Assembly: GCF_020076305.1 (NCBI RefSeq) | Contig: NZ_JAIQXE010000002.1 | Coordinates: 744,001-808,000 of the forward strand | Origin: Flavihumibacter profundi | GTDB taxonomy: Bacteria > Bacteroidota > Bacteroidia > Chitinophagales > Chitinophagaceae | Length of the DNA: 64,000 nucleotides | Direction of reading: 5' to 3' | Shown: positions 1 through 64,000 of the stretch, piece after piece | Position numbering within the stretch: position 1 is the first letter of the stretch | Layout of the letters: the number at the start of each line of letters is the position of its first letter | Position numbers and translations under genes: made by a program | The notes under the pieces: model-generated | Databases searched by the model: none | What the model saw: only the letters and a program-made list of their open reading frames with translations | Told to the model about the DNA's origin: nothing

Positions 1-142
1 CATGGCCCAGTTCCCATTCAGTGGCTGGAAGGATAGCTTCTTTGGCGACCTGCATGGACAAGGCAAGCATGCCATTGAATTCTTTACCCAAACAAAAATT
101 GTGGTGGAACGCTGGCCGAAAGAATGGGCAAGAAAATTCTAA
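1..142 (+). CDS. iolA: Methylmalonate-semialdehyde dehydrogenase, C-terminal end (partial)
   Basis: Only the last 46 or so codons are in the window; the gene begins upstream. The tail contains [19 protein letters not shown] followed by EFFTQTK and ends in [10 protein letters not shown], which matches the conserved C-terminus of CoA-acylating methylmalonate-semialdehyde dehydrogenases of the aldehyde dehydrogenase superfamily. In inositol catabolism this enzyme turns malonate semialdehyde into acetyl-CoA and CO2. Its position 40 bp before iolE and iolG on the same strand supports the IolA role rather than valine breakdown, although the same enzyme can serve both. Confidence 0.8.
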
Positions 143-182
143 TGGGGAGCAACAAAAAAGAAGAAATAAATAAACGAATAAT

Positions 183-1091
183 ATGAAGAAAATAAAAATT
201 GCCAATGCGCCTTGTAGCTGGGGTGTATTAGAATTTGAATTGGAAGGCGAGGCGATGGGCTACCAGCAGGTATTGGATGAAATTGCCGCGACGGGTTATG
301 CCGGTACAGAATTGGGAGATTGGGGATTTATGCCAACTGACCCTGGCCAGTTGCGAGCAGCTATCCAGCAAAGGAACCTGGAACTTTTGGGTGCTTTTGT
401 TCCGGTGGCTTTGTCAGATGAATCGGCCCATGCTGAAGGAATTGAACGCGCGTTAAAGACTGCCGGGTTGATGCATGGCGCGGGATATGCAGATGCCTTT
501 ATAGTATTGGCAGATAACAATGGAACAGTCCCTGAGAGAACCCGCAATGCAGGCAGGGTCCAGGCAGGCCAATTGTTGCCATTAGCGCAATACAAAACAA
601 TTGCAAAAGGTGCAGACGCATTGGCTTTGGCAGTAAAGGAAAAATATGGCATGCGTACTGTATTTCACCACCATGGTGCAGGTTATGTTGAGACCCCGCA
701 GGAAATTGACTGGTTGCTGGAGTTTACAGATCCGCAATTGGTGGGATTGTGTTTCGATACCGGCCATTACCGTTTGGGTGGTGGTGCAGATCCTTTAGCC
801 GCCCTGGAAAAGTATTATTCCCGGGTTTGGCATGTGCATTTCAAGGATTTCAATCCTGAAGTTGCCATGATGTCTGCAGTTAATAACTGGGATTATTTTG
901 AATCAGTCAGGAATGGTATTTTCTGCGAACTGGGAAAAGGAGATGTTCCCTTTGAAGCCATCAGCAAGTTCCTGGACAGCAGGAACTACGAAGGCTGGAT
1001 TGTTGTGGAACAGGATGTTTTACCCGGTATGGGAGCGCCGAAAGTTTGTGCGCAACATAACCGTGATTTCCTGAAAAGTATCGGCCTATAA
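183..1091 (+). CDS. iolE: Inosose dehydratase (IolE-like, xylose isomerase-like TIM barrel)
   Basis: The 302-residue protein has the AP-endonuclease-2/xylose isomerase-like TIM barrel. NAPCSWGV at residues 8-15 is the typical IolE opening. Metal and substrate residues expected for the family lie in TELGDWG, FHHHGAG, CFDTGHYRLGG, HVHFKD and VVEQD. IolE dehydrates 2-keto-myo-inositol to 3D-trihydroxycyclohexane-dione in the cytoplasm, the second step of inositol breakdown. The gene sits between iolA and iolG with short gaps of about 40 and 32 bp, so the three are probably cotranscribed. The close relative IolI (inosose isomerase) has the same fold, but the length and N-terminal motif favour IolE. 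Confidence 0.85.
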   Translation: MKKIKIANAPCSWGVLEFELEGEAMGYQQVLDEIAATGYAGTELGDWGFMPTDPGQLRAAIQQRNLELLGAFVPVALSDESAHAEGIERALKTAGLMHGAGYADAFIVLADNNGTVPERTRNAGRVQAGQLLPLAQYKTIAKGADALALAVKEKYGMRTVFHHHGAGYVETPQEIDWLLEFTDPQLVGLCFDTGHYRLGGGADPLAALEKYYSRVWHVHFKDFNPEVAMMSAVNNWDYFESVRNGIFCELGKGDVPFEAISKFLDSRNYEGWIVVEQDVLPGMGAPKVCAQHNRDFLKSIGL

Positions 1092-1123
1092 ATAAAATAA
1101 AGTCTTATAACAATTACCAGTAT

Positions 1124-2134
1124 ATGAAAAAAGTTAACATAGCCATTTTGGGCATTGGCAGGATCGGGAAGATCCATTTAAAGAATATGCTTCGGCATTT
1201 TTCCGGTGTGAATGTAGTTGCTGTAGCTGATGTCAATTTCCCAGCGGATGAATTTAAAAAGGAATTCCGCGACATATTTTTTTCGAGCCAGCCTGCAGAT
1301 GTGGTTTCCATTCCCGAGGTAGAAGCAATTGTGATTTGCACTCCTACCAGTTCGCACGCGGCTATGATTGAAATGGCCGTTAAAGCGGGGAAACATATTT
1401 TTTGTGAGAAGCCGGTAGACCTTTCCCTTGAAAGGACCAGGGCCCTGGTTGAAATGGCAAAAGCTGCAGGTGTGAAACTGATGCTAGGGTTCAACCGTCG
1501 CTTTGATCCTGATTTTATGGAAGCGCGCAAGAATATCCAGGCAGGAAGGATAGGGGATATCCAGGTAGTAAAAATTACGAGCCGTGACCCGGGTTTGCCT
1601 CCACTGGATTATATAAAAAATTCGGGTGGCTTGTTTATGGATATGGCCATCCACGATTTTGATATGGCCCGTTACATGATGGGTAAAGAAGTAAAGGAAG
1701 TGTATTCAAAAGGTTTGGTATTGGTTGACAAGCAGGTGGCTGATGCGGGAGATATCGATACGGCGCTGACTACCCTCGTTTTTGAAGACGGTACTTATGC
1801 GGTTATCGACAATAGCCGTAAAGCCATTTATGGGTATGACCAGCGTATTGAAATATTTGGCAATAAAGGGATGATCCAGGTAGACAATAACCTGCACAAC
1901 CGCAATATTATTTCGGATGCAAATGGTATTCATCATGCCCTGCCACTCGATTTCTTTATGGATCGATATGCTGCATCCTACCTCGGCGAAATGCAGCATT
2001 TTATAGATGCATTGAGTAATAATGCACCATTACCTGTTACCGGGGAAGACGGGCTGAAGGCCACGGTAATTGCAGTAGCAGCGAAAAAATCAGTCGCTGA
2101 AGGCCGCCCCGTTTTGATCAGTGAAATCAAATGA
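1124..2134 (+). CDS. iolG: Inositol 2-dehydrogenase (Gfo/Idh/MocA family)
   Basis: A 336-residue oxidoreductase with an N-terminal Rossmann fold (GIGRIG at residues 10-15) and the CEKP motif whose Lys96 is the expected catalytic lysine. FMDMAIHDFD carries Asp173 and His177, matching the catalytic Asp/His pair of Bacillus IolG. The enzyme oxidises myo-inositol to scyllo-inosose with NAD+, the first step of the pathway. Its stop codon overlaps the ATG of the following lacI-type gene by 4 bp (ATGA), so translation is probably coupled. The family also contains other sugar dehydrogenases; the neighbours iolE and iolA decide the assignment. Confidence 0.85.
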   Translation: MKKVNIAILGIGRIGKIHLKNMLRHFSGVNVVAVADVNFPADEFKKEFRDIFFSSQPADVVSIPEVEAIVICTPTSSHAAMIEMAVKAGKHIFCEKPVDLSLERTRALVEMAKAAGVKLMLGFNRRFDPDFMEARKNIQAGRIGDIQVVKITSRDPGLPPLDYIKNSGGLFMDMAIHDFDMARYMMGKEVKEVYSKGLVLVDKQVADAGDIDTALTTLVFEDGTYAVIDNSRKAIYGYDQRIEIFGNKGMIQVDNNLHNRNIISDANGIHHALPLDFFMDRYAASYLGEMQHFIDALSNNAPLPVTGEDGLKATVIAVAAKKSVAEGRPVLISEIK

Positions 2135-3165
2135 CCAGGAAGACTTCTATAAAAGATATTGCTGCAAGGGCCGGTGTTTCATTAACTACTGTTTCGATTG
2201 TGCTGAATGGACGCGCGCGTGAGATGAAGATCAGTGATGCCATGGCGGAGAAAATAACCAGCCTGGCCAAGAAAATGAACTACCGGCCCAATCAGTTTGC
2301 CAAAGGGCTTCGCACGGGTAAAACTAATACCATCGGGTTGATTGTGGATGATATTTCCAATTACTTCTTCGGCCACCTGGCCAAGTTTGTAGAAGAAGAA
2401 GCAGATGTACTGGGTTATACTGTGATGTTTTGCAGCAGTGAGAATAATGAAGGGAAGTCCAGGAATATTTTGAACATGCTTGTCGACAAGCAGATGGATG
2501 GGTATATAATTGCACCAACAACTTCGATGCTCCCGGAATTAGAGCGGCTGGTCAGGGAAAAAAAGCCGGCAGTTTTAATAGACCGGTATTACCCGCAACT
2601 GGATACCAGTTATGTTACCATTGATAATACGAAAGGGAGCCTTGATGCCGTGAATTACCTCGCGAAAAAAGGCCATACTAAAATTGCACTGGTAACCAAT
2701 GAGACAGACCAGGTGCAAATGGTGCAACGTATCAGCGGGTATGCCGATGGGTTACAAAGGAATAAACTGCCATTTGATAAAACACTGGTTAAGAAAATTA
2801 AATTTGGCCTTAGTGATGAAAAACTTGTAAAGGACATCAGGCAGTTCTTAACAGCGAAGGAAGGTGAAATTGATGCCATATTTTTCACTTCCAATAATTT
2901 GGGCATAGCAGGTTTGGAAGCTTTGCATATGATTGGGAAAAAAATCCCGGATGATATTTCAGTGCTGTGTTTTGATGACAATGATTTGTTTCGTTTGGGT
3001 ACACCGGGAATTACAGTGGTTTCACAACCCATAAAAACCATTGCAAAGAAAGCCGTTGAATTGCTGGTTAGGCAGATCAGCCAGGTTCAGTCTGAAACCG
3101 AACATGTTGTCCTGCTAACCAGCATGATAGAAAGGGAATCGGTGAACCAGCCGGTAAGTAAATAG
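2131..3165 (+). CDS. LacI-family transcriptional regulator, probably of inositol catabolism
   Basis: A 344-residue protein with a canonical LacI helix-turn-helix at residues 4-55 (IKDIAARAGVSLTTVSIVLNG, hinge YRPNQFAKGL) and a C-terminal periplasmic-binding-protein-like sensor starting at NTIGLIVDDISNYFFG. It overlaps iolG by 4 bp, so it is the last gene of the iol operon and probably an autoregulated repressor responding to an inositol intermediate; this is inferred from position. No operator is visible because the operon start lies outside the window. It ends 3 bp from the convergent btuB-like gene. Confidence 0.85.
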   Translation: MTRKTSIKDIAARAGVSLTTVSIVLNGRAREMKISDAMAEKITSLAKKMNYRPNQFAKGLRTGKTNTIGLIVDDISNYFFGHLAKFVEEEADVLGYTVMFCSSENNEGKSRNILNMLVDKQMDGYIIAPTTSMLPELERLVREKKPAVLIDRYYPQLDTSYVTIDNTKGSLDAVNYLAKKGHTKIALVTNETDQVQMVQRISGYADGLQRNKLPFDKTLVKKIKFGLSDEKLVKDIRQFLTAKEGEIDAIFFTSNNLGIAGLEALHMIGKKIPDDISVLCFDDNDLFRLGTPGITVVSQPIKTIAKKAVELLVRQISQVQSETEHVVLLTSMIERESVNQPVSK

Positions 3166-3168
3166 TTA

Positions 3169-5127
3169 TTACAATTTTACTTTTACACCAGCCATCATAT
3201 TGAACCTACGGCTATTGTAGCCATACAGGTCAAAATATTGCTGGTTGGTTATATTGCTGAAATCTGCATAAATTTCCAGGAATGAGGCGGCTTTATAATT
3301 CGCATAGGCACCGAGGTTGTAATAGGCGCCAAGTTGTTTTGGTTCCGCTTCAAAACTGGCCGGATTAAAATAAATATCCTGCCGCTTATCTACCCAGCGG
3401 AAACTCGCGCTTACATATAACCTGGGGTTCAGTTGAAAGCCAGATTGTAAATTGACGTTGTGTTTCGGCCGGCGATATAAATTGAAATAGCTGCTGTCTT
3501 TCCCATTATTTTGCGTGGTTATAGCGCCATCTGTGAAAGTATAATTAGCGGTAAACTGCAACTTGCCGGATGGCCTGAAAATGAATTCTGTTTCAACTCC
3601 CTTGTCGGCTTGCTTATCCGCGTTTTTGTATTGTCCATAAGGAGGAGTGAAACTGCTTTGGAATATAATTACATCTTTTATACTCCTGTTAAAATAAGTT
3701 GCCCGGGCCGTTATTTTTTTTGAGTTGCTATTGTATTGTAAACCTGCTTCGTACTGGAAGCTATGTTCAGGATCGAGGTCAGGGTTTCCGTATTCGGAAG
3801 CAAGATGATAAACTGAAGGCGCCCTGAAGGCGGTTGCCACTGAGCCATACAGCTTTATGTTTTTCTGCAGCATGAAATAGGGGTTGACAGAATAAGTAAA
3901 CACATCCCCGAAATCATTATGGTGTGTTAACCTGCCACCGATTTCGGCACCAAACCAGCCAAATTCTTTCAATGAAAAAGAGGTATAGGCACTCATCATA
4001 TTTGCTGCCAGGCTGTCTTTGCCAAGATTGCTGTAACTGGTGGTGATGTCTGCCGAATTGCTACGGTAGTCGATGCCCGCCAGTAAGGCAAGGTGCTTGT
4101 GCAATACCAGGTTAAGGTATGATTCCGCGAAAAGGGAACGGCCCTTGTAATCGCCATGAAATGGGTCATAGTCATTTTGTCCAACAGGGTTATTCACCAG
4201 GTCATCATACCTGCGCCTGATACCGTTGTAATTCAGGTTAACCGTAACTGATCCATTTTTAAATGTATTCAGGGATTGGAGGCTGTATAAGTCCTGCTCG
4301 TATTTAATGGTATTGTTTTTATCATCTGCCAGGGCATCATCATCGATATCGGCGCCATACCTGCTTTTCTGCCAGTAGCCGCGCAAAGACCAGTGATTAG
4401 AAATGGAATAGCCAAGTGATGCATTGTAAATATCCTGGTGATAGCCGTCTTTGTCGAAACCCTGGTTTCCGGTTGCATCATAAGCCGCGGAAAACCCTTT
4501 TGATTGCAGCCTGTCATACTGCAGCGAATAATTAAATTTCCCAGACTGTCCGCTAACCCCGGCATTGCCTTTAAAAGTTCCATAGGTCCCGCCTGCGAGG
4601 TGGAGGTTGGCACCCAGGGCTTTTCCTGATTGATTTTTACGGGTGATGATATTGATTACACCAGCTACTGCATCTGAGCCGTACAAGGTAGATTGTGCCC
4701 CTTTCAGGATTTCAATCCGCTCCACCTGGTCGGTGGCGATGTGGTTAATATCAAACTGAATGGTGATTCCAGAACCATCCGTAACCGGCATGCCATCAAT
4801 AAGGATCAGCGTGTTTGCTGCAGCCGCACCGCGCATGTAAATAGTCTGGTTGGTGCCTAATGCATTCTGGGCGCCATTAACGATGATGCCTGCCTGTTCA
4901 TTCAAAACCTGGCTGATGGTGCGGCCGCTGTTGTTTTCCAGGGTTCGCCTGTCGATTACTGTCAGGACCTTGCCTGTGCTGCTTTGTTTCTGGGGTGTTT
5001 TGTTTGCGGTAACAACCACTTCATCAAGCGACCTGATTCCTGAACTGTCTGGTAAAATGCCCTGTTGCTGGGCCAAAAGGGGACTGCCAATTAACGTAGC
5101 AGCCACCAAAATCCATTGTTTTTTCAT
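3169..5127 (-). CDS. btuB: TonB-dependent vitamin B12 receptor (BtuB-like)
   Basis: A 652-residue outer-membrane receptor. A signal peptide (MKKQWILVAATLIGSPLLAQ) is followed by a TonB-box-like segment DEVVVTANK. The plug carries the typical features LIDGMPV, DQVERIEILKGAQSTLYGSDAVAGVINI, and the beta-barrel ends in the aromatic-poor strand NMMAGVKVKL. The B12 assignment rests on context: a complete cobalamin riboswitch lies directly upstream on the same strand, with its 3' end about 125 nt before the ATG. Expression should therefore fall when adenosylcobalamin is plentiful. The gene size and plug motifs fit BtuB. No periplasmic BtuF or BtuCD genes are present in the window. Confidence 0.85.
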   Translation of the reverse strand: MKKQWILVAATLIGSPLLAQQQGILPDSSGIRSLDEVVVTANKTPQKQSSTGKVLTVIDRRTLENNSGRTISQVLNEQAGIIVNGAQNALGTNQTIYMRGAAAANTLILIDGMPVTDGSGITIQFDINHIATDQVERIEILKGAQSTLYGSDAVAGVINIITRKNQSGKALGANLHLAGGTYGTFKGNAGVSGQSGKFNYSLQYDRLQSKGFSAAYDATGNQGFDKDGYHQDIYNASLGYSISNHWSLRGYWQKSRYGADIDDDALADDKNNTIKYEQDLYSLQSLNTFKNGSVTVNLNYNGIRRRYDDLVNNPVGQNDYDPFHGDYKGRSLFAESYLNLVLHKHLALLAGIDYRSNSADITTSYSNLGKDSLAANMMSAYTSFSLKEFGWFGAEIGGRLTHHNDFGDVFTYSVNPYFMLQKNIKLYGSVATAFRAPSVYHLASEYGNPDLDPEHSFQYEAGLQYNSNSKKITARATYFNRSIKDVIIFQSSFTPPYGQYKNADKQADKGVETEFIFRPSGKLQFTANYTFTDGAITTQNNGKDSSYFNLYRRPKHNVNLQSGFQLNPRLYVSASFRWVDKRQDIYFNPASFEAEPKQLGAYYNLGAYANYKAASFLEIYADFSNITNQQYFDLYGYNSRRFNMMAGVKVKL

Positions 5128-5249
5128 CTGTAGAAAAAATGATTTAAGTGACTGCTTCCGGAAAAAATTGAAGAGTAGAAATATAAATGGCCTGTGAAGG
5201 CCTTTTACAGTTCATGCTTTTCTCCCGAAAGCAAAATGAATGTTATACG

Positions 5250-5439
5250 GCACCTGGCAGGTCTTCTGGCTCATTCTGCGTTAAACACCTTCCCATCAGC
5301 GCAAACTGACAGTGGTTGATTTGTTTAAGGGGTAACACTACAATTGCATCACCTGAATTTACAGCTACGGGGATAGCGCCGGGATTACACCGGACTTCCC
5401 TTTTAATCCGGTGAGGGTTAGCTCACCAGAACCGGGCAC
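5250..5439 (-). promoter_or_regulatory. Cobalamin riboswitch upstream of the btuB-like receptor
   Basis: Read on the minus strand, this leader has the core of a cobalamin riboswitch: GGGAAGTCCGGTG then AATCCCGG, CTATCCCCGTAGCTGTAA, CCACTG, GGGAAGG, and the B12 box AGCCAGAAGACCTGCC at 5256-5271. The closing stem pairs GTGCCCGG (5432-5439) with CCAGGTGC (5250-5257) with one mismatch. The 120-nt stretch between the B12 box and the btuB ATG holds a GGCC...GGCC hairpin (about 5189-5202) that may belong to the expression platform, but it lacks a strong U tract, so translational control is equally possible. Confidence 0.93.
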
Positions 5440-5443
5440 AGCG

Positions 5444-5451
5444 CGAAGGTA
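5444..5451 (-). promoter_or_regulatory. Probable -7 promoter box for the riboswitch-btuB transcript
   Basis: On the minus strand TACCTTCG differs by one base from the Bacteroidota -7 consensus TAnnTTTG. It ends about 5 nt before the first base of the riboswitch closing stem at 5439, which is where transcription would be expected to start. A perfect AT-rich palindrome (5461-5480) lies in the -33 area. Confidence 0.5.
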
Positions 5452-5460
5452 TTGAAAGAA

Positions 5461-5480
5461 AAATTTTCTATAGAAAATTT
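5461..5480. repeat. Perfect 20-bp AT-rich palindrome between the two TonB receptor genes
   Basis: AAATTTTCTATAGAAAATTT reads identically on both strands. It lies 13 bp past the stop codon of the upstream receptor gene and 10 bp before the -7 box of the riboswitch transcript. On the minus strand it is followed by TTC, so it could act as a weak A-U hairpin terminator for the upstream gene or as an operator overlapping the -33 region of btuB. The sequence alone does not decide. Confidence 0.6.
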
Positions 5481-5493
5481 CCGGAACTGCACA

Positions 5494-7554
5494 TCATAAA
5501 ATAACAATCCGGAGCCCCATAAAATAATTCCTTTTCATTGCAGCATTGTAATACCGGCCGCCAACAGCATTGATATCATTACCAAGACTGTAGGTTGAAT
5601 TGAACAGGTTGTCTGCACCGGCAAACCCGCTTAGCTGCCGCCAGATCTTGCTACCAACCCTGAAGCCTAAAAGCTGGTAGGCAGAGGCTTTGGCAGTATT
5701 GGCATCATTCAGCCAAATAGGATCTACATACTGGTAGGTAAGGTGTGCTGAAATTTTATAAGGGCCTTCGAGATCCAATCCGGTTGATACCACTTGTTTG
5801 GCAATGCCAGGAATTTGCTTGCCACTATAGTCGGTATTTCCTTGTTTGAACTGGTCATAAGAAAAGGGGTTTAGGGCATAGCTGCACCAATACTGGAGTC
5901 CCCATGAATCAGGCTGGCTGTATTTTTGGGCAAGAATTTCATATTTAAGGTAGCCTTCAAATCCATATTGACGGGTAGAACCTGCATTTTCAAAATAGTC
6001 AGCCCCGGATGAATCACGCCGCGAAACAATTGCATCCTGTAAACGGAAATAAAAAACATTAATATCAAACCAAAGCCTGTTTTTGAAAGTCCTGCCCCTG
6101 AAGCCTGCTTCATAATTCCAGCCCCATTCTGCCTGTAACTGCGTATTGATTACACTTGTAGACGGCAATAATTCAGCGGTCGTAGGCGGGGAAAATCCCT
6201 TTGAAGCCAATGCATAAATGGTAGATGAGCGGAAAGTCTTCGAGAGGGAAATCCTTGGGCACCATTCACCCCTGTAGTCTGTTGACGATGTGCTTACCGG
6301 CACAGTAGTTTCCCGGCTGATTGTTACCCGGTTACTATTCCAGCTGATGCCACCCGCCGGGTGCCACCCGCCGGGTAAACTGAATTCGACCTGCGAAAAA
6401 ATGAGGGCATTTTTTGGGGTTACAGCATCGGCAGTCTGAAGGCTATCGGGTTTGCCCTGCTTATTGCGGAATACGTTTACCTGGTAATGGCCTTCCTGCC
6501 ATTCGCCCCCGGCAGTTAATTGTAATTTACTGCGACCTACCGGAGCCGTATACGCGAATAGTGCCCTTCCACCGTAATGCGGTTCAGAGCGCTCTTCATA
6601 ATTCCGTATTGTTGGGTTATCAACTTTTGTGAATGCACCATATAATGATATCCCTAAACTAAGGCGGGAAGAAGGTTGGAAATGCTGGTATATACCGCTG
6701 TAAAATGTTTTTTGTGCAATAGCTGCCTGCGCATCTTCTGCAGAAGGGAATGGCCCTGCCGCAGGCCTGGCTTGTTTTGGGTCCTGCTGGTATTGGGCCA
6801 GGGTAAGAGCGCCAGGGGTCTCGTAATGTAAATCGCTATACAGGACAAGTGCCGATAAACTTGCTTTGTCATTTTCCCGTACTGTTGCCTGCCAGCTGCC
6901 GAAGGTCCGTTCCATTGCAGTATGGTTCCTGTATCCATCCAACCGCATATGGTGAAGTGTGATTCGGTTATTCATTGCGATTGTCCCAAATGATAGGCCT
7001 GCATCAGCCTGCCGGAGGCCATAACTTCCTGCGGTAAGGTTAAGGACAATTGATTTTTTTGAACTAGTATCACCATAAGCGAGGAGGGCCCCACCCGTGC
7101 CTGCTCCATAACTGCTACTGGCAGGGCCTTTAAGGATTTCCAGTTGGGAAAATGCTGCAGGTGGAAATCCGTTCAGGTAAGTATTGCCACCCGGATCGGT
7201 AAAAGGTAACTGATCGTAATACATCCTGATATTCCGGACCCCGAATGGAGATCGCAGTGAACTACCCCTGATAGCTAACCGATAACTGCCAGGCGACCTT
7301 TCTTCCATTCTTACACCAGGTATAACATTAACTGCCGGTAATGCTGTAACAGGGGAAAACCGCTGCCAGTCTTCAGGCCTTACGAGGCCAACAGCTGCAG
7401 CAGCTTCCTTCAGGCGCATAGGCCGTGAATACCCTTGTACAATTACCGAATCCAGCGGTATGAATGTCTTTTCAGCAGAATCCTTAACCTGTGCCACAAC
7501 AGCTATAGCCCTAAAAAACAGGCAGGTTAAAATAAATGGTTTTATCCAGCGCAT
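5494..7554 (-). CDS. TonB-dependent outer-membrane receptor, substrate unknown
   Basis: A 686-residue TonB-dependent receptor with an N-terminal signal peptide ending near VVAQ, a TonB-box-like segment LDSVIVQGYS, plug motifs (PGVRMEERSPGSYRLAIRGS, FSQLEILKGPASSSYGAG) and a C-terminal barrel ending in the hydrophobic strand NYFMGLRIVIL. It has no N-terminal carboxypeptidase-like domain, so it resembles siderophore or vitamin receptors more than SusC. The gene lies upstream of, and in the same direction as, the riboswitch-controlled btuB-like gene but is not itself preceded by the riboswitch. It is divergent from the permease gene starting 67 bp away. Iron complexes or a corrinoid are possible ligands; I cannot choose. 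Confidence 0.85.
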   Translation of the reverse strand: MRWIKPFILTCLFFRAIAVVAQVKDSAEKTFIPLDSVIVQGYSRPMRLKEAAAAVGLVRPEDWQRFSPVTALPAVNVIPGVRMEERSPGSYRLAIRGSSLRSPFGVRNIRMYYDQLPFTDPGGNTYLNGFPPAAFSQLEILKGPASSSYGAGTGGALLAYGDTSSKKSIVLNLTAGSYGLRQADAGLSFGTIAMNNRITLHHMRLDGYRNHTAMERTFGSWQATVRENDKASLSALVLYSDLHYETPGALTLAQYQQDPKQARPAAGPFPSAEDAQAAIAQKTFYSGIYQHFQPSSRLSLGISLYGAFTKVDNPTIRNYEERSEPHYGGRALFAYTAPVGRSKLQLTAGGEWQEGHYQVNVFRNKQGKPDSLQTADAVTPKNALIFSQVEFSLPGGWHPAGGISWNSNRVTISRETTVPVSTSSTDYRGEWCPRISLSKTFRSSTIYALASKGFSPPTTAELLPSTSVINTQLQAEWGWNYEAGFRGRTFKNRLWFDINVFYFRLQDAIVSRRDSSGADYFENAGSTRQYGFEGYLKYEILAQKYSQPDSWGLQYWCSYALNPFSYDQFKQGNTDYSGKQIPGIAKQVVSTGLDLEGPYKISAHLTYQYVDPIWLNDANTAKASAYQLLGFRVGSKIWRQLSGFAGADNLFNSTYSLGNDINAVGGRYYNAAMKRNYFMGLRIVIL

Positions 7555-7621
7555 ATCCGAAGATATGCCGGGAAATTAATTTTTGGTGAACGTTGATTTC
7601 TACTTTCTATATCTTCATGGC

Positions 7622-8980
7622 ATGACGGCAAAAAACCAACTTCGGCTCTTTGACCTGACCATGATCGTGATCGGGCTGGTTATCGGCATGGGCATTTTTC
7701 GAACTGCAACAGATTCAGCAATGGCAGCCATTACACCAGGCATCTATTTTTCAGCCTGGGTGGCCGGTGGAATAATTGCACTTTGCGGAGCGCTCACCTA
7801 TGCTGAAATAGGGTCAAGGTTTCCGATCACCGGGGGGTATTATAAAATTTTCGCGGAATGCTATCATCCTTCTGTTGCGTTTGCCATTAATTGCATTATA
7901 CTTATTTCTAATGCTGCTTCGCTTTCGGGTGTTGCCCTAATTGGCAGTGAATATATTTGCCAGCTAATCTTCAAAGACCCACCAGCTGATTTTATAAAGG
8001 CCCTTGTTGCCATGAGTGCCATCATAGTTTTTTATGGTGTAAACCTGGCTGGGCTTCGGATGAGTTCCCGCACCCAGAATGTATTAATGCTGATCAAGAT
8101 ATCTATGGTGCTTTTACTCATCGGATCCCTTTTCTTTCCGGGGGCGCCCGCCCAATCGGAGGCATTAACAAGCGCTGCAGAGAATACCACCCATTCACTC
8201 ATGGATTATATCAAGTCATTTGGCATAGCCCTTATTGCTGTTTCATTTACCTATGGGGGGTACCAGCAAACCATCAATTTCGGTGATGAAGTGCACGAGC
8301 CCCGGAAAACCATACCCCGGGGCATTTTCATTGGTATACTTGTTATTATAGGGTTATACCTTTTAGTACAGTGGTCCTATGTGCATACCATTGGATTCAA
8401 TGAACTTAAAACTACCAGGGGCATTGCAGCGGTGGTTGCAGAACGGATGTTTGGCCCGACCGGCAAAACGGTTTTCACGCTGCTCTTATTCCTGGCAGTC
8501 CTGGCCTACGTAAACGTACTGCTGCTTAGTAATCCACGGGTGATGTATGCCATGAGTAAGGATGGGATTTTGCCTGTCGCATTTTCACGTAAAAATGAAA
8601 AGCGGGATGTACTAACGGTCAGCCTTACTGTATTTTCAGCCATATGTGTGCTGGTTCTTTTCTTTGCCAATACTTTCGACAAAATATTAGGGTTCACAAT
8701 TTTCCTTGATTCCATTGGAATGGCTACATCGGCTGCTACCATTTTTATTTTACGGAAGCGGACCAGCCACCTCAATAATACGGGCATCTATACCATGAGG
8801 TTATTCCCGCTCATGCCACTTGTTTTTATTGCAGCCTATACTTTCGTAGGCATAAGCATTATGTTTAATACACCGCAGCTTGCGGTTACCGGATTAGCGG
8901 TATTCGCCCTATTTTTGCTGATTTACTTTTTGGTCGTGAAAGGGAGAAATAACGTGAATCGTGAAGAAACACTCAAATAA
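7622..8980 (+). CDS. APC-family amino acid permease
   Basis: A 452-residue polytopic inner-membrane protein with about 12 hydrophobic segments. The opening FDLTMIVIGLVIGMGIFRT holds the conserved GxGIF substrate-binding motif of TM1, and TYAEIGSRFPITGGYYKIF is the usual loop after TM2. The ATG at 7622 is chosen because a longer in-frame reading would need a TTG at 7583 and would add a poorly conserved hydrophobic stretch. Only 5 bp separate it from the PLP-enzyme gene downstream, so the pair is probably cotranscribed and may import the amino acid that the enzyme degrades. The substrate cannot be named from sequence. Confidence 0.85.
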   Translation: MTAKNQLRLFDLTMIVIGLVIGMGIFRTATDSAMAAITPGIYFSAWVAGGIIALCGALTYAEIGSRFPITGGYYKIFAECYHPSVAFAINCIILISNAASLSGVALIGSEYICQLIFKDPPADFIKALVAMSAIIVFYGVNLAGLRMSSRTQNVLMLIKISMVLLLIGSLFFPGAPAQSEALTSAAENTTHSLMDYIKSFGIALIAVSFTYGGYQQTINFGDEVHEPRKTIPRGIFIGILVIIGLYLLVQWSYVHTIGFNELKTTRGIAAVVAERMFGPTGKTVFTLLLFLAVLAYVNVLLLSNPRVMYAMSKDGILPVAFSRKNEKRDVLTVSLTVFSAICVLVLFFANTFDKILGFTIFLDSIGMATSAATIFILRKRTSHLNNTGIYTMRLFPLMPLVFIAAYTFVGISIMFNTPQLAVTGLAVFALFLLIYFLVVKGRNNVNREETLK

Positions 8981-8985
8981 AAAAT

Positions 8986-10146
8986 ATGGATATATCCTAT
9001 ATATTAAATGAACTTGGTGAAGACCGCAGTCAGTATTTTAACGCTGTTGCTCCCCCGATTATCCAAACCAGCAATTTCGCTTTCCGGAAAGTGGACGATA
9101 TGGGCAAGGCATTCGAAGACGAAATGTCGGGGTATCTTTATAGCCGTGGCATCAATCCGACTGTTGATATCCTACGTGCGAAACTGGCGGCACTTGACGG
9201 GGCGGAAGACGCCCTGGTTTTTAACAGTGGTGCAGCGGCTATTTTTGCTGCAGTACTTGCCAATGTGAAATCCGGTGACCATATTGTTTCCGTTAAACAA
9301 CCCTATACCTGGGCCCAGCGGATGTTTGATGTTATCCTTCCCAGGTTTGGTGTAACCACTACTTATATCGATGGAACCCAGGTGAGTAATTTTGCTGAGG
9401 CCATCAGGCCCAACACCAGTGTTATTTACCTGGAATCACCCAATAGCTGGACCTATGCCATACAAGACCTTCGCGCTGTTGCCACTATGGCCAGGGAAAA
9501 AAATATTGTCACTATTTGTGATAATAGCTATTGTACGCCACTTTACCAGCGCCCGGTAGAAATGGGAATAGATATTTCCCTTCAATCGGCAACAAAATAC
9601 ATAGGCGGTCATTCAGATACTGTAGCCGGTGTCATTTCGGGCTCGAAATCCATGATGAAAAAAATCTTTGACAGCGAATACCTGAATATCGGAAGCGGTA
9701 TCCAGCCCTTCAATGCCTGGTTGCTGATCCGCGGATTGAGGACCCTTCCCGCCCGTCTCGAGCAATCTGCACAAACTACACGCAAGGTGGTTGATTACCT
9801 GAAAACACATCCAAAAGTAGAAACAGTAATTTTCCCGCTGGATCCCGGATTTCCACAATACGAACTTGCCAAATCACAGATGAGTGGCGCCAGTGGCCTG
9901 CTCACGATCATTTATAAGGCACAGGAAAGGAAGGAGATTGTGCAATTCTGTGAGGCCTTAAAACATATCATGATGGCGGTTAGCTGGGGCGGCCACGAGA
10001 GCCTGGTGATACCCCGCTGTGCATCTATTAAGGAAAAAGACTTCAATCCTGCAAAGAAAGAACACCGGATGGTGCGCCTTTATATAGGGCTGGAATCTGC
10101 TGATTACCTGATCAAAGACCTTGAGCAGGCATTTCTTGCGGGGTGA
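8986..10146 (+). CDS. Cys/Met metabolism PLP-dependent enzyme (cystathionine gamma-synthase/gamma-lyase family)
   Basis: A 386-residue fold-type I PLP enzyme. SATKYIGGHSD contains the Schiff-base lysine Lys204; ICDNSY holds the Asp179 that pairs with the pyridine nitrogen; YSRGINPT (residues 52-59) provides the Tyr and Arg that bind the phosphate of the neighbouring subunit; LEQSAQTT is the usual segment before the C-terminal domain. Members carry out cystathionine synthesis or cleavage, or methionine gamma-lysis. The upstream permease, 5 bp away, suggests a catabolic role on an imported sulfur amino acid, but the reaction is not decided by the sequence. Confidence 0.85.
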   Translation: MDISYILNELGEDRSQYFNAVAPPIIQTSNFAFRKVDDMGKAFEDEMSGYLYSRGINPTVDILRAKLAALDGAEDALVFNSGAAAIFAAVLANVKSGDHIVSVKQPYTWAQRMFDVILPRFGVTTTYIDGTQVSNFAEAIRPNTSVIYLESPNSWTYAIQDLRAVATMAREKNIVTICDNSYCTPLYQRPVEMGIDISLQSATKYIGGHSDTVAGVISGSKSMMKKIFDSEYLNIGSGIQPFNAWLLIRGLRTLPARLEQSAQTTRKVVDYLKTHPKVETVIFPLDPGFPQYELAKSQMSGASGLLTIIYKAQERKEIVQFCEALKHIMMAVSWGGHESLVIPRCASIKEKDFNPAKKEHRMVRLYIGLESADYLIKDLEQAFLAG

Positions 10147-10228
10147 ATGGGGTGATTTCACCATAATTATACGTGTGGTAACAGTCTTGATGGCGAATTC
10201 TTTATTTTTAGCCCCTTAACTTATTTTC

Positions 10229-11725
10229 ATGAAGCTTTTGAGAAAGTTCTCCCTGCTTGTTTTATACAGTACACTTATAGCTGGCGAACTTAATGCCCAA
10301 ACCACAAATACCCCCCACCCGGACAATGAGCCCTGGGACCTGCGCCAATGCGTTGATTATGCTATTAAGAATAATATTTCAGTGCGCCAGTCAGATGTCC
10401 AGAAACGCATGTCTGACCTTGTTTTCGAGCAGAATAAAAAAACGCGCATACCCAATGCCAGTTTTAGTACCAATACCGGTTACCAGTTTGGCCGTTCCAT
10501 TGATCCTACCACAAACTTGTTTACCAACCAGCAACTCCTGTTCCAGGGCTATCAATTCAATACAGATATGACCATTTATAACTGGGGGCGCATCAATAAT
10601 AATATTACTGCCAGCCGGCTGGGTGCTGAAGCCGCCGCTGCAGATGTAGAAAAAAACCGCAATGATATTTCCCTGAATGTTGCAACAGGCTACCTGGCAG
10701 CACTTTTGTCAAAAGTGCAGATTGATATTGTCCAGGTGCAATTACAACAAAGCCAGAACCAGTTAGCCGATACCCGCAAACGTGTGGAAGCGGGTACGGT
10801 TCCGGAATTGAATGCGGTGGACCTCGAAGCCCAGGTTGCCAGGGACAGTTCAACCCTGATTACAGCCCAGGGTAATTTCGAATTGAACCTGTTGTCGCTG
10901 AAAGCATTACTCAATATGGATGCGGCTTCTCCTTTTTCTATAGCTGTTCCTCCGGTTGACCAGATTCCAGTGGATCCCATCTCTGAACTTCAGCCAGCAC
11001 TGGTATTCGACCTGGCAATGAAAAACCAGCCAGCCCAAAAAGCAAATGAGTTGCGCAGGCAATCGCTGGAATATAGTGCAAAGGCGGCCCGTAGCTTGTT
11101 ATATCCTACTTTTTCTGCTTTTGGCGGACTAGCCAGTAATTTTGCGAATTCAAATCTCAAAACAACCAGCGTTGATTTCCTGGGGTATAATCCACCCCGT
11201 CCTTATTCCAGTGTAGTGGATGTGAATGGTGTCCTTACACCGGTTCAGACCCCCAACTTTAAGGTCACCCAGGCTAAGAAGACCCCGGGTGAAATGTGGA
11301 GCGATTGGGGTTCGCAGATGAGTAATAACTTCCGCCAGAACCTGGGCATTGCGATAAGTGTACCCATTTTTAACGGATACCAGGCCCGTACGGGTTATCA
11401 GCGGTCCAAATTAAATGTTGAAAGCCAGAACCTTGTAATTGAACAGGCCAACCAGAAACTAAAACAGGATATTTATAACGCGTATACCAATGCAGTAACG
11501 GCATTACAAAAATATAATTCCGCCAACACCAGCAGGAATGCAGCACAGCGGGCATATGATTTTGCCAGTCGCCGGTATGAACTTGGATTGTTATCCACCC
11601 TTGAATTAATTACATCCCAAACAAACCTTACCCGAGCTAAAATCGATGTTGCCAATGCGCAATTCGATTATGTTTTCCGCATGAAAGTGCTGGAATTTTA
11701 TAAAGGCATGGGTATTAAACTCTAA
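10229..11725 (+). CDS. TolC-family outer-membrane efflux protein
   Basis: A 498-residue protein with a signal peptide (about residues 1-23, ending ELNAQ) and two OEP repeats rich in Gln, Asn and Ala with long predicted helices (for example VQIDIVQVQLQQSQNQLAD and the later SRRYELGLLSTLELITSQTNL). TolC-type trimers form the outer-membrane exit duct for tripartite pumps or type I secretion. The adaptor gene follows after 36 bp, so the two are probably an operon and work together. The helix-rich halves and the GYQARTGYQRSKLNVE strand segment fit the family well. Confidence 0.9.
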   Translation: MKLLRKFSLLVLYSTLIAGELNAQTTNTPHPDNEPWDLRQCVDYAIKNNISVRQSDVQKRMSDLVFEQNKKTRIPNASFSTNTGYQFGRSIDPTTNLFTNQQLLFQGYQFNTDMTIYNWGRINNNITASRLGAEAAAADVEKNRNDISLNVATGYLAALLSKVQIDIVQVQLQQSQNQLADTRKRVEAGTVPELNAVDLEAQVARDSSTLITAQGNFELNLLSLKALLNMDAASPFSIAVPPVDQIPVDPISELQPALVFDLAMKNQPAQKANELRRQSLEYSAKAARSLLYPTFSAFGGLASNFANSNLKTTSVDFLGYNPPRPYSSVVDVNGVLTPVQTPNFKVTQAKKTPGEMWSDWGSQMSNNFRQNLGIAISVPIFNGYQARTGYQRSKLNVESQNLVIEQANQKLKQDIYNAYTNAVTALQKYNSANTSRNAAQRAYDFASRRYELGLLSTLELITSQTNLTRAKIDVANAQFDYVFRMKVLEFYKGMGIKL

Positions 11726-11761
11726 ACAACAAAACACCACTAACGCAATTATCCCACAAGT

Positions 11762-13150
11762 ATGAACAAGAAATTATTATGGATCATCATAGGTGTTCTG
11801 CTGCTGATCGGCACGCTGTTCGGATTAAAGAAAGCCGGTGTAATTGGCAAAGAAGAAGGCATAAAAGTGACCACTGAAAAAGTGCAGAACCGCACCATTA
11901 TCGAAACTGTTAATGCCAGTGGTAAAGTTTACCCTGAAGTTGAAGTAAAAGTGAGTTCTGATATTTCCGGGGAAATTATTGACCTGAAAGTTGAAGAAGG
12001 TGATAGCGTAAAGAAAGGGCAGGAGCTGGCGCGGATCTTCGCGGATATTTACCTTACCCAGCGCGACCAGGTAGCTGCTGCCGTGAGGCAACAGGAAGCA
12101 ATGGTGAATAATAGCACGGCACAATTGGAAGCCTTAAAATCAGCGCTTGCCCAAACTGAAGCCCAATACAACAGGCAATTAAAACTGATGCAGGAGAAAG
12201 TGATTTCAAAGTCAGAATTTGAACAGGCAGAAAACGCGTACAATACTGCAAAAGCCAATTACAATGCCGCCTTACAGGGTATAGCAGGTAATAAGGCCGC
12301 AGTTCAAAGTGCCCAGGCAAACCTGCAAAGGGCTAATAAAGACCTTGGCAGAACCACCATCCTTTCCCCGATGAATGGTGTAATTTCATTGCTTGCTGTT
12401 AAGAAAGGAGAACGTGTTGTAGGTACTGCGCAAATGACCGGTACTGAAATGATGCGCATTGCAGACCTTGATGTAATTGAGGTTCGCGTGGATGTAGGCG
12501 AAAATGATATTCCCAAAGTGCACCTGGGTGATTCTGCGCTTGTTGAAGTTGATGCCTATAATAACCGGAAATTTAAAGGTATTGTTACCCAGATAGCCAG
12601 TAGCAGCACCTCATTAGGCTCATCAACTGCTGCAAGTACAAATGATGTCACCAACTATAAAGTGCATATCAGGTTATTAAAAGATTCTTACCTCGACCTG
12701 CTTGGTTCAAAAAGGGCAAAGGATTTTCCATTCCGTCCGGGTATGAGCGCCAGTGCCGATATTCAAACCCGTCGCCGTGAGAATGTACTTGCAACGCCTA
12801 TTAATTCTGTAACCACACGCGAAAAAGATTCTGATAAAGCTGTTGCTGAAACAAAAACTTCAATTGGTACAAACGAGGAAGAGAACGACGAGCAGAAGGA
12901 AGAGAAGAAATCACTCAGCACAGAACTTGATGAAGTTGTTTTTGTGTTGCAACCGGATAAGACTACGATCAAAAAGGTTAAGGTGCGTACTAATATCCAG
13001 GATATTAATTATATCGAAATCCTGAGCGGCCTTAAAGCTGGTGATGAAGTGGTGACCGGGCCATATTCGCTGATCTCCAAGTCATTGAAAAATGGTGATA
13101 AGGTGAAAGTGGTGAAGAAAGAAGAACTCTTCGAAGCTAAAAAGAAATAA
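11762..13150 (+). CDS. Periplasmic adaptor of an efflux pump (HlyD/MacA family)
   Basis: The 462-residue membrane-fusion protein has one N-terminal membrane anchor (residues 5-20), a lipoyl-like first half (SGKVYPEVEVKVSSDISGEI), a long Gln/Ala coiled-coil hairpin (about residues 100-190), and the second lipoyl half (TTILSPMNGVISLLAVKKGERVVGT). A beta-barrel follows, then an unusual Glu/Lys-rich insert near residues 370-388. The architecture resembles MacA. It links the TolC-like protein to an inner-membrane transporter, yet no MacB-type ABC permease follows: the next gene, 1 bp later, is gpsA. The partner must be encoded elsewhere. Confidence 0.88.
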   Translation: MNKKLLWIIIGVLLLIGTLFGLKKAGVIGKEEGIKVTTEKVQNRTIIETVNASGKVYPEVEVKVSSDISGEIIDLKVEEGDSVKKGQELARIFADIYLTQRDQVAAAVRQQEAMVNNSTAQLEALKSALAQTEAQYNRQLKLMQEKVISKSEFEQAENAYNTAKANYNAALQGIAGNKAAVQSAQANLQRANKDLGRTTILSPMNGVISLLAVKKGERVVGTAQMTGTEMMRIADLDVIEVRVDVGENDIPKVHLGDSALVEVDAYNNRKFKGIVTQIASSSTSLGSSTAASTNDVTNYKVHIRLLKDSYLDLLGSKRAKDFPFRPGMSASADIQTRRRENVLATPINSVTTREKDSDKAVAETKTSIGTNEEENDEQKEEKKSLSTELDEVVFVLQPDKTTIKKVKVRTNIQDINYIEILSGLKAGDEVVTGPYSLISKSLKNGDKVKVVKKEELFEAKKK

Positions 13151-13151
13151 A

Positions 13152-14189
13152 ATGCGGTTAGGCATCATAGGTGGTGGCAGCTGGGCAACAGCCCTTGCCA
13201 AGATTGTTACTGATAACAAGCAACCTTTGAACTGGTGGGTAAGGAATGAACAGATTGTACAGCATATTTACCAGCGCAAGCATAATCCGCAATACCTTTC
13301 TGCGGCCACCTTTGATACGACCCATATCCACCTGAGCACAGATATTGTAAAAGTTGTACAGGACAGCGATTGCATTGTATTAGCTGTGCCTTCTTCCTAT
13401 ATTGAAGATACCCTCGCAAAGCTTGGTGCCGAAGCTTTCCGTGGCAAGTCTGTAGTTTCCGCAGTAAAGGGCATGTTGCCTGAGCAGAACATCCTGCTGA
13501 ATGAATGGCTTTCCCATAAATTCAATATTTCCCTGTCTGATTATTATACACTGATGGGGCCCTGCCATGCAGAGGAAGTAGCCAATGAAAAATTGTCGTA
13601 CCTCACTTTTTCCGGATTGGATGAGAGCAAGACTGCTGCAATTGCCGGGCTGTTTAATACCTGCTATATCAATACAGTGGTGAACCAGGATGTTATTGGT
13701 GTTCAGTATGCGGCAGTATTGAAAAATATTTATGCACTCGGTGCCGGGATAGCCCATGGACTTGAATATGGCGATAATTTCCAGAGTGTACTAATTGCCA
13801 ACTGTGCTGATGAAATGGCTGGGTTCCTGCGAAAAGTAGGAGTGAAACATGTTGAAGTGGGTATTCATGCAGCTGAAAGTCCGGTTACCCATAAGAAGGC
13901 AGCCAACTATGCGGCTTCAGTATACCTGGGCGACCTGTTGGTGACCTGTTATTCCCTTTTTAGCCGCAACCGCACTTTCGGAAATATGATCGGCAAAGGT
14001 TATTCTGTAATGTCAGCCCAACTCGAAATGAATATGGTGGCAGAAGGTTATAATGCCAGCCGGTGTATTTATGTAGTAAACCAGGAAGTGAAGGCGGATA
14101 TTCCCATAGCTGAGACTATTTACCGCATTTTGTGGAAGCATCTTCCACCTGCCACAGGGTTCGCTTTTATTGAGGAAAACCTTATCTGA
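13152..14189 (+). CDS. gpsA: Glycerol-3-phosphate dehydrogenase [NAD(P)+]
   Basis: The 345-residue protein starts with the dinucleotide-binding motif GIIGGGSWATALAK and carries VLAVPSSY, SAVKGMLPEQN and LKNIYALGAGIAHGLEYGDN, the last with the family's catalytic lysine. GpsA reduces dihydroxyacetone phosphate to sn-glycerol-3-phosphate, the backbone of phospholipids. The gene starts one base after the adaptor stop codon, so it is probably translated from the same message as the efflux genes. That linkage has no obvious functional logic beyond the envelope. Confidence 0.92.
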   Translation: MRLGIIGGGSWATALAKIVTDNKQPLNWWVRNEQIVQHIYQRKHNPQYLSAATFDTTHIHLSTDIVKVVQDSDCIVLAVPSSYIEDTLAKLGAEAFRGKSVVSAVKGMLPEQNILLNEWLSHKFNISLSDYYTLMGPCHAEEVANEKLSYLTFSGLDESKTAAIAGLFNTCYINTVVNQDVIGVQYAAVLKNIYALGAGIAHGLEYGDNFQSVLIANCADEMAGFLRKVGVKHVEVGIHAAESPVTHKKAANYAASVYLGDLLVTCYSLFSRNRTFGNMIGKGYSVMSAQLEMNMVAEGYNASRCIYVVNQEVKADIPIAETIYRILWKHLPPATGFAFIEENLI

Positions 14190-14203
14190 AGGCAAATTGA
14201 AGG

Positions 14204-15331
14204 TCAGTCTGTAAAAAAATCAGCTGCAATGCCATCTGCAAATAACCTTCCCGCATTTGTCAGCAGAATACCGGAATCCGTAATCTCCAGCTGTAACAGT
14301 CTTTCATACCTGGCAGCTTTCGATAAAATAACCTCAGCATAGTCATTGCCTTTCAGTTCACGGATCTTTTCCAATTGTATGCCTTCCATTGTGCGCAGTG
14401 CCGTCATCACATATTCATTAAACCGGTTATCGGGTGTTAGTTTCTCTTCTTCAAACACAGGCAATCCTTTTTCGATACCTGACAGATATAAGGCATTATT
14501 CGGGAAATTCCACCGCCGGTGCAGCCCGTCGTAGGAATGTGCACCGGGGCCAATGCCGAGGTAAGGAATTCCCTGCCAATAGGCACTGTTGTGTCGGCTT
14601 CTGTAGCCTGGCCGTGCAAAATTGGATACTTCATAATGCTCATATCCGGCTTCCTTTGTCCGCTCCATCAATTGCAGGAATTGCCGGGCCTGTTGTTCAG
14701 GATCTGTATCCGGCAACTGCTTTTTTTCAACCATATGGTGAAGGGCAGTTTTTGGTTCAACGGTAAGTGCGTAGCAGGACAAGTGTGGCACATCCAGCTC
14801 AACAGCTTTCGACAGGTTGTCCAGCCATGCTTCATCAGTAAGATCAGGAGTTCCGTAGATGAGGTCAATGGTCATATTACTGAAGCCAGCCTCCCTGGCC
14901 AACCGGATGCTGCTTAATGCTTCTCCGGCGGTATGTGCCCTGTTCATCCAGATCAGGTCCTCTTCCCGGAAGGATTGTACGCCGATACTTAAGCGGTTGA
15001 TGCCGGCCTTTCCCCATTCGTATAGCAACTCTTTATCGATATCGTCAGGATTGGCTTCTAGGGTGAGTTCCGCGTTTTCGGCAATGGAAAACTTTTTTGC
15101 CAGTCCGTTCAGCAGGCTGTTAAGTTCAGGGACACTGAGCAGGGAAGGGGTTCCGCCGCCAAAATAGATTGTTTCAATGGTTTGGCCCGAAAGCCGGTAA
15201 GCTTCCCGGTCAATTTCAGTCAATAAAGCGCTAACTACCGCGTTCTTGTTTTGCAATCGGGTAGAAAAATGGAAATTGCAGTAATGACATGCTTTCCTGC
15301 AGAAAGGGATATGAAGGTAAATTCCGGCCAC
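14204..15331 (-). CDS. hemW: Radical SAM heme chaperone HemW (oxygen-independent coproporphyrinogen oxidase-like)
   Basis: The 375-residue radical SAM protein has the cluster motif Cys11-x3-Cys15-x2-Cys18 (FCRKACHYCNF) without the fourth cysteine of true HemN, which points to HemW. YFGGGTPSLL and the SIGVQSF segment are SAM-binding hallmarks. HemW is thought to insert heme into respiratory proteins. The start is a GTG at 15329-15331: an in-frame TAA lies four codons upstream and no ATG is available. The 5' end overlaps the divergent Omp85 gene by about 21 bp, so each promoter must lie inside the other gene. Confidence 0.88.
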   Translation of the reverse strand: MAGIYLHIPFCRKACHYCNFHFSTRLQNKNAVVSALLTEIDREAYRLSGQTIETIYFGGGTPSLLSVPELNSLLNGLAKKFSIAENAELTLEANPDDIDKELLYEWGKAGINRLSIGVQSFREEDLIWMNRAHTAGEALSSIRLAREAGFSNMTIDLIYGTPDLTDEAWLDNLSKAVELDVPHLSCYALTVEPKTALHHMVEKKQLPDTDPEQQARQFLQLMERTKEAGYEHYEVSNFARPGYRSRHNSAYWQGIPYLGIGPGAHSYDGLHRRWNFPNNALYLSGIEKGLPVFEEEKLTPDNRFNEYVMTALRTMEGIQLEKIRELKGNDYAEVILSKAARYERLLQLEITDSGILLTNAGRLFADGIAADFFTD

Positions 15332-17119
15332 AGTGCAAAATTAAGGGCATATCGGCAATGGCTGCTATCACTTATTTTTTTGGCAACGGGTAGTATTGGC
15401 CACGCCCAATATTTCCTGCATGTCATACCAATAGATAAAGACTCTGTTTTTGTACAGCAATTGTCCATCAGCACCAGGTTCAGTAATAAAAATTCATGCC
15501 TTCAATATGTGAACCAACTGCCGCGGCAACTGGCAAAAAAAGGTTATGCATCGGCTTCGGTCGACAGTTTGCAGGTAGATTCAACCTCAGCCACAGTGCA
15601 TCTTTTTGTTGGGGACCAGTTTTACTGGGGCCAGTTGCAGGTAAAAGGATTAACGGCGCTTGAAATACAGCAGAGCGGAATAATATTACCACGAAAAAAC
15701 CACCAGCCCTTTAACCAGCAGGCAGTTGACAAATTAGAGTCCGGCTTGATTTCCTATCTGTCTGATCGTGGCTATCCATTTGCATCAGTGCAACTCGATA
15801 GTATTCAATTAGATCATGGACTGGTTAATGGAATCGTTGTGGTGACCAAGGGCATTCCCTATAAAATGGACAGCATCAGGGTTGTCGGATCAGCCCATAT
15901 TACCGAGCGATTCCTGCAACGCTACCTCGATCTGCTATATGGGAGCCCGTATCGCCAAAAGACTTTTGAATCCATAAGCCAGCGCCTCAGGGAATTGCCC
16001 TACTTGCAGGAATCAAAGCCCTGGGCAATGCGTTTTGGTGGAAATGGCGCAGAGCTCGACCTTTTTCTGGAACCCCGAAAAAGCAGCCAGGTAAATGTGT
16101 TGATCGGGTTATTACCAACCACTGATCAACTTTCGGGGAATAAAGTGAAGCTTACCGGGGAGGCCAATCTTAACCTTAAAAATGCCCTTGGTGCCGGAGA
16201 AACAATAGGGCTCAACTGGCAACAACTACAGGTGCAGTCACCCAGGCTGAACCTGTTATTCCAGCAGCCATTCATCTTTGGGAGTGCATTCGGAATAAGC
16301 GCCCAGTTTGACCTTTTTAAAAAAGACAGTTCTTACCTGAATATCAATACCCAGCTTGGTTTGCAATATTCCTTAACCGCCAGGCAAACAGGGAAGGTAT
16401 TTTTGCATTTATTCCGGTCAAACCTGATTACTGTAGATACCCAACAGGTAATCAATTCAAAGAAATTGCCTGCCGATATTGATATGAGTATATACGGCCT
16501 GGGGGCTGATTACGAATTATTCACGACCAATTACCGGCGAAATCCCAGGAAGGGCTGGGAAGTTTTTTCGAGTTTTGTTGCCGGAATGAGAGAGATCAGG
16601 GAGAGCAGCGCCATCTTAAATATAAAAGACCCTTCATTCAATTATGCTTCATTGTATGATACAGTCGATTTATCCAGTTACCAGTTTCGCATAAAAGCCC
16701 GTGTAGCCAGGTTTTTCCCGATTGGCCGGCAGGCTACATTGCAGTTATTGGCCAGTGCGGCCTGGCTGCAAAGCCCGCAATTATACCGTAATGAACTGTT
16801 CCAGATTGGTGGTTACAAACTCATGCGCGGCTTTGATGAAGAGAGTATTTTTTCTTCAAGGTACCTTGTCAGCACAATTGAATATCGCTACCTGGTTGGC
16901 ATGAATTCTTATTTCTTTGCCTTTAGCGACCTCGGCCTTACTGCCAATAAAAGTAATTATGCCCCTGGCAGTAACCGCTTACTGGGATTAGGTTTCGGCA
17001 TTGCCTTTGAAACTGCTGCGGGCTTTTTCAATCTTTCCCTTGCTGCCGGTAAAAAAAATGATACCAACCTGAACCTGCGCCAGACCAAGATCCATTTGGG
17101 CTATGTGAATTATTTCTAA
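15311..17119 (+). CDS. Omp85/BamA-TamA family outer-membrane protein with POTRA domains
   Basis: A 602-residue protein that begins with a signal peptide (about residues 1-33, cleavage near GHAQ) followed by POTRA-like repeats (GQLQVKGLTALEIQQSGIIL; PYKMDSIRVVGSAHITERFL) and a C-terminal D15-type surface-antigen barrel with the motif YRNELFQIGGYKLMRGFDEE. It ends in an aromatic residue (NYF). Such proteins insert or export outer-membrane proteins; this one is shorter than BamA and closer in size to TamA-like members. The ATG at 15311 is the last one that keeps the signal peptide, and it overlaps the hemW start on the other strand. DUF4271 and hemD follow. Confidence 0.85.
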   Translation: MKVNSGHSAKLRAYRQWLLSLIFLATGSIGHAQYFLHVIPIDKDSVFVQQLSISTRFSNKNSCLQYVNQLPRQLAKKGYASASVDSLQVDSTSATVHLFVGDQFYWGQLQVKGLTALEIQQSGIILPRKNHQPFNQQAVDKLESGLISYLSDRGYPFASVQLDSIQLDHGLVNGIVVVTKGIPYKMDSIRVVGSAHITERFLQRYLDLLYGSPYRQKTFESISQRLRELPYLQESKPWAMRFGGNGAELDLFLEPRKSSQVNVLIGLLPTTDQLSGNKVKLTGEANLNLKNALGAGETIGLNWQQLQVQSPRLNLLFQQPFIFGSAFGISAQFDLFKKDSSYLNINTQLGLQYSLTARQTGKVFLHLFRSNLITVDTQQVINSKKLPADIDMSIYGLGADYELFTTNYRRNPRKGWEVFSSFVAGMREIRESSAILNIKDPSFNYASLYDTVDLSSYQFRIKARVARFFPIGRQATLQLLASAAWLQSPQLYRNELFQIGGYKLMRGFDEESIFSSRYLVSTIEYRYLVGMNSYFFAFSDLGLTANKSNYAPGSNRLLGLGFGIAFETAAGFFNLSLAAGKKNDTNLNLRQTKIHLGYVNYF

Positions 17120-17133
17120 ATTGCATCCCATCC

Positions 17134-18114
17134 ATGAACCGATATTTATCCCTGATTTTATTTTGTTGCTGCCTCGTTACAGGTTTGTCTGCCCAGGACA
17201 AGCCACTGGCGCAGGATTCCCTGAATCTTGCGGACACTGGCAATAAAAAAGCTGTTATACACCAAACAGTAATTCCTGGAATAGATAGTTCTGCCAAAAA
17301 AGATACCCTTCAGGTTAAAGTAGATTCATTGCCTGTTTCCGCACCTGCCCCGGTTCTGCCGGTAGATTTTTCAAAATCAATGTACCAGCGGGTTTTGAAG
17401 GAAAACAAATATTTCAATTTTACCGGCAAGGCTGTTTACAGGATAATCACACCAAGGACAAATGTGGGCAAGGATGACATTTTCTATTTGCTGGCTGCAT
17501 TATTTTTTTTGCTTGCTATTGTAAGGGCTTCCTTCGGCCGGTATTTCCAGAATTTGTTTGCCGTTTTTTTCAGGGCCTCCATGAAGCAAAAACAGATCAG
17601 GGAACAATTACTACAAACGCCCCTGGCTTCCCTCTTTCTGAACCTGTTATTTATTGGTACAGGTAGTTTGCTGGTTACATTTATTCTCCAGGATAGGGTT
17701 AAATCGGGTGGCGATGTTATTAGTATTTGGTGGCTGTATGGGTATTCAGCAGGCGGCCTAACCCTGCTTTACCTGGGAAAATATTTTATACTGAAAATGA
17801 TCGGCTGGACCCTGAAAATGGAAGCTACTACCGATACTTATATTTTTATCGTTTTTATGTGTAATAAAGTAATGGCCATTTTTCTGCTACCGCTGTTGCT
17901 GGTGGCTGCTTTCGGCAGTGCCGATGTGAAAACTGTTGCCATGACACTTGCCTATGTGGTTGTGGTTGCCATTTTTGCTTACCGGTATATAAGTTCTTAT
18001 GGATATATTAACCGGGAAGTGAGAACGAGTCGTTTCCATTTTTTTCTTTACCTTTGTGCCTTCGAAGTAGCACCCTTACTGTTGATTTATAAGGTGTTAT
18101 TGAAAATTGTGTAG
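17134..18114 (+). CDS. DUF4271 membrane protein
   Basis: A 326-residue protein with an N-terminal signal or anchor helix (YLSLILFCCCLVTGLSAQ), a periplasmic Pro/Ser-rich linker of about 90 residues, and about seven C-terminal hydrophobic helices. The order and the location next to hemD match the Bacteroidota family DUF4271. No catalytic motif is visible. It starts 14 bp after the Omp85 gene and ends 36 bp before hemD, so the three are probably cotranscribed. The function is unknown; the family's habitual link to hemD suggests envelope or heme-related work, but this is inference. Confidence 0.8.
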   Translation: MNRYLSLILFCCCLVTGLSAQDKPLAQDSLNLADTGNKKAVIHQTVIPGIDSSAKKDTLQVKVDSLPVSAPAPVLPVDFSKSMYQRVLKENKYFNFTGKAVYRIITPRTNVGKDDIFYLLAALFFLLAIVRASFGRYFQNLFAVFFRASMKQKQIREQLLQTPLASLFLNLLFIGTGSLLVTFILQDRVKSGGDVISIWWLYGYSAGGLTLLYLGKYFILKMIGWTLKMEATTDTYIFIVFMCNKVMAIFLLPLLLVAAFGSADVKTVAMTLAYVVVVAIFAYRYISSYGYINREVRTSRFHFFLYLCAFEVAPLLLIYKVLLKIV

Positions 18115-18150
18115 GAGTTAATTAACTTTAAGAAAATTTAGCTTAATAAA

Positions 18151-18948
18151 ATGCTAAAGAACGAGGCTAAGCAGGGTGTACAAACACCCGCTATAAAAAA
18201 AATCCTAATTACCCAGCCTAGGCCTGAAAGCGACAAGTCACCTTACTTCGAGCTAGGTAAGAAATACGGCTTGTCCCTTGACTTTCATCCCTTTATACGA
18301 CTCGAGGGTATCCCGTCTAAAGATTTCAGGAAACAGAAGGTTGACCTTTCACAGTATTCTGCTGTGATTTTCACAAGCCGGAATGCCATTGATCATTTTT
18401 TCAGGATCTGTGAAGAGATGAAGGTTCTTGTTTCACAGGACACCAAATATTTCTGCATCACTGAGGCGGTTGCCTTGTATCTCCAAAAGTTTATCCTCTA
18501 TAGGAAACGGAAGGTTTTTTATGGGGCTGATGGCACCAATAAAAGCATGTTCGATGTAATTAATAAGCATAAGGAGAATGAAAAATTCCTTTATCCATGC
18601 TCTGAAAACCAACAGGATAATGATATTGTGAGTTGGTTGAAATCGCACAAATGCGAATTTGCAACTCCCTTTATGTACCGCACTATTTCCAATGACCTGA
18701 AACAGGTCTTGGGGGCACACGACTATGACATTATTTGCTTTTTCACCCCAAGCGGTGTAAAAAGCCTTTTTGATAATTACCCGGCCTTCCAGCAAAACGG
18801 AACGAGGATCGGTGCATTCGGCAGCAATACTTCCAAGGCAGTAGAAGAGGCCGGATTGATACTCGACATCAAAGCGCCCCAGCCGCAAACGCCATCAATG
18901 GTTGCGGCCCTGGAGCAGTACCTTTCTGCGACAATTAAAAAGAAGTGA
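18151..18948 (+). CDS. hemD: Uroporphyrinogen-III synthase
   Basis: The 265-residue protein has the two-lobe HemD pattern: KKILITQPRPESDKSPYFELG at the start, YSAVIFTSRNAIDHFF closing the first Rossmann-like lobe, FLYPCSENQ in the linker, and DIICFFTPSGVKSLFDNYP in the second lobe, with a late TSKAVEEAGL. HemD closes hydroxymethylbilane into uroporphyrinogen III in heme and corrin synthesis. It follows DUF4271 and is close to hemW, giving the region a heme theme. A hairpin built from an intergenic repeat follows the stop codon and may terminate the operon. Confidence 0.85.
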   Translation: MLKNEAKQGVQTPAIKKILITQPRPESDKSPYFELGKKYGLSLDFHPFIRLEGIPSKDFRKQKVDLSQYSAVIFTSRNAIDHFFRICEEMKVLVSQDTKYFCITEAVALYLQKFILYRKRKVFYGADGTNKSMFDVINKHKENEKFLYPCSENQQDNDIVSWLKSHKCEFATPFMYRTISNDLKQVLGAHDYDIICFFTPSGVKSLFDNYPAFQQNGTRIGAFGSNTSKAVEEAGLILDIKAPQPQTPSMVAALEQYLSATIKKK

Positions 18949-18957
18949 ATCGTTGAT

Positions 18958-19120
18958 AGTGAATGGTGAATGGTAAATAGTGAATGGAAGCAGCAAAATG
19001 AAGCCCCATTCACTATTTTTTTTACACCTGAACCGTCAAAATTAAGAACCCTGAACCTTTATATTAGTACGACTGTTTCCCCTTTTGAATCCATTCACTA
19101 TTTACCATTTACCATTCACT
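18958..19120. repeat. 30-bp inverted repeat pair flanking the hemD-yyaL gap
   Basis: The 30 bases at 18958-18987 are the reverse complement of 19091-19120 with a single mismatch, with 103 bp between the arms. The arms are built from repeated AATGGT / AATAGTGAATGG modules, and a third, partial copy lies at 19006-19018. Related modules occur at 34659-34677 and 58171-58189. The right arm ends 7 bp before the ATG of the next gene. Confidence 0.85.
18975..19023 (+). terminator. Repeat-derived intrinsic terminator after hemD
   Basis: AAATAGTGAATGG (18975-18987) pairs perfectly with CCATTCACTATTT (19006-19018), and the 3' arm runs into a T tract (19016-19023). The 5' arm is part of the larger inverted repeat spanning 18958-19120, so the terminator appears to have been made from a copy of the dispersed repeat. 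Confidence 0.65.
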
Positions 19121-19127
19121 CTTCTCT

Positions 19128-21149
19128 ATGCCCAATCGCCTGCAAAATGAAACCAGTCCTTACCTTCTGCAGCATGCCCATAACCCTGTTGATTGGTATC
19201 CATGGGGTGATGAAGCACTGGCAGTGGCGCGCACTGAACAAAAGCCTATCCTGGTAAGCATTGGTTATGCAGCCTGTCATTGGTGCCATGTAATGGAGCG
19301 CGAAAGTTTTGAAAACCCTTCGGTAGCGGCGACCATGAATAAGCATTTTATCAATATCAAAATTGATCGCGAAGAAAGGCCGGACCTTGATCATATTTAT
19401 ATGGATGCCGTTCAGTCGATGACAGGTAGTGGAGGCTGGCCACTCAATGTTTTTTTAACACCGGAAGGGAAGCCATTTTATGGCGGCACTTATTTCCCGC
19501 CGCAGGCTGCATTTAACCGGCCTTCCTGGTCAGACGTGCTGGCGGGTGTTGCCAATGCCTGGCGTGAAAGGCGTGAGGACATATCACAACAGGCTGAAAA
19601 CCTTACCCAGCACCTTCAACAATCCAGCAATTTCGGGGGGAAATCAGATTTCCCATTTTTTCATGAGGACCTTGTTCACCAGATGGCCACAGAATTGCTT
19701 AAAACTGCCGATAAAATTGAAGGTGGTTTTGGCAGGGCACCTAAATTCCCGCAAACGAATTCCATTGCTTACCTGCTGCGGTATGGGCATATATATAATG
19801 ACCAGGACGCAATAAAACAAGCCTTGTTGAGTCTCGATAAAATGATAGAAGGTGGTATATATGACCAGATAGGTGGCGGATTGGCCAGGTATTCCACCGA
19901 TAACGAATGGCTTGTTCCCCATTTTGAAAAAATGTTATATGATCAGGCGTTATTTATTGCTGTTTTGGCTGATGCTTTCCAGTTAACGCAAAAACCTGTT
20001 TACCGTGAGGTGATAATCCAAACCATGGACTTTCTTCAAAGGGAGTTAATGTCACCTGAGGCCGCGTTCTATGCAGCATTGGATGCTGATTCTGAGGGTG
20101 AAGAGGGGAAGTTTTACGTGTGGGAAAAAGGGGAGATTGAAGAGGTGTTAGGTGAAGATGCCCCAATTGCCATTGACCGCTTTGGTATTACTGCAGATGG
20201 TAATTGGGAGGGCATTAATATTTTAACCCGCTCGATGAACCTCCATTGGTTATCCTTGAAATATGAAATGGACGAATCAGTCATGGAGGAGAAACTTATT
20301 GAGATAACTGCCAGGTTAATCGCCAGGAGGGCTGGGAGGGTAAGGCCCGGACTAGACGATAAACAGATCCTTTCCTGGAATGCGTTGATGAATATTGCCT
20401 GCAGCAAGGCTTTTGCTGCAACCGGAATAGAGGAATACAGGGATTTAGCGGTAAGGAACATGAACTGGATGCTGGCTGTATTTACCCGCCCCGATGGTGG
20501 GTTATACCATACTTATAAGGCAGGAATTGCTAAATTTCCCGGATTCCTGGATGACTACGCATATCTGGTACAAGCTTTGATTTATATCCAGGAGATAACT
20601 GGTGACCATGATTACCTGGACCGGGCGGCTAAGCTGACCGGGAGGGTAATTGATGATTTTGGGGAGGAAGGCAACCAATTATTTTATTATACGTTCAAGG
20701 AACAGGGGGATGTAGTGGTTAGAAAAAGGGAGATTTATGATGGTGCGCAACCTTCGGGAAATGCTGTAATGGTGTTAAATCTTTATTACCTGGGAGTGGT
20801 ATTCGACAAGCCGCAATGGCAGCAACAATCTGCTGAAATGCTGGAAACTATAGGTAAAACCATAGTTCGGTATCCCGGATCCTTCGGTTTTTGGGCAATT
20901 GAATTGTTCAGAAAGGTGAGGGGGTGTGCGGAAATAGTTGTAGTTGGGCCGCAGGCGGATGCTTTGCGTTCCGAAATATTAGCTAATTTTATTCCGTTTA
21001 GGATACTCCAATCAGCTACCCACGAAAACAATGCTTACCCGCTTTTGCGTAAAAAGCCCTCCGAACCTGATACCTTGATTTATGTTTGCCAGAACTATAG
21101 CTGTAGCCAACCTGTGGCCTCGGTTGGGGAAATGTTGCTCCAGCTATAG
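19128..21149 (+). CDS. YyaL-like thioredoxin/DUF255 protein
   Basis: The 673-residue protein begins with the hallmark of the DUF255/YyaL (spermatogenesis-associated protein 20) family: [19 protein letters not shown] and Cys50-His-Trp-Cys53 in a thioredoxin-like domain (residues 1-160), followed by [19 protein letters not shown]. The rest resembles a six-hairpin glycosidase/N-acyl-glucosamine epimerase-like barrel ([25 protein letters not shown]). The cytoplasmic function is not established. No signal peptide is present. It appears to be a single-gene unit whose upstream region consists of the intergenic repeat. Confidence 0.88.
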
Positions 21150-21256
21150 GTAGGAAACGAAGAAAAAATGAGTGGAAATACAATAATACCGTAATAAGTG
21201 CCGTTAATTCAGACACGGATACAAGTGATTGAAGAAACCGTAATAAAACTATAAAC

Positions 21257-21290
21257 TTGGAAAGCCGATGTTGACTAAACATTATATTTG
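21257..21290 (+). promoter_or_regulatory. Promoter of the gldKLMN operon
   Basis: TATATTTG at 21283-21290 is a full match to the Bacteroidota -7 box TAnnTTTG. A -33-like TTGG lies at 21257-21260, 22 bp before it. Transcription would start near 21295, about 15 nt before the gldK ATG at 21310. This excludes a longer in-frame start at 21268, which lies upstream of the -7 box. Confidence 0.65.
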
Positions 21291-21309
21291 CCCAATACCC
21301 TTTAATATT

Positions 21310-22602
21310 ATGAAAATGAAAAACCTGTCCACTTTGCTGACACTTGCGGCGATCACAATGCTGGCAAGTTGCGGAAAGTTTGGAAAGAACTCCAAAGGCG
21401 GAGGAATTCCAGACGATGGTCAATTGCATGGCGTAGCGCCTGGTAATAAGTATACTATGCCCAAGCCTCCGGGAATGGTTTATATACCACCTGGAACTTT
21501 TCATATGGGTCCCAGTGACGAGGACGTCAATTTTGCCTATACAGCAAGAAATAAGCAGGTATCCATTAACGGTTTCTGGATGGACGCTACTGAAATTACC
21601 AATAATGAGTATCGCCAGTTCGTTCAATGGGTGCGTGACTCAACCGCTGCAAAGCTGATGGGTTATGTGAAAAATGCCGATGGGGTTGATTATGTTGATT
21701 GGGCAAAGGCAAAAACCATTAAATGGGGTGATAAGTCAACCACAGAAAAAATCGACCAGCTGATCCTTTCTCCTGAGAACAGGGTATTCGGCAAAAAGGA
21801 AATCGATGCATCCAAATTGATTTACCATTCTGAAACTTTCGACAATAAAGAAGCTGCAAGAAGAGAAAATGCCGGCCGGCCAAGATCTACCTTCATCATA
21901 AAGAAAGATGTACGCATCTATCCTGATACCCTGGTTTGGATCCGTGATTTCTCCTATTCATATAATGAGCCAATGACCAAGCGGTACTTCTCGCATCCCG
22001 CTTTCGGAAATTATCCAGTAGTAGGGGTTAACTGGAACCAGGCAACTGCGTTCTGCGAATGGAGAACCCAATACCTGAATTCCTACCTTTCCAGCAAGAA
22101 GCGTGCACAGGAATCTGATTTCCGCCTGCCAACTGAAGCAGAGTGGGAATATGCAGCCCGCGGTGGTCGCTCTCAATCAATGTTCCCCTGGGGTAACTAT
22201 TACCTGAGAAATAGAAAGGGTTGCCTGTTGGCCAATTTCAAACCTGGTCGTGGCAACTATCCTGAAGATGGTGGATTCTATACTGTTCGTGCCGATGCTT
22301 ACTGGCCTAATGATTTCGGGCTGTATAATATGGCAGGTAACGTAGCTGAGTGGACCTCTTCCCTTTACTATGAAGGTGGTTACAACTTCCAGCATGATAT
22401 GAACCCTGATATCCGCTACAATGCCAAAGATTCTGATCCTCCTAGGATGAAGCGTAAAGTATTGCGTGGTGGTAGCTGGAAAGACGTAGGGTACTTCCTG
22501 CAAACTGGTACACGTTCTTATGAATACCAGGATACAGCTAAGTCTTACATCGGATTCCGTTGTGCGATCGATCTGCCCCCAACACAAACAAAAGGCAAAT
22601 AA
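21310..22602 (+). CDS. gldK: Gliding motility / type IX secretion lipoprotein GldK
   Basis: A 430-residue lipoprotein: MKMKNLSTLLTLAAITMLASC ends in a lipobox with the acylated cysteine at about residue 21. The mature part is a formylglycine-generating-enzyme-like domain (GTFHMGPSDE, FRLPTEAEWEYAARGG, AGNVAEWTSS, RGGSW, IGFRCA). In type IX secretion GldK forms, with GldN, the periplasmic ring attached to the outer membrane. The catalytic cysteines of true formylglycine enzymes are not expected, and the role is structural. The start at 21310 fits both the signal peptide and the promoter. GldL, GldM and GldN follow in the standard order. Confidence 0.93.
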   Translation: MKMKNLSTLLTLAAITMLASCGKFGKNSKGGGIPDDGQLHGVAPGNKYTMPKPPGMVYIPPGTFHMGPSDEDVNFAYTARNKQVSINGFWMDATEITNNEYRQFVQWVRDSTAAKLMGYVKNADGVDYVDWAKAKTIKWGDKSTTEKIDQLILSPENRVFGKKEIDASKLIYHSETFDNKEAARRENAGRPRSTFIIKKDVRIYPDTLVWIRDFSYSYNEPMTKRYFSHPAFGNYPVVGVNWNQATAFCEWRTQYLNSYLSSKKRAQESDFRLPTEAEWEYAARGGRSQSMFPWGNYYLRNRKGCLLANFKPGRGNYPEDGGFYTVRADAYWPNDFGLYNMAGNVAEWTSSLYYEGGYNFQHDMNPDIRYNAKDSDPPRMKRKVLRGGSWKDVGYFLQTGTRSYEYQDTAKSYIGFRCAIDLPPTQTKGK

Positions 22603-22648
22603 TAGGCCTATAGCAAATTTCTAAAGACAACATTTTATTATTAAATAA

Positions 22649-22665
22649 TTGATTGAAACAATCAA
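22649..22665 (+). repeat. Small perfect hairpin in the gldK-gldL gap
   Basis: TTGATTG and CAATCAA are perfect inverted 7-mers with an AAA loop, inside the 116-bp AT-rich gap between gldK and gldL. There is no T tract, so it is not a terminator; an RNA processing or stability element is possible. Confidence 0.45.
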
Positions 22666-22718
22666 ACTGCTATTCTTTTATCTAAACCCTTTATCAAACG
22701 TTATTAAACTTTTAAACT

Positions 22719-23486
22719 ATGGCTGGTACATCTAAATCTACTGAAAGACTGGTAAACGTCGTTGTATGCGTGGGCGCTGCGGTGGTAATCTTCGGAGCCT
22801 GGGCGAAAATCCTGCACAAATCGTTTGCCGACATCATGCTGACTGTTGGTCTGTTGACTGAAGCAGCGATCTTCCTTATCTATGCACTGCTTCCACCTCC
22901 GGGTCAGGAAATGGCTGCTCTTGCTGAAGCCCTTCCAAAAATGGCTGGTGGTAACAGTATGAACCCAGCTTTGCAGAGCCTGGACAAAATGATGCAGGAA
23001 GCTGATATTACCCCAACAAACCTGAAAAAACTGAGCGAAGGTTTCAATAAACTGGGAACTACAGTTAATCAAATGAAAGATGTTTCTGATGTAGTTGCTG
23101 CAACCAATGATTATGCATCAAAAACTAAAGAAGCTGCAGGTGCACTGGGCCAGATGAAAGAGGCTTATGTGAAAAGTGCGGCTACAATGCAGTCGTTCAA
23201 TGATGCTTCAGAATCAACCAAACAATTCCATTCGCAGGTGCAGGTGCTTACAAAGAACCTGGGTTCCCTGAACACAATCTATGAGTTGGAATTGCAGGAT
23301 ACCAATAATCACCTGAAAGCGATGAATAACTTCTACAGCAACCTGGCACAGGCTTCAGTAGCCATGCAGGGAAGTGTTGAAGATGCAAACAAAACTAAAG
23401 AGCAAATCACTTTGCTGGCTAAGAATCTGGGCAACCTCAACCAGGTTTATGGCAACATGCTGAGTGCAATGCAGGGAAGGGCTTAA
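22719..23486 (+). CDS. gldL: Type IX secretion/gliding motor protein GldL
   Basis: A 255-residue inner-membrane protein with two N-terminal helices (about residues 11-31 and 37-57) joined by a short turn, and a long cytoplasmic, coiled-coil-rich tail. AWAKILH contains the conserved lysine (Lys30) and LLTEAAIF the membrane glutamate (Glu48), which corresponds to the residue thought to carry protons in Flavobacterium GldL. GldL forms the proton-driven rotary stator around GldM, which powers secretion and gliding. The gap to gldM is 67 bp. Confidence 0.93.
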   Translation: MAGTSKSTERLVNVVVCVGAAVVIFGAWAKILHKSFADIMLTVGLLTEAAIFLIYALLPPPGQEMAALAEALPKMAGGNSMNPALQSLDKMMQEADITPTNLKKLSEGFNKLGTTVNQMKDVSDVVAATNDYASKTKEAAGALGQMKEAYVKSAATMQSFNDASESTKQFHSQVQVLTKNLGSLNTIYELELQDTNNHLKAMNNFYSNLAQASVAMQGSVEDANKTKEQITLLAKNLGNLNQVYGNMLSAMQGRA

Positions 23487-23553
23487 TAAGCGCCTGATCA
23501 CTGAACCTCTTGAAATTGTTTAAACAGATTGACAACATTTAAAACCCAGATCC

Positions 23554-25083
23554 ATGGCCTTACCTAAAGAGCCCAGGCAGAAGATGATTAACATGATGTA
23601 TTTGGTGCTTACCGCACTACTTGCATTGAACGTTTCATCTGAAATCCTGAACGCTTTCAAAACCGTAAACACGAGCATCAACCACGCCAATGAAGTAGTT
23701 GACAGCAAAAATAAATCCACCTTTAATTCTTTTGAAGCCAAGCTGAAAGATCCTAAGACCGCAGAGAAAACTGCGATCTGGTATCCTAAAGCACAGCAGG
23801 CTCAAAAGCTGGCGGATGCAATGACGAAATACATCGAAGACCTGAAGACAGAATTAAAAACTGAATCTAAAGGTGAGAATATCGGTAAAGCTGATGAGAA
23901 ATTCAGCGAAGATAACCTCGACGCTTCAACCCGTATGCTGGTTGAAGGTCCAAAAGGAGAAGAATTGCGCAAGAAACTGGAGGATTATAAGAACCAGATG
24001 CTGGCTATTGTTCCCGAAGAAAAAGCAAATTTCGCCAAATCATTTCCGCTTGACCTGAGTATTCCTGAATCAAAAACAGGTACCCTGAACAATGACTGGA
24101 AGACCGCTTATTTCCACATGACCCCAACTATCGCCGCCCTCACCATTCTGAGCAAGTTCCAGAACGATGTAAAGAATTCAGAAACACAGGTAGTTGATTA
24201 TTGTCACAAAGAAATAGGTGAAGTAGAAGTAGTGTTCGATGAGTTCCAGGCTTTTGTTGGTACAAACTCTACCTACCTGATGCCTGGACAGGAATTGGAA
24301 ATCAATGCAGGTGTCGGAGCTTTTTCGAAGGCAGCTAAACCAACTGTAACAGTTAATGGTTCCGTTGTTCCATTAGGTGCAGAAGGATCTGCCTTGTACA
24401 AAACAACTGTAAGCGGTGCAGGTGAAAAAAGTGTAAATGTTGTTGTTAATTTCACCAAGCCCGATGGTACTCCGGCTACGCTGAACAAGACCATTAAATA
24501 TACTGTAGGTGTTCCTTCCGGAGCCTCTGTTTTCCTTGAGAAAATGAACGTTGTTTACCAGGGTGTAGACAACCCGGTAATGGTATCTGCAGGTTCTGCC
24601 GGAAAAGAGAAGATGAATGTGTCTTTCACAGGTGGTACAATTACCCCTGCCGGTGGAGACCGTTATATCATCAAACCAACAAAAACTGGTCCTGCTGAAC
24701 TTAATATCACGGTTGAAGGAAAAACAACCTCTTTCCCTATGCGTTGTAAAACACTTCCTGATCCGGCTGCAATGGTTGGTGCCAGCAGGGGTGGTTCAAT
24801 GCCCGCTGCAACTTTCAAAGCAATGGGTGGTGTGCTGGCAAAGTTGATGGATTCTGAATTTGATGCTCCATTCCAGGTGGTAGGTTATACCCTTGGAGCT
24901 AACGGCGGCGCTTTCCAGAACTACCAGCAGGCTGCAAACGAAGGTCCACGCTGGGGTGGGACTGCCGCTACAATTGTAAACCGTGCAACCCCAGGAACAG
25001 TAGTATACTTCGACCAGATCCGTGTAAAAGGTCCAGATGGCAAGGTTCGTGAATTACCCGGTATCTTTTTTAACTTGAAATAA
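23554..25083 (+). CDS. gldM: Type IX secretion/gliding motor shaft protein GldM
   Basis: The 509-residue protein has a short cytoplasmic start with the conserved arginine in KEPRQKMINMMYLVLTALLAL, a single membrane helix (about residues 11-31), and a large periplasmic part made of a helical first domain and beta-rich domains (for example VVDYCHKEIGEVEVVFDEFQ, later AQPRWGG-like loops such as NEGPRWGGTA). GldM dimers span the periplasm and couple the GldL motor to the GldKN ring. It is followed 24 bp later by gldN. Confidence 0.93.
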   Translation: MALPKEPRQKMINMMYLVLTALLALNVSSEILNAFKTVNTSINHANEVVDSKNKSTFNSFEAKLKDPKTAEKTAIWYPKAQQAQKLADAMTKYIEDLKTELKTESKGENIGKADEKFSEDNLDASTRMLVEGPKGEELRKKLEDYKNQMLAIVPEEKANFAKSFPLDLSIPESKTGTLNNDWKTAYFHMTPTIAALTILSKFQNDVKNSETQVVDYCHKEIGEVEVVFDEFQAFVGTNSTYLMPGQELEINAGVGAFSKAAKPTVTVNGSVVPLGAEGSALYKTTVSGAGEKSVNVVVNFTKPDGTPATLNKTIKYTVGVPSGASVFLEKMNVVYQGVDNPVMVSAGSAGKEKMNVSFTGGTITPAGGDRYIIKPTKTGPAELNITVEGKTTSFPMRCKTLPDPAAMVGASRGGSMPAATFKAMGGVLAKLMDSEFDAPFQVVGYTLGANGGAFQNYQQAANEGPRWGGTAATIVNRATPGTVVYFDQIRVKGPDGKVRELPGIFFNLK

Positions 25084-25107
25084 GCATAAGACTAAAACAG
25101 GCATACA

Positions 25108-26148
25108 ATGAAAAACCGTATCATCCAACTTTGTTTAATCATAGCAGCAATGGGACTGTTCGTGGAGTCTGCCGATGCACAAGCAAAACCGGCGCGGAAA
25201 TCCAAGAAAAGAACCAGCACTGCGAAGAAAACAAGTACCAATAAAAGCAAATCAGGAAATGCTACTGCGCTTACTACAGCTCCGGCCAAGGATACCATTC
25301 CTGCTGAAACTGCAGTTTTGCCGGACCTTAACCTGGGAGAAACTAAAAAATCATTGCGTAATGATAATGCTATCGAACGCAACCTGGTAAAAGAGCGTAC
25401 CCCACTTGCATATGAGCATATCCGTGAAGATGATGCGGTTTATCGCCAGCGCCTGTGGAGGGAAATTGATGTTCATGAAAAAATGAACCTGCCCTTCATG
25501 TATAAAGCAGATGACGATAACGGTAACCAGCGGTTTATTAACATCCTGCTGGGTTCTATCAAGAGTGGAGAAGTAACGGCTTTCAGCCCTATTGATGACA
25601 GATTCACCACACCGGTAACCCTTAAGGAAATTACTGAACAACTCATTGGAAAGCCAGTGGTACAGTCTGTTCCTGATTGGGCACAGGATCCGGATGGTTC
25701 CAAAGGAATCATGAAGGATACTACGATCATCAATATGTTCAATCCGGATGATATTGAAAAATACTGGATCAAGGAAGAAGTGGTTTTCGATAAAGAATCT
25801 TCCCGCCTTCATGTACGCATACTTGGTGTGGCTCCGTTGAAGACCATCAAGAATACAGACGGATCTTTCCGTGATGTTACGCCGCTGTTCTGGGTATATT
25901 ATCCCGACATGCGTCCATTACTTGCCCGTTATGAAGCGTATAATGGCAAGAATTATGGTGCAAGGATGAGTTGGGAAGAGTTATTTGAAAGCCGCATGTT
26001 TTCAAGCCGTATTATCAAGTCAACTATCGATAATCCCGGCGACGTGATGATCGCGTCTTATGTTAAGGATCCGATCCTCCGACTCCTGGAAGGCGATAAT
26101 ATCAAAGAAAAAGTATTCAACTACGAACAGGATCTCTGGTCTTATTAA
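25108..26148 (+). CDS. gldN: Type IX secretion/gliding periplasmic protein GldN
   Basis: The 346-residue protein has a signal peptide (about residues 1-26, ending SADAQ), then a Lys/Arg/Thr/Ser-rich linker of about 45 residues (KPARKSKKRTSTAKK and onwards), and a conserved GldN/PorN domain from about residue 80 (YEHIREDDAVYRQRLWREID, FMYKADDDNGNQRFINILL, RMSWEELFESRMFSSRI). GldN joins GldK in the periplasmic ring. The basic linker is longer than I would expect and may contact the membrane, peptidoglycan or GldM; this is inference. A strong terminator follows. Confidence 0.92.
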   Translation: MKNRIIQLCLIIAAMGLFVESADAQAKPARKSKKRTSTAKKTSTNKSKSGNATALTTAPAKDTIPAETAVLPDLNLGETKKSLRNDNAIERNLVKERTPLAYEHIREDDAVYRQRLWREIDVHEKMNLPFMYKADDDNGNQRFINILLGSIKSGEVTAFSPIDDRFTTPVTLKEITEQLIGKPVVQSVPDWAQDPDGSKGIMKDTTIINMFNPDDIEKYWIKEEVVFDKESSRLHVRILGVAPLKTIKNTDGSFRDVTPLFWVYYPDMRPLLARYEAYNGKNYGARMSWEELFESRMFSSRIIKSTIDNPGDVMIASYVKDPILRLLEGDNIKEKVFNYEQDLWSY

Positions 26149-26170
26149 TTGGTCCTGCGATAATTTGTTT

Positions 26171-26196
26171 AGCCCCACTTCGGTGGGGCTTTTTTT
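26171..26196 (+). terminator. Intrinsic terminator of the gldKLMN operon
   Basis: AGCCCCAC-TTCG-GTGGGGCT is a perfect 8-bp stem with a UUCG tetraloop, followed by six T residues, 22 bp after the gldN stop codon. Confidence 0.95.
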
Positions 26197-26258
26197 GTGG
26201 ATTGCGGATCGTTAGACGAGACAAGCATTATTGTCACAACGTTAAACTGTATGCGAAA

Positions 26259-26306
26259 AATACCCGGTTAAGGGTATTGCAACTACGGATTTAAGGTGTA
26301 TCTTTA
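26259..26306 (+). promoter_or_regulatory. Orphan promoter with overlapping palindrome
   Basis: AATACCCGGTTAAGGGTATT (26259-26278) has 7-bp perfect arms with a 6-bp centre. It runs into TTGC (26277-26280), 18 bp before TATCTTTA (26299-26306), which is one base off the Bacteroidota -7 box. The arrangement looks like a promoter with an operator over the -33 element. No gene lies downstream on this strand, only an intrinsic terminator. Confidence 0.45.
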
Positions 26307-26311
26307 CCTCG

Positions 26312-26373
26312 GTTTTTCATAGGATATTGGATTTTAAAAACGGGGCTGGATTTCTATCCTGGCCCCTTTTTTT
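26312..26373 (+). ncRNA. Candidate small RNA with intrinsic terminator
   Basis: From the predicted start near 26312 to the T tract, the transcript would be about 60 nt. It ends in a stem of GGGGCTGG (26342-26349) with CCTGGCCCC (26358-26366), two G-U pairs allowed, followed by seven T residues (26367-26373). There is no start codon inside. The neighbours face away or end here (gldN ends at 26148 with its own terminator; uvrC ends on the other strand at 26447), so this is a free-standing unit. I do not recognise it as a known RNA family. Confidence 0.4.
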
Positions 26374-26446
26374 ATGTAAATGAGGGAAAGCAAGGAATGT
26401 AACCCTTTAATACGCTTATTTAATTCCAGGCAGTGCCTGCAAGAAC

Positions 26447-28255
26447 TCAGGACTCCCCATTGAAATATTCCCACACCATTTTTGCTTTCGCGATCCCTAT
26501 TACTTTCACCAGTGATTCGAGGTTTTGCTCTTTCACCCTGCTTACACTCCTGAATGTTTTCAACAACTGGTCTGCAGTGCCTGGCCCGATTCCGGGTATG
26601 GATTGCAACTCATTCTTAAAAGTCCCCTGGCTCCTTTTCTGGCGGTGAAAAGTGATACCAAAACGATGCACTTCATCCCGTATCCTGCGGATCAGTTTCA
26701 GGCTTTCACTTTGGTAAGGAAGGCGAACCGATTCACTATCGCCCGGGAAGAAAATTTCTTCTTCATTTTTTGCTAATCCTACTACCGTCATCCTTCCCTC
26801 CAGTCCCAGCTCCCTGATACTTTCCATTGCGGCACTTAACTGGCCCTTTCCGCCGTCAATAATCACCAGCTGGGGTAAGGTTGCAGATTCATCACGAAGG
26901 CGTTTATAACGCCTGAAAACCACCTCTTTCATGGTGGCGAAATCATTTATGCCCTGAACTGTTTTTACATTAAAATGCCGGTAGTCTTTTTTACTTGCAA
27001 TACCATCCCTGAAACAAACCATGGCTGAAACCGGGTAGCTACCCTGGAAATTGGAATTGTCAAAACATTCAATATGAACAGGCAGGCTATGTAAATGCAG
27101 ATCTTCCTGCAACTGGTACAGCACTTTTTTCTTATCGAAGTCCGATTTTCCTTCCAGCAACAGGGTCTTTTTTCTTTTGATCTCTTCCTTAAAATAGTTC
27201 ACATTTTTCTCTGATAATTCCAGTAACTTCTTTTTATCACCTGCTTTAGGGATTGTAACAAGTAACTCGCCCGGCATTTCGGGTACCGGGTAAGGAACTA
27301 TGATTTCCAGGGCAAGGCTTTTGAAAGTTTCCCGCATCTGGCCTATGGCAAAAGCCAGTACCTCAGCTTCATCTTCATCAAGATGGGTCTCCAGCTGGAT
27401 CGTATGGGTTTGCACAATAGTACCGTTTTGAACCATCAGGTAATTAACATAAGCAATATCACCATCTTTCAGGATAGAGAAAACATCAAGGTTGCCCAAA
27501 TGCCTGCTGACAATTACGGATTTGGATTGGTATTGTTCCAGGTGTTCAAGTTTCTTGCGCATCAGTTCAGCTTTTTCGAACTGCATACCTGCTGCATATT
27601 CCTGCATTTCTTTCCTGAACTGTTGCATAACCGGATTCAGGTTGCCTTTCATCAGGTTTTTCAATTGCTGTAAACCGGCCGTATATTCTTCCGCTGACTG
27701 AAATCCTTCACAGGGGCCTTTACAATTGCCCAGGTGATACTCCAGGCAAACCTTGAATTTGCCTTTTCTAATATTTGCTTCGGTCAGGTTAAGTTTACAG
27801 GTCCTGATTGGAATATTCTGCCTGATGAAATCCAGCAATTCGCGCACCTTGCCGACTGAAGTAAACGGGCCAAGATATTCAGAGCCGTCATTTATTTTTT
27901 TCCTGGTAAGAAATACCCGGGGGAAGGGTTCATTTTTTATGACCAGGAAAGGATAAGTTTTATCGTCTTTCAGGTCGATATTATACCGGGGCCTGAATTG
28001 TTTGATGAGTGCGTTTTCCAGTAAGAAAGCATCCTGTTCCGAATCTACAATGGTGAATTCTATGCGTTCAATCCTTTGAACCAGTTCATGGGTTTTATAG
28101 CTGGTAAAAGTTTTTGTAAAATAGGAGCTTACCCGCTTACGCAGGCTTTTAGCTTTGCCTACATACAAAAGGGTATCTGAAGCGTCATAATATTTGTAAA
28201 TACCAGGAGCTAATGGAATGGTGTGCGCAATTTGCTGGAAGGCTGCCGTTGTCAT
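26447..28255 (-). CDS. uvrC: Excinuclease ABC subunit C
   Basis: The 602-residue protein has all UvrC domains in order: GIY-YIG nuclease (APGIYKYYDASDTLLYVGKAKSLRKRV, about residues 17-43), a four-cysteine cluster region (CKLNL...CLEYHLGNCKGPCEGF), the UVR motif (FEKAELMRKKLEHL), the RNase H-like nuclease (ECFDNSNFQGSYPVSAMVCF) and a C-terminal helix-hairpin-helix (IPGIGPGTADQLLKTF). UvrC makes both incisions during nucleotide excision repair. It lies 18 bp after a lipoprotein gene in the same direction and is probably the last gene of that transcript. Confidence 0.95.
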   Translation of the reverse strand: MTTAAFQQIAHTIPLAPGIYKYYDASDTLLYVGKAKSLRKRVSSYFTKTFTSYKTHELVQRIERIEFTIVDSEQDAFLLENALIKQFRPRYNIDLKDDKTYPFLVIKNEPFPRVFLTRKKINDGSEYLGPFTSVGKVRELLDFIRQNIPIRTCKLNLTEANIRKGKFKVCLEYHLGNCKGPCEGFQSAEEYTAGLQQLKNLMKGNLNPVMQQFRKEMQEYAAGMQFEKAELMRKKLEHLEQYQSKSVIVSRHLGNLDVFSILKDGDIAYVNYLMVQNGTIVQTHTIQLETHLDEDEAEVLAFAIGQMRETFKSLALEIIVPYPVPEMPGELLVTIPKAGDKKKLLELSEKNVNYFKEEIKRKKTLLLEGKSDFDKKKVLYQLQEDLHLHSLPVHIECFDNSNFQGSYPVSAMVCFRDGIASKKDYRHFNVKTVQGINDFATMKEVVFRRYKRLRDESATLPQLVIIDGGKGQLSAAMESIRELGLEGRMTVVGLAKNEEEIFFPGDSESVRLPYQSESLKLIRRIRDEVHRFGITFHRQKRSQGTFKNELQSIPGIGPGTADQLLKTFRSVSRVKEQNLESLVKVIGIAKAKMVWEYFNGES

Positions 28256-28273
28256 GGAATGTTGCTGCGGAGT

Positions 28274-28855
28274 TTATTCTGTCGGGTCCCAAACAACTTT
28301 AAGTTGTGACAGGACAGGCTGGTTTTTTGCCACTTGCTTAAAACGGATCACCTGGAAATAATGATCGTTTTTCCAGAATAATTTTTCATTGACCATGGAA
28401 TCCCCCTGCTGAAAAAGTTTTTCCATATACACCGATTTTACTTTATCGGCATTTACAGGATCGGGTTTTAAAACTATATCTACCCTTTTTAAAGGCAAAC
28501 TGCTGTCTTTTGTCTGGTAGGTGAAACTGACGCTGGGAATAGACTGGTCGGCAAAACTATTTTCGACATAATGATTTTTCAGGGCCGGATCTGATATGTC
28601 CTGTTCGAGGAAAGGGGCCGCCAGCTTCCTGCATTCAGCGGTTGATAATAAAGTGGTATCCCCGTGCCCTTCACTGGTGAAATACCGGGTAACCGGTAGT
28701 TGCAGGGAATCAATTTTATGAAGTTGTGATTCGATATAGGCGTTAACAGGGAAATAAGTTTGTTCTTCTGGTTTCGTGCCGGCCTGTTTGTTTGCCTGCT
28801 TGCAGGAAAAAACAGCAATTACTGTAAATAGTAAAATAGGGACTATGTTTCGCAT
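28274..28855 (-). CDS. Putative lipoprotein of unknown function
   Basis: A 193-residue protein with a lipoprotein signal (MRNIVPILLFTVIAVFSCKQ, acylated Cys at 18). The mature part begins with a polar linker and is otherwise globular, with alternating beta segments (SVSFTYQTKDSSLPLKRVDIVLKPDP; YFQVIRFKQV). I do not recognise the family. It lies 27 bp after the barrel-protein gene and 18 bp before uvrC, so it probably belongs to the transcript started by the ECF sigma gene. Localisation to the inner face of the outer membrane is likely. Confidence 0.75.
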   Translation of the reverse strand: MRNIVPILLFTVIAVFSCKQANKQAGTKPEEQTYFPVNAYIESQLHKIDSLQLPVTRYFTSEGHGDTTLLSTAECRKLAAPFLEQDISDPALKNHYVENSFADQSIPSVSFTYQTKDSSLPLKRVDIVLKPDPVNADKVKSVYMEKLFQQGDSMVNEKLFWKNDHYFQVIRFKQVAKNQPVLSQLKVVWDPTE

Positions 28856-28882
28856 CCACCAAAATTAAGGAAGCGGGATTGA

Positions 28883-30298
28883 TTATCGGATGGTTTTGCT
28901 TACACCGAATTTAAAGCCGTATTCCATCAGGTTTTCCCGGATAGGGTACTCTGTTTTGTAAGTAGATAAGAGATTGTACCTGAATTGGGGCCCCACCTGC
29001 CAGCGGACATTGCCTGTTGTATAGGAAACAAATAGTTCCATACTTGTAGCCATATTCCAGCGACGAATCAAAGAAGGCTCTTTAATGTAATTTGAGTAGT
29101 CGCTCGATAGCAGGTATTGATTAGTGTTCAGTAAATAGACAGGCTGAATACTACCAGCAAGGTTTACCTGGAGTTTATTGTCGCCGAATAATTTCATTTC
29201 AGCTGCAACAGGCATAGCAATTTGCAGGAATTCGTTTTGCAACTGTTCCGGGTTATTTCCTGCCAGGTTCCGAACATTAGATGTAGCTACAAGTGTGTCC
29301 CTTAAATACCCAAAATCGGGATTCAGGGAAAGCGTTGCTTTTTCAGGAGAATGCGAAAAGGCAGCAATACTATACCTGGTCAGGTTGATTTGTAGTCCGG
29401 TTCTGACAGCCAATGACCTTGTAACCTGGTAACGGAATCCACCGCCTAATTCAAAACCAATTGCCGGTTGGTGGTCTACAAAACGGTTAACGTCAAGGTG
29501 GCGAACCATTAATGGTGAACTGCCGTAAGTATAGTGGTTATTGCCTTCAAAGAGGTTGCGGTAACCAATAGAGGGGGCAAAACTCATCAGGAAGCTTAGC
29601 CTGTTTTTTATTTTTGGTTTTGGACCAGTAATAGTTGTTGAGGATGAGAAATGCGAATTAGCTTCAGTTGCGGAAGCAATGGAAAGCAAAGGCGATCTGC
29701 GAACTGGTTCGGAAACCTTGGGCTGGTTTGGTTCAGTCACTTCAATTTTGCTTACCGCAGATGCCTGAAGGTCAGCCAAAGCATCAGGGGTTTCTCCTTC
29801 AACTGCCTGGAAAACTTTGTTTGTCCTTATGGGCGATTCCTCCAAAGTCATGTCCATGGAAGAATACGGGATAGATTCCTGGTTTTTTGCGGGATTATAT
29901 GTGTCGGATAAATGATCTGGTTTATGCAATTGGAGTGGTGACAGGGAAAGAGGTGCAACGATAGCCATTGGCGGTATCAGGGATTTAGCCCTGAGCTTTT
30001 CAATAATATCATCTACGGTGACCGTGGATGCAGAAACAATAGCACCAGATTCTGATAACTGAAGGGAGTTTTTAGCAGCTATAGCAGGATGATTATGGAT
30101 AACAGAACCAGTGTTTGCCAGCCAAAAAATGCCTGACATTACCAGCAAGAGCATTCCCCCGAGAGCGATTCTCCTCCTTCCGGAGTGTAATTGACGATAG
30201 ATATTCGTCCATACTCCATCAGAAGGGTACATTCTATGCTGATCGGCGTTTTCTCTTAGAAACTGTTCAAACTCATCCTCAAAAAATTGTTGCTCCAT
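28883..30298 (-). CDS. Membrane-anchored protein with anti-sigma-like N-terminus and C-terminal PorT-like barrel domain
   Basis: A 471-residue protein. Residues 1-40 are acidic and helical (FFEDEFEQFLRENADQHRMYPSDGVWTNIYRQL) with a following basic segment, residues 44-60 form one membrane helix (ALGGMLLLVMSGIFWLA), about 180 low-complexity periplasmic residues follow, and the C-terminal 240 residues look like an 8-stranded PorT/OmpW-type barrel (FLMSFAPSIGYRNLF, GFELGGGFRYQVTRSLAVRTGLQINL, WQVGPQFRYNLLS, YGFKFGVSKTIR). It lies 58 bp after an ECF sigma gene, so the N-terminus may hold that sigma factor. An inner-membrane anchor joined to a barrel-like domain is an odd layout. Confidence 0.7.
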   Translation of the reverse strand: MEQQFFEDEFEQFLRENADQHRMYPSDGVWTNIYRQLHSGRRRIALGGMLLLVMSGIFWLANTGSVIHNHPAIAAKNSLQLSESGAIVSASTVTVDDIIEKLRAKSLIPPMAIVAPLSLSPLQLHKPDHLSDTYNPAKNQESIPYSSMDMTLEESPIRTNKVFQAVEGETPDALADLQASAVSKIEVTEPNQPKVSEPVRRSPLLSIASATEANSHFSSSTTITGPKPKIKNRLSFLMSFAPSIGYRNLFEGNNHYTYGSSPLMVRHLDVNRFVDHQPAIGFELGGGFRYQVTRSLAVRTGLQINLTRYSIAAFSHSPEKATLSLNPDFGYLRDTLVATSNVRNLAGNNPEQLQNEFLQIAMPVAAEMKLFGDNKLQVNLAGSIQPVYLLNTNQYLLSSDYSNYIKEPSLIRRWNMATSMELFVSYTTGNVRWQVGPQFRYNLLSTYKTEYPIRENLMEYGFKFGVSKTIR

Positions 30299-30356
30299 CT
30301 TCTTTCTTGCGGTTAGGGATACACTCTATTATCCATTCCCTTAGTTAAGAGCATTA

Positions 30357-30935
30357 TTAGCGTCCAAACGCTGCGAACAATGCCACTTTATCTTGTGGTT
30401 TTTGCAATATTTTTTTCTTTACCAGTATTTCCTCCAGCATTTGCCGGGCCCGGGTATACTGGGAGCGGCTTGTGCTTTCTTCAATATCCAGTACCGTCGA
30501 AATTTCTTTGTGGGAATATCCTTCCAGAGCATAAAGGTTTAAAACCGTCCTGTAGCCTATAGGCAGCATACGAATACATTCTATAACCTGTTTTGCCTGG
30601 ACAATTGATGGTACAGATTCCTCCCTGATTTGTAAACCTGATGCATGGATAAGATCCACGCTTTCATTAAATTTTTTATTTCTTTTAAGGTGATTGATGC
30701 AGGTATGCACAACGATACGCCTGATCCAGCCTTCAAATGCACCCTGGGAGCGGAACGTATGGATTTGGGAAAATACTTTTATAAAGCCTTCCTGTAGCAT
30801 ATCTTCAGCATCCTCCCTATTATGGGCGAAGCGATAACATACTGACAGCATTTTCGGACTGTACTTTTGGTACAATTCCTTTTGCGCTATCGGATCGTTG
30901 TGTAAACATCCATTAAGCAGGCCTTCTTCAGTCAT
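30357..30935 (-). CDS. ECF RNA polymerase sigma factor
   Basis: The 192-residue protein has sigma-70 region 2 (ELYQKYSPKMLSVCYRFAHNREDAEDMLQEGFIKVFSQI) and region 4 (LPIGYRTVLNLYALEGYSHKEISTVLDIEESTSRSQYTRARQML), the standard ECF layout. The ATG at 30935 is chosen; a longer reading would need a TTG at 30965. The next gene encodes a membrane protein with an anti-sigma-like N-terminus, so the pair probably forms a regulated sigma/anti-sigma unit. The stimulus is unknown. Confidence 0.88.
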   Translation of the reverse strand: MTEEGLLNGCLHNDPIAQKELYQKYSPKMLSVCYRFAHNREDAEDMLQEGFIKVFSQIHTFRSQGAFEGWIRRIVVHTCINHLKRNKKFNESVDLIHASGLQIREESVPSIVQAKQVIECIRMLPIGYRTVLNLYALEGYSHKEISTVLDIEESTSRSQYTRARQMLEEILVKKKILQKPQDKVALFAAFGR

Positions 30936-31069
30936 GCAGTGATTTATGCTTTTGTAATTTAACAATTTTTTTTTACCAAAGCATTCTTGTGGAGTATTTT
31001 ACATAATAATGATAAAAGCCGCTTTAACAGACGGATCTATAGTAAGTGGGTATTTTATCAACCATCGAA

Positions 31070-31561
31070 TCATCCTTTTTTCCTGACCAGGCTGTCAATC
31101 GGGTATTTCGCCTTCATATCATTCATCAGCTGTTCAGTCCAGCTCACTATTTGTCTTTTTTGTTCAGCGCTTAATTTTGAATTGGTATGTATGATAGTGT
31201 AAGAAGGCAAGGGCATTTCACCATGCTCAACTTCGTCGCCAATTTCTTCAAGTTTATGGTATTGCCTGCGGGGGGTATAGCTGCCAAATTCATCGAAATT
31301 CAGTTCTTTTTTGCCATCATTGATATGATCTTGCAGCCACCAGCCAACCGGCTGTACCGAGGCATACCAGGGGTAGGTGGTTTTATTGCTGTGGCAATCG
31401 TAACAACTTGTTTTAAGCGCCTGGTCTATATCGGCCGGAACGTTCGCAAAATTATTAATATTATCTGCGTTGGCTGCAGTTGAGTTATTATCGAGTTTTG
31501 GCCTGAAGAACTGTATTATAACTAATGCAGCCAGCGAGAATAATAATATTTTTTTTACCAT
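31070..31561 (-). CDS. Heme-binding domain (c-type cytochrome-like) protein
   Basis: The 163-residue protein has one N-terminal membrane helix (residues 3-19) and a single CxxCH heme-attachment site, Cys53-Tyr-Asp-Cys56-His57, in the family context SCYDCHSNKTTYPWYASVQPVGWWLQDHI. Later conserved segments are KLEEIGDEVEHGEMPLPSY and LSAEQKRQIVSW. It matches the Bacteroidota heme-binding domain family, periplasmic and membrane-anchored; a redox or sensing role is inferred. It starts 12 bp after gpmI on the same strand. The 134-bp stretch between it and the ECF sigma gene contains no gene that I can see. Confidence 0.85.
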   Translation of the reverse strand: MVKKILLFSLAALVIIQFFRPKLDNNSTAANADNINNFANVPADIDQALKTSCYDCHSNKTTYPWYASVQPVGWWLQDHINDGKKELNFDEFGSYTPRRQYHKLEEIGDEVEHGEMPLPSYTIIHTNSKLSAEQKRQIVSWTEQLMNDMKAKYPIDSLVRKKG

Positions 31562-31573
31562 GATTAGGAGGGT

Positions 31574-33091
31574 TTAAATAAGAACGTTACCGGTCATTTC
31601 TTTAGGTATGGGCAGGCCCATAATAGTTAATATCGTTGGGGCGATATCACCAAGTTTTCCTGGTTTTACTGTTCCCTTCCAGTCGTTGGCAATAATAAAA
31701 AGCGGAACAAGGTTAAGGGTGTGGGCTGTATTTGGGCTGCCATCGTCATTCACCATATAATCGGCATTGCCATGGTCGGCTGTAACCAAAATAGTATAGC
31801 CATGTCTGAGACCTGCAGTTACCACCCTTTGCACGCATTGGTCAACAGTTTCAACCGCTTTAATAGCCGCGGAAAAAACACCGGTATGGCCAACCATATC
31901 AGCATTGGCATAATTCAGGCAAACAAAATCCGGTGCTTCTTTTTCAATTTCAGGAACCAGCGCGTCGGTCAGCTCCTTCGCACTCATTTCCGGTTGAAGG
32001 TCGTAAGTAGCCACTTTCGGGGATGGTTTCAGGATGCGGGTTTCGCCTTCAAATGGCAGTTCCCTGCCACCGCTGAAGAAAAATGTAACATGCGGGTATT
32101 TCTCGGTTTCGGCAATCCTGATTTGTTTTTTTCCATACCGTGCCAGCACTTCTCCTAATGTATTGTTCAGGTTGTCATTTTCAAATATTACATGCACATC
32201 CCTGAAGGTTTTATCATACTCGGTCATCGTGGTATAATCAAGCTGCAGGTGTTTCATGCCAAATTCGGGCATATCTTCCTGGGTAAGTACATGGGTAATT
32301 TCCCTGCAGCGGTCGGTGCGGAAATTAAAGCAGAGAACTACATCCCCGTTATGGATAGTGGCCAGTGGTAAACCAGCAGCATTGGTAATTACAGTAGGTA
32401 AGATAAACTCATCAGTAATATTCCGGCTATAAGCCTCACTGACCGCTGAAAGCGCATTGGTCGCTTTTTCGCCGGTTCCCTTTACAAGGGCATCGTAAGC
32501 CAGCTTAACCCTTTCCCAGCGTTTATCGCGGTCCATGGCATAATAGCGGCCACTTACCGATGCAATAACCCCAGTTGTCTGGTCAAGGTGCCCCTGCAGG
32601 CTTGTGAGGTAAGACAACCCGCTTTTCGGATCGGTATCCCGGCCATCTGTAAAGGCATGAATAAATACATTGGACAATCCTTCTTGTTTGCAAACACTTA
32701 CAATTGCTTTTAAGTGGTTGGTATGGGAGTGTACACCGCCGTCACTGACCAGTCCAAGCAGGTGCAGCGCTTTCCCGCTTTGTTTTGCCGTTCTGATAGA
32801 ACGGAGGAGTACCTCATTTTTCTGGAATTCACCATTCCGGATGGCAACATTAATACGCTGAAGTTCCTGGTAGACAACCCTGCCTGCCCCAAGGTTCAGG
32901 TGCCCCACTTCACTGTTGCCCATTTGTCCATCGGGCAAGCCCACCGCTTCCCCACAGGTTACCAGGGTAGTATTGGGGTACTGTTTATATAAACTGCTTA
33001 CAAAGGGTACATTAGCATGCTGGATGGCATCACTTGCAGAGACTTTCCCCAGTCCCCAGCCATCCATTATTATCAGGATTACTTTTTTCAT
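31574..33091 (-). CDS. gpmI: 2,3-bisphosphoglycerate-independent phosphoglycerate mutase
   Basis: The 505-residue enzyme of the alkaline phosphatase superfamily has the metal-binding MDGWG (Asp10) and the phosphorylated serine Ser60 in QMGNSEVGHLNLGAGR, plus HAFTDGRDTDP, SGRYYAMDRDKRWERV, NFRTDRCREI, CLNYANADMVGHTG and TADHGNADYM. It interconverts 3- and 2-phosphoglycerate in glycolysis using two Mn ions. The gene is divergent from a DUF4783 gene 203 bp away, and a TAGATTTA sequence on the minus strand (33123-33130) may be its -7 box. Confidence 0.95.
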   Translation of the reverse strand: MKKVILIIMDGWGLGKVSASDAIQHANVPFVSSLYKQYPNTTLVTCGEAVGLPDGQMGNSEVGHLNLGAGRVVYQELQRINVAIRNGEFQKNEVLLRSIRTAKQSGKALHLLGLVSDGGVHSHTNHLKAIVSVCKQEGLSNVFIHAFTDGRDTDPKSGLSYLTSLQGHLDQTTGVIASVSGRYYAMDRDKRWERVKLAYDALVKGTGEKATNALSAVSEAYSRNITDEFILPTVITNAAGLPLATIHNGDVVLCFNFRTDRCREITHVLTQEDMPEFGMKHLQLDYTTMTEYDKTFRDVHVIFENDNLNNTLGEVLARYGKKQIRIAETEKYPHVTFFFSGGRELPFEGETRILKPSPKVATYDLQPEMSAKELTDALVPEIEKEAPDFVCLNYANADMVGHTGVFSAAIKAVETVDQCVQRVVTAGLRHGYTILVTADHGNADYMVNDDGSPNTAHTLNLVPLFIIANDWKGTVKPGKLGDIAPTILTIMGLPIPKEMTGNVLI

Positions 33092-33294
33092 TGTTGTAAT
33101 TGTTCTTCTGGTTTTGCTGGTGTAAATCTAGTTTTTTTTGAGGGTATAGGAGTTGGCAAAAGCATAAAAATCAACCGGCTGGCCAGTTTGTGAAAGTTGC
33201 TGGTTAACACTTGGCACACTTTTGGGTGATGGATTAAAGCATCTGTTCATCTGTTATCCCCTGAAAACGCCGAAAAACCATTAAATATCGACGT

Positions 33295-33690
33295 ATGAAA
33301 GCATTTTTTACAATTATCCTATTAAGCCTTGGCGTTATTTTTTCGGGATTCACTACAAATAACAGCGTAGAAATGGATTCTGTCGTGGTTGCCCTGAAAT
33401 CAGGTAATGCCAATTTATTGTCCCGTTTTTTTGATTCCCGTGTAGACATCACCCTTCCGGAAAAAAGCGACAATTACAGCCGAAGCCAGGCTGAAATGAT
33501 CCTTAAGGATTTTTTTAACAATAATGGCGGGGTGAAATCTTTTGAATTAAAGCACAGGGGAGAAAACAACGGCTCAAATTATGTAATTGGTGTTTTGATG
33601 ACCAATAATGGCCATTACAGAACTACCTTATTCATGAAACAAAAAGGTGACAAGCAATTACTGCAGGAAATGCGTTTCCAGCAGGAATAA
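33295..33690 (+). CDS. DUF4783 (NTF2-like) secreted protein
   Basis: A 131-residue protein with a signal peptide (MKAFFTIILLSLGVIFSGFT) and a small alpha/beta domain of the NTF2-like DUF4783 family (ALKSGNANLLSRFFDSRVDITLPEKSDNYSRSQAEMILKDFF). In Bacteroidota this family often sits before nadC, as here. The function is unknown and no catalytic residues stand out. A strong terminator follows 30 bp after the stop, so it is transcribed separately from nadC. Confidence 0.8.
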   Translation: MKAFFTIILLSLGVIFSGFTTNNSVEMDSVVVALKSGNANLLSRFFDSRVDITLPEKSDNYSRSQAEMILKDFFNNNGGVKSFELKHRGENNGSNYVIGVLMTNNGHYRTTLFMKQKGDKQLLQEMRFQQE

Positions 33691-33720
33691 TATTTGATCA
33701 CAATATCCCCTTGAAGCAAT

Positions 33721-33752
33721 GGGCCCTGCAGCAATGCAGCGGCCCTTTTTTT
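33721..33752 (+). terminator. Intrinsic terminator after the DUF4783 gene
   Basis: GGGCCCTGCA pairs with TGCAG and GGCCC around a GCAA loop with one bulged C, followed by seven T residues. It lies before the nadC promoter and shows that nadC does not begin at the earlier in-frame ATG at 33719. Confidence 0.88.
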
Positions 33753-33774
33753 CGTCCCACACGGAACAATCTCC

Positions 33775-33782
33775 TAGCTTTG
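33775..33782 (+). promoter_or_regulatory. -7 promoter box of nadC
   Basis: TAGCTTTG matches the Bacteroidota -7 consensus exactly and lies only 5 nt before the nadC ATG at 33788. Transcription would start at or next to the start codon, giving a leaderless or nearly leaderless message. Confidence 0.6.
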
Positions 33783-33787
33783 TTTCC

Positions 33788-34648
33788 ATGATAGCATTTG
33801 ACCAACTATTCCTAAAACTGATTACCGATGCCCTTGCCGAAGATATAGGTGATGGAGATCATTCAACCTTGAGTGCCATTCCGGCAACTGCAAAGGGAAC
33901 AGCGGTTCTGAAAATTAAAGAAAATGGTGTGCTGGCCGGCATGGCAGTAGCTGAAAGGATTTTCCACCATATGCAACCGGATGCAGTTTTCCGCGCCTTC
34001 AAGGAAGACGGGGATACCATGCATAATGGCGAGTTCGCTTTTGAAGTGGACGCTGATATACACATAATTTTGCAGGCAGAACGTTTGGTGCTGAATTGTA
34101 TGCAACGCATGAGCGGCATTGCGACACTTACCCGCCAGTATACCGACCTGTTAAAAGGATACCATACCCGGGTGCTGGATACCCGAAAGACCACTCCGAA
34201 TTTCCGGTTATTGGAAAAATGGGCCGTAGCCATTGGGGGAGGCATAAACCACCGCTTTGCTTTATATGATATGATTATGCTGAAGGATAACCATATTGAT
34301 TACTGTGGTGGAATAACAAAAGCCATTAATAAGGCCTGGGATTATGTACAGGAGAAAAAGCCCGGAATGAAAATTGAAGTTGAGGCCCGTACACTTGATA
34401 ATGTTCGGGAAATTGTTGCTGTTGGTAAAGGGAAAGTTTTCCGGATTATGCTGGATAATTTTAGCCCTGACCTCATCGCCCAGGCATTACCCCTGATCGG
34501 TCCGGAATTTGAAACGGAAGCCAGCGGAGGGATTAATCTTAATAACCTGGTTGATTATGCGAAAACCGGTGTGGATTTTGTAAGTGTCGGCGCACTGATT
34601 CACCAGGCAAGGAGTGTGGACCTCAGTTTAAAGGCAGTTATTAAGTAA
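33788..34648 (+). CDS. nadC: Nicotinate-nucleotide diphosphorylase (carboxylating)
   Basis: The 286-residue phosphoribosyltransferase has DIGDGDHST near the N-terminus, DTRKTTPNFRLLEKWAVAIGGGINHRFALYDMIMLKDNHI, IEVEARTLDN and ASGGINLNNL, the complete set of NadC substrate-binding motifs. It makes nicotinate mononucleotide from quinolinate and PRPP in NAD synthesis. The start at 33788 lies after the DUF4783 terminator and directly after a -7 box. Other NAD genes are not in the window, although tryptophan dioxygenase (45956-46951) could supply quinolinate through kynurenine. Confidence 0.95.
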   Translation: MIAFDQLFLKLITDALAEDIGDGDHSTLSAIPATAKGTAVLKIKENGVLAGMAVAERIFHHMQPDAVFRAFKEDGDTMHNGEFAFEVDADIHIILQAERLVLNCMQRMSGIATLTRQYTDLLKGYHTRVLDTRKTTPNFRLLEKWAVAIGGGINHRFALYDMIMLKDNHIDYCGGITKAINKAWDYVQEKKPGMKIEVEARTLDNVREIVAVGKGKVFRIMLDNFSPDLIAQALPLIGPEFETEASGGINLNNLVDYAKTGVDFVSVGALIHQARSVDLSLKAVIK

Positions 34649-34658
34649 GCGGTAAACA

Positions 34659-34677
34659 ATTCACTATTCACCATTCC
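34659..34677. repeat. Dispersed ATTCAC-type intergenic repeat, short copy
   Basis: ATTCACTATTCACCATTCC consists of the same modules as the inverted repeat at 18958-19120 and the copy at 58171-58189. It lies immediately upstream of the -7 box (34679-34686) of the SUI1 gene. Confidence 0.6.
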
Positions 34678-34678
34678 C

Positions 34679-34686
34679 TAACTTTG
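34679..34686 (+). promoter_or_regulatory. -7 promoter box of the SUI1 gene
   Basis: TAACTTTG is an exact TAnnTTTG match ending 4 nt before the ATG at 34691, again implying a nearly leaderless transcript. The intergenic repeat copy occupies the region just upstream. Confidence 0.55.
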
Positions 34687-34690
34687 AGCT

Positions 34691-35035
34691 ATGTCAAAGA
34701 AAAAGCCAACCGGCAAAAACGGACTGGTATATTCAACCGATCCGGATTTTAAGTTTGAAGCCGAAGATCAGCAGGTAGTAGAAACAGTTTCGCCTGATAA
34801 GCAATTGTTGCGTGTACGGCTTGACACCAAACAGCGTGGTGGCAAAGCCGTTACACTGGTTACCGGCTTTACCGGACTTACAGAAGACCTTGAAGCACTG
34901 GGCAAACAACTTAAGAATTTTTGCGGAACCGGTGGGTCTGTAAAAGGCGGGGAGGCAATTGTTCAGGGCGACCAGCGCGAAAAAGTTCTTCAATGGCTGC
35001 TGAAAAACGGATATGCAAAAACCAGAAAAGTATGA
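34691..35035 (+). CDS. Translation initiation factor SUI1/eIF1 family protein (YciH-like)
   Basis: The 114-residue protein has a polar N-terminal tail (KKKPTGKNGLVYSTDPDF) and the eIF1/SUI1 fold: LRVRLDTKQRGGKAVTLVTGFTG, LGKQLKNFCGTGGSVKGGEAIVQGDQREKVLQWLLKNGY. Bacterial YciH proteins bind the 30S subunit and are thought to influence start-codon fidelity under stress. The stop codon overlaps the ATG of a small membrane protein gene (ATGA), so the two are probably coupled. Confidence 0.9.
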   Translation: MSKKKPTGKNGLVYSTDPDFKFEAEDQQVVETVSPDKQLLRVRLDTKQRGGKAVTLVTGFTGLTEDLEALGKQLKNFCGTGGSVKGGEAIVQGDQREKVLQWLLKNGYAKTRKV

Positions 35036-35256
35036 CCCTCCTTAATGCTGCTGATGCAACCTGGGGGCTGTACCAGTTGATTTTCACAGGTGGAGCACTG
35101 CTTGCCATGTATAGCGCCTATGCATGGTACGAAGGGAAACGGTTTAAAGATACTGAGGCAATCCGGCGTGCCCGCCTATTGCTGCTGTTGGCTGTGGTTG
35201 TCATGATGGCGACTGCATTTGTATCCTTTGCTATTACCCGGAAACTACCTTATTGA
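35032..35256 (+). CDS. Small two-helix membrane protein of unknown function
   Basis: A 74-residue protein with two hydrophobic helices (about residues 15-33 and 48-67) separated by a charged loop (YEGKRFKDTEAIRRAR). The ATG at 35032 overlaps the TGA of the SUI1 gene by 4 bp (ATGA), the usual sign of translational coupling, and removes a Lys/Arg-rich leader that a longer reading would add. I do not recognise the family. Convergent ftsH ends 13 bp further on. Confidence 0.6.
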   Translation: MTLLNAADATWGLYQLIFTGGALLAMYSAYAWYEGKRFKDTEAIRRARLLLLLAVVVMMATAFVSFAITRKLPY

Positions 35257-35268
35257 AGTCGCCTTTGT

Positions 35269-37227
35269 TTACGATTTCTTCACAGAAGTTTCCGGGCGCT
35301 TGCCTAAAATGCTTTCAAGGTCATCCTTGAAAATGATTTCCTTTCTGAGAAGCAGTTCGGCGATTTTCTGCAATGATTCTTTATTTTGTTGTAGGATTCC
35401 TTTAGTGCGTTCATAAGCTTCACCAACTAATTTCCTTACTTCTTCATCAATGAGCTTCCCGGTTTCCTCGCTATATGGTTTTTGAATTCCCATATCCCGT
35501 TGTCCGGTGGAATCATAAAAACTGATATTACCGATTTTTTTATTGAAACCATAATAAGTGACCATCATGTATGCTTCGCGGGTAACTTTTTCAAGGTCAT
35601 CCAAGGCGCCCGAAGAAACTTCACCAAATATTATATCCTCTGCAGCCCTTCCGCCAAGCGTGGCACATAAATGTTCAGTGAAAGTGGTTTCACTCCTGAG
35701 TTGCTTTTCTTCCGGCAGGTACCAGGCTGCGCCTAGTGACTTCCCCCGGGGAATAATGGAAACTTTTACCAGAGGGTCAACACGGCTGAGCAGCCAGCTG
35801 ACCAGGGCATGACCGGCTTCATGGTAGGCAATGATTTTTTTCTCTTCGGGTGATATGATTTTACTTTTCTTTTCCAAACCGGCAACTACCCTGTCTATGG
35901 CGTCTAAAAAATCATCCCGCCCGATTTTCTCCCTTTTTTTTCTTGCGGCTATCAAAGCAGATTCGTTACAGATGTTTGCAATATCTGCACCGGAAAAACC
36001 CGGGGTTTGCCCTGCAAGAAAATGAATATCAATGGTGTCATCCATTATAAGGGGACGCATATGCACCTTAAATATTTCCTCCCGTTCCTTCATGTTAGGT
36101 AATTCAAGGTAAATATGCCGGTCAAACCTGCCGGGACGCAACAATGCAGGGTCGAGCATATCTGCACGGTTGGTAGCGGCCAAAACGATCACCCCGCTAT
36201 TCGTGCCAAAACCATCCATTTCAGTTAATAACTGGTTGAGCGTGCTTTCTCTTTCATCATTAGCGCCGCTCAGGAATGCACCCTTTCCCCTCGATCTGCC
36301 GATGGCATCAATTTCATCTATGAAAACAATACAAGGCGCTTTTTCCTTTGCCTGTTTGAATAAATCGCGCACCCGCGATGCGCCTACACCAACAAACATT
36401 TCAACAAACTCTGATCCCGAAATAGAGAAAAACGGCACCTGCGCTTCACCTGCTACTGCTTTGGCCAATAAAGTCTTGCCGGTTCCTGGAGGTCCAACCA
36501 GCATAACCCCCCTTGGTATTTTTGCGCCCAGTTTTGTAAAAGTTTCAGGATTCTTAAGGAAATCAACAATCTCCCTTACCTCCATTTCAGCTTCTTCCAG
36601 TCCGGCTACATCATCAAAAGTGATGTTGCTTTTCTGCTTTTCTATTAAAGTAGCTGTAGACTTCCCAAAGTTGAATATTGAGGTTCCTCCCACCCCTCCG
36701 CCCATCCCTCCGGATCTGCGCAATAAAAAATTCCATAGCGCAAAAAGCAGTAAAAAGGGAAGCACCCAACTTAATATACCCCAGGTCCAGTTTGTTTTCT
36801 TTACATAACTGACATTAATCCTTTCATCAGCACTAAAGTTTTTTTCCGCTTCATCAAGTTTTCGTTCAAAGCTTTCTACCGAACCAATGCTTATGATATA
36901 ATGGGGTCCGGGACTTTCTCCTTTCCCAAATGCGGGTTTTAAAACATCCTTAAAAGCGGAATCATTCGCAAATTCCTTTTTAATATATATTTCTGCTTTT
37001 TCATTATTGACAACTACAATCTTTTCAACTGCTTTGCGTGGCAGAATGTCCCTTTCAAATTTTTGCCAGGTAATTTCTTCGCCTGATGAAAAAATATTCG
37101 AGAATAGCGGGAACAGCAGGAATGTTAAAATAAAAAGGTATATCCACCACCAATTAAAACCCCTTCCGGCAGGTTCCCTTTTTGGGGGATTTGATTGTGG
37201 TGAATTGCTGCTGCCGGATGGGTTCAT
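35269..37227 (-). CDS. ftsH: ATP-dependent zinc metalloprotease FtsH
   Basis: The 652-residue membrane protease has two membrane helices (about residues 27-44 and 147-169), the AAA+ Walker A motif GPPGTGKT at 245-252, Walker [12 protein letters not shown], the arginine-finger region RPGRFDR, and the zinc site HEAGH at 469-473. It degrades misfolded membrane and regulatory proteins. The N-terminal Gly/Pro/Asn-rich extension and the GGMGGGVGG linker are typical of Bacteroidota FtsH. It starts 32 bp after the baeRF-like gene on the same strand, so the two are probably cotranscribed. Confidence 0.95.
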
Positions 37228-37259
37228 GTAGTCTGATTTTTAAACAGAATAAAACGGGA

Positions 37260-38390
37260 TCAGTATCTAGTTATTAATGCAATTTTTTCGTAGTCAGATA
37301 AACTGCCATTTTCTGTGAAATACACCTGGCCATTTTTGTTGAGTACCATTTCAATCAGGTCGTCTACTGCATCTGCTAATATGTTATGGGTTTTTTCCGG
37401 TGGCCGCAGGTATAAATGATAACCTTCCTTGTCTGTAAAACCCGGACAGCGGTAATCTTTCTCTACCAGCAATTTAAGCGCTTTCCCTTCCTTTGCCGCC
37501 TGCCATACATCCTGGATCCCGCTTGTGCCAAGATGTGTGCCAAGTTTTTCTACAAAATCCTTAATCAGGTCATTTCTTTTTTGTTCAAAATGGGCAAGCA
37601 TTTCCGGCCATACGATGTCTGCAATCTGTTTGGGGTTGGAATGGGCATAATTCCCGTGAATCTTTTTGATGATGTGCTGGCGGTGCTTTGAAATATCCTC
37701 AAACCAGGACAATTCTTTTTCAACCCCCACTACCACCAGCGGTGTTTCCCCAATAAGGTAATCCTTTAGCAATTCATCTGCTTCGCGGAAAAAGTCCTTT
37801 GCCCTGATTTCTATCAGTTCCGATTTGTCTTTTTCAAACCCCTTTTCGTGTGTGTAACCTGAATAAGAAGTGGGTTTGCTGGGTTTGCTATAAATATATT
37901 CTTCAGTGTATTTCCTGGGGAAATTCTTGTCGGTTATTTCACTTAGCTGAGACCATGATCCTTCCAGAAGGTGAACCCCTTTTTCGGATAATAGTAATAC
38001 AAAATAGGGATTTGCGAAATTTTGTTTGTACAGCAAATCGCGTACTTCGAATGATTCGCCGACAATTACCTTTTCCTCTATCGGGAATGGATATTTCACA
38101 GATAATTTAAAGCCAGGGGAAACATACAATCCGATCCCTTCGGAATTGTGGGTGTAGTCAATTTCCTGAACCAGTTCTTCCAGTGAACGGAGTAGTGGCT
38201 TTGTATCTGTATCCGGATATTTATAATTCAGGTATTCTGTTGCAGATTTTACTGCTCTTGTAACAGCCAGTTCATCTATTCTCCTTTCAGGAGACGTCTT
38301 ATGTGTTGGCACAATAATGGAAATACAAATCTTTCCTTTTTCCTTTTGCAGGGAAATTAAATCTTCCCCGGGTAGTTTTTCGTTCAGCAT
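37260..38390 (-). CDS. baeRF family 3 protein, candidate Balon-like ribosome hibernation factor
   Basis: The 376-residue protein resembles the bacterial archaeo-eukaryotic release-factor (baeRF) family: an N-terminal segment ISIIVPTHKTSPERRIDELAVTRAVKSA, a middle FVLLLSEKGVHLLEG strand region and a C-terminal eL30-like part (DVWQAAKEGKALKLLVEKDY). These proteins are relatives of aeRF1; one member, Balon from Psychrobacter, binds the A site of idle ribosomes. No GGQ peptide-release motif is seen. It is upstream of ftsH and divergent from a nitroreductase gene, in a stress-like neighbourhood. The hibernation role here is inference. Confidence 0.7.
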   Translation of the reverse strand: MLNEKLPGEDLISLQKEKGKICISIIVPTHKTSPERRIDELAVTRAVKSATEYLNYKYPDTDTKPLLRSLEELVQEIDYTHNSEGIGLYVSPGFKLSVKYPFPIEEKVIVGESFEVRDLLYKQNFANPYFVLLLSEKGVHLLEGSWSQLSEITDKNFPRKYTEEYIYSKPSKPTSYSGYTHEKGFEKDKSELIEIRAKDFFREADELLKDYLIGETPLVVVGVEKELSWFEDISKHRQHIIKKIHGNYAHSNPKQIADIVWPEMLAHFEQKRNDLIKDFVEKLGTHLGTSGIQDVWQAAKEGKALKLLVEKDYRCPGFTDKEGYHLYLRPPEKTHNILADAVDDLIEMVLNKNGQVYFTENGSLSDYEKIALITRY

Positions 38391-38433
38391 AACAGGTCTT
38401 TTTAATTGAATGGAAGCTAAAAGTATTTCATAG

Positions 38434-38457
38434 GTTACGCTTTCTGAATGACGTAAC
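38434..38457. repeat. Inverted repeat in the baeRF/nitroreductase divergent gap
   Basis: GTTACG (38434-38439) and CGTAAC (38452-38457) are perfect inverted hexamers 12 bp apart in the 177-bp region between the divergent genes. It could be a regulator binding site; the length is short enough for chance. The rest of the gap shows no gene. Confidence 0.35.
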
Positions 38458-38567
38458 TCAAACGACTATATGATTGCGGTCACTTATTCCCACTCCTTTT
38501 CCGGGTTTCAGCTGGTTCGCGGATGTTTGACCAACATCATTTCTCTTGCTAATGGATATCATTGAAC

Positions 38568-39131
38568 ATGAGCAGGTATATGTATAGCTTCGTTATGATG
38601 GAAGCAAAGCTAAAAAAGGACGCTATGACAGTCATTCTTCAAAGGAAGAGTGTCCGGAATTTTACCGGCAAGCCTGTTTCCAGGGCAGATGTCCTGGAAA
38701 TTCTAAGGGCAGCCATGGCCGCGCCCGCAGCTGTCCATATGATGCCGTGGAAATTTCTTGTTATAACTGAAAAGGCGGAACTGGAAAGGTTATCTGCGGG
38801 ATTGCCCTATGCAAAAATGCTTTCGAAGGCAGGTACCTGCATTTTGGTTTGTGCCTTGCCTGGTGAGGCCGCTTTTGGAAGCGGGGAATTTGCTATCCTG
38901 GATTGTTCCTGCGCCTCTGAAAATATTTTGCTTGCGGCGGAAGCTCTTGGTTTAGGGGCGGTCTGGACCGCTGTATACCCGAATAAAAACCTGATGGGTT
39001 TTGTCAGGAAAGAGTTGGGTATTCCGGAAGAGGTTATCCCGTTGAATTTAATTCCTATTGGCCATCCAACCGGGGAGGACAAAGCACAGGATAAGTTTGA
39101 TGAAAAAAATATCCATTGGGAGAAATGGTAA
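38568..39131 (+). CDS. Nitroreductase family protein
   Basis: A protein of about 187 residues of the FMN-binding nitroreductase fold: RKSVRNFTGKPVSRADVLEILRAAMAAPAAVHMMPWKFLVI is the N-terminal FMN site, and DCSCASENILLAAEALGLGAVWTAVYPN followed by GIPEEVIPLNLIPIGHP the C-terminal one. It probably reduces quinones or nitro compounds with NAD(P)H. The start is uncertain: ATGs at 38568, 38595 and 38625 are in frame, and the last gives 168 residues, closer to the smallest family members. An unknown gene follows 30 bp later. Confidence 0.85.
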   Translation: MSRYMYSFVMMEAKLKKDAMTVILQRKSVRNFTGKPVSRADVLEILRAAMAAPAAVHMMPWKFLVITEKAELERLSAGLPYAKMLSKAGTCILVCALPGEAAFGSGEFAILDCSCASENILLAAEALGLGAVWTAVYPNKNLMGFVRKELGIPEEVIPLNLIPIGHPTGEDKAQDKFDEKNIHWEKW

Positions 39132-39161
39132 GTAGTTCCATTCAATAAAATTCATGAAGCC

Positions 39162-39557
39162 ATGTTTCTAAATATTCACGATAATACAACCATAAAGGAC
39201 ATACAGGAAAGTTTTTCAGACTTTTATCCATACCTGAGAATCGGTTTTTTTAAACATACCCACAAAAAATACCAGCCATCAAAAGATAATGAAGAATTGC
39301 CGCCTTCCGAAAAAATCGGGGATATTAAAAACACCCACGTTTCCGCAGTTTTGGAAATTCAGCCCTGGTATAAAATTGCCGATGTCGAAAAGGAGTTTCA
39401 GCAGCGTTTTGGTTTGTCTGTCCAGATACTGAAAATGGAAAAAGGCAAATGGGAGCAGACTACGGGAATGGATGATTTTACATTCAAAGAATTAAATGAA
39501 CTAGGCAGGAGTTCTGATGATGAGTTCATTATTACAGATACAGAAGAAGAACCCTGA
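39162..39557 (+). CDS. Conserved-looking protein of unknown function
   Basis: The 131-residue, mostly acidic protein has no signal peptide or membrane segment. It looks like one compact alpha/beta domain: TIKDIQESFSDFYPYLRIGF, a Lys-rich loop, then AVLEIQPWYKIADVEKEFQQRFGLSVQILKMEKGKWEQTTGMDDFTF and an acidic tail. I cannot name the family. It lies 30 bp after the nitroreductase gene and 27 bp before the erythromycin-esterase-like gene, in the same direction, so the three probably form an operon. Confidence 0.65.
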   Translation: MFLNIHDNTTIKDIQESFSDFYPYLRIGFFKHTHKKYQPSKDNEELPPSEKIGDIKNTHVSAVLEIQPWYKIADVEKEFQQRFGLSVQILKMEKGKWEQTTGMDDFTFKELNELGRSSDDEFIITDTEEEP

Positions 39558-39584
39558 GTATTATTCACTGGTAAAAAAAACTTT

Positions 39585-40922
39585 ATGCCGCACTATTTTA
39601 CCAAAAAGGCCAATATTGGAGAACTGGAAGCGATCAGTGCAATTAAGCAATGGGCTTATCCACTTAAAAGTAAAGCAGACCTTAAGCCGCTTTATGACCT
39701 GGTCGGCGATGCGAGAATCGTAATGCTGGGTGAGGCAAGTCATGGTACACATGAATACTATACCTGGCGTGCGCATATCACCAGGCACCTGGTTGAGGAG
39801 AAGGGCTTTAATTTTATTGCTGTTGAAGGCGACTGGCCTGATTGTTACCGGTTGAATCGATTTATAAAAGGATATGATACTGAAAATAAGAGTGCCTTTA
39901 AGGTATTGCATGCCTTTGATCGATGGCCTACCTGGATGTGGGCCAACTGGGAAATGGTAGCACTTGCAGATTGGCTTCAAAAGCATAACCAGGGTTTAAG
40001 GTTAAATCAGAAAGTTGGCTTCTACGGGTTAGATGTATATAGCCTTTGGGAAAGCATGGAAAGCATCATGCAATATTTGCAGAAAACAGATGCCGGGGCT
40101 TTGAAAATTGCGGAGCAAGCATTTTCCTGTTTTGAGCCATTCAGGAAAGATGAAGGTCGTTCTTATGCACAGGCAAGCAGGTTGGTACCTGAACTTTGCC
40201 AGCAGGAAGTAATGCAATTACTGAAGGAGATCCAACGAAAACTGCCCCAGTATAATTCAGACCACGAAAATGTTTTCAACGCTGAACAAAATGCAATGAT
40301 CGCGGTGAATGCAGAGAAGTATTACCGGGCAATGGTTGCTGGTGGGCCGGATAGCTGGAATCTGCGTGACAGGCATATGTCAGATACCCTGGAACGCTTG
40401 TTAAAATTTCATGGTGATCAGTCTAAAGTAATTGTGTGGGCGCATAATACGCATGTTGGCGATGCAAGGGCCACTGATATGGTAGATGAAGGCATGTTTA
40501 ATATTGGGGAGCTGGCCAGGGTTTCACATGCTGATAAAGGGGTTGTACTGGTGGGATTTGGTTCTGCCAGAGGCACAGTGATGGCAGGCAGGAACTGGGG
40601 TGCAGAAATGCAGGAAATGCAGATGGGTGAGGTGAAAGAGGGTAGCTGGGAGTATTTGCTGCATAAGGCCGGTGCATCTGATAAGTTATTATTGACCGCT
40701 GATTTCCGGGAAAATAATCAATTCATGGAAAGCCATTTAGGACACCGGGCTATTGGGGTTGTATATAACCCGGTATATGAACAATATGGCAACTATGTGC
40801 CAACAATTTTGCCATTACGCTACGATGCCTTTATTTATCTTGATGAAACAAAGGCGGTCCATCCTTTGCATATAGCGCCGAACGGAAAAGTAATACCGGA
40901 GACTTATCCTTTTGGGGTATAA
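39585..40922 (+). CDS. Erythromycin esterase family protein
   Basis: The 445-residue protein carries the family hallmarks: VMLGEASHGTHEYYTWRAHITRHLVEE with Glu50, His53 and His56, FNFIAVEGDWPD with Glu81, and KVIVWAHNTHVGDAR later. The usual family size is 400-450 residues. Members hydrolyse macrolide lactones in resistant strains, but most homologues have unknown substrates; in this setting (nitroreductase, baeRF protein) it is probably a general stress or detoxification enzyme. It is convergent with icd, 29 bp away. Confidence 0.85.
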   Translation: MPHYFTKKANIGELEAISAIKQWAYPLKSKADLKPLYDLVGDARIVMLGEASHGTHEYYTWRAHITRHLVEEKGFNFIAVEGDWPDCYRLNRFIKGYDTENKSAFKVLHAFDRWPTWMWANWEMVALADWLQKHNQGLRLNQKVGFYGLDVYSLWESMESIMQYLQKTDAGALKIAEQAFSCFEPFRKDEGRSYAQASRLVPELCQQEVMQLLKEIQRKLPQYNSDHENVFNAEQNAMIAVNAEKYYRAMVAGGPDSWNLRDRHMSDTLERLLKFHGDQSKVIVWAHNTHVGDARATDMVDEGMFNIGELARVSHADKGVVLVGFGSARGTVMAGRNWGAEMQEMQMGEVKEGSWEYLLHKAGASDKLLLTADFRENNQFMESHLGHRAIGVVYNPVYEQYGNYVPTILPLRYDAFIYLDETKAVHPLHIAPNGKVIPETYPFGV

Positions 40923-40951
40923 TCTCCGGTAGTAAATATTCAGGAAGAAAT

Positions 40952-42403
40952 TTATTGTCCCTGGGCCAGGCTATACGCTTTTTTATCGCCCCACATATTG
41001 AGCAGTTCAGTGGAACAGATTTTAAAATCTGCCATCAGTCTTCTATAGAGTTCAAGGATATCTGTTTGGGTAACTTCAATATTCCCAACACTCTCAAAAC
41101 GTGCACAATACTGGTTCACCATATTGGTGAATACAGATCCCTTTGGCCATACCTGTGTTCCGCGGTTACTTACTGTAACAAGCCTGAACAGGTCGCCGGT
41201 GCGCAAAAGGCATTTTTCGGCAACAACATTTGGTTGCTCACTGCTTTCAATAAACATATCAACCCCTATGATCATATCATTTCCAGGATCTTTTGACATG
41301 ATCATGGGGTTTTCTTCGAGCTTGAAAATTGTAGGTGTAACCGGCTTATTAGGTAACATCGGGCGGGCACCATGTTCAGGTACTTTTCCCAGGTTGTTAA
41401 TAATTGCATTGGCAAATTCCGTGGTATTTACAGATGCTTTGGCTTTATCGCCAAAATCGCCGGTATGAACACCACTTTCCAGCGTATAGAGTAATGAATT
41501 TTCAATAGTGGCAGCATTTTCCATTAACCCGAGGTGGCGCAACATGGCAATTCCACTTAATAACAAAGCAGTGGGGTTGGCAATATTTTTACCGGCAATA
41601 TCAGGTGCAGTTCCATGCACAGCCTCAAAAATGCAGATATGGTCACCAATATTCGCAGAAGGGGCAAAACCAAGTCCGCCAACTAATCCGGCGCAAAGGT
41701 CGCTTACAATATCACCCTGCAGGTTGGTTAGTACCACTACATCAAATTCCTGCGGACGGCTTACGAGTTTCATGCAGAGGTCATCAACAATTACATCATC
41801 AGCTTTAAGGTGGGGGTATTCCTTGGCTACTTCATAAAAAACTTCCAGGAACAGTCCATCTGTAATTTTCATGATATTGGCCTTATGGCCGCAGGTTATA
41901 CGCTTTGACCCGTTTTTACTGGCCATTTCAAAAGCATATTTAATTACCTGGAGGCTGCCCGGACGGGTTATAAACCTCCTGCTGAGTGCCACATCATGAG
42001 TAGGCATATGCTCAATTCCCCCGTAGGTATCTTCAATATTTTCCCTGACAATCGTGATGTCAATGGGTATGCCGGCTTTGCTGAAAACGGTATCAACGCC
42101 ATGCAGGGTCTGGAAAACCCGCTTGTTGGCATAGGTGTTCCAGGTTTTCCTGGCAGTCACATTTACGCTTTTTACACCTTTCCCCTTTGGTGTTTCCATA
42201 GGCCCTTTGAACAGGATACCCAGAGATTCGATAGATTGTTGTGCTTCAGGGGTCATTCCATTGGAATACCCTTTGTCAAATACCCACTTACCCATATCTA
42301 CAAATTCATATTCCAGCCGAACCTGGTTGGCTTTAAATATATTTAGTACGGCTTCCATGATTTCCGGGCCGATACCATCCCCTTTAGCTACTGCTATTTT
42401 CAT
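40952..42403 (-). CDS. icd: NADP-dependent isocitrate dehydrogenase, long Thermus/Rickettsia type
   Basis: The 483-residue member of the isocitrate/isopropylmalate dehydrogenase family begins KIAVAKGDGIGPEIMEAVL and has VRENIEDTYGGIEHMPT, VVLTNLQGDIVSDLCAGLVGGLGFAPSANIGD and EAVHGTAPDIAGKNIANPTALLLS. The length (about 60 residues more than the E. coli enzyme) and the C-terminal extension after residue 340 match the Thermus-type isocitrate dehydrogenase. It oxidises isocitrate to 2-oxoglutarate in the citric acid cycle. A good -7 box lies about 58 bp upstream of its ATG. Confidence 0.9.
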   Translation of the reverse strand: MKIAVAKGDGIGPEIMEAVLNIFKANQVRLEYEFVDMGKWVFDKGYSNGMTPEAQQSIESLGILFKGPMETPKGKGVKSVNVTARKTWNTYANKRVFQTLHGVDTVFSKAGIPIDITIVRENIEDTYGGIEHMPTHDVALSRRFITRPGSLQVIKYAFEMASKNGSKRITCGHKANIMKITDGLFLEVFYEVAKEYPHLKADDVIVDDLCMKLVSRPQEFDVVVLTNLQGDIVSDLCAGLVGGLGFAPSANIGDHICIFEAVHGTAPDIAGKNIANPTALLLSGIAMLRHLGLMENAATIENSLLYTLESGVHTGDFGDKAKASVNTTEFANAIINNLGKVPEHGARPMLPNKPVTPTIFKLEENPMIMSKDPGNDMIIGVDMFIESSEQPNVVAEKCLLRTGDLFRLVTVSNRGTQVWPKGSVFTNMVNQYCARFESVGNIEVTQTDILELYRRLMADFKICSTELLNMWGDKKAYSLAQGQ

Positions 42404-42460
42404 ATGTGTGTATTTGTTGAATTAGGCTCCTATTTGCGGGCATTGCCACGGCAGGCGCTG

Positions 42461-42468
42461 CAAAGGTA
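42461..42468 (-). promoter_or_regulatory. -7 promoter box of icd
   Basis: TACCTTTG on the minus strand matches TAnnTTTG exactly. A TTG on the same strand lies about 16 bp further upstream. The leader would be about 50 nt. Confidence 0.55.
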
Positions 42469-42555
42469 AGCCCGGGCGATTATTCAAGCGTTAAATATTG
42501 AACAAAAACTGGCTTCTGCGGTTGTATATTTATATCTTTAAATAAAATTCAGGGA

Positions 42556-42942
42556 ATGAGCAGTACTACCACACAGGGAGTTGAAGTGAGTGTGGAAACT
42601 TATTATCAGCCCGATTATTCCAACCCGCTTTCAGGTGAATTCATGTTTGCCTACAGGATTACCATTGATAACCATAACCATTTTCCCGTAAAACTTCACC
42701 GGAGGCACTGGCATATTTTTGACTCTAATGGTGAGTTCAGGGAAGTTGAAGGTGAAGGTGTTGTTGGGGTCCAGCCGGTTCTTCAGCCTTCCGAGCGATA
42801 CCAATATGTAAGCGGGTGTAACCTGCGGTCTGAAATGGGCCGTATGTCGGGCACCTATCAAATGGAAAATGTCGACACCCGAAAATTTTTTGATGTCGAC
42901 ATCCCTGCCTTTGAAATGATAGTGCCCTTTAAGAACAACTGA
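42556..42942 (+). CDS. apaG: ApaG protein (Co2+/Mg2+ efflux-associated, DUF525)
   Basis: The 128-residue protein is a single ApaG domain: VSVETYYQPDYSNPLSGEFMFAYRITIDNHNHFPVKLHRRHWHIFDSNGE, GEGVVGVQPVLQPSERYQYVSGC and MSGTYQMENVDTRKFFDVDIPAF, covering the whole conserved fibronectin-like beta sandwich. The biochemical function is not settled. It is a single-gene unit, divergent from icd and convergent with the POT transporter. TATCTTTA at 42533-42540 may be its -7 box. Confidence 0.92.
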   Translation: MSSTTTQGVEVSVETYYQPDYSNPLSGEFMFAYRITIDNHNHFPVKLHRRHWHIFDSNGEFREVEGEGVVGVQPVLQPSERYQYVSGCNLRSEMGRMSGTYQMENVDTRKFFDVDIPAFEMIVPFKNN

Positions 42943-42966
42943 TCACTTTTTTGTTTCGGATATCCC

Positions 42967-44475
42967 TTATTGGTTCATCATGCGCTGTAATTTTCTGGTC
43001 AGCAGGAAAAGGATCAGTGAAGCACTTCCTGCCATAAAAACAAAAAGCATAAAGAATTCATACAGGTTACTCATCTGGTAACCAAGGAAACTGGTTGTTT
43101 TCCCATCCGGATAGAGAGAGCTGAGCAAGCCCGCGAATTTATTGGCAAATGCGTTTGCAGTAAACCAAACTGCCATGAGCAGGGAAGCGAATTTTACAGG
43201 AGCCAGTTTGTTCACCAGGGAAAGCCCTATAGGTGAAAGGCAAAGTTCTCCGCAGGTATGCATGGCATACATTCCTGTAAGCCAGATCATGCTCACTTTT
43301 ATTCCGGCTTGAACATCTTTAACCCCGAAAGCGATCCACAGGTAGCCTAATGCGAGCAGGAAAAGACCTGCAGCCATTTTTGTAGGTGAGGATGGTTCAT
43401 GTTTACCAAGCTTTATCCATAGCCAGGCAAATAAAGGGGCAAACAATACAACGAAAGTAGAATTGAGTGATTGGAAGAAGCTGGCGGGAACGGTAAAACT
43501 GCCTACCTGCCTTTGCGTTTGTTCTGATGCAAAGAAAGTCAGCGATGCGCCAGCCTGTTCAAATGCGCTCCAGAAAAATATAACGAAAAAGGAAACGACG
43601 AATATGACGCCAACTTTACTCTTCTCTGCACTGATTAAAGTTTTATCTGAAAAAATAATGAAGGCAATGAAAAGGATACAGGCGATTAAAAAGTAGAATA
43701 AATAGTTGACAACTTTTGCGTCAATATATAATAATCCAATAGTTGTAAATGATAATAATACCAGGCTAATAATCATAACCAATGGCTGTATGGCAAACTT
43801 TGGGGCAGTGACCGGAACTTTTCCCAGGGGATCACCATTGGGGTCGGTAACATATTTATTATTGAACAGGAATTGGATCACAACACTAATAAGCATTCCA
43901 ATGCCGCCTGCGAGGAAGGCCCATTTAAAATCAGCAGGGTTGCCGGTATCGCCGACAAGTCCGCATACAAAAGGCCCCAGGGCGCCACCAACATTTATGC
44001 CCATGTAAAATATAGTATAGGCCGGGTCAATCCTTATGTCGCCTTTTGGGTAAAGTTGTCCGACCAGGGAGGAAATATTCGGTTTAAAAAATCCATTGCC
44101 GGCAATCATCAGGCCAAGGCCTGAAAAGAAGAGCAGCATGGACAATTGTGGGTTTGACTGGTATAATGATCCGCAGAAGAAAAGTACGAATTCTCCCATG
44201 GCCATCACCAATCCACCTGCAATAATTGATTTTTGGTTGCCCCAGTAGCGGTCAGCAATATAACCACCCAACAGCGGAGTAAGATAGATCAGGCTGGTAT
44301 AGCTTCCGTATAACTGGGAAGCAAAAACCTTGTCAAACAGCAAAGCTTTGGTCATGAACAGGACCAGGATGGCCCTCATGCCATAGAAATTGAAACGTTC
44401 CCACATTTCTGTGGCGAAAAGAACACTTAATCCTTTCGGGTGGCCCTTCTGTGCAGCAATCGGGGTTTGAGACAT
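42967..44475 (-). CDS. Proton-dependent oligopeptide transporter (POT/PTR family)
   Basis: A 502-residue inner-membrane transporter with about 12-14 helices. The family signatures are present: EMWERFNFYGMRAILVLF (the ExxERFxYY proton-coupling motif, with Phe in place of the first Tyr), GGYIADRYWGNQKSII and GNGFFKPNISSLVGQLYP. It imports di- and tripeptides with protons. The ATG at 44475 is chosen; a longer reading to 44607 would overlap the promoter and first codon of purD and would add an unrelated leader. Confidence 0.9.
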   Translation of the reverse strand: MSQTPIAAQKGHPKGLSVLFATEMWERFNFYGMRAILVLFMTKALLFDKVFASQLYGSYTSLIYLTPLLGGYIADRYWGNQKSIIAGGLVMAMGEFVLFFCGSLYQSNPQLSMLLFFSGLGLMIAGNGFFKPNISSLVGQLYPKGDIRIDPAYTIFYMGINVGGALGPFVCGLVGDTGNPADFKWAFLAGGIGMLISVVIQFLFNNKYVTDPNGDPLGKVPVTAPKFAIQPLVMIISLVLLSFTTIGLLYIDAKVVNYLFYFLIACILFIAFIIFSDKTLISAEKSKVGVIFVVSFFVIFFWSAFEQAGASLTFFASEQTQRQVGSFTVPASFFQSLNSTFVVLFAPLFAWLWIKLGKHEPSSPTKMAAGLFLLALGYLWIAFGVKDVQAGIKVSMIWLTGMYAMHTCGELCLSPIGLSLVNKLAPVKFASLLMAVWFTANAFANKFAGLLSSLYPDGKTTSFLGYQMSNLYEFFMLFVFMAGSASLILFLLTRKLQRMMNQ

Positions 44476-44579
44476 GATGAAATTTCTTGATGGTTGGTTA
44501 AAGCTGTTGGTTATAAGCAGCCAAAATAAGGATAAAATTGATACAGCAGGGTCTAGAGCGGCTTTTGATGGCATTTCTC

Positions 44580-44587
44580 TATTTTCG
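44580..44587 (+). promoter_or_regulatory. Probable -7 promoter box of purD
   Basis: TATTTTCG differs by one base from TAnnTTTG and lies 18 nt before the purD ATG at 44606. It supports that start over earlier in-frame ATGs at 44474-44477. Confidence 0.45.
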
Positions 44588-44605
44588 CACCCAGAAACAA
44601 TCGTC

Positions 44606-45889
44606 ATGAATATATTGCTCCTTGGTTCTGGTGGTCGGGAACATGCTTTTGCCTGGAAAATGTCGCAGAGTGTCCATTGTGATCAATTGTATATTTCACC
44701 GGGTAATGCGGGAACCAGTTCCTATGGTACTAATATTCCAATTTCAGTCACCGATTTTCCGGCGATCAGGCAGTTTTGTGCAGAAAAAAAAATCGGATTA
44801 CTGGTAGTTGGTCCGGAGGAGCCATTGGTATTAGGTATTGTGGATTATTTCAAGGCCAACCCTGTGGAGGGTATGCCAATAATTGGTCCTGCTCAATACG
44901 GCGCACAACTTGAAGGTTCGAAGGCATTTGCCAAAGCATTCATGGACAGGCATGCAATTCCGACTGCTGCTTACCGTGAGTTTGATGACCGCAATTTTGA
45001 GGAAGGGCTGGCTTATATCCGGCAACATGATTTACCCATTGTATTGAAAGCTGATGGCCTGGCTGCGGGTAAAGGCGTTTTGATTTTGAATGACCGTGAG
45101 GAAGCCTTACGCGAATTTGAACAAATGATCAGGCAAAGCAAGTTTGGGGAGGCTGGCAAAAAAGTTGTAGTTGAAGCATTCCTTTCAGGCATTGAAATGA
45201 GTGTGTTTGTGTTAACTGACGGACATAATTATGTCCTTCTGCCTTCTGCTAAAGACTATAAAAGGATTGGCGAAGGGGATACAGGTTTGAATACAGGTGG
45301 TATGGGGGCTGTCAGCCCGGTTCCATTTGCCGACGAAACTTTTATGGACAAAGTGATTGAACAGGTAGTCAGGCCTACAGTAGCCGGATTGAAAAAAGAG
45401 CAAATTGAATACAAGGGCTTTGTTTTTATTGGCCTGATAAAAGTTGGCGGCGAACCGTTTGTTATAGAATATAATTGCCGGATGGGGGACCCTGAAACTG
45501 AAGTGGTACTACCCCGTCTTCAAAATGACCTGGTTGAATTATTTATAGCTACCGGGAAGCAGGAACTTGATAAAATCACAGTGGTGCATGACCCTCGGGT
45601 AGCCTGCACCGTTGTGGCAGTAAGTGGAGGATACCCCGGTGAATATGAGAAAGGCAAAAAAATCAGCGGGCTTGATCAGCCCTTGTTGGCCGATTCAATA
45701 TTGTTTCATGCCGGAACAGCCATTAAAGAGGGCCAGACAGTAACTAATGGCGGCCGCGTACTATGTGTTACATCTTTTGGGAACTCAGTAACCGAAGCAG
45801 TCAGGAAATCGAAGTTGGTTCTCAATAATATTCATTTTGATGGTATGTACTACCGGAAGGATATTGGGTACGAATTTCGTGAATCCTGA
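44606..45889 (+). CDS. purD: Phosphoribosylamine-glycine ligase
   Basis: The 427-residue ATP-grasp enzyme has the N-terminal MNILLLGSGGREHAFAWKM, LLVVGPEEPLVLGIVDYF, GSKAFAKAFM, VLKADGLAAGKGVLI, GEGDTGLNTGGMGAVSP and EYNCRMGDPETEVVLPRL, the full set of PurD motifs. It forms glycinamide ribonucleotide in purine synthesis. The start at 44606 is the one consistent with the family N-terminus and with the -7 box at 44580. No other purine gene is adjacent. Confidence 0.95.
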   Translation: MNILLLGSGGREHAFAWKMSQSVHCDQLYISPGNAGTSSYGTNIPISVTDFPAIRQFCAEKKIGLLVVGPEEPLVLGIVDYFKANPVEGMPIIGPAQYGAQLEGSKAFAKAFMDRHAIPTAAYREFDDRNFEEGLAYIRQHDLPIVLKADGLAAGKGVLILNDREEALREFEQMIRQSKFGEAGKKVVVEAFLSGIEMSVFVLTDGHNYVLLPSAKDYKRIGEGDTGLNTGGMGAVSPVPFADETFMDKVIEQVVRPTVAGLKKEQIEYKGFVFIGLIKVGGEPFVIEYNCRMGDPETEVVLPRLQNDLVELFIATGKQELDKITVVHDPRVACTVVAVSGGYPGEYEKGKKISGLDQPLLADSILFHAGTAIKEGQTVTNGGRVLCVTSFGNSVTEAVRKSKLVLNNIHFDGMYYRKDIGYEFRES

Positions 45890-45955
45890 TCTGCACGCCC
45901 CGGTTTCAGTGATTCTCAAATTGTTCTGTTTGCAATTCACCTATCACCTTTCATT

Positions 45956-46951
45956 ATGAAACCAGTACACTACTCCGACTATCTGCAACTGGAAAAAATA
46001 TTAGGTGCCCAGCAACTGGAAAGCGAGCTGCACCAGATGCCGGCCCATGATGAAATGCTGTTCATCATTATTCACCAGGCTTATGAATTGTGGTTTAAGC
46101 AGATTATGTATGAAGTGGAATCGGTAAATAGTATTTTACAAAGGCCTTCCCTGAATGATAATTCCCCAGAACTGCAAACAGTTGTACACCGACTTCAAAG
46201 AACCGTTACTATCCTGAAAGTACTGGTACAGCAGATTGATATTATGGAAACCATGACGCCCATGGATTTTCTCGATTTCAGGGATATGTTGCGACCTGCA
46301 TCAGGATTTCAGAGCTGGCAGTTCAAGGTGTTGGAAGCCAGGCTGGGATTGCAGTATCAGCAAAGGCATGGCCGTGAATATTATATTTCGCAATTGCGGC
46401 CTGAGCAAATTGCCCTGATCAAAAAGGCGGAATCGGAACAGCCGCTGATCGGTTTACTGAATGACTGGCTCGAAAGAATGCCATTTTTGGATGAAAGCCC
46501 TGATTGGTGGTCCAGTTATTCTGCTGTATACCACGAAAGCCTAACCGAAAATGAACGAAATAACCTGGAAGGTTTCGATGCCGTATTTATGAAAGATGGA
46601 GTGGATGGCCGGCAGCTTTCGGCAAGGTCAAGCCGCGCGGCGCTATTTATTATGTTGTACAGGGGATACCCCATTCTTCAACTACCTTTTCAGTTATTGA
46701 ATGTGCTGCTGGAGATTGATGAACAGCTCAGTACCTGGCGTTACAGGCATATGAATATGGTGAACCGGATGATAGGCAGTCGTGTGGGCACTGGTGGAAG
46801 TACAGGAAAGGAATACCTTAAAGGGGCGGTGGACAAACACTATATTTTTAAGGAAATCGCGCAACTGACCAGTTTCCTCGTAGAACGCAGGAAATTGCCC
46901 GTCCTGGACCGAAAAATGGAACAGCGGCTTGGTTTTACGGATTCTGAATAA
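45956..46951 (+). CDS. kynA: Tryptophan 2,3-dioxygenase
   Basis: The 331-residue heme enzyme has FIIIHQAYELWFKQIMYEVESV with the active-site His, DMLRPASGFQSWQFKVLEARLGL, and WRYRHMNMVNRMIGSRVGTGGSTGKEYL with the proximal heme histidine. It opens the indole ring of tryptophan to N-formylkynurenine. The rest of the kynurenine route is not in the window; together with nadC it would allow NAD synthesis from tryptophan if those genes exist elsewhere. It is longer than the roughly 280 residues of proteobacterial KynA. Confidence 0.9.
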   Translation: MKPVHYSDYLQLEKILGAQQLESELHQMPAHDEMLFIIIHQAYELWFKQIMYEVESVNSILQRPSLNDNSPELQTVVHRLQRTVTILKVLVQQIDIMETMTPMDFLDFRDMLRPASGFQSWQFKVLEARLGLQYQQRHGREYYISQLRPEQIALIKKAESEQPLIGLLNDWLERMPFLDESPDWWSSYSAVYHESLTENERNNLEGFDAVFMKDGVDGRQLSARSSRAALFIMLYRGYPILQLPFQLLNVLLEIDEQLSTWRYRHMNMVNRMIGSRVGTGGSTGKEYLKGAVDKHYIFKEIAQLTSFLVERRKLPVLDRKMEQRLGFTDSE

Positions 46952-47239
46952 TTTTTTTGGAGTTTTAACCAGAGATGATTTGTTTTTTGAGCGTTGATAT
47001 TTGCCCATGTAATTCCTGGGTTTGATCATATTTATGAACTCCTGAGTCAGCCCCTTTTGAAATGCAATTTGACCAAGGTCTTTTTCCATGCCCAATTGAA
47101 TTAAATCTGCATAAATAGCACCTGCCGCCACTGCAGGATGTCTATTTTCTATCCAATACAATGTTGTGAGGCTTATCCCTGCATAGTCTGCTGGAAAGGC
47201 GGTTGTGAAGCCTTGCATTTGAAGTGTGAGGCGAAATTT
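46952..47239 (-). pseudogene. Remnant of an XRE-type helix-turn-helix regulator
   Basis: Reading the minus strand, DYAGISLTTLYWIENRHPAVAAG followed by LIQLGMEKDLGQIA resembles the recognition helix and following segment of XRE-family regulators of the type ISRxTLxxIExG...VLxxLGLEKDL. The first helices of the HTH are missing: a TGA stop lies in frame 21 nt upstream of the first ATG (47218), and the reading continues past 46952 antisense into kynA without family resemblance. The 330-bp gap between kynA and the hydrolase otherwise has no gene. A short intact gene is possible but less likely. Confidence 0.5.
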
Positions 47240-47281
47240 TCATCCTGAAATTGCCCAAATTCAAGGCATGACCTTAAACCG

Positions 47282-48130
47282 TTAATAAAACCTTTCTTTT
47301 CCGGTTATTTGTTTATAACCCGTTTTGAAAAAATCTTTAACTGTTGCATTGAACTGGTTTTTATAATGCACGGGTGTGCTATGGCCAGAATTTGGAAGGA
47401 TCCATAAATAAGCCCGGGGTATACTATGATATATGAGCATTGTATGTTCTTCCCTTATTACATCGTGGTCTCCGCCTATTACGAGAGTAGGGCAACTGAT
47501 GGTTTGCAACTGGCCGGTTGTGATATGCGGCTCATTAACTAATAAATTCAAAAGCTTTTTACCCCTGTGCTCTGTGGCAGTTAAACTGGTTTTATGCTGA
47601 AGTGCGTCGTAATCGTTTTTTACCAGCTCAATCACATCAGGGTAAACGGCAGTAGAATCCGGCCACAGATTTGCCCCCGTTATGGCCAGCTTTTTCACTT
47701 TTTCCGGATGCCTGATAGCAAGCAGTAAACCATTGATACCTCCATCACTCCAACCAATTACAAATGCCGAATCAATATTCATCGCAGTCAGCAAGGCTGC
47801 GTAATCGTCAGCCATTTGTTCATAGGATAATGAATCACCGGGATCAGGTGATCTTCCCTGGTCACGGCTGTCGGCAAGGATAACTTTGTAATTGGACATA
47901 AAATAGGGAACCTGGTTGCTGAAATCCTTCATGGAACCTCCATTGCCATGGATAATCAGCAATGGCTGGCCTTTACCATATGTTTCTGTATACATTTTGA
48001 GCCCCCGGATATTATAGGCTTTCCCATTTGGATTTTTTCCAAGGGGAATGGTTTTTGCTGAATTCTTTTGCGCAGCTGCTGAAAATACAAAAATGATAAA
48101 AAGAAAAAGGAGGGGAGAGTTTTTAGGCAT
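47282..48130 (-). CDS. Secreted alpha/beta hydrolase
   Basis: The 282-residue protein has a signal peptide (about residues 1-20, ending SAAAQ) and an alpha/beta hydrolase fold with the oxyanion strand LLIIHGNGGS, the nucleophile Ser128 in VIGWSDGG, an acid in VIGGDHDVI and the catalytic His in PNSGHSTP. ADSRDQGRSPDPG is the usual cap-proximal loop. It is probably a periplasmic esterase or lipase-like enzyme; the substrate is unknown. An MFS gene lies 32 bp upstream in the same direction. Confidence 0.88.
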   Translation of the reverse strand: MPKNSPLLFLFIIFVFSAAAQKNSAKTIPLGKNPNGKAYNIRGLKMYTETYGKGQPLLIIHGNGGSMKDFSNQVPYFMSNYKVILADSRDQGRSPDPGDSLSYEQMADDYAALLTAMNIDSAFVIGWSDGGINGLLLAIRHPEKVKKLAITGANLWPDSTAVYPDVIELVKNDYDALQHKTSLTATEHRGKKLLNLLVNEPHITTGQLQTISCPTLVIGGDHDVIREEHTMLIYHSIPRAYLWILPNSGHSTPVHYKNQFNATVKDFFKTGYKQITGKERFY

Positions 48131-48162
48131 AAAAGCAATTTGGGTATGTTAAATGTAGTTGA

Positions 48163-49353
48163 TTAATGGTTATCCATAAACGGCCTGAACCTGGTGAAAG
48201 CAATGCGCAGTAATGCTGCCAGGGCTAAAGCAGCTGCCAGTAAAAAAGTGTAGACAGGCCCTGCCCCGGACCATATAATTCCGGCTATGGTACTTGCCAG
48301 AAGTGTACAAATACTTTGGCAGGATGTATAGAACCCAATGGCAGTAGCAGTTTTATTTAATGGAACCAGGTTGCTGATCCATGCTTTTATAATGCCTTCT
48401 GTAGCCGCTGCATAAATACCATAAATCCCGAAAAGCAGGAATACGCCTGTGTCGCTTTTATTTACCGCAAATCCCAGGTATACCACTATAAAAACAGTGA
48501 TCCCGGATAGCAATGTCTTTTTATATCCCCAACGGTCGGCCAGCATACCCAGGGGATAAGCGCTTGCCGCATATACGATATTGTAAAAAATATATGCTGC
48601 TATCGTAAGGGTGTCACTTCCGGTAATGGATTTGGCTTTTAAAAGCAGGAAGGCATCTGAACTGTTGGCTAATGCAAAAAGCAGTAGTCCGGTTACCAGG
48701 CTTCGAAAGTCATTTCCACCTTCAATCCAGAAACTGAAATACCCGAAAAAGCCTGGTTTTGAATTTATAGCCGGTGTGGCTTTTCCTTCCTGTAAAGTAA
48801 AAATCAGGGCAACCGAAACTAATCCGGGAAGCAAAGCCAAAAAAAACATTGATTTGTATTGTCCCGGAAAAAAAAGGAGGTAGGTTAAAGCTGTTACAGG
48901 TCCCAGTATTGCCCCAACCGTATCCCAGCTTCGGTGGAAATTGAATACCCTTGCCCGCGTTGCTGTGGTAGAAGCTCCCGTTAAAAGGGCATCCCTGGCT
49001 GCGGTCCTTATGCCTTTACCGAGCCTGTCGATTGTTCTTGCACCAAAAATCCAGATAGGGAAAGTGAAGATGGCCATCATTGGTTTAGAAATAGCACTAA
49101 GGAAGTAGCCTAGCTTCACAAATGGCAGCCTGGAACCACTCATATCTGAACGTTTACCGAAATACCCCTTGCTTAAGCCAACAACAAATTCAGCAACTCC
49201 TTCCAGAATTCCGATCAAAGCAACGGAGAAACCAATATCTTTCAGGTATACAGGTACAACAGGGTAAAGCATTTCACTGGCGAAATCAGCGAAAAGGCTT
49301 ACCAGCGACAATATCCAGACAGTTTTGGATATAAGCTTTGGTCCCTTGGACAT
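48163..49353 (-). CDS. Major facilitator superfamily transporter
   Basis: A 396-residue membrane protein with about 12 helices in two halves. WILSLVSLFADFASEMLYPVVPVYLKDIG is the first helix pair, and GARTIDRLGKGIRTAARDALLTG is the conserved loop of a subgroup of MFS proteins sometimes annotated as multidrug or nickel-resistance exporters; PLGMLADRWGYKKTLL is the A-like motif of the second half. The substrate is unknown. It is divergent from mreB and lies 32 bp before the hydrolase gene on the same strand. Confidence 0.85.
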   Translation of the reverse strand: MSKGPKLISKTVWILSLVSLFADFASEMLYPVVPVYLKDIGFSVALIGILEGVAEFVVGLSKGYFGKRSDMSGSRLPFVKLGYFLSAISKPMMAIFTFPIWIFGARTIDRLGKGIRTAARDALLTGASTTATRARVFNFHRSWDTVGAILGPVTALTYLLFFPGQYKSMFFLALLPGLVSVALIFTLQEGKATPAINSKPGFFGYFSFWIEGGNDFRSLVTGLLLFALANSSDAFLLLKAKSITGSDTLTIAAYIFYNIVYAASAYPLGMLADRWGYKKTLLSGITVFIVVYLGFAVNKSDTGVFLLFGIYGIYAAATEGIIKAWISNLVPLNKTATAIGFYTSCQSICTLLASTIAGIIWSGAGPVYTFLLAAALALAALLRIAFTRFRPFMDNH

Positions 49354-49539
49354 ACCGTCAATTTAGTATTTTAAAAAAATATATGGGTTTTTGCACTAAA
49401 TACGGGAAGGGCCCGTTTTGCAAAGGTTGGCGAATTGTGGAAAAATTAGTGGTAATCAATGCATACTACTTTGATAAATCGAATTATTTGCATCAATTTT
49501 GCTGACATTATATCCTGATTAAAAATCTGACCTCAAAAA

Positions 49540-50565
49540 ATGGGATTATTCAATTTTCTGACCCAGGAAATCGCGATGGATCTGGGTACTGCCAATACCC
49601 TAATCATACATAACGATGAAATTGTGGTGAATGAGCCTTCTATAGTAGCCTTGGATCGAAACAATCCAAAAAATGTGCTGGCTGTAGGAAAGCGTGCGCT
49701 GATGATGCATGAAAAGACGCACGAAAGCATCAGAACGGTGCGCCCCCTGAAAGACGGGGTTATTGCCGATTTCAATGCCGCCGAGCTAATGATAAGGGAA
49801 ATGATCAAAATGATCTATCCCAAAAAACCATTATTCCCCCCCAGTTGGCGGATGATGATTTGTATCCCTTCTTCCATTACCGAAGTAGAAAAGCGGGCTG
49901 TACGCGACAGTGCTGAACAGGCAGGTGCAAAGGAGGTCTACCTGATTCATGAGCCTATGGCGGCTGCCCTTGGTATAGGCATCGATGTGGAAGAGCCTGT
50001 TGGTAATATGATTATTGATATAGGCGGGGGTACTACCGGTATTACTGTGATTGCCCTTGCAGGTATTGTTTGTGACCAAAGTATCCGGATTGCCGGTGAT
50101 GAGTTTACGGCGGATATCATGGAAGCCTTGCGCCGTTACCATAGCCTTCTTATTGGTGAAAGAACGGCCGAACAGATCAAAATTCAGATTGGCGCAGCCA
50201 TGAAAGACCTTGAAAATCCACCGGATGATATTCCTGTTAACGGCCGTGACCTGGTAACCGGTATTCCTAAGCAGATCATGGTGAGCTTCCAGGAAATTGC
50301 GGAAGCCCTCGATAAAAGCATTTTTAAAATTGAAGAGGCTATCCTTAAAGCCCTTGAGACTACCCCGCCGGAACTTGCTGCAGATATCTATCGAAGGGGG
50401 TTGTATATTACCGGCGGAGGTGCACTGCTTCGCGGGCTGGACAAGCGACTCAGCCAGAAAATTAAACTTCCTGTACATGTTGCAGATGATCCGCTGAAAA
50501 GCGTGGTACGCGGTACGGGCATCGCGCTTAAAAATTACGACCGCTATCCTTTTGTAATGCGCTGA
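49540..50565 (+). CDS. mreB: Rod shape-determining actin MreB
   Basis: The 341-residue actin-like ATPase has DLGTANTLI (phosphate 1), IIDIGGGTTGITVIALAGI (phosphate 2) and ITGGGALLRGLDKRL (adenosine motif). It polymerises on the inner membrane and directs lateral wall synthesis. It opens the order mreB-mreC-mreD-mrdA-rodA, so the organism is expected to be rod-shaped. The 186-bp gap upstream, shared with the divergent MFS gene, must hold the promoter; CTACTTTGATAAA near 49477 is a weak candidate. Confidence 0.95.
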   Translation: MGLFNFLTQEIAMDLGTANTLIIHNDEIVVNEPSIVALDRNNPKNVLAVGKRALMMHEKTHESIRTVRPLKDGVIADFNAAELMIREMIKMIYPKKPLFPPSWRMMICIPSSITEVEKRAVRDSAEQAGAKEVYLIHEPMAAALGIGIDVEEPVGNMIIDIGGGTTGITVIALAGIVCDQSIRIAGDEFTADIMEALRRYHSLLIGERTAEQIKIQIGAAMKDLENPPDDIPVNGRDLVTGIPKQIMVSFQEIAEALDKSIFKIEEAILKALETTPPELAADIYRRGLYITGGGALLRGLDKRLSQKIKLPVHVADDPLKSVVRGTGIALKNYDRYPFVMR

Positions 50566-50623
50566 TAAGATGACGATGATGATTTATAGCAGAAAAGAAA
50601 AACGCGCTCGATTCAAGATAGAA

Positions 50624-50630
50624 GAGGAGG
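50624..50630 (+). promoter_or_regulatory. Strong Shine-Dalgarno site of mreC
   Basis: GAGGAGG followed by GGGGGC precedes the mreC ATG (50637) by 6 nt. Purine-rich SD sites this strong are uncommon in Bacteroidota and I see none of this strength before other genes in the window. Confidence 0.6.
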
Positions 50631-50636
50631 GGGGGC

Positions 50637-51491
50637 ATGCGTAATATCTTTCTGTTCATCAGGCGTTATTTCAATTTCCTGTTTTTTCTTGCCCTTCAGG
50701 TACTGGCCCTTTCGTTTCTATTCCGGTACAATAAATTCCATGAAGCTGCTTTTATGGGGGTTGCCAGTGAAATCACCGGCAGGGTGAATAACCGGTATAA
50801 TACCATCGAATATTATTTCAAGCTCAAGAAAACCAATGAAGCATTGGTCAAAGAAAATGTGGAATTGAGGACATTGTTGAGAAGTAATTACCTGCAATCT
50901 GACACCATGCACCTTGTGGCTGTAGATTCCATCCGTGTAGATTCATTGATTAAATACCAGAAATACACCTATTTGGAGGCGAAAGTGGTGGGTGGTTTTA
51001 TTACAACGCAAACTAATTTCTTTACAATACATCGCGGAACCGACCAGGGGGTGAATGTTGATATGGCTGTAATTAGTCCGCAGGGAGTGGTTGGAAGGGT
51101 GGTCAATTCAAGTGCAAATTTCTCCACAGTAATGACAATGCTTAGCCGCCAGTTTAAAGTGGATGCGAAATTGAAAAATTCCGGGGAACGGGGCATTATC
51201 AGTTGGGATGGCGTCAGTCCTGACTTTATCCAGATGAGGAACATTCCCAAAAATATTAAAATCGCCAAAGGCGACTCAGTACTTACCAGCGAACTTTCGT
51301 CTATTTTTCCAGCCAACATTATGGTGGGCACCGTGGATTCAGTATTTAATGACCCAAGTACTAATTTCTTTACTTTGCGCCTACGCAGTTCCACCAATTT
51401 TTCAACCGTGCAGTTTGTATATGTAGTCCAGAATAAGCAAATAGAAGAACAACGCAAGCTGGAATCAGCGACACAGAAAATAAATGAGTGA
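50637..51491 (+). CDS. mreC: Rod shape-determining protein MreC
   Basis: The 284-residue protein has one N-terminal membrane helix (about residues 11-28), a coiled coil (about residues 55-80, YFKLKKTNEALVKENVELRTLL) and a beta-rich periplasmic domain (NFFTIHRGTDQGVNVDMAVISPQGVVGRVV). MreC links MreB to the wall-synthesis enzymes in the periplasm. The gene starts 71 bp after mreB, behind an unusually strong Shine-Dalgarno site, and its 3' end overlaps mreD by 8 bp. Confidence 0.92.
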   Translation: MRNIFLFIRRYFNFLFFLALQVLALSFLFRYNKFHEAAFMGVASEITGRVNNRYNTIEYYFKLKKTNEALVKENVELRTLLRSNYLQSDTMHLVAVDSIRVDSLIKYQKYTYLEAKVVGGFITTQTNFFTIHRGTDQGVNVDMAVISPQGVVGRVVNSSANFSTVMTMLSRQFKVDAKLKNSGERGIISWDGVSPDFIQMRNIPKNIKIAKGDSVLTSELSSIFPANIMVGTVDSVFNDPSTNFFTLRLRSSTNFSTVQFVYVVQNKQIEEQRKLESATQKINE

Positions 51492-52017
51492 TCTTGTAAA
51501 AAATATTATCCGTTTTGTTGTTTTCATCCTGGTGCAGGTATATATTCTGCATAAGGTGCCGCCATTACACAGGTTCATTGTTCCTTACCTCTACTACCTG
51601 TTCATTCTTTGGCTACCATTCAATACAAACCGCACCTGGTTAATGGTCATTGCGTTCATTTTTGGTTTAACACTTGACTACTTCCTGGTTACACCGGGCC
51701 TGCATGCCGCAGCTTGTGTGCTTATTGCCTATATCCGGCCATTTATGGTAAACCTGCTGATCAGGCAGGAGGGAGCTGAGCAGAGTTATGGTTCACCTTC
51801 CATCCACAGTATGGGATTTGCACCTTATTCAATATTTGTTGTTGTGCTAACATTTTTGCACCATGGATACCTGGTCTTCCTGGAATGGCTTCAATTTGGA
51901 AATTTCTGGTATTTTCTGGGAAAAGTAGGTGCAACCACAGCAGTTAGCTTATTGCTGATATTAATAACCGAATTATTGTTTTACCGGAAAGAACGGTACC
52001 GGACCAACGCTGCATAA
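51484..52017 (+). CDS. mreD: Rod shape-determining protein MreD
   Basis: A 177-residue protein with about five hydrophobic helices (IIRFVVFILVQVYIL, YLYYLFILWLPF, WLMVIAFIFGLTLDYF) and no catalytic motif, as usual for MreD. GLTLDYFLVTPGLHAAACVLIAYIRPF is the conserved segment. It overlaps the end of mreC by 8 bp and precedes mrdA by 96 bp. Confidence 0.85.
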   Translation: MSDLVKNIIRFVVFILVQVYILHKVPPLHRFIVPYLYYLFILWLPFNTNRTWLMVIAFIFGLTLDYFLVTPGLHAAACVLIAYIRPFMVNLLIRQEGAEQSYGSPSIHSMGFAPYSIFVVVLTFLHHGYLVFLEWLQFGNFWYFLGKVGATTAVSLLLILITELLFYRKERYRTNAA

Positions 52018-52045
52018 GTGTTCCCGTTGAATCTGTGCTATTCAG

Positions 52046-52053
52046 TACTTTTG
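52046..52053 (+). promoter_or_regulatory. Possible internal promoter before mrdA
   Basis: TACTTTTG matches TAnnTTTG, with a TTGA at 52027-52030, 15 bp before it, in the 96-bp mreD-mrdA gap. It could give mrdA-rodA a second, separate transcript. Confidence 0.4.
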
Positions 52054-52113
52054 TAAAGTCTTGTTTTAATTGCAGGGATAACCATCCTGTAATTAGCAGG
52101 TATAAATCCAGGT

Positions 52114-54222
52114 ATGTCTGTTTTTAATCAATCTCGCTCCACTATTATCCGGCTCATCATTGCCGGGATCTTCCTGCTGATTGTGGCCCAGCTAGTCAAT
52201 TTGCAGCTTTTTTCTAACAAGTATAAAGCGCTTGCACTGAATAATGCTGTTTATCCAAAAGTAAAATATCCCGACCGTGGAATTATTTATGACCGGAAGG
52301 GTAAGGCTATTCTGAATAATACCATCATGTATGACCTGGAGGTTACTCCTTCTCAAATAAAAGGAGTTGATACAAATTACCTTTGCCAATTGCTTGAAAT
52401 TGATACCATCGAATTCAAGAAAAGGGTTGTCAATGCAATAGTGAAAAATGGTCGCTACCGGCCTAGTATATTCGAAGACCTTCTGGCGCCGCTGGTTCAT
52501 GCCCGCCTGGAAGAAAATATTTATAAATTTCCCGGGTTCAGCCTCGTTGAAAGACCGGTGCGGACTTATCCTTTCCAGGCTGCCGCACATATCATGGGCT
52601 ATATAGGGGAGGCTGATTCTGCAATCATTAAAAGGTCTGAGAATTTTTACCGGCTCGGGGATTTTGTGGGCAGGAGCGGGTTGGAACAATTTTATGAACC
52701 GGTCCTGATGGGGAAACGCGGGGTGGAGTATATGATTAAGGACAACAAAAACAGGCTGGTCGGAAAATATGAGAATGGACAGTTTGACACGGCTGCTATT
52801 GCCGGGAGGAACCTGCGGACATACATAGATATAGAAGTGCAACAACTGGCGGAAAAACTGATGCGTGGAAAAGTTGGCGCGGTGGTGGCCATTGAACCAA
52901 AAACGGGTGGTATCATTGCCATGACTTCAGGTCCCAATTTCGATCCCAATTTGTTGACAGGTCCCGATAAACAAAAGAATTTCAACAAACTTTTTTTGGA
53001 TGTGAGTTCGCCATTATTGAACCGGGCCATCAAGGGCCAGTACCCGCCGGGTTCAACCTATAAACCTTTGGGAGCCCTGGTTGGGCTGGATGAAGGTGTC
53101 CTGACCTCAGCAAGTGGGATTGGATGTGCCGGTGCGTATTATGGTTGCCGAAGGCCGGTTAAGTGTACGGAAAAGTTTGCAGGCCATGCGGCCAATTTAA
53201 GGCTAGCCATCGCCTGGTCCTGTAACTCTTTTTTCAGCAATGCATTTCGGCTGGCCATTGACAACCCAAAGTTTAAAGACAGCCGTGAAGGATTGACACG
53301 CTGGCATGATTACCTTTCCAGATTTGACCTCGGGCATAGAACCGGCATTGATTTACCCAGTGAAGATGGTGGAAATGTGCCTGATACTGCTGCCTATGAC
53401 AAGGAATACAATCGTTCCTGGAATTCCTGTACCATGGTCACCATTGGAATCGGCCAGGATAAATTACTGGTAACACCATTGCAAATGGCCAATGCTGTTT
53501 GCATCGTGGCCAATAAGGGATATTTCTACACGCCGCACTTCGTAGACAAAATAGACGGGGAAACAAAAAATGACACTTTACTGAACAAGTACAGGAGAAA
53601 AAATGAAGTGCTTACCCATATTGCAGATGCCGATTTTGAAACTGTAATCAGCGGTATGCAGGACGTTGTTGACATTGGTACTGCCCGTGTTGCAAAAATT
53701 CCCGGCATCAATGTTTGTGCAAAAACCGGGACCGCAGAGAACTATCGGATGATCGATGGTGTTAGGACCAAGCTGAAAGACAACTCTATGTTTGTTTGTT
53801 TTGCACCTCGTGAGAACCCGAAGATTGCCATTGCTGTTGTAGTGGAGAATGCCGGGTTTGGTGCAACATGGGCCGGACCTATTGCCGCCCTTATGATGGA
53901 AAAATATTTAAATGACACATTGCGCACAGAACGGCTGAAAGAGGTCGAGCGAATTTCCAATGCCGACCTGCTGCCAGGTTACCTCGTCAGGGAACAGTAC
54001 AAACAGGATTCGATCCGGGCCTATAACTGGTTCAAAATGACTAAGGACACCAGCGTAATTAAACGCTTCTTACGGAAGTCAGTGCCAAAGCCTGAAGAAG
54101 TAAAGCCTTTGAATCCAGTACAGCCTAAAGAACCGGTTGGCCGGGTAACCCGCCTGAGCCCCGAAGCCATCTTGCCAGGCAGGCAAAAAATTGTTTCAAA
54201 TTCCAATACCTACCAGGCATGA
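52114..54222 (+). CDS. mrdA: Penicillin-binding protein 2 (peptidoglycan transpeptidase)
   Basis: The 702-residue class B penicillin-binding protein has an N-terminal membrane helix (about residues 10-27), the PBP dimerisation domain (VKYPDRGIIYDRKGKAIL; AAHIMGYIGE) and a transpeptidase domain with Ser314-Thr-Tyr-Lys317, SCNSFF as the SxN motif and KTGTAEN as the KTG motif. It cross-links the side wall with RodA during elongation. A C-terminal tail of about 70 residues, rich in Lys and Pro, extends beyond the catalytic domain. Its stop overlaps the rodA ATG (ATGA). Confidence 0.93.
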   Translation: MSVFNQSRSTIIRLIIAGIFLLIVAQLVNLQLFSNKYKALALNNAVYPKVKYPDRGIIYDRKGKAILNNTIMYDLEVTPSQIKGVDTNYLCQLLEIDTIEFKKRVVNAIVKNGRYRPSIFEDLLAPLVHARLEENIYKFPGFSLVERPVRTYPFQAAAHIMGYIGEADSAIIKRSENFYRLGDFVGRSGLEQFYEPVLMGKRGVEYMIKDNKNRLVGKYENGQFDTAAIAGRNLRTYIDIEVQQLAEKLMRGKVGAVVAIEPKTGGIIAMTSGPNFDPNLLTGPDKQKNFNKLFLDVSSPLLNRAIKGQYPPGSTYKPLGALVGLDEGVLTSASGIGCAGAYYGCRRPVKCTEKFAGHAANLRLAIAWSCNSFFSNAFRLAIDNPKFKDSREGLTRWHDYLSRFDLGHRTGIDLPSEDGGNVPDTAAYDKEYNRSWNSCTMVTIGIGQDKLLVTPLQMANAVCIVANKGYFYTPHFVDKIDGETKNDTLLNKYRRKNEVLTHIADADFETVISGMQDVVDIGTARVAKIPGINVCAKTGTAENYRMIDGVRTKLKDNSMFVCFAPRENPKIAIAVVVENAGFGATWAGPIAALMMEKYLNDTLRTERLKEVERISNADLLPGYLVREQYKQDSIRAYNWFKMTKDTSVIKRFLRKSVPKPEEVKPLNPVQPKEPVGRVTRLSPEAILPGRQKIVSNSNTYQA

Positions 54223-55562
54223 ATCAACGAAAACCTGAAATATCCAAAGGCATTGACTGGTTACTGGTATGGTTATATATCATCCTGGTTAGCATTGGGA
54301 TCATGAGCATATTCGCAGCCACCTACCATGAAGGCGACCCCGTGATCCAGACCTTCCTTTCCCTCAAAACTGATTATAGCCGCCAGACCTTATACTTTGG
54401 TATTGGTGGCGTACTCGCCGTTTTTATTTTGCTTACAGACAGTAAGTTTTTTACAGCAACCGCTAATCTCTGGTATGCATTTGGAATCGGTTTAATGCTA
54501 TTGGTATTCCCTTTCCACACAGACGTAAAAGGCACCCAGTCGATAATACGATTTGGCGGTTTTCAATTGCAGCCGGCGGAACTTTGCAAAGTATTTGTAA
54601 ACCTTGCATTAGCGAAATACCTGAGTCGTGTTGAAACAAATTTTTCTGATACAAGGGCACAATTGATTGCGGCAGCAATTGCAGTCTTTCCAGCACTGTT
54701 GTCGATTTTGCAACATGAAACCGGACTAGCCCTGGTATATTTTTCATTTTTCCTCGTCATGTTCCGTGAAGGCCTTCCTGCGGCCATTCTTATTATTGGT
54801 TTTTCGCTGGCAGTTTTGGTGGTTGCCACCCTTGTAGTTGATCCTAATACCCTGGCTATTGTATTAACGATTATTGCTGGAGCGGCAATATTCATCCTGC
54901 GCAGGCAGATTAAAAGGAAAAGAAGGTTGCTATTTATGATAGCAGGTATATGGTTTGTATGTGTGGGAATACAGCGTTTTGCGGTTCCTTATGTTTTCGA
55001 CAAAGTGCTGCAGCCTTACCAGGTGAAAAGGATATATGATACAATTGGTAAGGATTACGTTCCAAAAAATGCCAGCGAGATACTTGAAATTGAACAGAAA
55101 GCAGGGAAAAAGACAAAAGAAGATGGCGATTATAATGTTAAGCAAAGTAAAATAGCAATTGGAAGTGGCGGCCTGGTTGGTAAAGGATTATTGAAAGGCA
55201 CCCAGACACGGTATGACTTTGTGCCGGAACAAAGAACAGATTTTATTTTCTGTACTATTGGCGAAGGCTTTGGGTTTTTAGGAAGTTTCGCTTTGCTGGG
55301 TATATATTTCCTGCTGCTGATGCGAATAATATCCATTGCAGAACGACAAAGAAGTGTTTTCAGCAGGTGCTATGCATATGGGGTGGCTTCCGTTTTGTTT
55401 TTCCATATAACGATAAATATTTGCATGACCATCGGGCTTGCACCTGTAATTGGTATACCGCTGCCATTCATCAGTTATGGTGGAACGGCGCTACTCACTT
55501 TTACAATTTTATTATTTATTTTGATCCGTTTAGATGCTGATCGCCAAATGGTTTTGCGGTAA
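54219..55562 (+). CDS. rodA: Rod shape-determining glycosyltransferase RodA
   Basis: The 447-residue SEDS-family membrane protein has about ten helices and the conserved motifs FGGFQLQPAELCKVFVNLALAKYLS, LALVYFSFFLVMF, KIAIGSGGLVGKGLLKGTQT, FVPEQRTDFIFCTIGEGFGFLGS and GIPLPFISYGGTALLTF. A loop of about 60 residues (VFDKVLQPYQVKRIYDTIG and onwards) before the last motifs is the usual large periplasmic loop. RodA polymerises lipid II glycan strands together with PBP2. It overlaps mrdA by 4 bp. Confidence 0.93.
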   Translation: MNQRKPEISKGIDWLLVWLYIILVSIGIMSIFAATYHEGDPVIQTFLSLKTDYSRQTLYFGIGGVLAVFILLTDSKFFTATANLWYAFGIGLMLLVFPFHTDVKGTQSIIRFGGFQLQPAELCKVFVNLALAKYLSRVETNFSDTRAQLIAAAIAVFPALLSILQHETGLALVYFSFFLVMFREGLPAAILIIGFSLAVLVVATLVVDPNTLAIVLTIIAGAAIFILRRQIKRKRRLLFMIAGIWFVCVGIQRFAVPYVFDKVLQPYQVKRIYDTIGKDYVPKNASEILEIEQKAGKKTKEDGDYNVKQSKIAIGSGGLVGKGLLKGTQTRYDFVPEQRTDFIFCTIGEGFGFLGSFALLGIYFLLLMRIISIAERQRSVFSRCYAYGVASVLFFHITINICMTIGLAPVIGIPLPFISYGGTALLTFTILLFILIRLDADRQMVLR

Positions 55563-55592
55563 GCGGCTGATCCTAAATCCTGAATTCACAGC

Positions 55593-56336
55593 ATGAAATT
55601 TATTCCGCTTTCTGAAGGCTCATTTACAATAGACCATAGCAAACATTTTGTACCGTTCAATAGCGCTGCCGATGACTTGCAGGGCAGGCCTGCAGGAAGT
55701 TTACTGGTTGAAGTGCAGCCTTTTGTGGTTGTCACCAGTGAAGATGTTCTGTTGATCGATACCGGGCTTGGTTTTGAAAAAGATGGCGTAATGCAATTAC
55801 ACCGGAATTTGATGGATGCGGGCATAAATCCGGGTGAAGTAACAAAAGTTTTGATGAGCCATTTGCACAAAGACCATGCTGGTGGGGTTAGCAAATTGAA
55901 TAAAGCTGGAAATGGGTACGAGTTATCATTTCCGGCAGCTACATATTATGTGCAGCAAAAAGAGCTTGACTTCGCTTTTGAAAAAGGATCACCTTCGTAT
56001 ATGCCCGGGGAATTGGATTGCTTAAGACAAGCGCCAAATATTGTTCTGCTGGATGGGGACGGGGTTATTGGGGGATATATCCAATACCAGCTGGTTGGCG
56101 GTCATTGCCCGTATCACCAGGTATTCAGGATTGTTGATGGGGGTGAAACGGTTTTTTTCGGAGGTGACAATGCTCCGCAGTTGCAGCAAATGAAGAGTCG
56201 TTTTATAGCGAAATACGATTATGATGGTAAAAAAGCGATGGAGTTAAGGCAGCAATGGTGGCTGGAAGGCCAGGAAGCCGGCTGGGAATTTCTATTTTAC
56301 CACGATATTAAAACACCTGTTTATCGTGCCGGCTAG
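55593..56336 (+). CDS. Metallo-beta-lactamase fold hydrolase
   Basis: The 247-residue protein has the metal-binding SHLHKDHAGG (HxHxDH), LIDTGLGF before it, GGHCPYHQVF with a further metal His, and FFGGDNAP with the bridging Asp. There is no signal peptide. The family includes glyoxalases, lactonases and nucleases, so the substrate remains open; the order of motifs is closest to AHL-lactonase or SoxH-like members. It begins 30 bp after rodA and may be cotranscribed with it. Confidence 0.85.
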   Translation: MKFIPLSEGSFTIDHSKHFVPFNSAADDLQGRPAGSLLVEVQPFVVVTSEDVLLIDTGLGFEKDGVMQLHRNLMDAGINPGEVTKVLMSHLHKDHAGGVSKLNKAGNGYELSFPAATYYVQQKELDFAFEKGSPSYMPGELDCLRQAPNIVLLDGDGVIGGYIQYQLVGGHCPYHQVFRIVDGGETVFFGGDNAPQLQQMKSRFIAKYDYDGKKAMELRQQWWLEGQEAGWEFLFYHDIKTPVYRAG

Positions 56337-56344
56337 TGGCTGGA

Positions 56345-56761
56345 TCAGGGGCGGAAATCCCTGTTCCTCATCTTGCCATCCTGCTTTTGTAGCCTTCTTT
56401 CCTGTAATTCCCTGGCTACAAACCCATTAAACTCTTTTTCTGCTTTGAAAAACTCATTAGCCCGTTCTGGTGAAAGGGCTTTGGAAAAATCACCCTGGTA
56501 TTTTTTTCTTGTTCCCAGTATTTTCTCATCTTTTTCAAGTTCATCGGCACCACTATTGTCTACCCTGATTTTTTTCAGGTCTGCCATGTATTGATTATAA
56601 ACGGGCCAGAACCGCTGGGCTTCTTCAGTTGTAAGATTGAGTTTTTTAGTCAGGTACGCGATTTTAAGTGCTTCTAGTCTTTCACCATCACGGGGTGGTT
56701 GCGCAACTACCGAAGTACTAAAGAAAAATATCATCCCCAATATTGTATAAATCAATTTCAT
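56345..56761 (-). CDS. Spy/CpxP-like secreted protein
   Basis: A 138-residue protein with a signal peptide (about residues 1-20, ending SVVAQ) and a helical mature part containing KLNLTTEEAQRFWPVYNQYMADLKKIR, the LTxxQ-like pattern seen in Bacteroidota Spy/CpxP-like proteins. It is highly charged and helical and could act as a periplasmic chaperone or stress sensor. It lies 9 bp after a putative anti-sigma gene and an ECF sigma gene on the same strand, so it is probably an accessory or target of that sigma factor. Confidence 0.7.
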   Translation of the reverse strand: MKLIYTILGMIFFFSTSVVAQPPRDGERLEALKIAYLTKKLNLTTEEAQRFWPVYNQYMADLKKIRVDNSGADELEKDEKILGTRKKYQGDFSKALSPERANEFFKAEKEFNGFVARELQERRLQKQDGKMRNRDFRP

Positions 56762-56770
56762 GGCTATACT

Positions 56771-57526
56771 TTAGTTCGTCTGTTGCAGAGGTTTTCCAGG
56801 TTGGTCGGACAAGTATTGCTGAAGCGCGTCATCACTAACTTCTTCCAGCATAATATGCATATCGCTGGCATTTATCTCTTCTTCATTGTTCGCAGTACTT
56901 CCGTAAAATATCGCCTGTGTTGAATCGGCAAATTCAAAAATGGCCTGGTCACTGAGTTGGCTTATTTCCTGTTCAAGTTGAACCGCCAGGCTTCCATTGA
57001 CGGTATTGTATGTCGAAGATTGACCATAGTACAGCCATCCTGCAATTGCAATGCATCCGGCAAGGGATGCCGCAACTGCAAAGCGGAACCAGCGCTGGCT
57101 AATGGAAATAAGCCTGCCGGGCTGTGGGATTTTTTCCAGTAATATAGCCGGAAGCTCTTCAAAATAATTTTCAGGGACTCTGTATGGATTACTAAACCGG
57201 GCAGCCTCCAGTACGGGATGGAGTGTTTCCAAAACCTCTTTAGTTTGTTCAATTGCCGATACCCCGGCATTGATCTCATCAGTAATTTGTTCAAAATAAC
57301 CCTCTGGTAATCGATAGGGTAGTTTTTTTGAAACACCAGCCAATAAAGGGGATAGGCTGGTTAATTCCTCCATTGGGTGATCTGTAAATTTTACCCTGTT
57401 CAGGATTAATCCAGGCAAGCTTTCAAAATACCCGACAGGTACGGCATACGGCAACTGCCTTGGCGCAAGGGCCAAAGCCGGACTAATGCCTTGCAGTTCT
57501 GCTAATATGGGGTTGTCGGGAGTCAT
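56771..57526 (-). CDS. Putative anti-sigma factor (single membrane helix)
   Basis: A 251-residue protein with a cytoplasmic part of about 140 residues containing three copies of a LPYxxPxGYFExLP-like pattern (LPYAVPVGYFESLP; LPYRLPEGYFEQI; NPYRVPENYFEELP), then a membrane helix (about residues 153-169, AVAASLAGCIAIAGWLYYG) and a periplasmic tail with a conserved-looking acidic end. The repeats could bind the sigma factor encoded 32 bp upstream. The layout matches the membrane proteins that Bacteroidota place after ECF sigma genes. The exact family is not recognised. Confidence 0.7.
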   Translation of the reverse strand: MTPDNPILAELQGISPALALAPRQLPYAVPVGYFESLPGLILNRVKFTDHPMEELTSLSPLLAGVSKKLPYRLPEGYFEQITDEINAGVSAIEQTKEVLETLHPVLEAARFSNPYRVPENYFEELPAILLEKIPQPGRLISISQRWFRFAVAASLAGCIAIAGWLYYGQSSTYNTVNGSLAVQLEQEISQLSDQAIFEFADSTQAIFYGSTANNEEEINASDMHIMLEEVSDDALQQYLSDQPGKPLQQTN

Positions 57527-57557
57527 TGCCTGTTAGACTATTAATTTGTTAAAAAGT

Positions 57558-58109
57558 TTAAGAATTCAGGATATAATCTTCAATTTTTTTTACAGCGTGA
57601 TGGTATGAGGCTTTCAATGCGCCTTCTGATGTATCCAATACCCTGCTCATTTCTTCATAGGGCATTTCGTCATAATACCGTAAGTTAAACACAACTCTTT
57701 GTTTTTCAGGTAGTTTTTGGATTGCCAGTTGTAGTTTCCATTCTATTTTATTTGCATCAAAGTCTTTGTCTGCTTTTACCTGGTTGCTTAGCCCTTCTTC
57801 AACATCCCCCAATGGCACAGCAGCCCTTTTCTTCTTTTGTTCCAGGAAAGTGAGGCATTCGTTTGTGGCAACCCGGTACAACCAGGTAAATAACCGGGCA
57901 TCTTCCCTGAAATTCTCCAGTCCATTCCAGACCCTGATGAATACGTTTTGTAAAACATCATTACTGTCATCGTGGTCCACCAGCATTCGGCGAACATGCC
58001 AATATAGCCTTTCCTGGTATTTCCTTATAATAGCGGTATAGGCTTTTTCCTTAGACGCGGGCGTCCGGAACATATTAAGCAGTTCACTGTCTTCGAGGGC
58101 CATCGACAT
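57558..58109 (-). CDS. ECF RNA polymerase sigma factor
   Basis: The 183-residue protein has sigma region 2 (LYWHVRRMLVDHDDSNDVLQNVFIRVWNGLENFREDARLFTWLYRVATNECL) and region 4 (LPEKQRVVFNLRYYDEMPYEEMSRVLDTSEGALKASYHHAVKKIE). A start two codons later is possible. It heads a three-gene unit with a putative anti-sigma factor and a Spy-like secreted protein, which suggests an envelope stress response; this is inferred from gene content. Confidence 0.88.
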   Translation of the reverse strand: MSMALEDSELLNMFRTPASKEKAYTAIIRKYQERLYWHVRRMLVDHDDSNDVLQNVFIRVWNGLENFREDARLFTWLYRVATNECLTFLEQKKKRAAVPLGDVEEGLSNQVKADKDFDANKIEWKLQLAIQKLPEKQRVVFNLRYYDEMPYEEMSRVLDTSEGALKASYHHAVKKIEDYILNS

Positions 58110-58170
58110 GCAAATAGTTTAGTTGGATAAATATAGGACTATCGAAGGATGCAGAAGTTTAATCGGGGGG

Positions 58171-58189
58171 AATAGTGAATGGTGAATTA
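58171..58189. repeat. Dispersed intergenic repeat, short copy
   Basis: AATAGTGAATGGTGAATTA consists of the same AATAGTGAATGG and GGTGAAT modules as the inverted repeat at 18958-19120 and the copy at 34659-34677. It lies next to the transketolase terminator. Confidence 0.6.
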
Positions 58190-58195
58190 GGGGGA

Positions 58196-58226
58196 AGAAA
58201 AAAGCTACCCGTAAAATGGTAGCTTT
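58196..58226 (-). terminator. Intrinsic terminator of the transketolase half gene
   Basis: On the minus strand AAAGCTACC and GGTAGCTTT form a perfect 9-bp stem with an 8-nt loop and run into a T-rich tail. It lies 24 bp after the stop codon at 58251. Confidence 0.85.
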
Positions 58227-58250
58227 AATATGTTTGAATTTAAGTCATGT

Positions 58251-59207
58251 TCACGACTTCCGCTTAATTGCTTTTTCTGCAGCTTCTACAATCTTATCGG
58301 TGCCCAGGCCATATTTTTCGAGTAATTGCATAGGCGTTCCACTTTCACCAAAAGTATCGTTGGTGCCAATATATTCGATTGGGGTTGGCAAATGACGGGC
58401 AGCAACCTGGGCCACACTGTCTCCCAACCCACCGAGTACATTATGCTCTTCAACGGTTACTGCGCAACGGGTTTTGGTAATGGATTTCAGGATGGCTTCG
58501 GTATCAAGTGGCTTAATGGTATGTATATTGATCACTTCAACGCTGATACCTTTTTCTTCCAGGATCCTGCCGGCTTCTATGGCATTCCAAACCATATGAC
58601 CGCACGCAAAAATACTTACATCCTTGCCTTCGCTAAAAACCTGTGCCTTGCCCAGTTCGAAAGGCAGGCCTTCTGTAAAAATAGGCCAAACCGGCCTTCC
58701 AAAACGAAGGTAAACGGGACCCTCGTAATCTGCTATAGCCAGGGTGGCCGCTTTAGTTTGCGCATAATCGCAGGGAACCACAACCATCATACCGGGAAGC
58801 ATTTTCATCATCCCGATATCTTCAAGGATCTGGTGGGTTGCACCATCTTCACCAAGCGTTAAACCGGCATGGGAAGCACAGATCTTTACATTTTTGCCCG
58901 AATAGGCTACTGATTGCCTGATTTGGTCGTACACTCTGCCTGTAGAAAAATTGGCAAACGTTGTAGTGAAAGGAATTTTTCCGCCAATGGTAAGTCCGGC
59001 TGCAATGCCTATCATATTGGCTTCTGCAATTCCGCATTGTATAAAACGGTCGGGATTCTCTTTAATGAACTGGTTCAGTTTCAATGAACCGGCAAGGTCT
59101 GCAGTAAGGGCAACAACATTTTTATTGGTACGGCCTAATTCTGTGATGCCATCGCCAAATCCGCTGCGGGTATCTTTTTTGCCGGTAACCTGGATATCTT
59201 TTAACAT
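58251..59207 (-). CDS. Transketolase, C-terminal subunit
   Basis: The 318-residue protein covers only the pyrimidine-binding and C-terminal domains: GTELGR-like GDGITELGRTNKNVVALTADLAGS, RFIQCGIAEANMIGIAAGLTIGG, HAGLTLGEDGATHQILEDIGMM, PCDYAQTKAATLAI, and EEHNVLGGLGDSVAQV. Bacteroidota often split transketolase into two adjacent genes, with the thiamine-binding N-terminal half upstream. Here galE lies upstream and a sigma factor gene downstream, so the N-half is not adjacent and must be elsewhere. It has its own promoter and terminator. Confidence 0.88.
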   Translation of the reverse strand: MLKDIQVTGKKDTRSGFGDGITELGRTNKNVVALTADLAGSLKLNQFIKENPDRFIQCGIAEANMIGIAAGLTIGGKIPFTTTFANFSTGRVYDQIRQSVAYSGKNVKICASHAGLTLGEDGATHQILEDIGMMKMLPGMMVVVPCDYAQTKAATLAIADYEGPVYLRFGRPVWPIFTEGLPFELGKAQVFSEGKDVSIFACGHMVWNAIEAGRILEEKGISVEVINIHTIKPLDTEAILKSITKTRCAVTVEEHNVLGGLGDSVAQVAARHLPTPIEYIGTNDTFGESGTPMQLLEKYGLGTDKIVEAAEKAIKRKS

Positions 59208-59237
59208 GTTAAGGCTGTTTTACAATTTTAAGCGGCA

Positions 59238-59245
59238 CAAAGGTA
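59238..59245 (-). promoter_or_regulatory. -7 promoter box of the transketolase half gene
   Basis: TACCTTTG on the minus strand is an exact TAnnTTTG match, in the 41-bp gap between the galE stop and the ATG at 59207. It indicates a transcript separate from galE. Confidence 0.6.
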
Positions 59246-59248
59246 AGG

Positions 59249-60304
59249 TTAATTCAGTTTTGCATCCTGGATATGGAATAATGCCTCGTCTTCATGAATC
59301 CGGCGTTCCCATTTCCAGGCAGTGTCCATCATATCTTCCAGGGAATACTTGATTTTCCAGCCAAGTTCCTTAACAGCATGTTCGTTATTTGCATAAATAG
59401 CAACCACGTCTCCCGGACGGCGCGGTCCTATACAATAGTTTAACGCCATATTACTCACTTTTTCAAAGGCCCTGATGGCCTCCAGGACAGTTACCCCATT
59501 TCCGCTTCCGAGGTTAAATACCTCGCAAAATTTCTGGGACTTTCCTTTTAGCAGGTATTCCAATGATAGCGTATGTGCGTGTGCGATATCTGAAACGTGT
59601 ATGAAATCGCGCAGGCAACTTCCATCGCGCGTATCGTAATCATTTCCAAATACAGTCATTTGCGGAAGTTTACCAATAGCCGTTTGGGTAATGGCCGGAA
59701 CCAGGTTCGCTGGTCTGCCAATTGGCAATTCGCCGATCTGAATGCTGGGATGTGCGCCAACCGGGTTGAAATACCGCAATAAAATGCATTGCGTCGGATT
59801 CACCTTCGCGAACTCACTGATGATCTGTTCTCCCATTTGTTTTGTGTAGCCATAAGGTGATTCAGCTGGCTTGGGCGGTGTGCTTTCGGTAACCGGAATA
59901 ACATCAGGATTCCCATAGACGGTGCAGGAGGAAGAGAAAACGAAATAAGGGATTTTGAATTCCTGTACGCATTTCAGCAGGTTCAGCAGGCTTACCAGGT
60001 TGTTCTCGAAATACATGATCGGTTGTGCCACCGATTCGCTAACTGATTTATATGCGGCGAAGTGGATAATTCCGGTGATATCATCGTTCTCCTGGAAAAT
60101 GGCATAGGTATCGTCAAAGTTGCAGAGGTCAACTTTATAATTTTTTATTTTTTGCCCGGTTATTTTTTCAACGCCTTCAAGGATCCTTGGTGAAGACCTT
60201 GAGTTGTTATCTACCGAGATAACTTCAAATCCATTCTCTACAAGATCCACTAAAGTGTGAGACCCGATATAGCCGCATCCTCCTGTTACAAGTATTTTAC
60301 TCAT
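59249..60304 (-). CDS. galE: UDP-glucose 4-epimerase
   Basis: The 351-residue extended SDR enzyme has the NAD-binding VTGGCGYIGSHTLVDL (residues 6-21), the serine pair FSSSCTVYG and the catalytic Tyr151-x3-Lys155 (SPYGYTKQMGE), as well as LRYFNPVGAHPS and VFNLGSGNGVTVLEAI. It interconverts UDP-glucose and UDP-galactose for surface polysaccharides. It lies 21 bp after rmlA on the same strand, so the two are likely an operon. Confidence 0.92.
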   Translation of the reverse strand: MSKILVTGGCGYIGSHTLVDLVENGFEVISVDNNSRSSPRILEGVEKITGQKIKNYKVDLCNFDDTYAIFQENDDITGIIHFAAYKSVSESVAQPIMYFENNLVSLLNLLKCVQEFKIPYFVFSSSCTVYGNPDVIPVTESTPPKPAESPYGYTKQMGEQIISEFAKVNPTQCILLRYFNPVGAHPSIQIGELPIGRPANLVPAITQTAIGKLPQMTVFGNDYDTRDGSCLRDFIHVSDIAHAHTLSLEYLLKGKSQKFCEVFNLGSGNGVTVLEAIRAFEKVSNMALNYCIGPRRPGDVVAIYANNEHAVKELGWKIKYSLEDMMDTAWKWERRIHEDEALFHIQDAKLN

Positions 60305-60325
60305 TTTCTGTACGCTTATTTTCGG

Positions 60326-61201
60326 TTATACATAATTGTTTTCAGCGATTATTCCCGTCAGGTACTGGCCATAGCCGCTTTTCAGCAGGGGTTGGGCGAT
60401 TTTTTCCAGTTGTTCGGTGGTAATAAATCCTTTTCGCCAGGCGATTTCTTCTATGCAGGCGATTTTTATTCCCTGTCTTTGTTCAATGACCTGAACAAAT
60501 TGTGATGCCTGCATCAGGGAGTCAAAAGTGCCGGTATCTAGCCAGGCAGTGCCCCGGTCCATTATGGATACCCTTAATTTTCCACGGCGCAGGTATTCCT
60601 TATTTACGTCAGTAATTTCATATTCACCCCTTGGACTGGGCTGAAGAGCTTTAGCGATAGCAATTACTTCATTGTCATAGAAGTATAGTCCGGGTACAGC
60701 GAAATTACTTTTAGGTTTGGCTGGTTTTTCTTCAATAGACAGGACATTATTTTGTTTGTCGAAGGCAACAACCCCATATCGTTCCGGGTCACTTACATGG
60801 TATGCGTAAACGATACCACCATCAGGGTTGGTGTTTTTGGTAAGTTGCTCGCCGAGACCAGCACCATAAAAAATATTATCTCCTAAAACGAGGGCTACTT
60901 TATCAGTTCCGATAAATGATTCGCCAATAACAAATGCCTGCGCCAGTCCATTGGGAACAGCCTGCTCTGCATAGGATATACTGATGCCAAGTTGGGAACC
61001 ATCACCAAATAGTTTCCTGAACAGGGGAAGGTCATGGGGTGTTGAAATGATCAGGATATCTTTAATGCCTGCCATCATTAGTGTTGACAGGGGGTAATAG
61101 ATCATGGGCTTATCATAAACCGGCATAATCTGCTTACTGATTGCATATGTTATCGGATGGAGGCGGGTTCCGGAGCCCCCGGCCAGGACAATTCCTTTCA
61201 T
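60326..61201 (-). CDS. rfbA: Glucose-1-phosphate thymidylyltransferase
   Basis: The 291-residue nucleotidyltransferase has [40 protein letters not shown] at the start, [33 protein letters not shown] and [21 protein letters not shown], the full RmlA/RfbA set and the family's usual length. It makes dTDP-glucose for dTDP-rhamnose or related sugars. It precedes galE by 21 bp. Other rml genes are not in the window. TATCTTGG (minus strand, 61221-61228) may be its -7 box. Confidence 0.92.
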
Positions 61202-61231
61202 TGGTAAAGTAAATGAGGACCCAAGATAATT

Positions 61232-61258
61232 AAAAACCCCGTCTGGTTCGACGGGGTT
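61232..61258 (-). terminator. Intrinsic terminator of the pit/DUF47 operon
   Basis: On the minus strand AACCCCGTC and GACGGGGTT form a perfect 9-bp stem around a 6-nt loop, followed by a T tract (61232-61236). It lies just after the stop codon of the phosphate transporter gene. Confidence 0.92.
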
Positions 61259-61264
61259 AGCTAT

Positions 61265-62326
61265 TTACATAAAGAGTTTTAGCAAATAATAAGTTACCGC
61301 TGCCAAAGCAGCACTCACAGGAATGGTAAGAATCCAGGCCCATAACAGGTTAATGGTTACCCCCCACCGAACTGCAGATAATCTTTTGGTAGCGCCTACT
61401 CCAATGATGGCACCTGTAATGGTATGCGTTGTGCTAACCGGAATTCCCGCTGCTTCCGCAAGATACAGAGTTGCAGCGCCAGCAGATTCCGCTGCAACTC
61501 CTTCCAGCGGGGTTACTTTAGTAATACGGGTTCCCATTGTCTTTACAATTTTCCACCCGCCGCTTAAAGTCCCAAAGGCTATTGCCGTAAAACTGGCTAC
61601 AGGCACCCACCAATAATCATTCACGAAATGAGAAAATCTTTGTGCTGCTTCAAGAGATGTATAAGCCTGGTTACCATTATGTACTTCAACATATATAACT
61701 GCTGCACCAATAATACCCATTACTTTCTGGGCATCGTTACCGCCATGGCCAAGGCTAAACATGGCTGAAGATATTAACTGTAACCTTCTGAACCACTTTT
61801 CAGCTTTGTATGGAAGGGCTTTACGGCATATATTTAAAATGATCACGGTAATAATGTAAGCGATGATCATACCAATAAACGGAGCCAGGAAAATGAAAAG
61901 GAATGTAGGGACAACTTTGGCATAGTTTATAACATTATGGCCATTTGCCGTTAATCCGCCTGCATGGGCAAGTGCCGCTCCAAGAAACCCGCCCATTAAA
62001 GTATGCGAGGAACTTGAGGGTATCCCAAACCACCAGGTTAAAAGGTTCCAGATAATGGCAGCAATAAGGCCTGCAAAAACGACATCCAGGTTGATGAAAT
62101 CTTCATTGACCCATTTGGCAACAGTATTGCCGATTTTGAATTCACCGATCCAGTATTTTGATATGAAGAAAGCCGCAAAATTGAATACTGCAGCCCATAA
62201 TACAGCCTGGAAGGGAGTTAATACCTTTGTGGATACAATAGTGGCAATGGAGTTGGCCGCATCATGAAATCCGTTGATAAAATCGAAAACAAGCGCAAAA
62301 ATGATAATGATGACGAGAAAGGTCAT
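61265..62326 (-). CDS. Low-affinity inorganic phosphate transporter (Pit family)
   Basis: The 353-residue membrane protein has the two inverted Pit signature repeats: FINGFHDAANSIATIVSTKVLTPFQA near the N-terminus and GIPVSTTHTITGAIIGVGATKRL near the C-terminus, plus FGIPSSSSHTLMGGFLGAALA and SLGHGGNDAQKVMGII. About ten helices are seen. It imports phosphate, probably as a metal complex, with protons. It follows the DUF47 gene by 52 bp on the same strand; such pairs are common, with the DUF47 protein modulating the transporter. Confidence 0.9.
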   Translation of the reverse strand: MTFLVIIIIFALVFDFINGFHDAANSIATIVSTKVLTPFQAVLWAAVFNFAAFFISKYWIGEFKIGNTVAKWVNEDFINLDVVFAGLIAAIIWNLLTWWFGIPSSSSHTLMGGFLGAALAHAGGLTANGHNVINYAKVVPTFLFIFLAPFIGMIIAYIITVIILNICRKALPYKAEKWFRRLQLISSAMFSLGHGGNDAQKVMGIIGAAVIYVEVHNGNQAYTSLEAAQRFSHFVNDYWWVPVASFTAIAFGTLSGGWKIVKTMGTRITKVTPLEGVAAESAGAATLYLAEAAGIPVSTTHTITGAIIGVGATKRLSAVRWGVTINLLWAWILTIPVSAALAAVTYYLLKLFM

Positions 62327-62378
62327 ATAGAATAGTTGAGTGGAATTCGGGTTAGGGTTAACTGCTTACCGCTCACTT

Positions 62379-63026
62379 TTATGCGTACTTAATAATTATA
62401 CTCTCTATCACATTTGCAGCATCTTCACATTTATCAGTAACGATTTCCATCACCTGGTAAATTTCCCGCTTCTTGATCACCTCTTTTGCATCTGGTTCGG
62501 TTTCGAATAAGCGGTCAATGCTAAGGTCGAATATATCATCAGCCTGGTTTTCAATACTATTCACTTTTACTAGTGCATCAGTGATAAGGCGCATGTTTTT
62601 CATATTGCGCAATTCAATGACGGCTTTCCGTATTTGGTCTGCACTCTGTTCTATAAGGTCGGCCATTTTCTGAATGCCGGGATCGTTGGGGTTAACCCTG
62701 TAAAAATTGATTTTTTTTGCTGATGCAAATATGTAATCACATATATCATCTAAAGAGCTTGCCAGGTAGTGGATATCCTCGCGGTCAAATGGGGTGATAA
62801 AGTTTCGGCCTAATTCGGTGAATATATTGTGGGTCAACTCGTCATTTACATGCTCAAGGTCTTCCATTTTTGCAATCAGCGCTGCCCTTTTATCAAAATC
62901 AAACTCGCTGACTACTTCCTTCATCAGCTTGCCCATTTTCGCAACCGTATTGGCTACTTCTTCAAACAGAGAATAAAAAACCCTATCCTTTGGGGTGAAG
63001 ATTTTGAGGATGGAAGAAAGTGACAT
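62379..63026 (-). CDS. DUF47 (PhoU-like) phosphate transport regulator
   Basis: The 215-residue all-helical protein has the DUF47/PhoU-like pattern: FTPKDRVFYSLFEEVANTVAKMGKLMKEVV, DLEHVNDELTHNIFTELGRNFITPFDREDIHYLASSLDDICDYI and EIYQVMEIVTDKCEDAANVIESIIIKYA, the last resembling the metal-binding E/DxxxD pattern of PhoU. It is cotranscribed with the Pit transporter and is likely to control it. It is divergent from a phosphate-type porin gene 220 bp away. Confidence 0.88.
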   Translation of the reverse strand: MSLSSILKIFTPKDRVFYSLFEEVANTVAKMGKLMKEVVSEFDFDKRAALIAKMEDLEHVNDELTHNIFTELGRNFITPFDREDIHYLASSLDDICDYIFASAKKINFYRVNPNDPGIQKMADLIEQSADQIRKAVIELRNMKNMRLITDALVKVNSIENQADDIFDLSIDRLFETEPDAKEVIKKREIYQVMEIVTDKCEDAANVIESIIIKYA

Positions 63027-63040
63027 ACGTGAATTTTGCG

Positions 63041-63048
63041 CAAAAATA
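63041..63048 (-). promoter_or_regulatory. -7 promoter box of the DUF47/pit operon
   Basis: TATTTTTG on the minus strand matches TAnnTTTG exactly, 14 bp before the DUF47 ATG (63026), so the leader would be only about 10 nt. Confidence 0.6.
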
Positions 63049-63085
63049 GGCCGTTTATACTCCTTAAGGGGCTTTCGCAGTTTGA

Positions 63086-63184
63086 TAATAATTTCTTAAC
63101 AATGGGCTTTCCCTCCTGTTTTTTCCTTCCTGGAAAGGATTAGGGAATATATTCAACCTTTATTTTGGTAATAATTCCTTAACA
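63086..63184. repeat. 16-bp direct repeat pair between the divergent phosphate genes
   Basis: TAATAATTTCTTAACA (63086-63101) and TAATAATTCCTTAACA (63169-63184) match at 15 of 16 positions, with starts 83 bp apart (about eight helix turns). Each copy lies roughly 45-65 bp upstream of one of the two divergent -7 boxes. Both contain CTTAACA, which resembles the TTAACA half-sites bound by PhoP in Bacillus. It may be the binding site of a phosphate-responsive activator; this is inference from position and gene content. Confidence 0.55.
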
Positions 63185-63215
63185 TAGCCCAGGTAACCCA
63201 CATTTCCGCGCCGGT

Positions 63216-63223
63216 TACCTTTG
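63216..63223 (+). promoter_or_regulatory. -7 promoter box of the porin gene
   Basis: TACCTTTG matches TAnnTTTG exactly, 23 bp before the ATG at 63247. A clear -33 element is not seen, which fits an activator-dependent promoter. Confidence 0.55.
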
Positions 63224-63246
63224 CGCCCGGTTAACAATAAATTAAT

Positions 63247-64000
63247 ATGAAATTAAAACTGTCAAGGTCGGTTGTGGCAAGATCTGCAGTAATTACTTCC
63301 TGTATTTTGATCTTCTCCGCCCGTTCCCAGGGGCAGTTTTTAATGGATATGGTAGATACCACCAAGGATATGGGTAAGAACATGCTGGGCCTTTACCAGA
63401 ACTATAATTACCTGAGGTTATCAGGGTACATCCAGCCGCAGTTTCAGTATATACAGGAGAAGGGCGCCAAAACTTTTGCCGGTCCGGATTTCCCCCCAAA
63501 TGTGAATAACAGGTTTATCCTGAGAAGGGCCCGGGTCCGCGTGGATTATGCCCGCATAAACAGGGAGGAAAAATTTGGTTTTCAATTTGTTTTCCAGCTC
63601 GAAGGAACTGAACGTAGTGTTACCATCCGCGATGTCTGGGGTAGGATATTTGAAAATAAATACCAGATGTTCGCCTTAACCACGGGTGTATTTGCACGGC
63701 CATTTGGCTATGAGGTGAACCTTTCTTCTATGGAGCGGGAATCTCCGGAAAGGGGCCGGATGTCTCAGACTCTTATGAAGGCAGAACGTGACCTCGGGGT
63801 AATGGTTAGTTTCGAACCCCGCCAGATAACGAATAAACTGAATTGGCTAAAAATTGATGCCGGCATATTCAATGGCCAGGGCATAACCGGTCTGGGCGAA
63901 TATGATTCATATAAAGATTTTATTGCCCGGGCAGGGGTTAAGCCGCAATTCCTGACACCTAAGATTAAATTTTCAGCAGGCATTTCTTACCTGAATGGGG
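63247..64000 (+). CDS. Phosphate-selective porin O/P-like outer-membrane protein (partial)
   Basis: The first 251 codons are present; the gene runs off the window. A signal peptide (about residues 1-30, ending SARSQGQ) is followed by barrel strands with the OprO/OprP pattern: YNYLRLSGYIQPQFQYIQEKG, NRFILRRARVRVDYARI, FGFQFVFQLEGTERSVTIRDVWGRIF, QMFALTTGVFARPFGYEVNLSSMERESPERGRM and AERDLGVMVSF. This is the conserved start of the phosphate-selective porin family. Its divergent position next to DUF47 and Pit supports phosphate uptake. Confidence 0.82.
   Translation, partial: MKLKLSRSVVARSAVITSCILIFSARSQGQFLMDMVDTTKDMGKNMLGLYQNYNYLRLSGYIQPQFQYIQEKGAKTFAGPDFPPNVNNRFILRRARVRVDYARINREEKFGFQFVFQLEGTERSVTIRDVWGRIFENKYQMFALTTGVFARPFGYEVNLSSMERESPERGRMSQTLMKAERDLGVMVSFEPRQITNKLNWLKIDAGIFNGQGITGLGEYDSYKDFIARAGVKPQFLTPKIKFSAGISYLNG

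Follow-up and report, generated by a model that had tools for sequence, protein, structure and literature searches.

The gap between the convergent genes gldN and uvrC of Flavihumibacter profundi, in which a palindrome, a promoter-like sequence and a terminator-like hairpin follow one another, raises the question of what is made there. The whole 64,000-nt stretch of DNA that was analyzed is called the window here. A sequence-only reading of it had proposed a regulated small RNA of about 60 nt, which it did not recognize. The elements that it had described (palindrome, TTGC, 18-nt gap, −7 box, 35 nt, GC-rich stem and seven T residues) were read letter by letter as claimed, and NCBIfam models confirmed both neighboring genes (Table 1). 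The comparisons below indicate that the gap very probably encodes a small RNA of about 60 nt, which is multicopy in most of the family genomes examined, and that its reading as a regulated RNA was very probably right. The RNA that had not been recognized is a multicopy Chitinophagaceae RNA resembling the FopS sRNA of Bacteroides. We consider it likely that the locus is a stand-alone gene for a trans-acting sRNA of about 63 nt, with a promoter switched by a regulator and a 5′ seed that would block start codons.

Table 1. Features of the gldN–uvrC gap and its neighbors (positions in the window)
Feature	Position	Strand	Basis or remark
gldN, type IX secretion ring subunit, upstream neighbor	25108..26148	+	NCBIfam TIGR03523, 166 bits
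gldN intrinsic terminator, between gldN and the sRNA unit	26171..26190	+	terminator scan
Palindromic operator (inferred) AATACCC-N6-GGGTATT	26259..26278	.	sequence reading, arms conserved over 15 loci
Left arm AATACCC	26259..26265
Inner bases GGTTAA
Right arm GGGTATT	26272..26278
−33 promoter element ATTG	26276..26279	+	19-bp spacer to −7 box
−7 promoter element TATCTTTA	26299..26306	+	TAnnTTY at −12; Flavobacterium johnsoniae consensus
Small RNA gene, about 63 nt	26311..26373	+	predicted +1 to end of T7
5′ seed GGTTTTTCATAGGATATTGGATT, nearly invariant	26311..26333	+	antisense to ..CCTATGAAAAACC
Terminator hairpin GGGGCTGGATTTCTATCCTGGCCCC	26342..26366	+	10-pair stem, 4 pairs with both-side changes
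T7 tail of terminator	26367..26373	+	direct reading
uvrC, convergent downstream neighbor	26447..28255	−	NCBIfam TIGR00194, 486 bits

The predicted start of the RNA was set by the positions of the −7 consensus of Flavobacterium johnsoniae, which is T−12 A−11 T−8 T−7 T−6 G−5; the promoter consensus is TTTG/TANNTTTG (PMC6847099). The TTGC at 26277–26280 is followed by 18 nt and then by the −7 box TATCTTTA, but the upstream element is better placed at the ATTG, which is overlapped by the right arm of the palindrome. A sigma-70 scan found no promoter, which is expected for a Bacteroidota promoter. From this start a Bacteroidota primary-sigma promoter would drive an RNA that would end at the bulged GC-rich hairpin with its T7 tail, 35 nt from the −7 box to the hairpin, and the length predicted from this anatomy is about 63 nt. 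There is no ATG between 26311 and 26373, in agreement with the claim that the transcript has no start codon. The hairpin and tail together had a folding energy of −16.3 kcal/mol (z −3.37), with none of 200 shuffles as stable, while the fold of the whole RNA was less striking (z −2.21; 9 of 200 shuffles as good). The 5′ end was partly paired in the minimum free energy fold and little paired in the centroid. The bulge in the hairpin is the probable reason why a simple terminator scan did not report it. Elsewhere in the window, a cobalamin riboswitch (RF00174, 94.5 bits) was found at 5239–5451 on the minus strand.

The strongest evidence against a chance arrangement comes from conservation, in the form of an ungapped alignment of orthologous loci. 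A 201-nt query found relatives with E < 1e-18 in all 15 genomes of the genus, giving 20 loci, 17 of which have a GldN-like C-terminus upstream of the sRNA. Fifteen loci (14 from the genus and one from another) could be aligned over 63 nt without gaps. The sequences AAAATACC and GGGTATT, and the TA and TTT of the −7 box, are invariant among them, while the seventh letter of the left arm and the inner six bases of the palindrome vary. That the arms are kept and the inner six bases are variable is the pattern of a site bound by a dimer. Of the five loci left out of the alignment (L016–L020), one is a paralogue (L019) and the others are from four genomes outside the genus; each of the five differs in 5 or more of the 14 arm letters, and the palindrome is absent from them.

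GTTTTT comes after the hairpin on the opposite strand, and the hairpin could also end uvrC, the end of which is about 73 bp away. The T-rich sequences after the hairpin on both strands would also fit a mere bidirectional terminator between the convergent gldN and uvrC, with an incidental promoter and palindrome. We regard this explanation as quite improbable, because gldN has a terminator of its own, conservation is highest in the 5′ seed and not in the hairpin, copies with the same seed are present at other loci, and the palindrome and the −7 box are conserved. The earlier statement that nothing else explains a promoter and a terminator here was slightly too strong for the terminator.

The search of related genomes with a covariance model, which had been proposed as a check, was done with a model built from 27 copies, without FopS sequences. 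It found four copies in the own genome, at C2:770311, C3:746505, C1:1288599 and C3:127266, of which the one at C3:127266 has a variant seed. Of the 24 family genomes searched, 22 gave copies at E ≤ 3e-6. As for the remaining two, one (G015) gave no match and the other (G019) a weak match without the seed (L108). Up to nine copies, at E values of 1.2e-5 or better, were found in one relative (G018). The first 21 nt are nearly invariant over the 27 copies, while the linker and the stem vary. Over 26 distinct rows the stem of 10 pairs is 93.8% paired, and 13 cells show changes on both sides; none of 500 shuffles reached either value. Four pairs carry such changes, a number that 28 of 500 shuffles reached and that was equaled on sliding the partners by −1; all other slides gave lower numbers. 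Across the class the model matched 22 of 295 genomes, 16 of them outside the family; 14 of these 16 matches were read, of which 12 lacked the seed and two had part of it (L291 and L297), and none was counted, while L290 and L298 were not placed and were left out.

The seed was also searched for on its own. This search, which used 22 seed bases in named genomes and is independent of the covariance model, gave at least 123 matches in at least 119 stretches, and with one match without flank left out the set comprised 122 copies. Each of the 80 titles among the matches listed was from Bacteroidota, and many were marked Chitinophagaceae. An intrinsic terminator lies within the next 85 nt in 117 of the 122 copies listed, compared with 2 of 122 windows placed 300 nt away. 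TAnnTTY starts exactly at −12 in 59 of these 122, so that about half of the copies listed are without the tested −7 pattern. The stem and the −7 box are therefore conserved in relatives, so that for these two the lack of conservation that would have counted against the sequence-only reading was not observed. Several variants were observed along the way. A sub-family with the seed TTTTCATAGGGTACGGATT was read at L023:2512–2575, L027:2498–2561 and L030:2499–2562, and matches of similar score (36.5–39 bits) were present in 14 of 15 genus genomes, three of them read. Another seed variant, GGTTTTTCATAGGATATGGTTAA, was seen in two family genomes from outside the genus (L104, L293 and L305), and tandem pairs of sRNA seeds about 200–290 bp apart were seen at L144, L172 and L189.

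The presence of several near-identical copies per genome, sometimes in tandem, could point to a dispersed mobile or repetitive element of the REP or MITE kind in place of RNA genes. This seems very improbable, as paralogues share only the seed and not their linkers, stems or upstream sequences, the stem shows compensatory changes, no shared element ends were seen by eye, and a copy follows gldN in several genera. Even less credible is an RNA that encodes a very short peptide. A TTG inside it does open a short frame, but besides the lack of an ATG this frame is not kept, since in many copies the linker is 1–3 nt different in length from that of the window copy, which argues against a peptide.

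The palindrome was the only site without mismatches in the window in a motif scan, while with three mismatches allowed the six sites found there, compared with 3.84 expected, were unremarkable. The exact sequence AATACCC-N6-GGGTATTG occurs once in the 4.87-Mb genome. With one mismatch it was found in 20 of 25 genomes, including the own genome, in 83 rows compared with 6 for the reversed pattern, where the rows count palindromes on both strands and 15 are from one genome, mostly from a repeat array. The combination of the palindrome with a −7 box at 15–45 bp gave 36 sites in 29 of 117 family genomes, compared with two for the reversed pattern. Among 30 palindrome-promoter loci that were fetched, eight, in seven genera, precede the sRNA (L369 among them), and two sites that were not fetched (G009:C7 and G584:C3) coincide with sRNA copies. 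The palindrome was also looked for before other genes, as the sequence-only reading had suggested, and it was found before open reading frames: at 17 of the 22 other fetched loci a frame of at least 60 codons starts with ATG within 110 nt. Many of the palindrome-linked frames have signal-peptide-like starts, as judged by eye. The ten palindrome-linked proteins scanned included one with Response_reg and GerE domains, encoded behind a palindrome site of the family (L382), two with a caspase domain, three with other domains and four without a Pfam match. The caspase-domain (Peptidase_C14) genes preceded by a palindrome-promoter are from two genera (L393 and L397).

Most other copies of the RNA are not associated with this site. 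With up to two mismatches, no operator was found in the stretches that hold the other three copies of the own genome. An operator-like ATACC-N8-GGTAT with one mismatch was present within 70 nt upstream of 15 of the 122 seed-only copies listed, compared with 0 of 115 control windows, and 14 of these 15 sites start at −51 or −52, while the remaining 107 of the 122 copies listed have no such site. The palindrome is conserved in the genus, and in several but not all other genera it stands before the RNA. On this evidence the switch belongs to this copy after gldN and not to the RNA family.

The TACCC-N6-GGGTA core is identical in letters and spacing to that of an engineered NarL 7-2-7 site at E. 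coli narG, TACCCCTAAAGGGGTA (PMC4549865), and the inverted heptamers with TACCC lie 2 bp apart, as in the 7-2-7 arrangement. From this geometry we infer a regulator of the NarL/FixJ type, and a dimer of such a response regulator probably binds the palindrome and would thereby switch the copy after gldN. The NarL operator is from another phylum. Here the palindrome reaches into the −33 box of its Bacteroidota promoter. This overlap suggests repression, while activation is possible. A NarL-type palindrome before an sRNA in several genera, and before a second sRNA-like unit, is apparently new.

This second unit is unrelated to the sRNA and likewise consists of an orphan promoter and terminator behind the palindrome, close to a gene that looks Fur-like by eye. 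Every one of the 15 genus genomes has a locus at which its 3′ core, from AATAGCTACTAATCAGAGCCTTAACC to the terminator, is near-identical (L399–L413; for example L062:1352–1521, minus strand). The 13 arm letters AATACCC/GGGTAT upstream of it are exact in 11 genomes, one letter off in two and two letters off in two, and the copy of the own genome (G000:C3:777706–777859) is among the last. Further matches exist to the 3′ part of this unit alone, and the palindrome is missing from a second locus with the AATAGCTACTAATCAGAGCCTTAACC core (L414). A third promoter-terminator unit, which follows an ECF-sigma/anti-sigma-like gene pair (by eye), has the palindrome AATAACC-N6-GGGTATTG (L052, L053 and L064, around 1352–1521, minus strand). 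Rfam searches with the second and third units gave only sub-threshold matches. At L370 and L396, around 1500–1700, a palindrome-promoter is followed by a terminator-like hairpin with no close open reading frame (by eye), and these two loci may be further sRNA units.

At least one more conserved sRNA-like unit has the conserved operator of the copy after gldN. A wider reading, which we put forward only tentatively, is that a NarL/FixJ-type regulator acting at AATACCC-N6-GGGTATT commands a Chitinophagaceae regulon that includes several unrelated sRNA genes. One signal would then alter the transcription of some genes for exported proteins and block the translation of many others through sRNAs antisense to start codons. 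A comparable logic is that of sigmaE with MicA and RybB in enterobacteria. If this regulon reading were true, it would describe a circuit for the control of envelope output in Bacteroidota. The defined DNA switch of the sRNA is directly testable, and the palindrome before the second sRNA-like unit offers a handle on the signal.

The pairing partners of the seed were considered next to the start codons of the own genome. The nearly invariant 5′ end of the RNA is the antisense of a start of the form ..AAUAUCCU-AUG-AAAAACC. The octamer ATGAAAAA is the commonest start octamer, present at 16 of 361 called starts in 464 kb of the own genome, where the called starts are those of the longest frames and some are wrong. 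Starts account for 14% of the occurrences of ATGAAAAA, compared with 2.1% for all ATG octamers. By a crude signal-peptide rule, 11 of these 16 starts look exported, compared with 88 of the other 345 (p 0.0005). Of 20 SusC genes, four have ATGAAAAA at the first in-frame ATG listed, compared with 16 of the 361 starts (p 0.016). Other results speak against pairing at start codons: the pairing of SusC start regions was unremarkable (−7.2 to −15.7 kcal/mol), the mean duplex energy at 200 start sites was not significantly stronger than with 25 shuffled seeds, and matching upstream of the ATG at the 361 starts was equal to that of permuted templates.

Individual sites were also compared. Near-perfect complements of the seed were rejected as a class of targets: an 18-mer search with up to three mismatches in the 15 genus genomes, with 45 exact matches taken as sRNA copies, gave 100 other sites compared with 104 for the reversed pattern, and thus no excess. 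Seven of 20 in-register sites with an intact ATGAAAAA, which are part of those found, look like real starts, compared with 13 of 87 ATGAAAAA sites generally (p 0.055). Two candidates were noted, which are CAGATAACCT-ATGAAAAA before an exported protein in four genus genomes, two of them read (L417 and L434), and GCAATAAGCT-ATGAAAAA, which opens a frame of the own genome with a SusC-type match (C1:285346–285849; L415). The start of gldN, ATGAAAAACC, is the exact complement of nucleotides 1–10 of the sRNA and the best in-register match among the 361 starts, and it was present in all 11 loci of the genus where it was read. As a general target gldN was rejected, because at post-gldN loci of other genera (L008, L016, L017, L018 and L020) its start differs while the seed is the same.

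The genome encodes two proteins with an RRM_1 domain, and the one scanned passes the NCBIfam model Rbp_regulator with 124.6 bits, compared with a cut-off of 100. RbpB of Bacteroides thetaiotaomicron is reported to prefer 5′-GUAGGAUA-3′ (Adams et al. 2021, as cited in PMC12119571), and UAGGAUA (AUAGGAUA) in the seed has seven of its eight letters and is formed by a GA insertion that FopS lacks. On this resemblance, binding of the RNA by such a protein is putative. An alternative is that the constant 5′ end serves mainly to bind an RRM protein, which the RNA would titrate or which would act through it, and is not an mRNA seed. Besides the motif, the constant stretch of about 21 nt, which is longer than start-codon pairing needs, the weak average pairing at start sites and the binding of RbpB to the 5′ part of FopS all favor this alternative, to which we give a low but real probability. 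The same constant part is, however, also the antisense of the starts of exported genes, including the AUG, which would hardly be expected by chance if the site served protein binding alone, and the two roles are not exclusive. The reading that we prefer remains that of a seed, which would most likely bind the start codons of mRNAs for exported proteins (Met-Lys-Lys/Asn) and block their translation, much as FopS represses susC, possibly together with an RbpB-like RRM protein.

FopS of B. thetaiotaomicron has 14 copies with a single-stranded 5′ seed, a terminator and sigmaABfr promoters, binds RbpB via its 5′ part and represses the translation of susC (PMC11697453). The RNA described here is likewise multicopy and short, with about 63 nt compared with about 65–70 nt for FopS (RF04319). 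Its 5′ GUUUUUCAUAG..UAUU.GAUUU directly follows a promoter of the sigmaABfr type (assigned by sequence, from the −33 and −7 elements and the +1 at 26311), and the 5′ part is followed by an intrinsic terminator, although the minimum free energy fold pairs some of it. The R1′ seed is present at the 5′ end with one substitution and a 2-nt insertion (GA), and only 2 of 20,000 dinucleotide shuffles were as good; with TTTTTCAT fixed, 554 of 20,000 equaled this likeness. The differences are in the seed as stated, in the linker and the stem, and in the order of the bacteria; a further feature of the post-gldN copy is the palindromic operator on its promoter. FopS targets susC, whereas there is no sign here of SusC as the main target.

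The window RNA scored 18.8 bits (E 1.1) with the RF04319 model, below its gathering cut-off of 56 bits. Other Rfam matches below their cut-offs, which were MicC, frnS, SorY, the L20 leader and sR4, were judged to be due to chance; the MicC score (23.5 bits, cut-off 90) was above that of FopS. In the reverse direction, the model of the Chitinophagaceae family matched nine FopS loci in two genomes at their exact positions (L041, L042 and L044–L050), with weak scores of 16.4–19.5 bits (E 0.0096–0.071). A tenth locus (L043) scored 18.1 bits although a long frame of the opposite strand spans it, so that such covariance scores are not decisive. Within the class, RF04319 matched three of 99 genomes, two of them above the cut-off and the third at L043, and it matched none of the three own-family genomes among the 99.

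The pattern TTTTTCATAG-N0-3-TATTNGATT was found in 23 of 395 genomes of the phylum, compared with one match for the reversed control. It was present in 11 of 14 own-family genomes, in all four of the FopS-bearing family f48 and singly in eight others, with no clear intermediate family among the 395 genomes. Six of the eight matches outside both families lie antisense over the ATG of a frame of at least 158 codons, and five of these six frames have signal-peptide-like starts (by eye). This indicates that the seed is the antisense of the start of an exported gene, which supports the mechanism and weakens the case for descent from a common RNA; the likeness to FopS may have arisen by convergence on start-codon antisense. 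At one locus of a third family (f37; L327, around 1500), a FopS-like seed without a clear −7 box is followed by a terminator-like hairpin.

In the open-licence literature we found no paper on FopS genes outside Bacteroidaceae or on sRNAs of Chitinophagaceae or Flavihumibacter, and the one other paper that names FopS, which concerns Porphyromonas gingivalis, does so only in citing the study of B. thetaiotaomicron. The Bacteroidota sRNAs for which we found known targets in print come from gut Bacteroides. Among these, GibS, which has the R1 seed in common with FopS, likewise acts on start codons (PMC7366714), but it is 145 nt long, with two seeds and a non-canonical promoter. Judged by its design, the RNA described here would work most like FopS, and it is best called FopS-like, not FopS, by the Rfam cut-off. 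A FopS-like family of start-codon antisense RNAs in another order would mean that this control of exported proteins is older, or was reinvented more often, than has been assumed.
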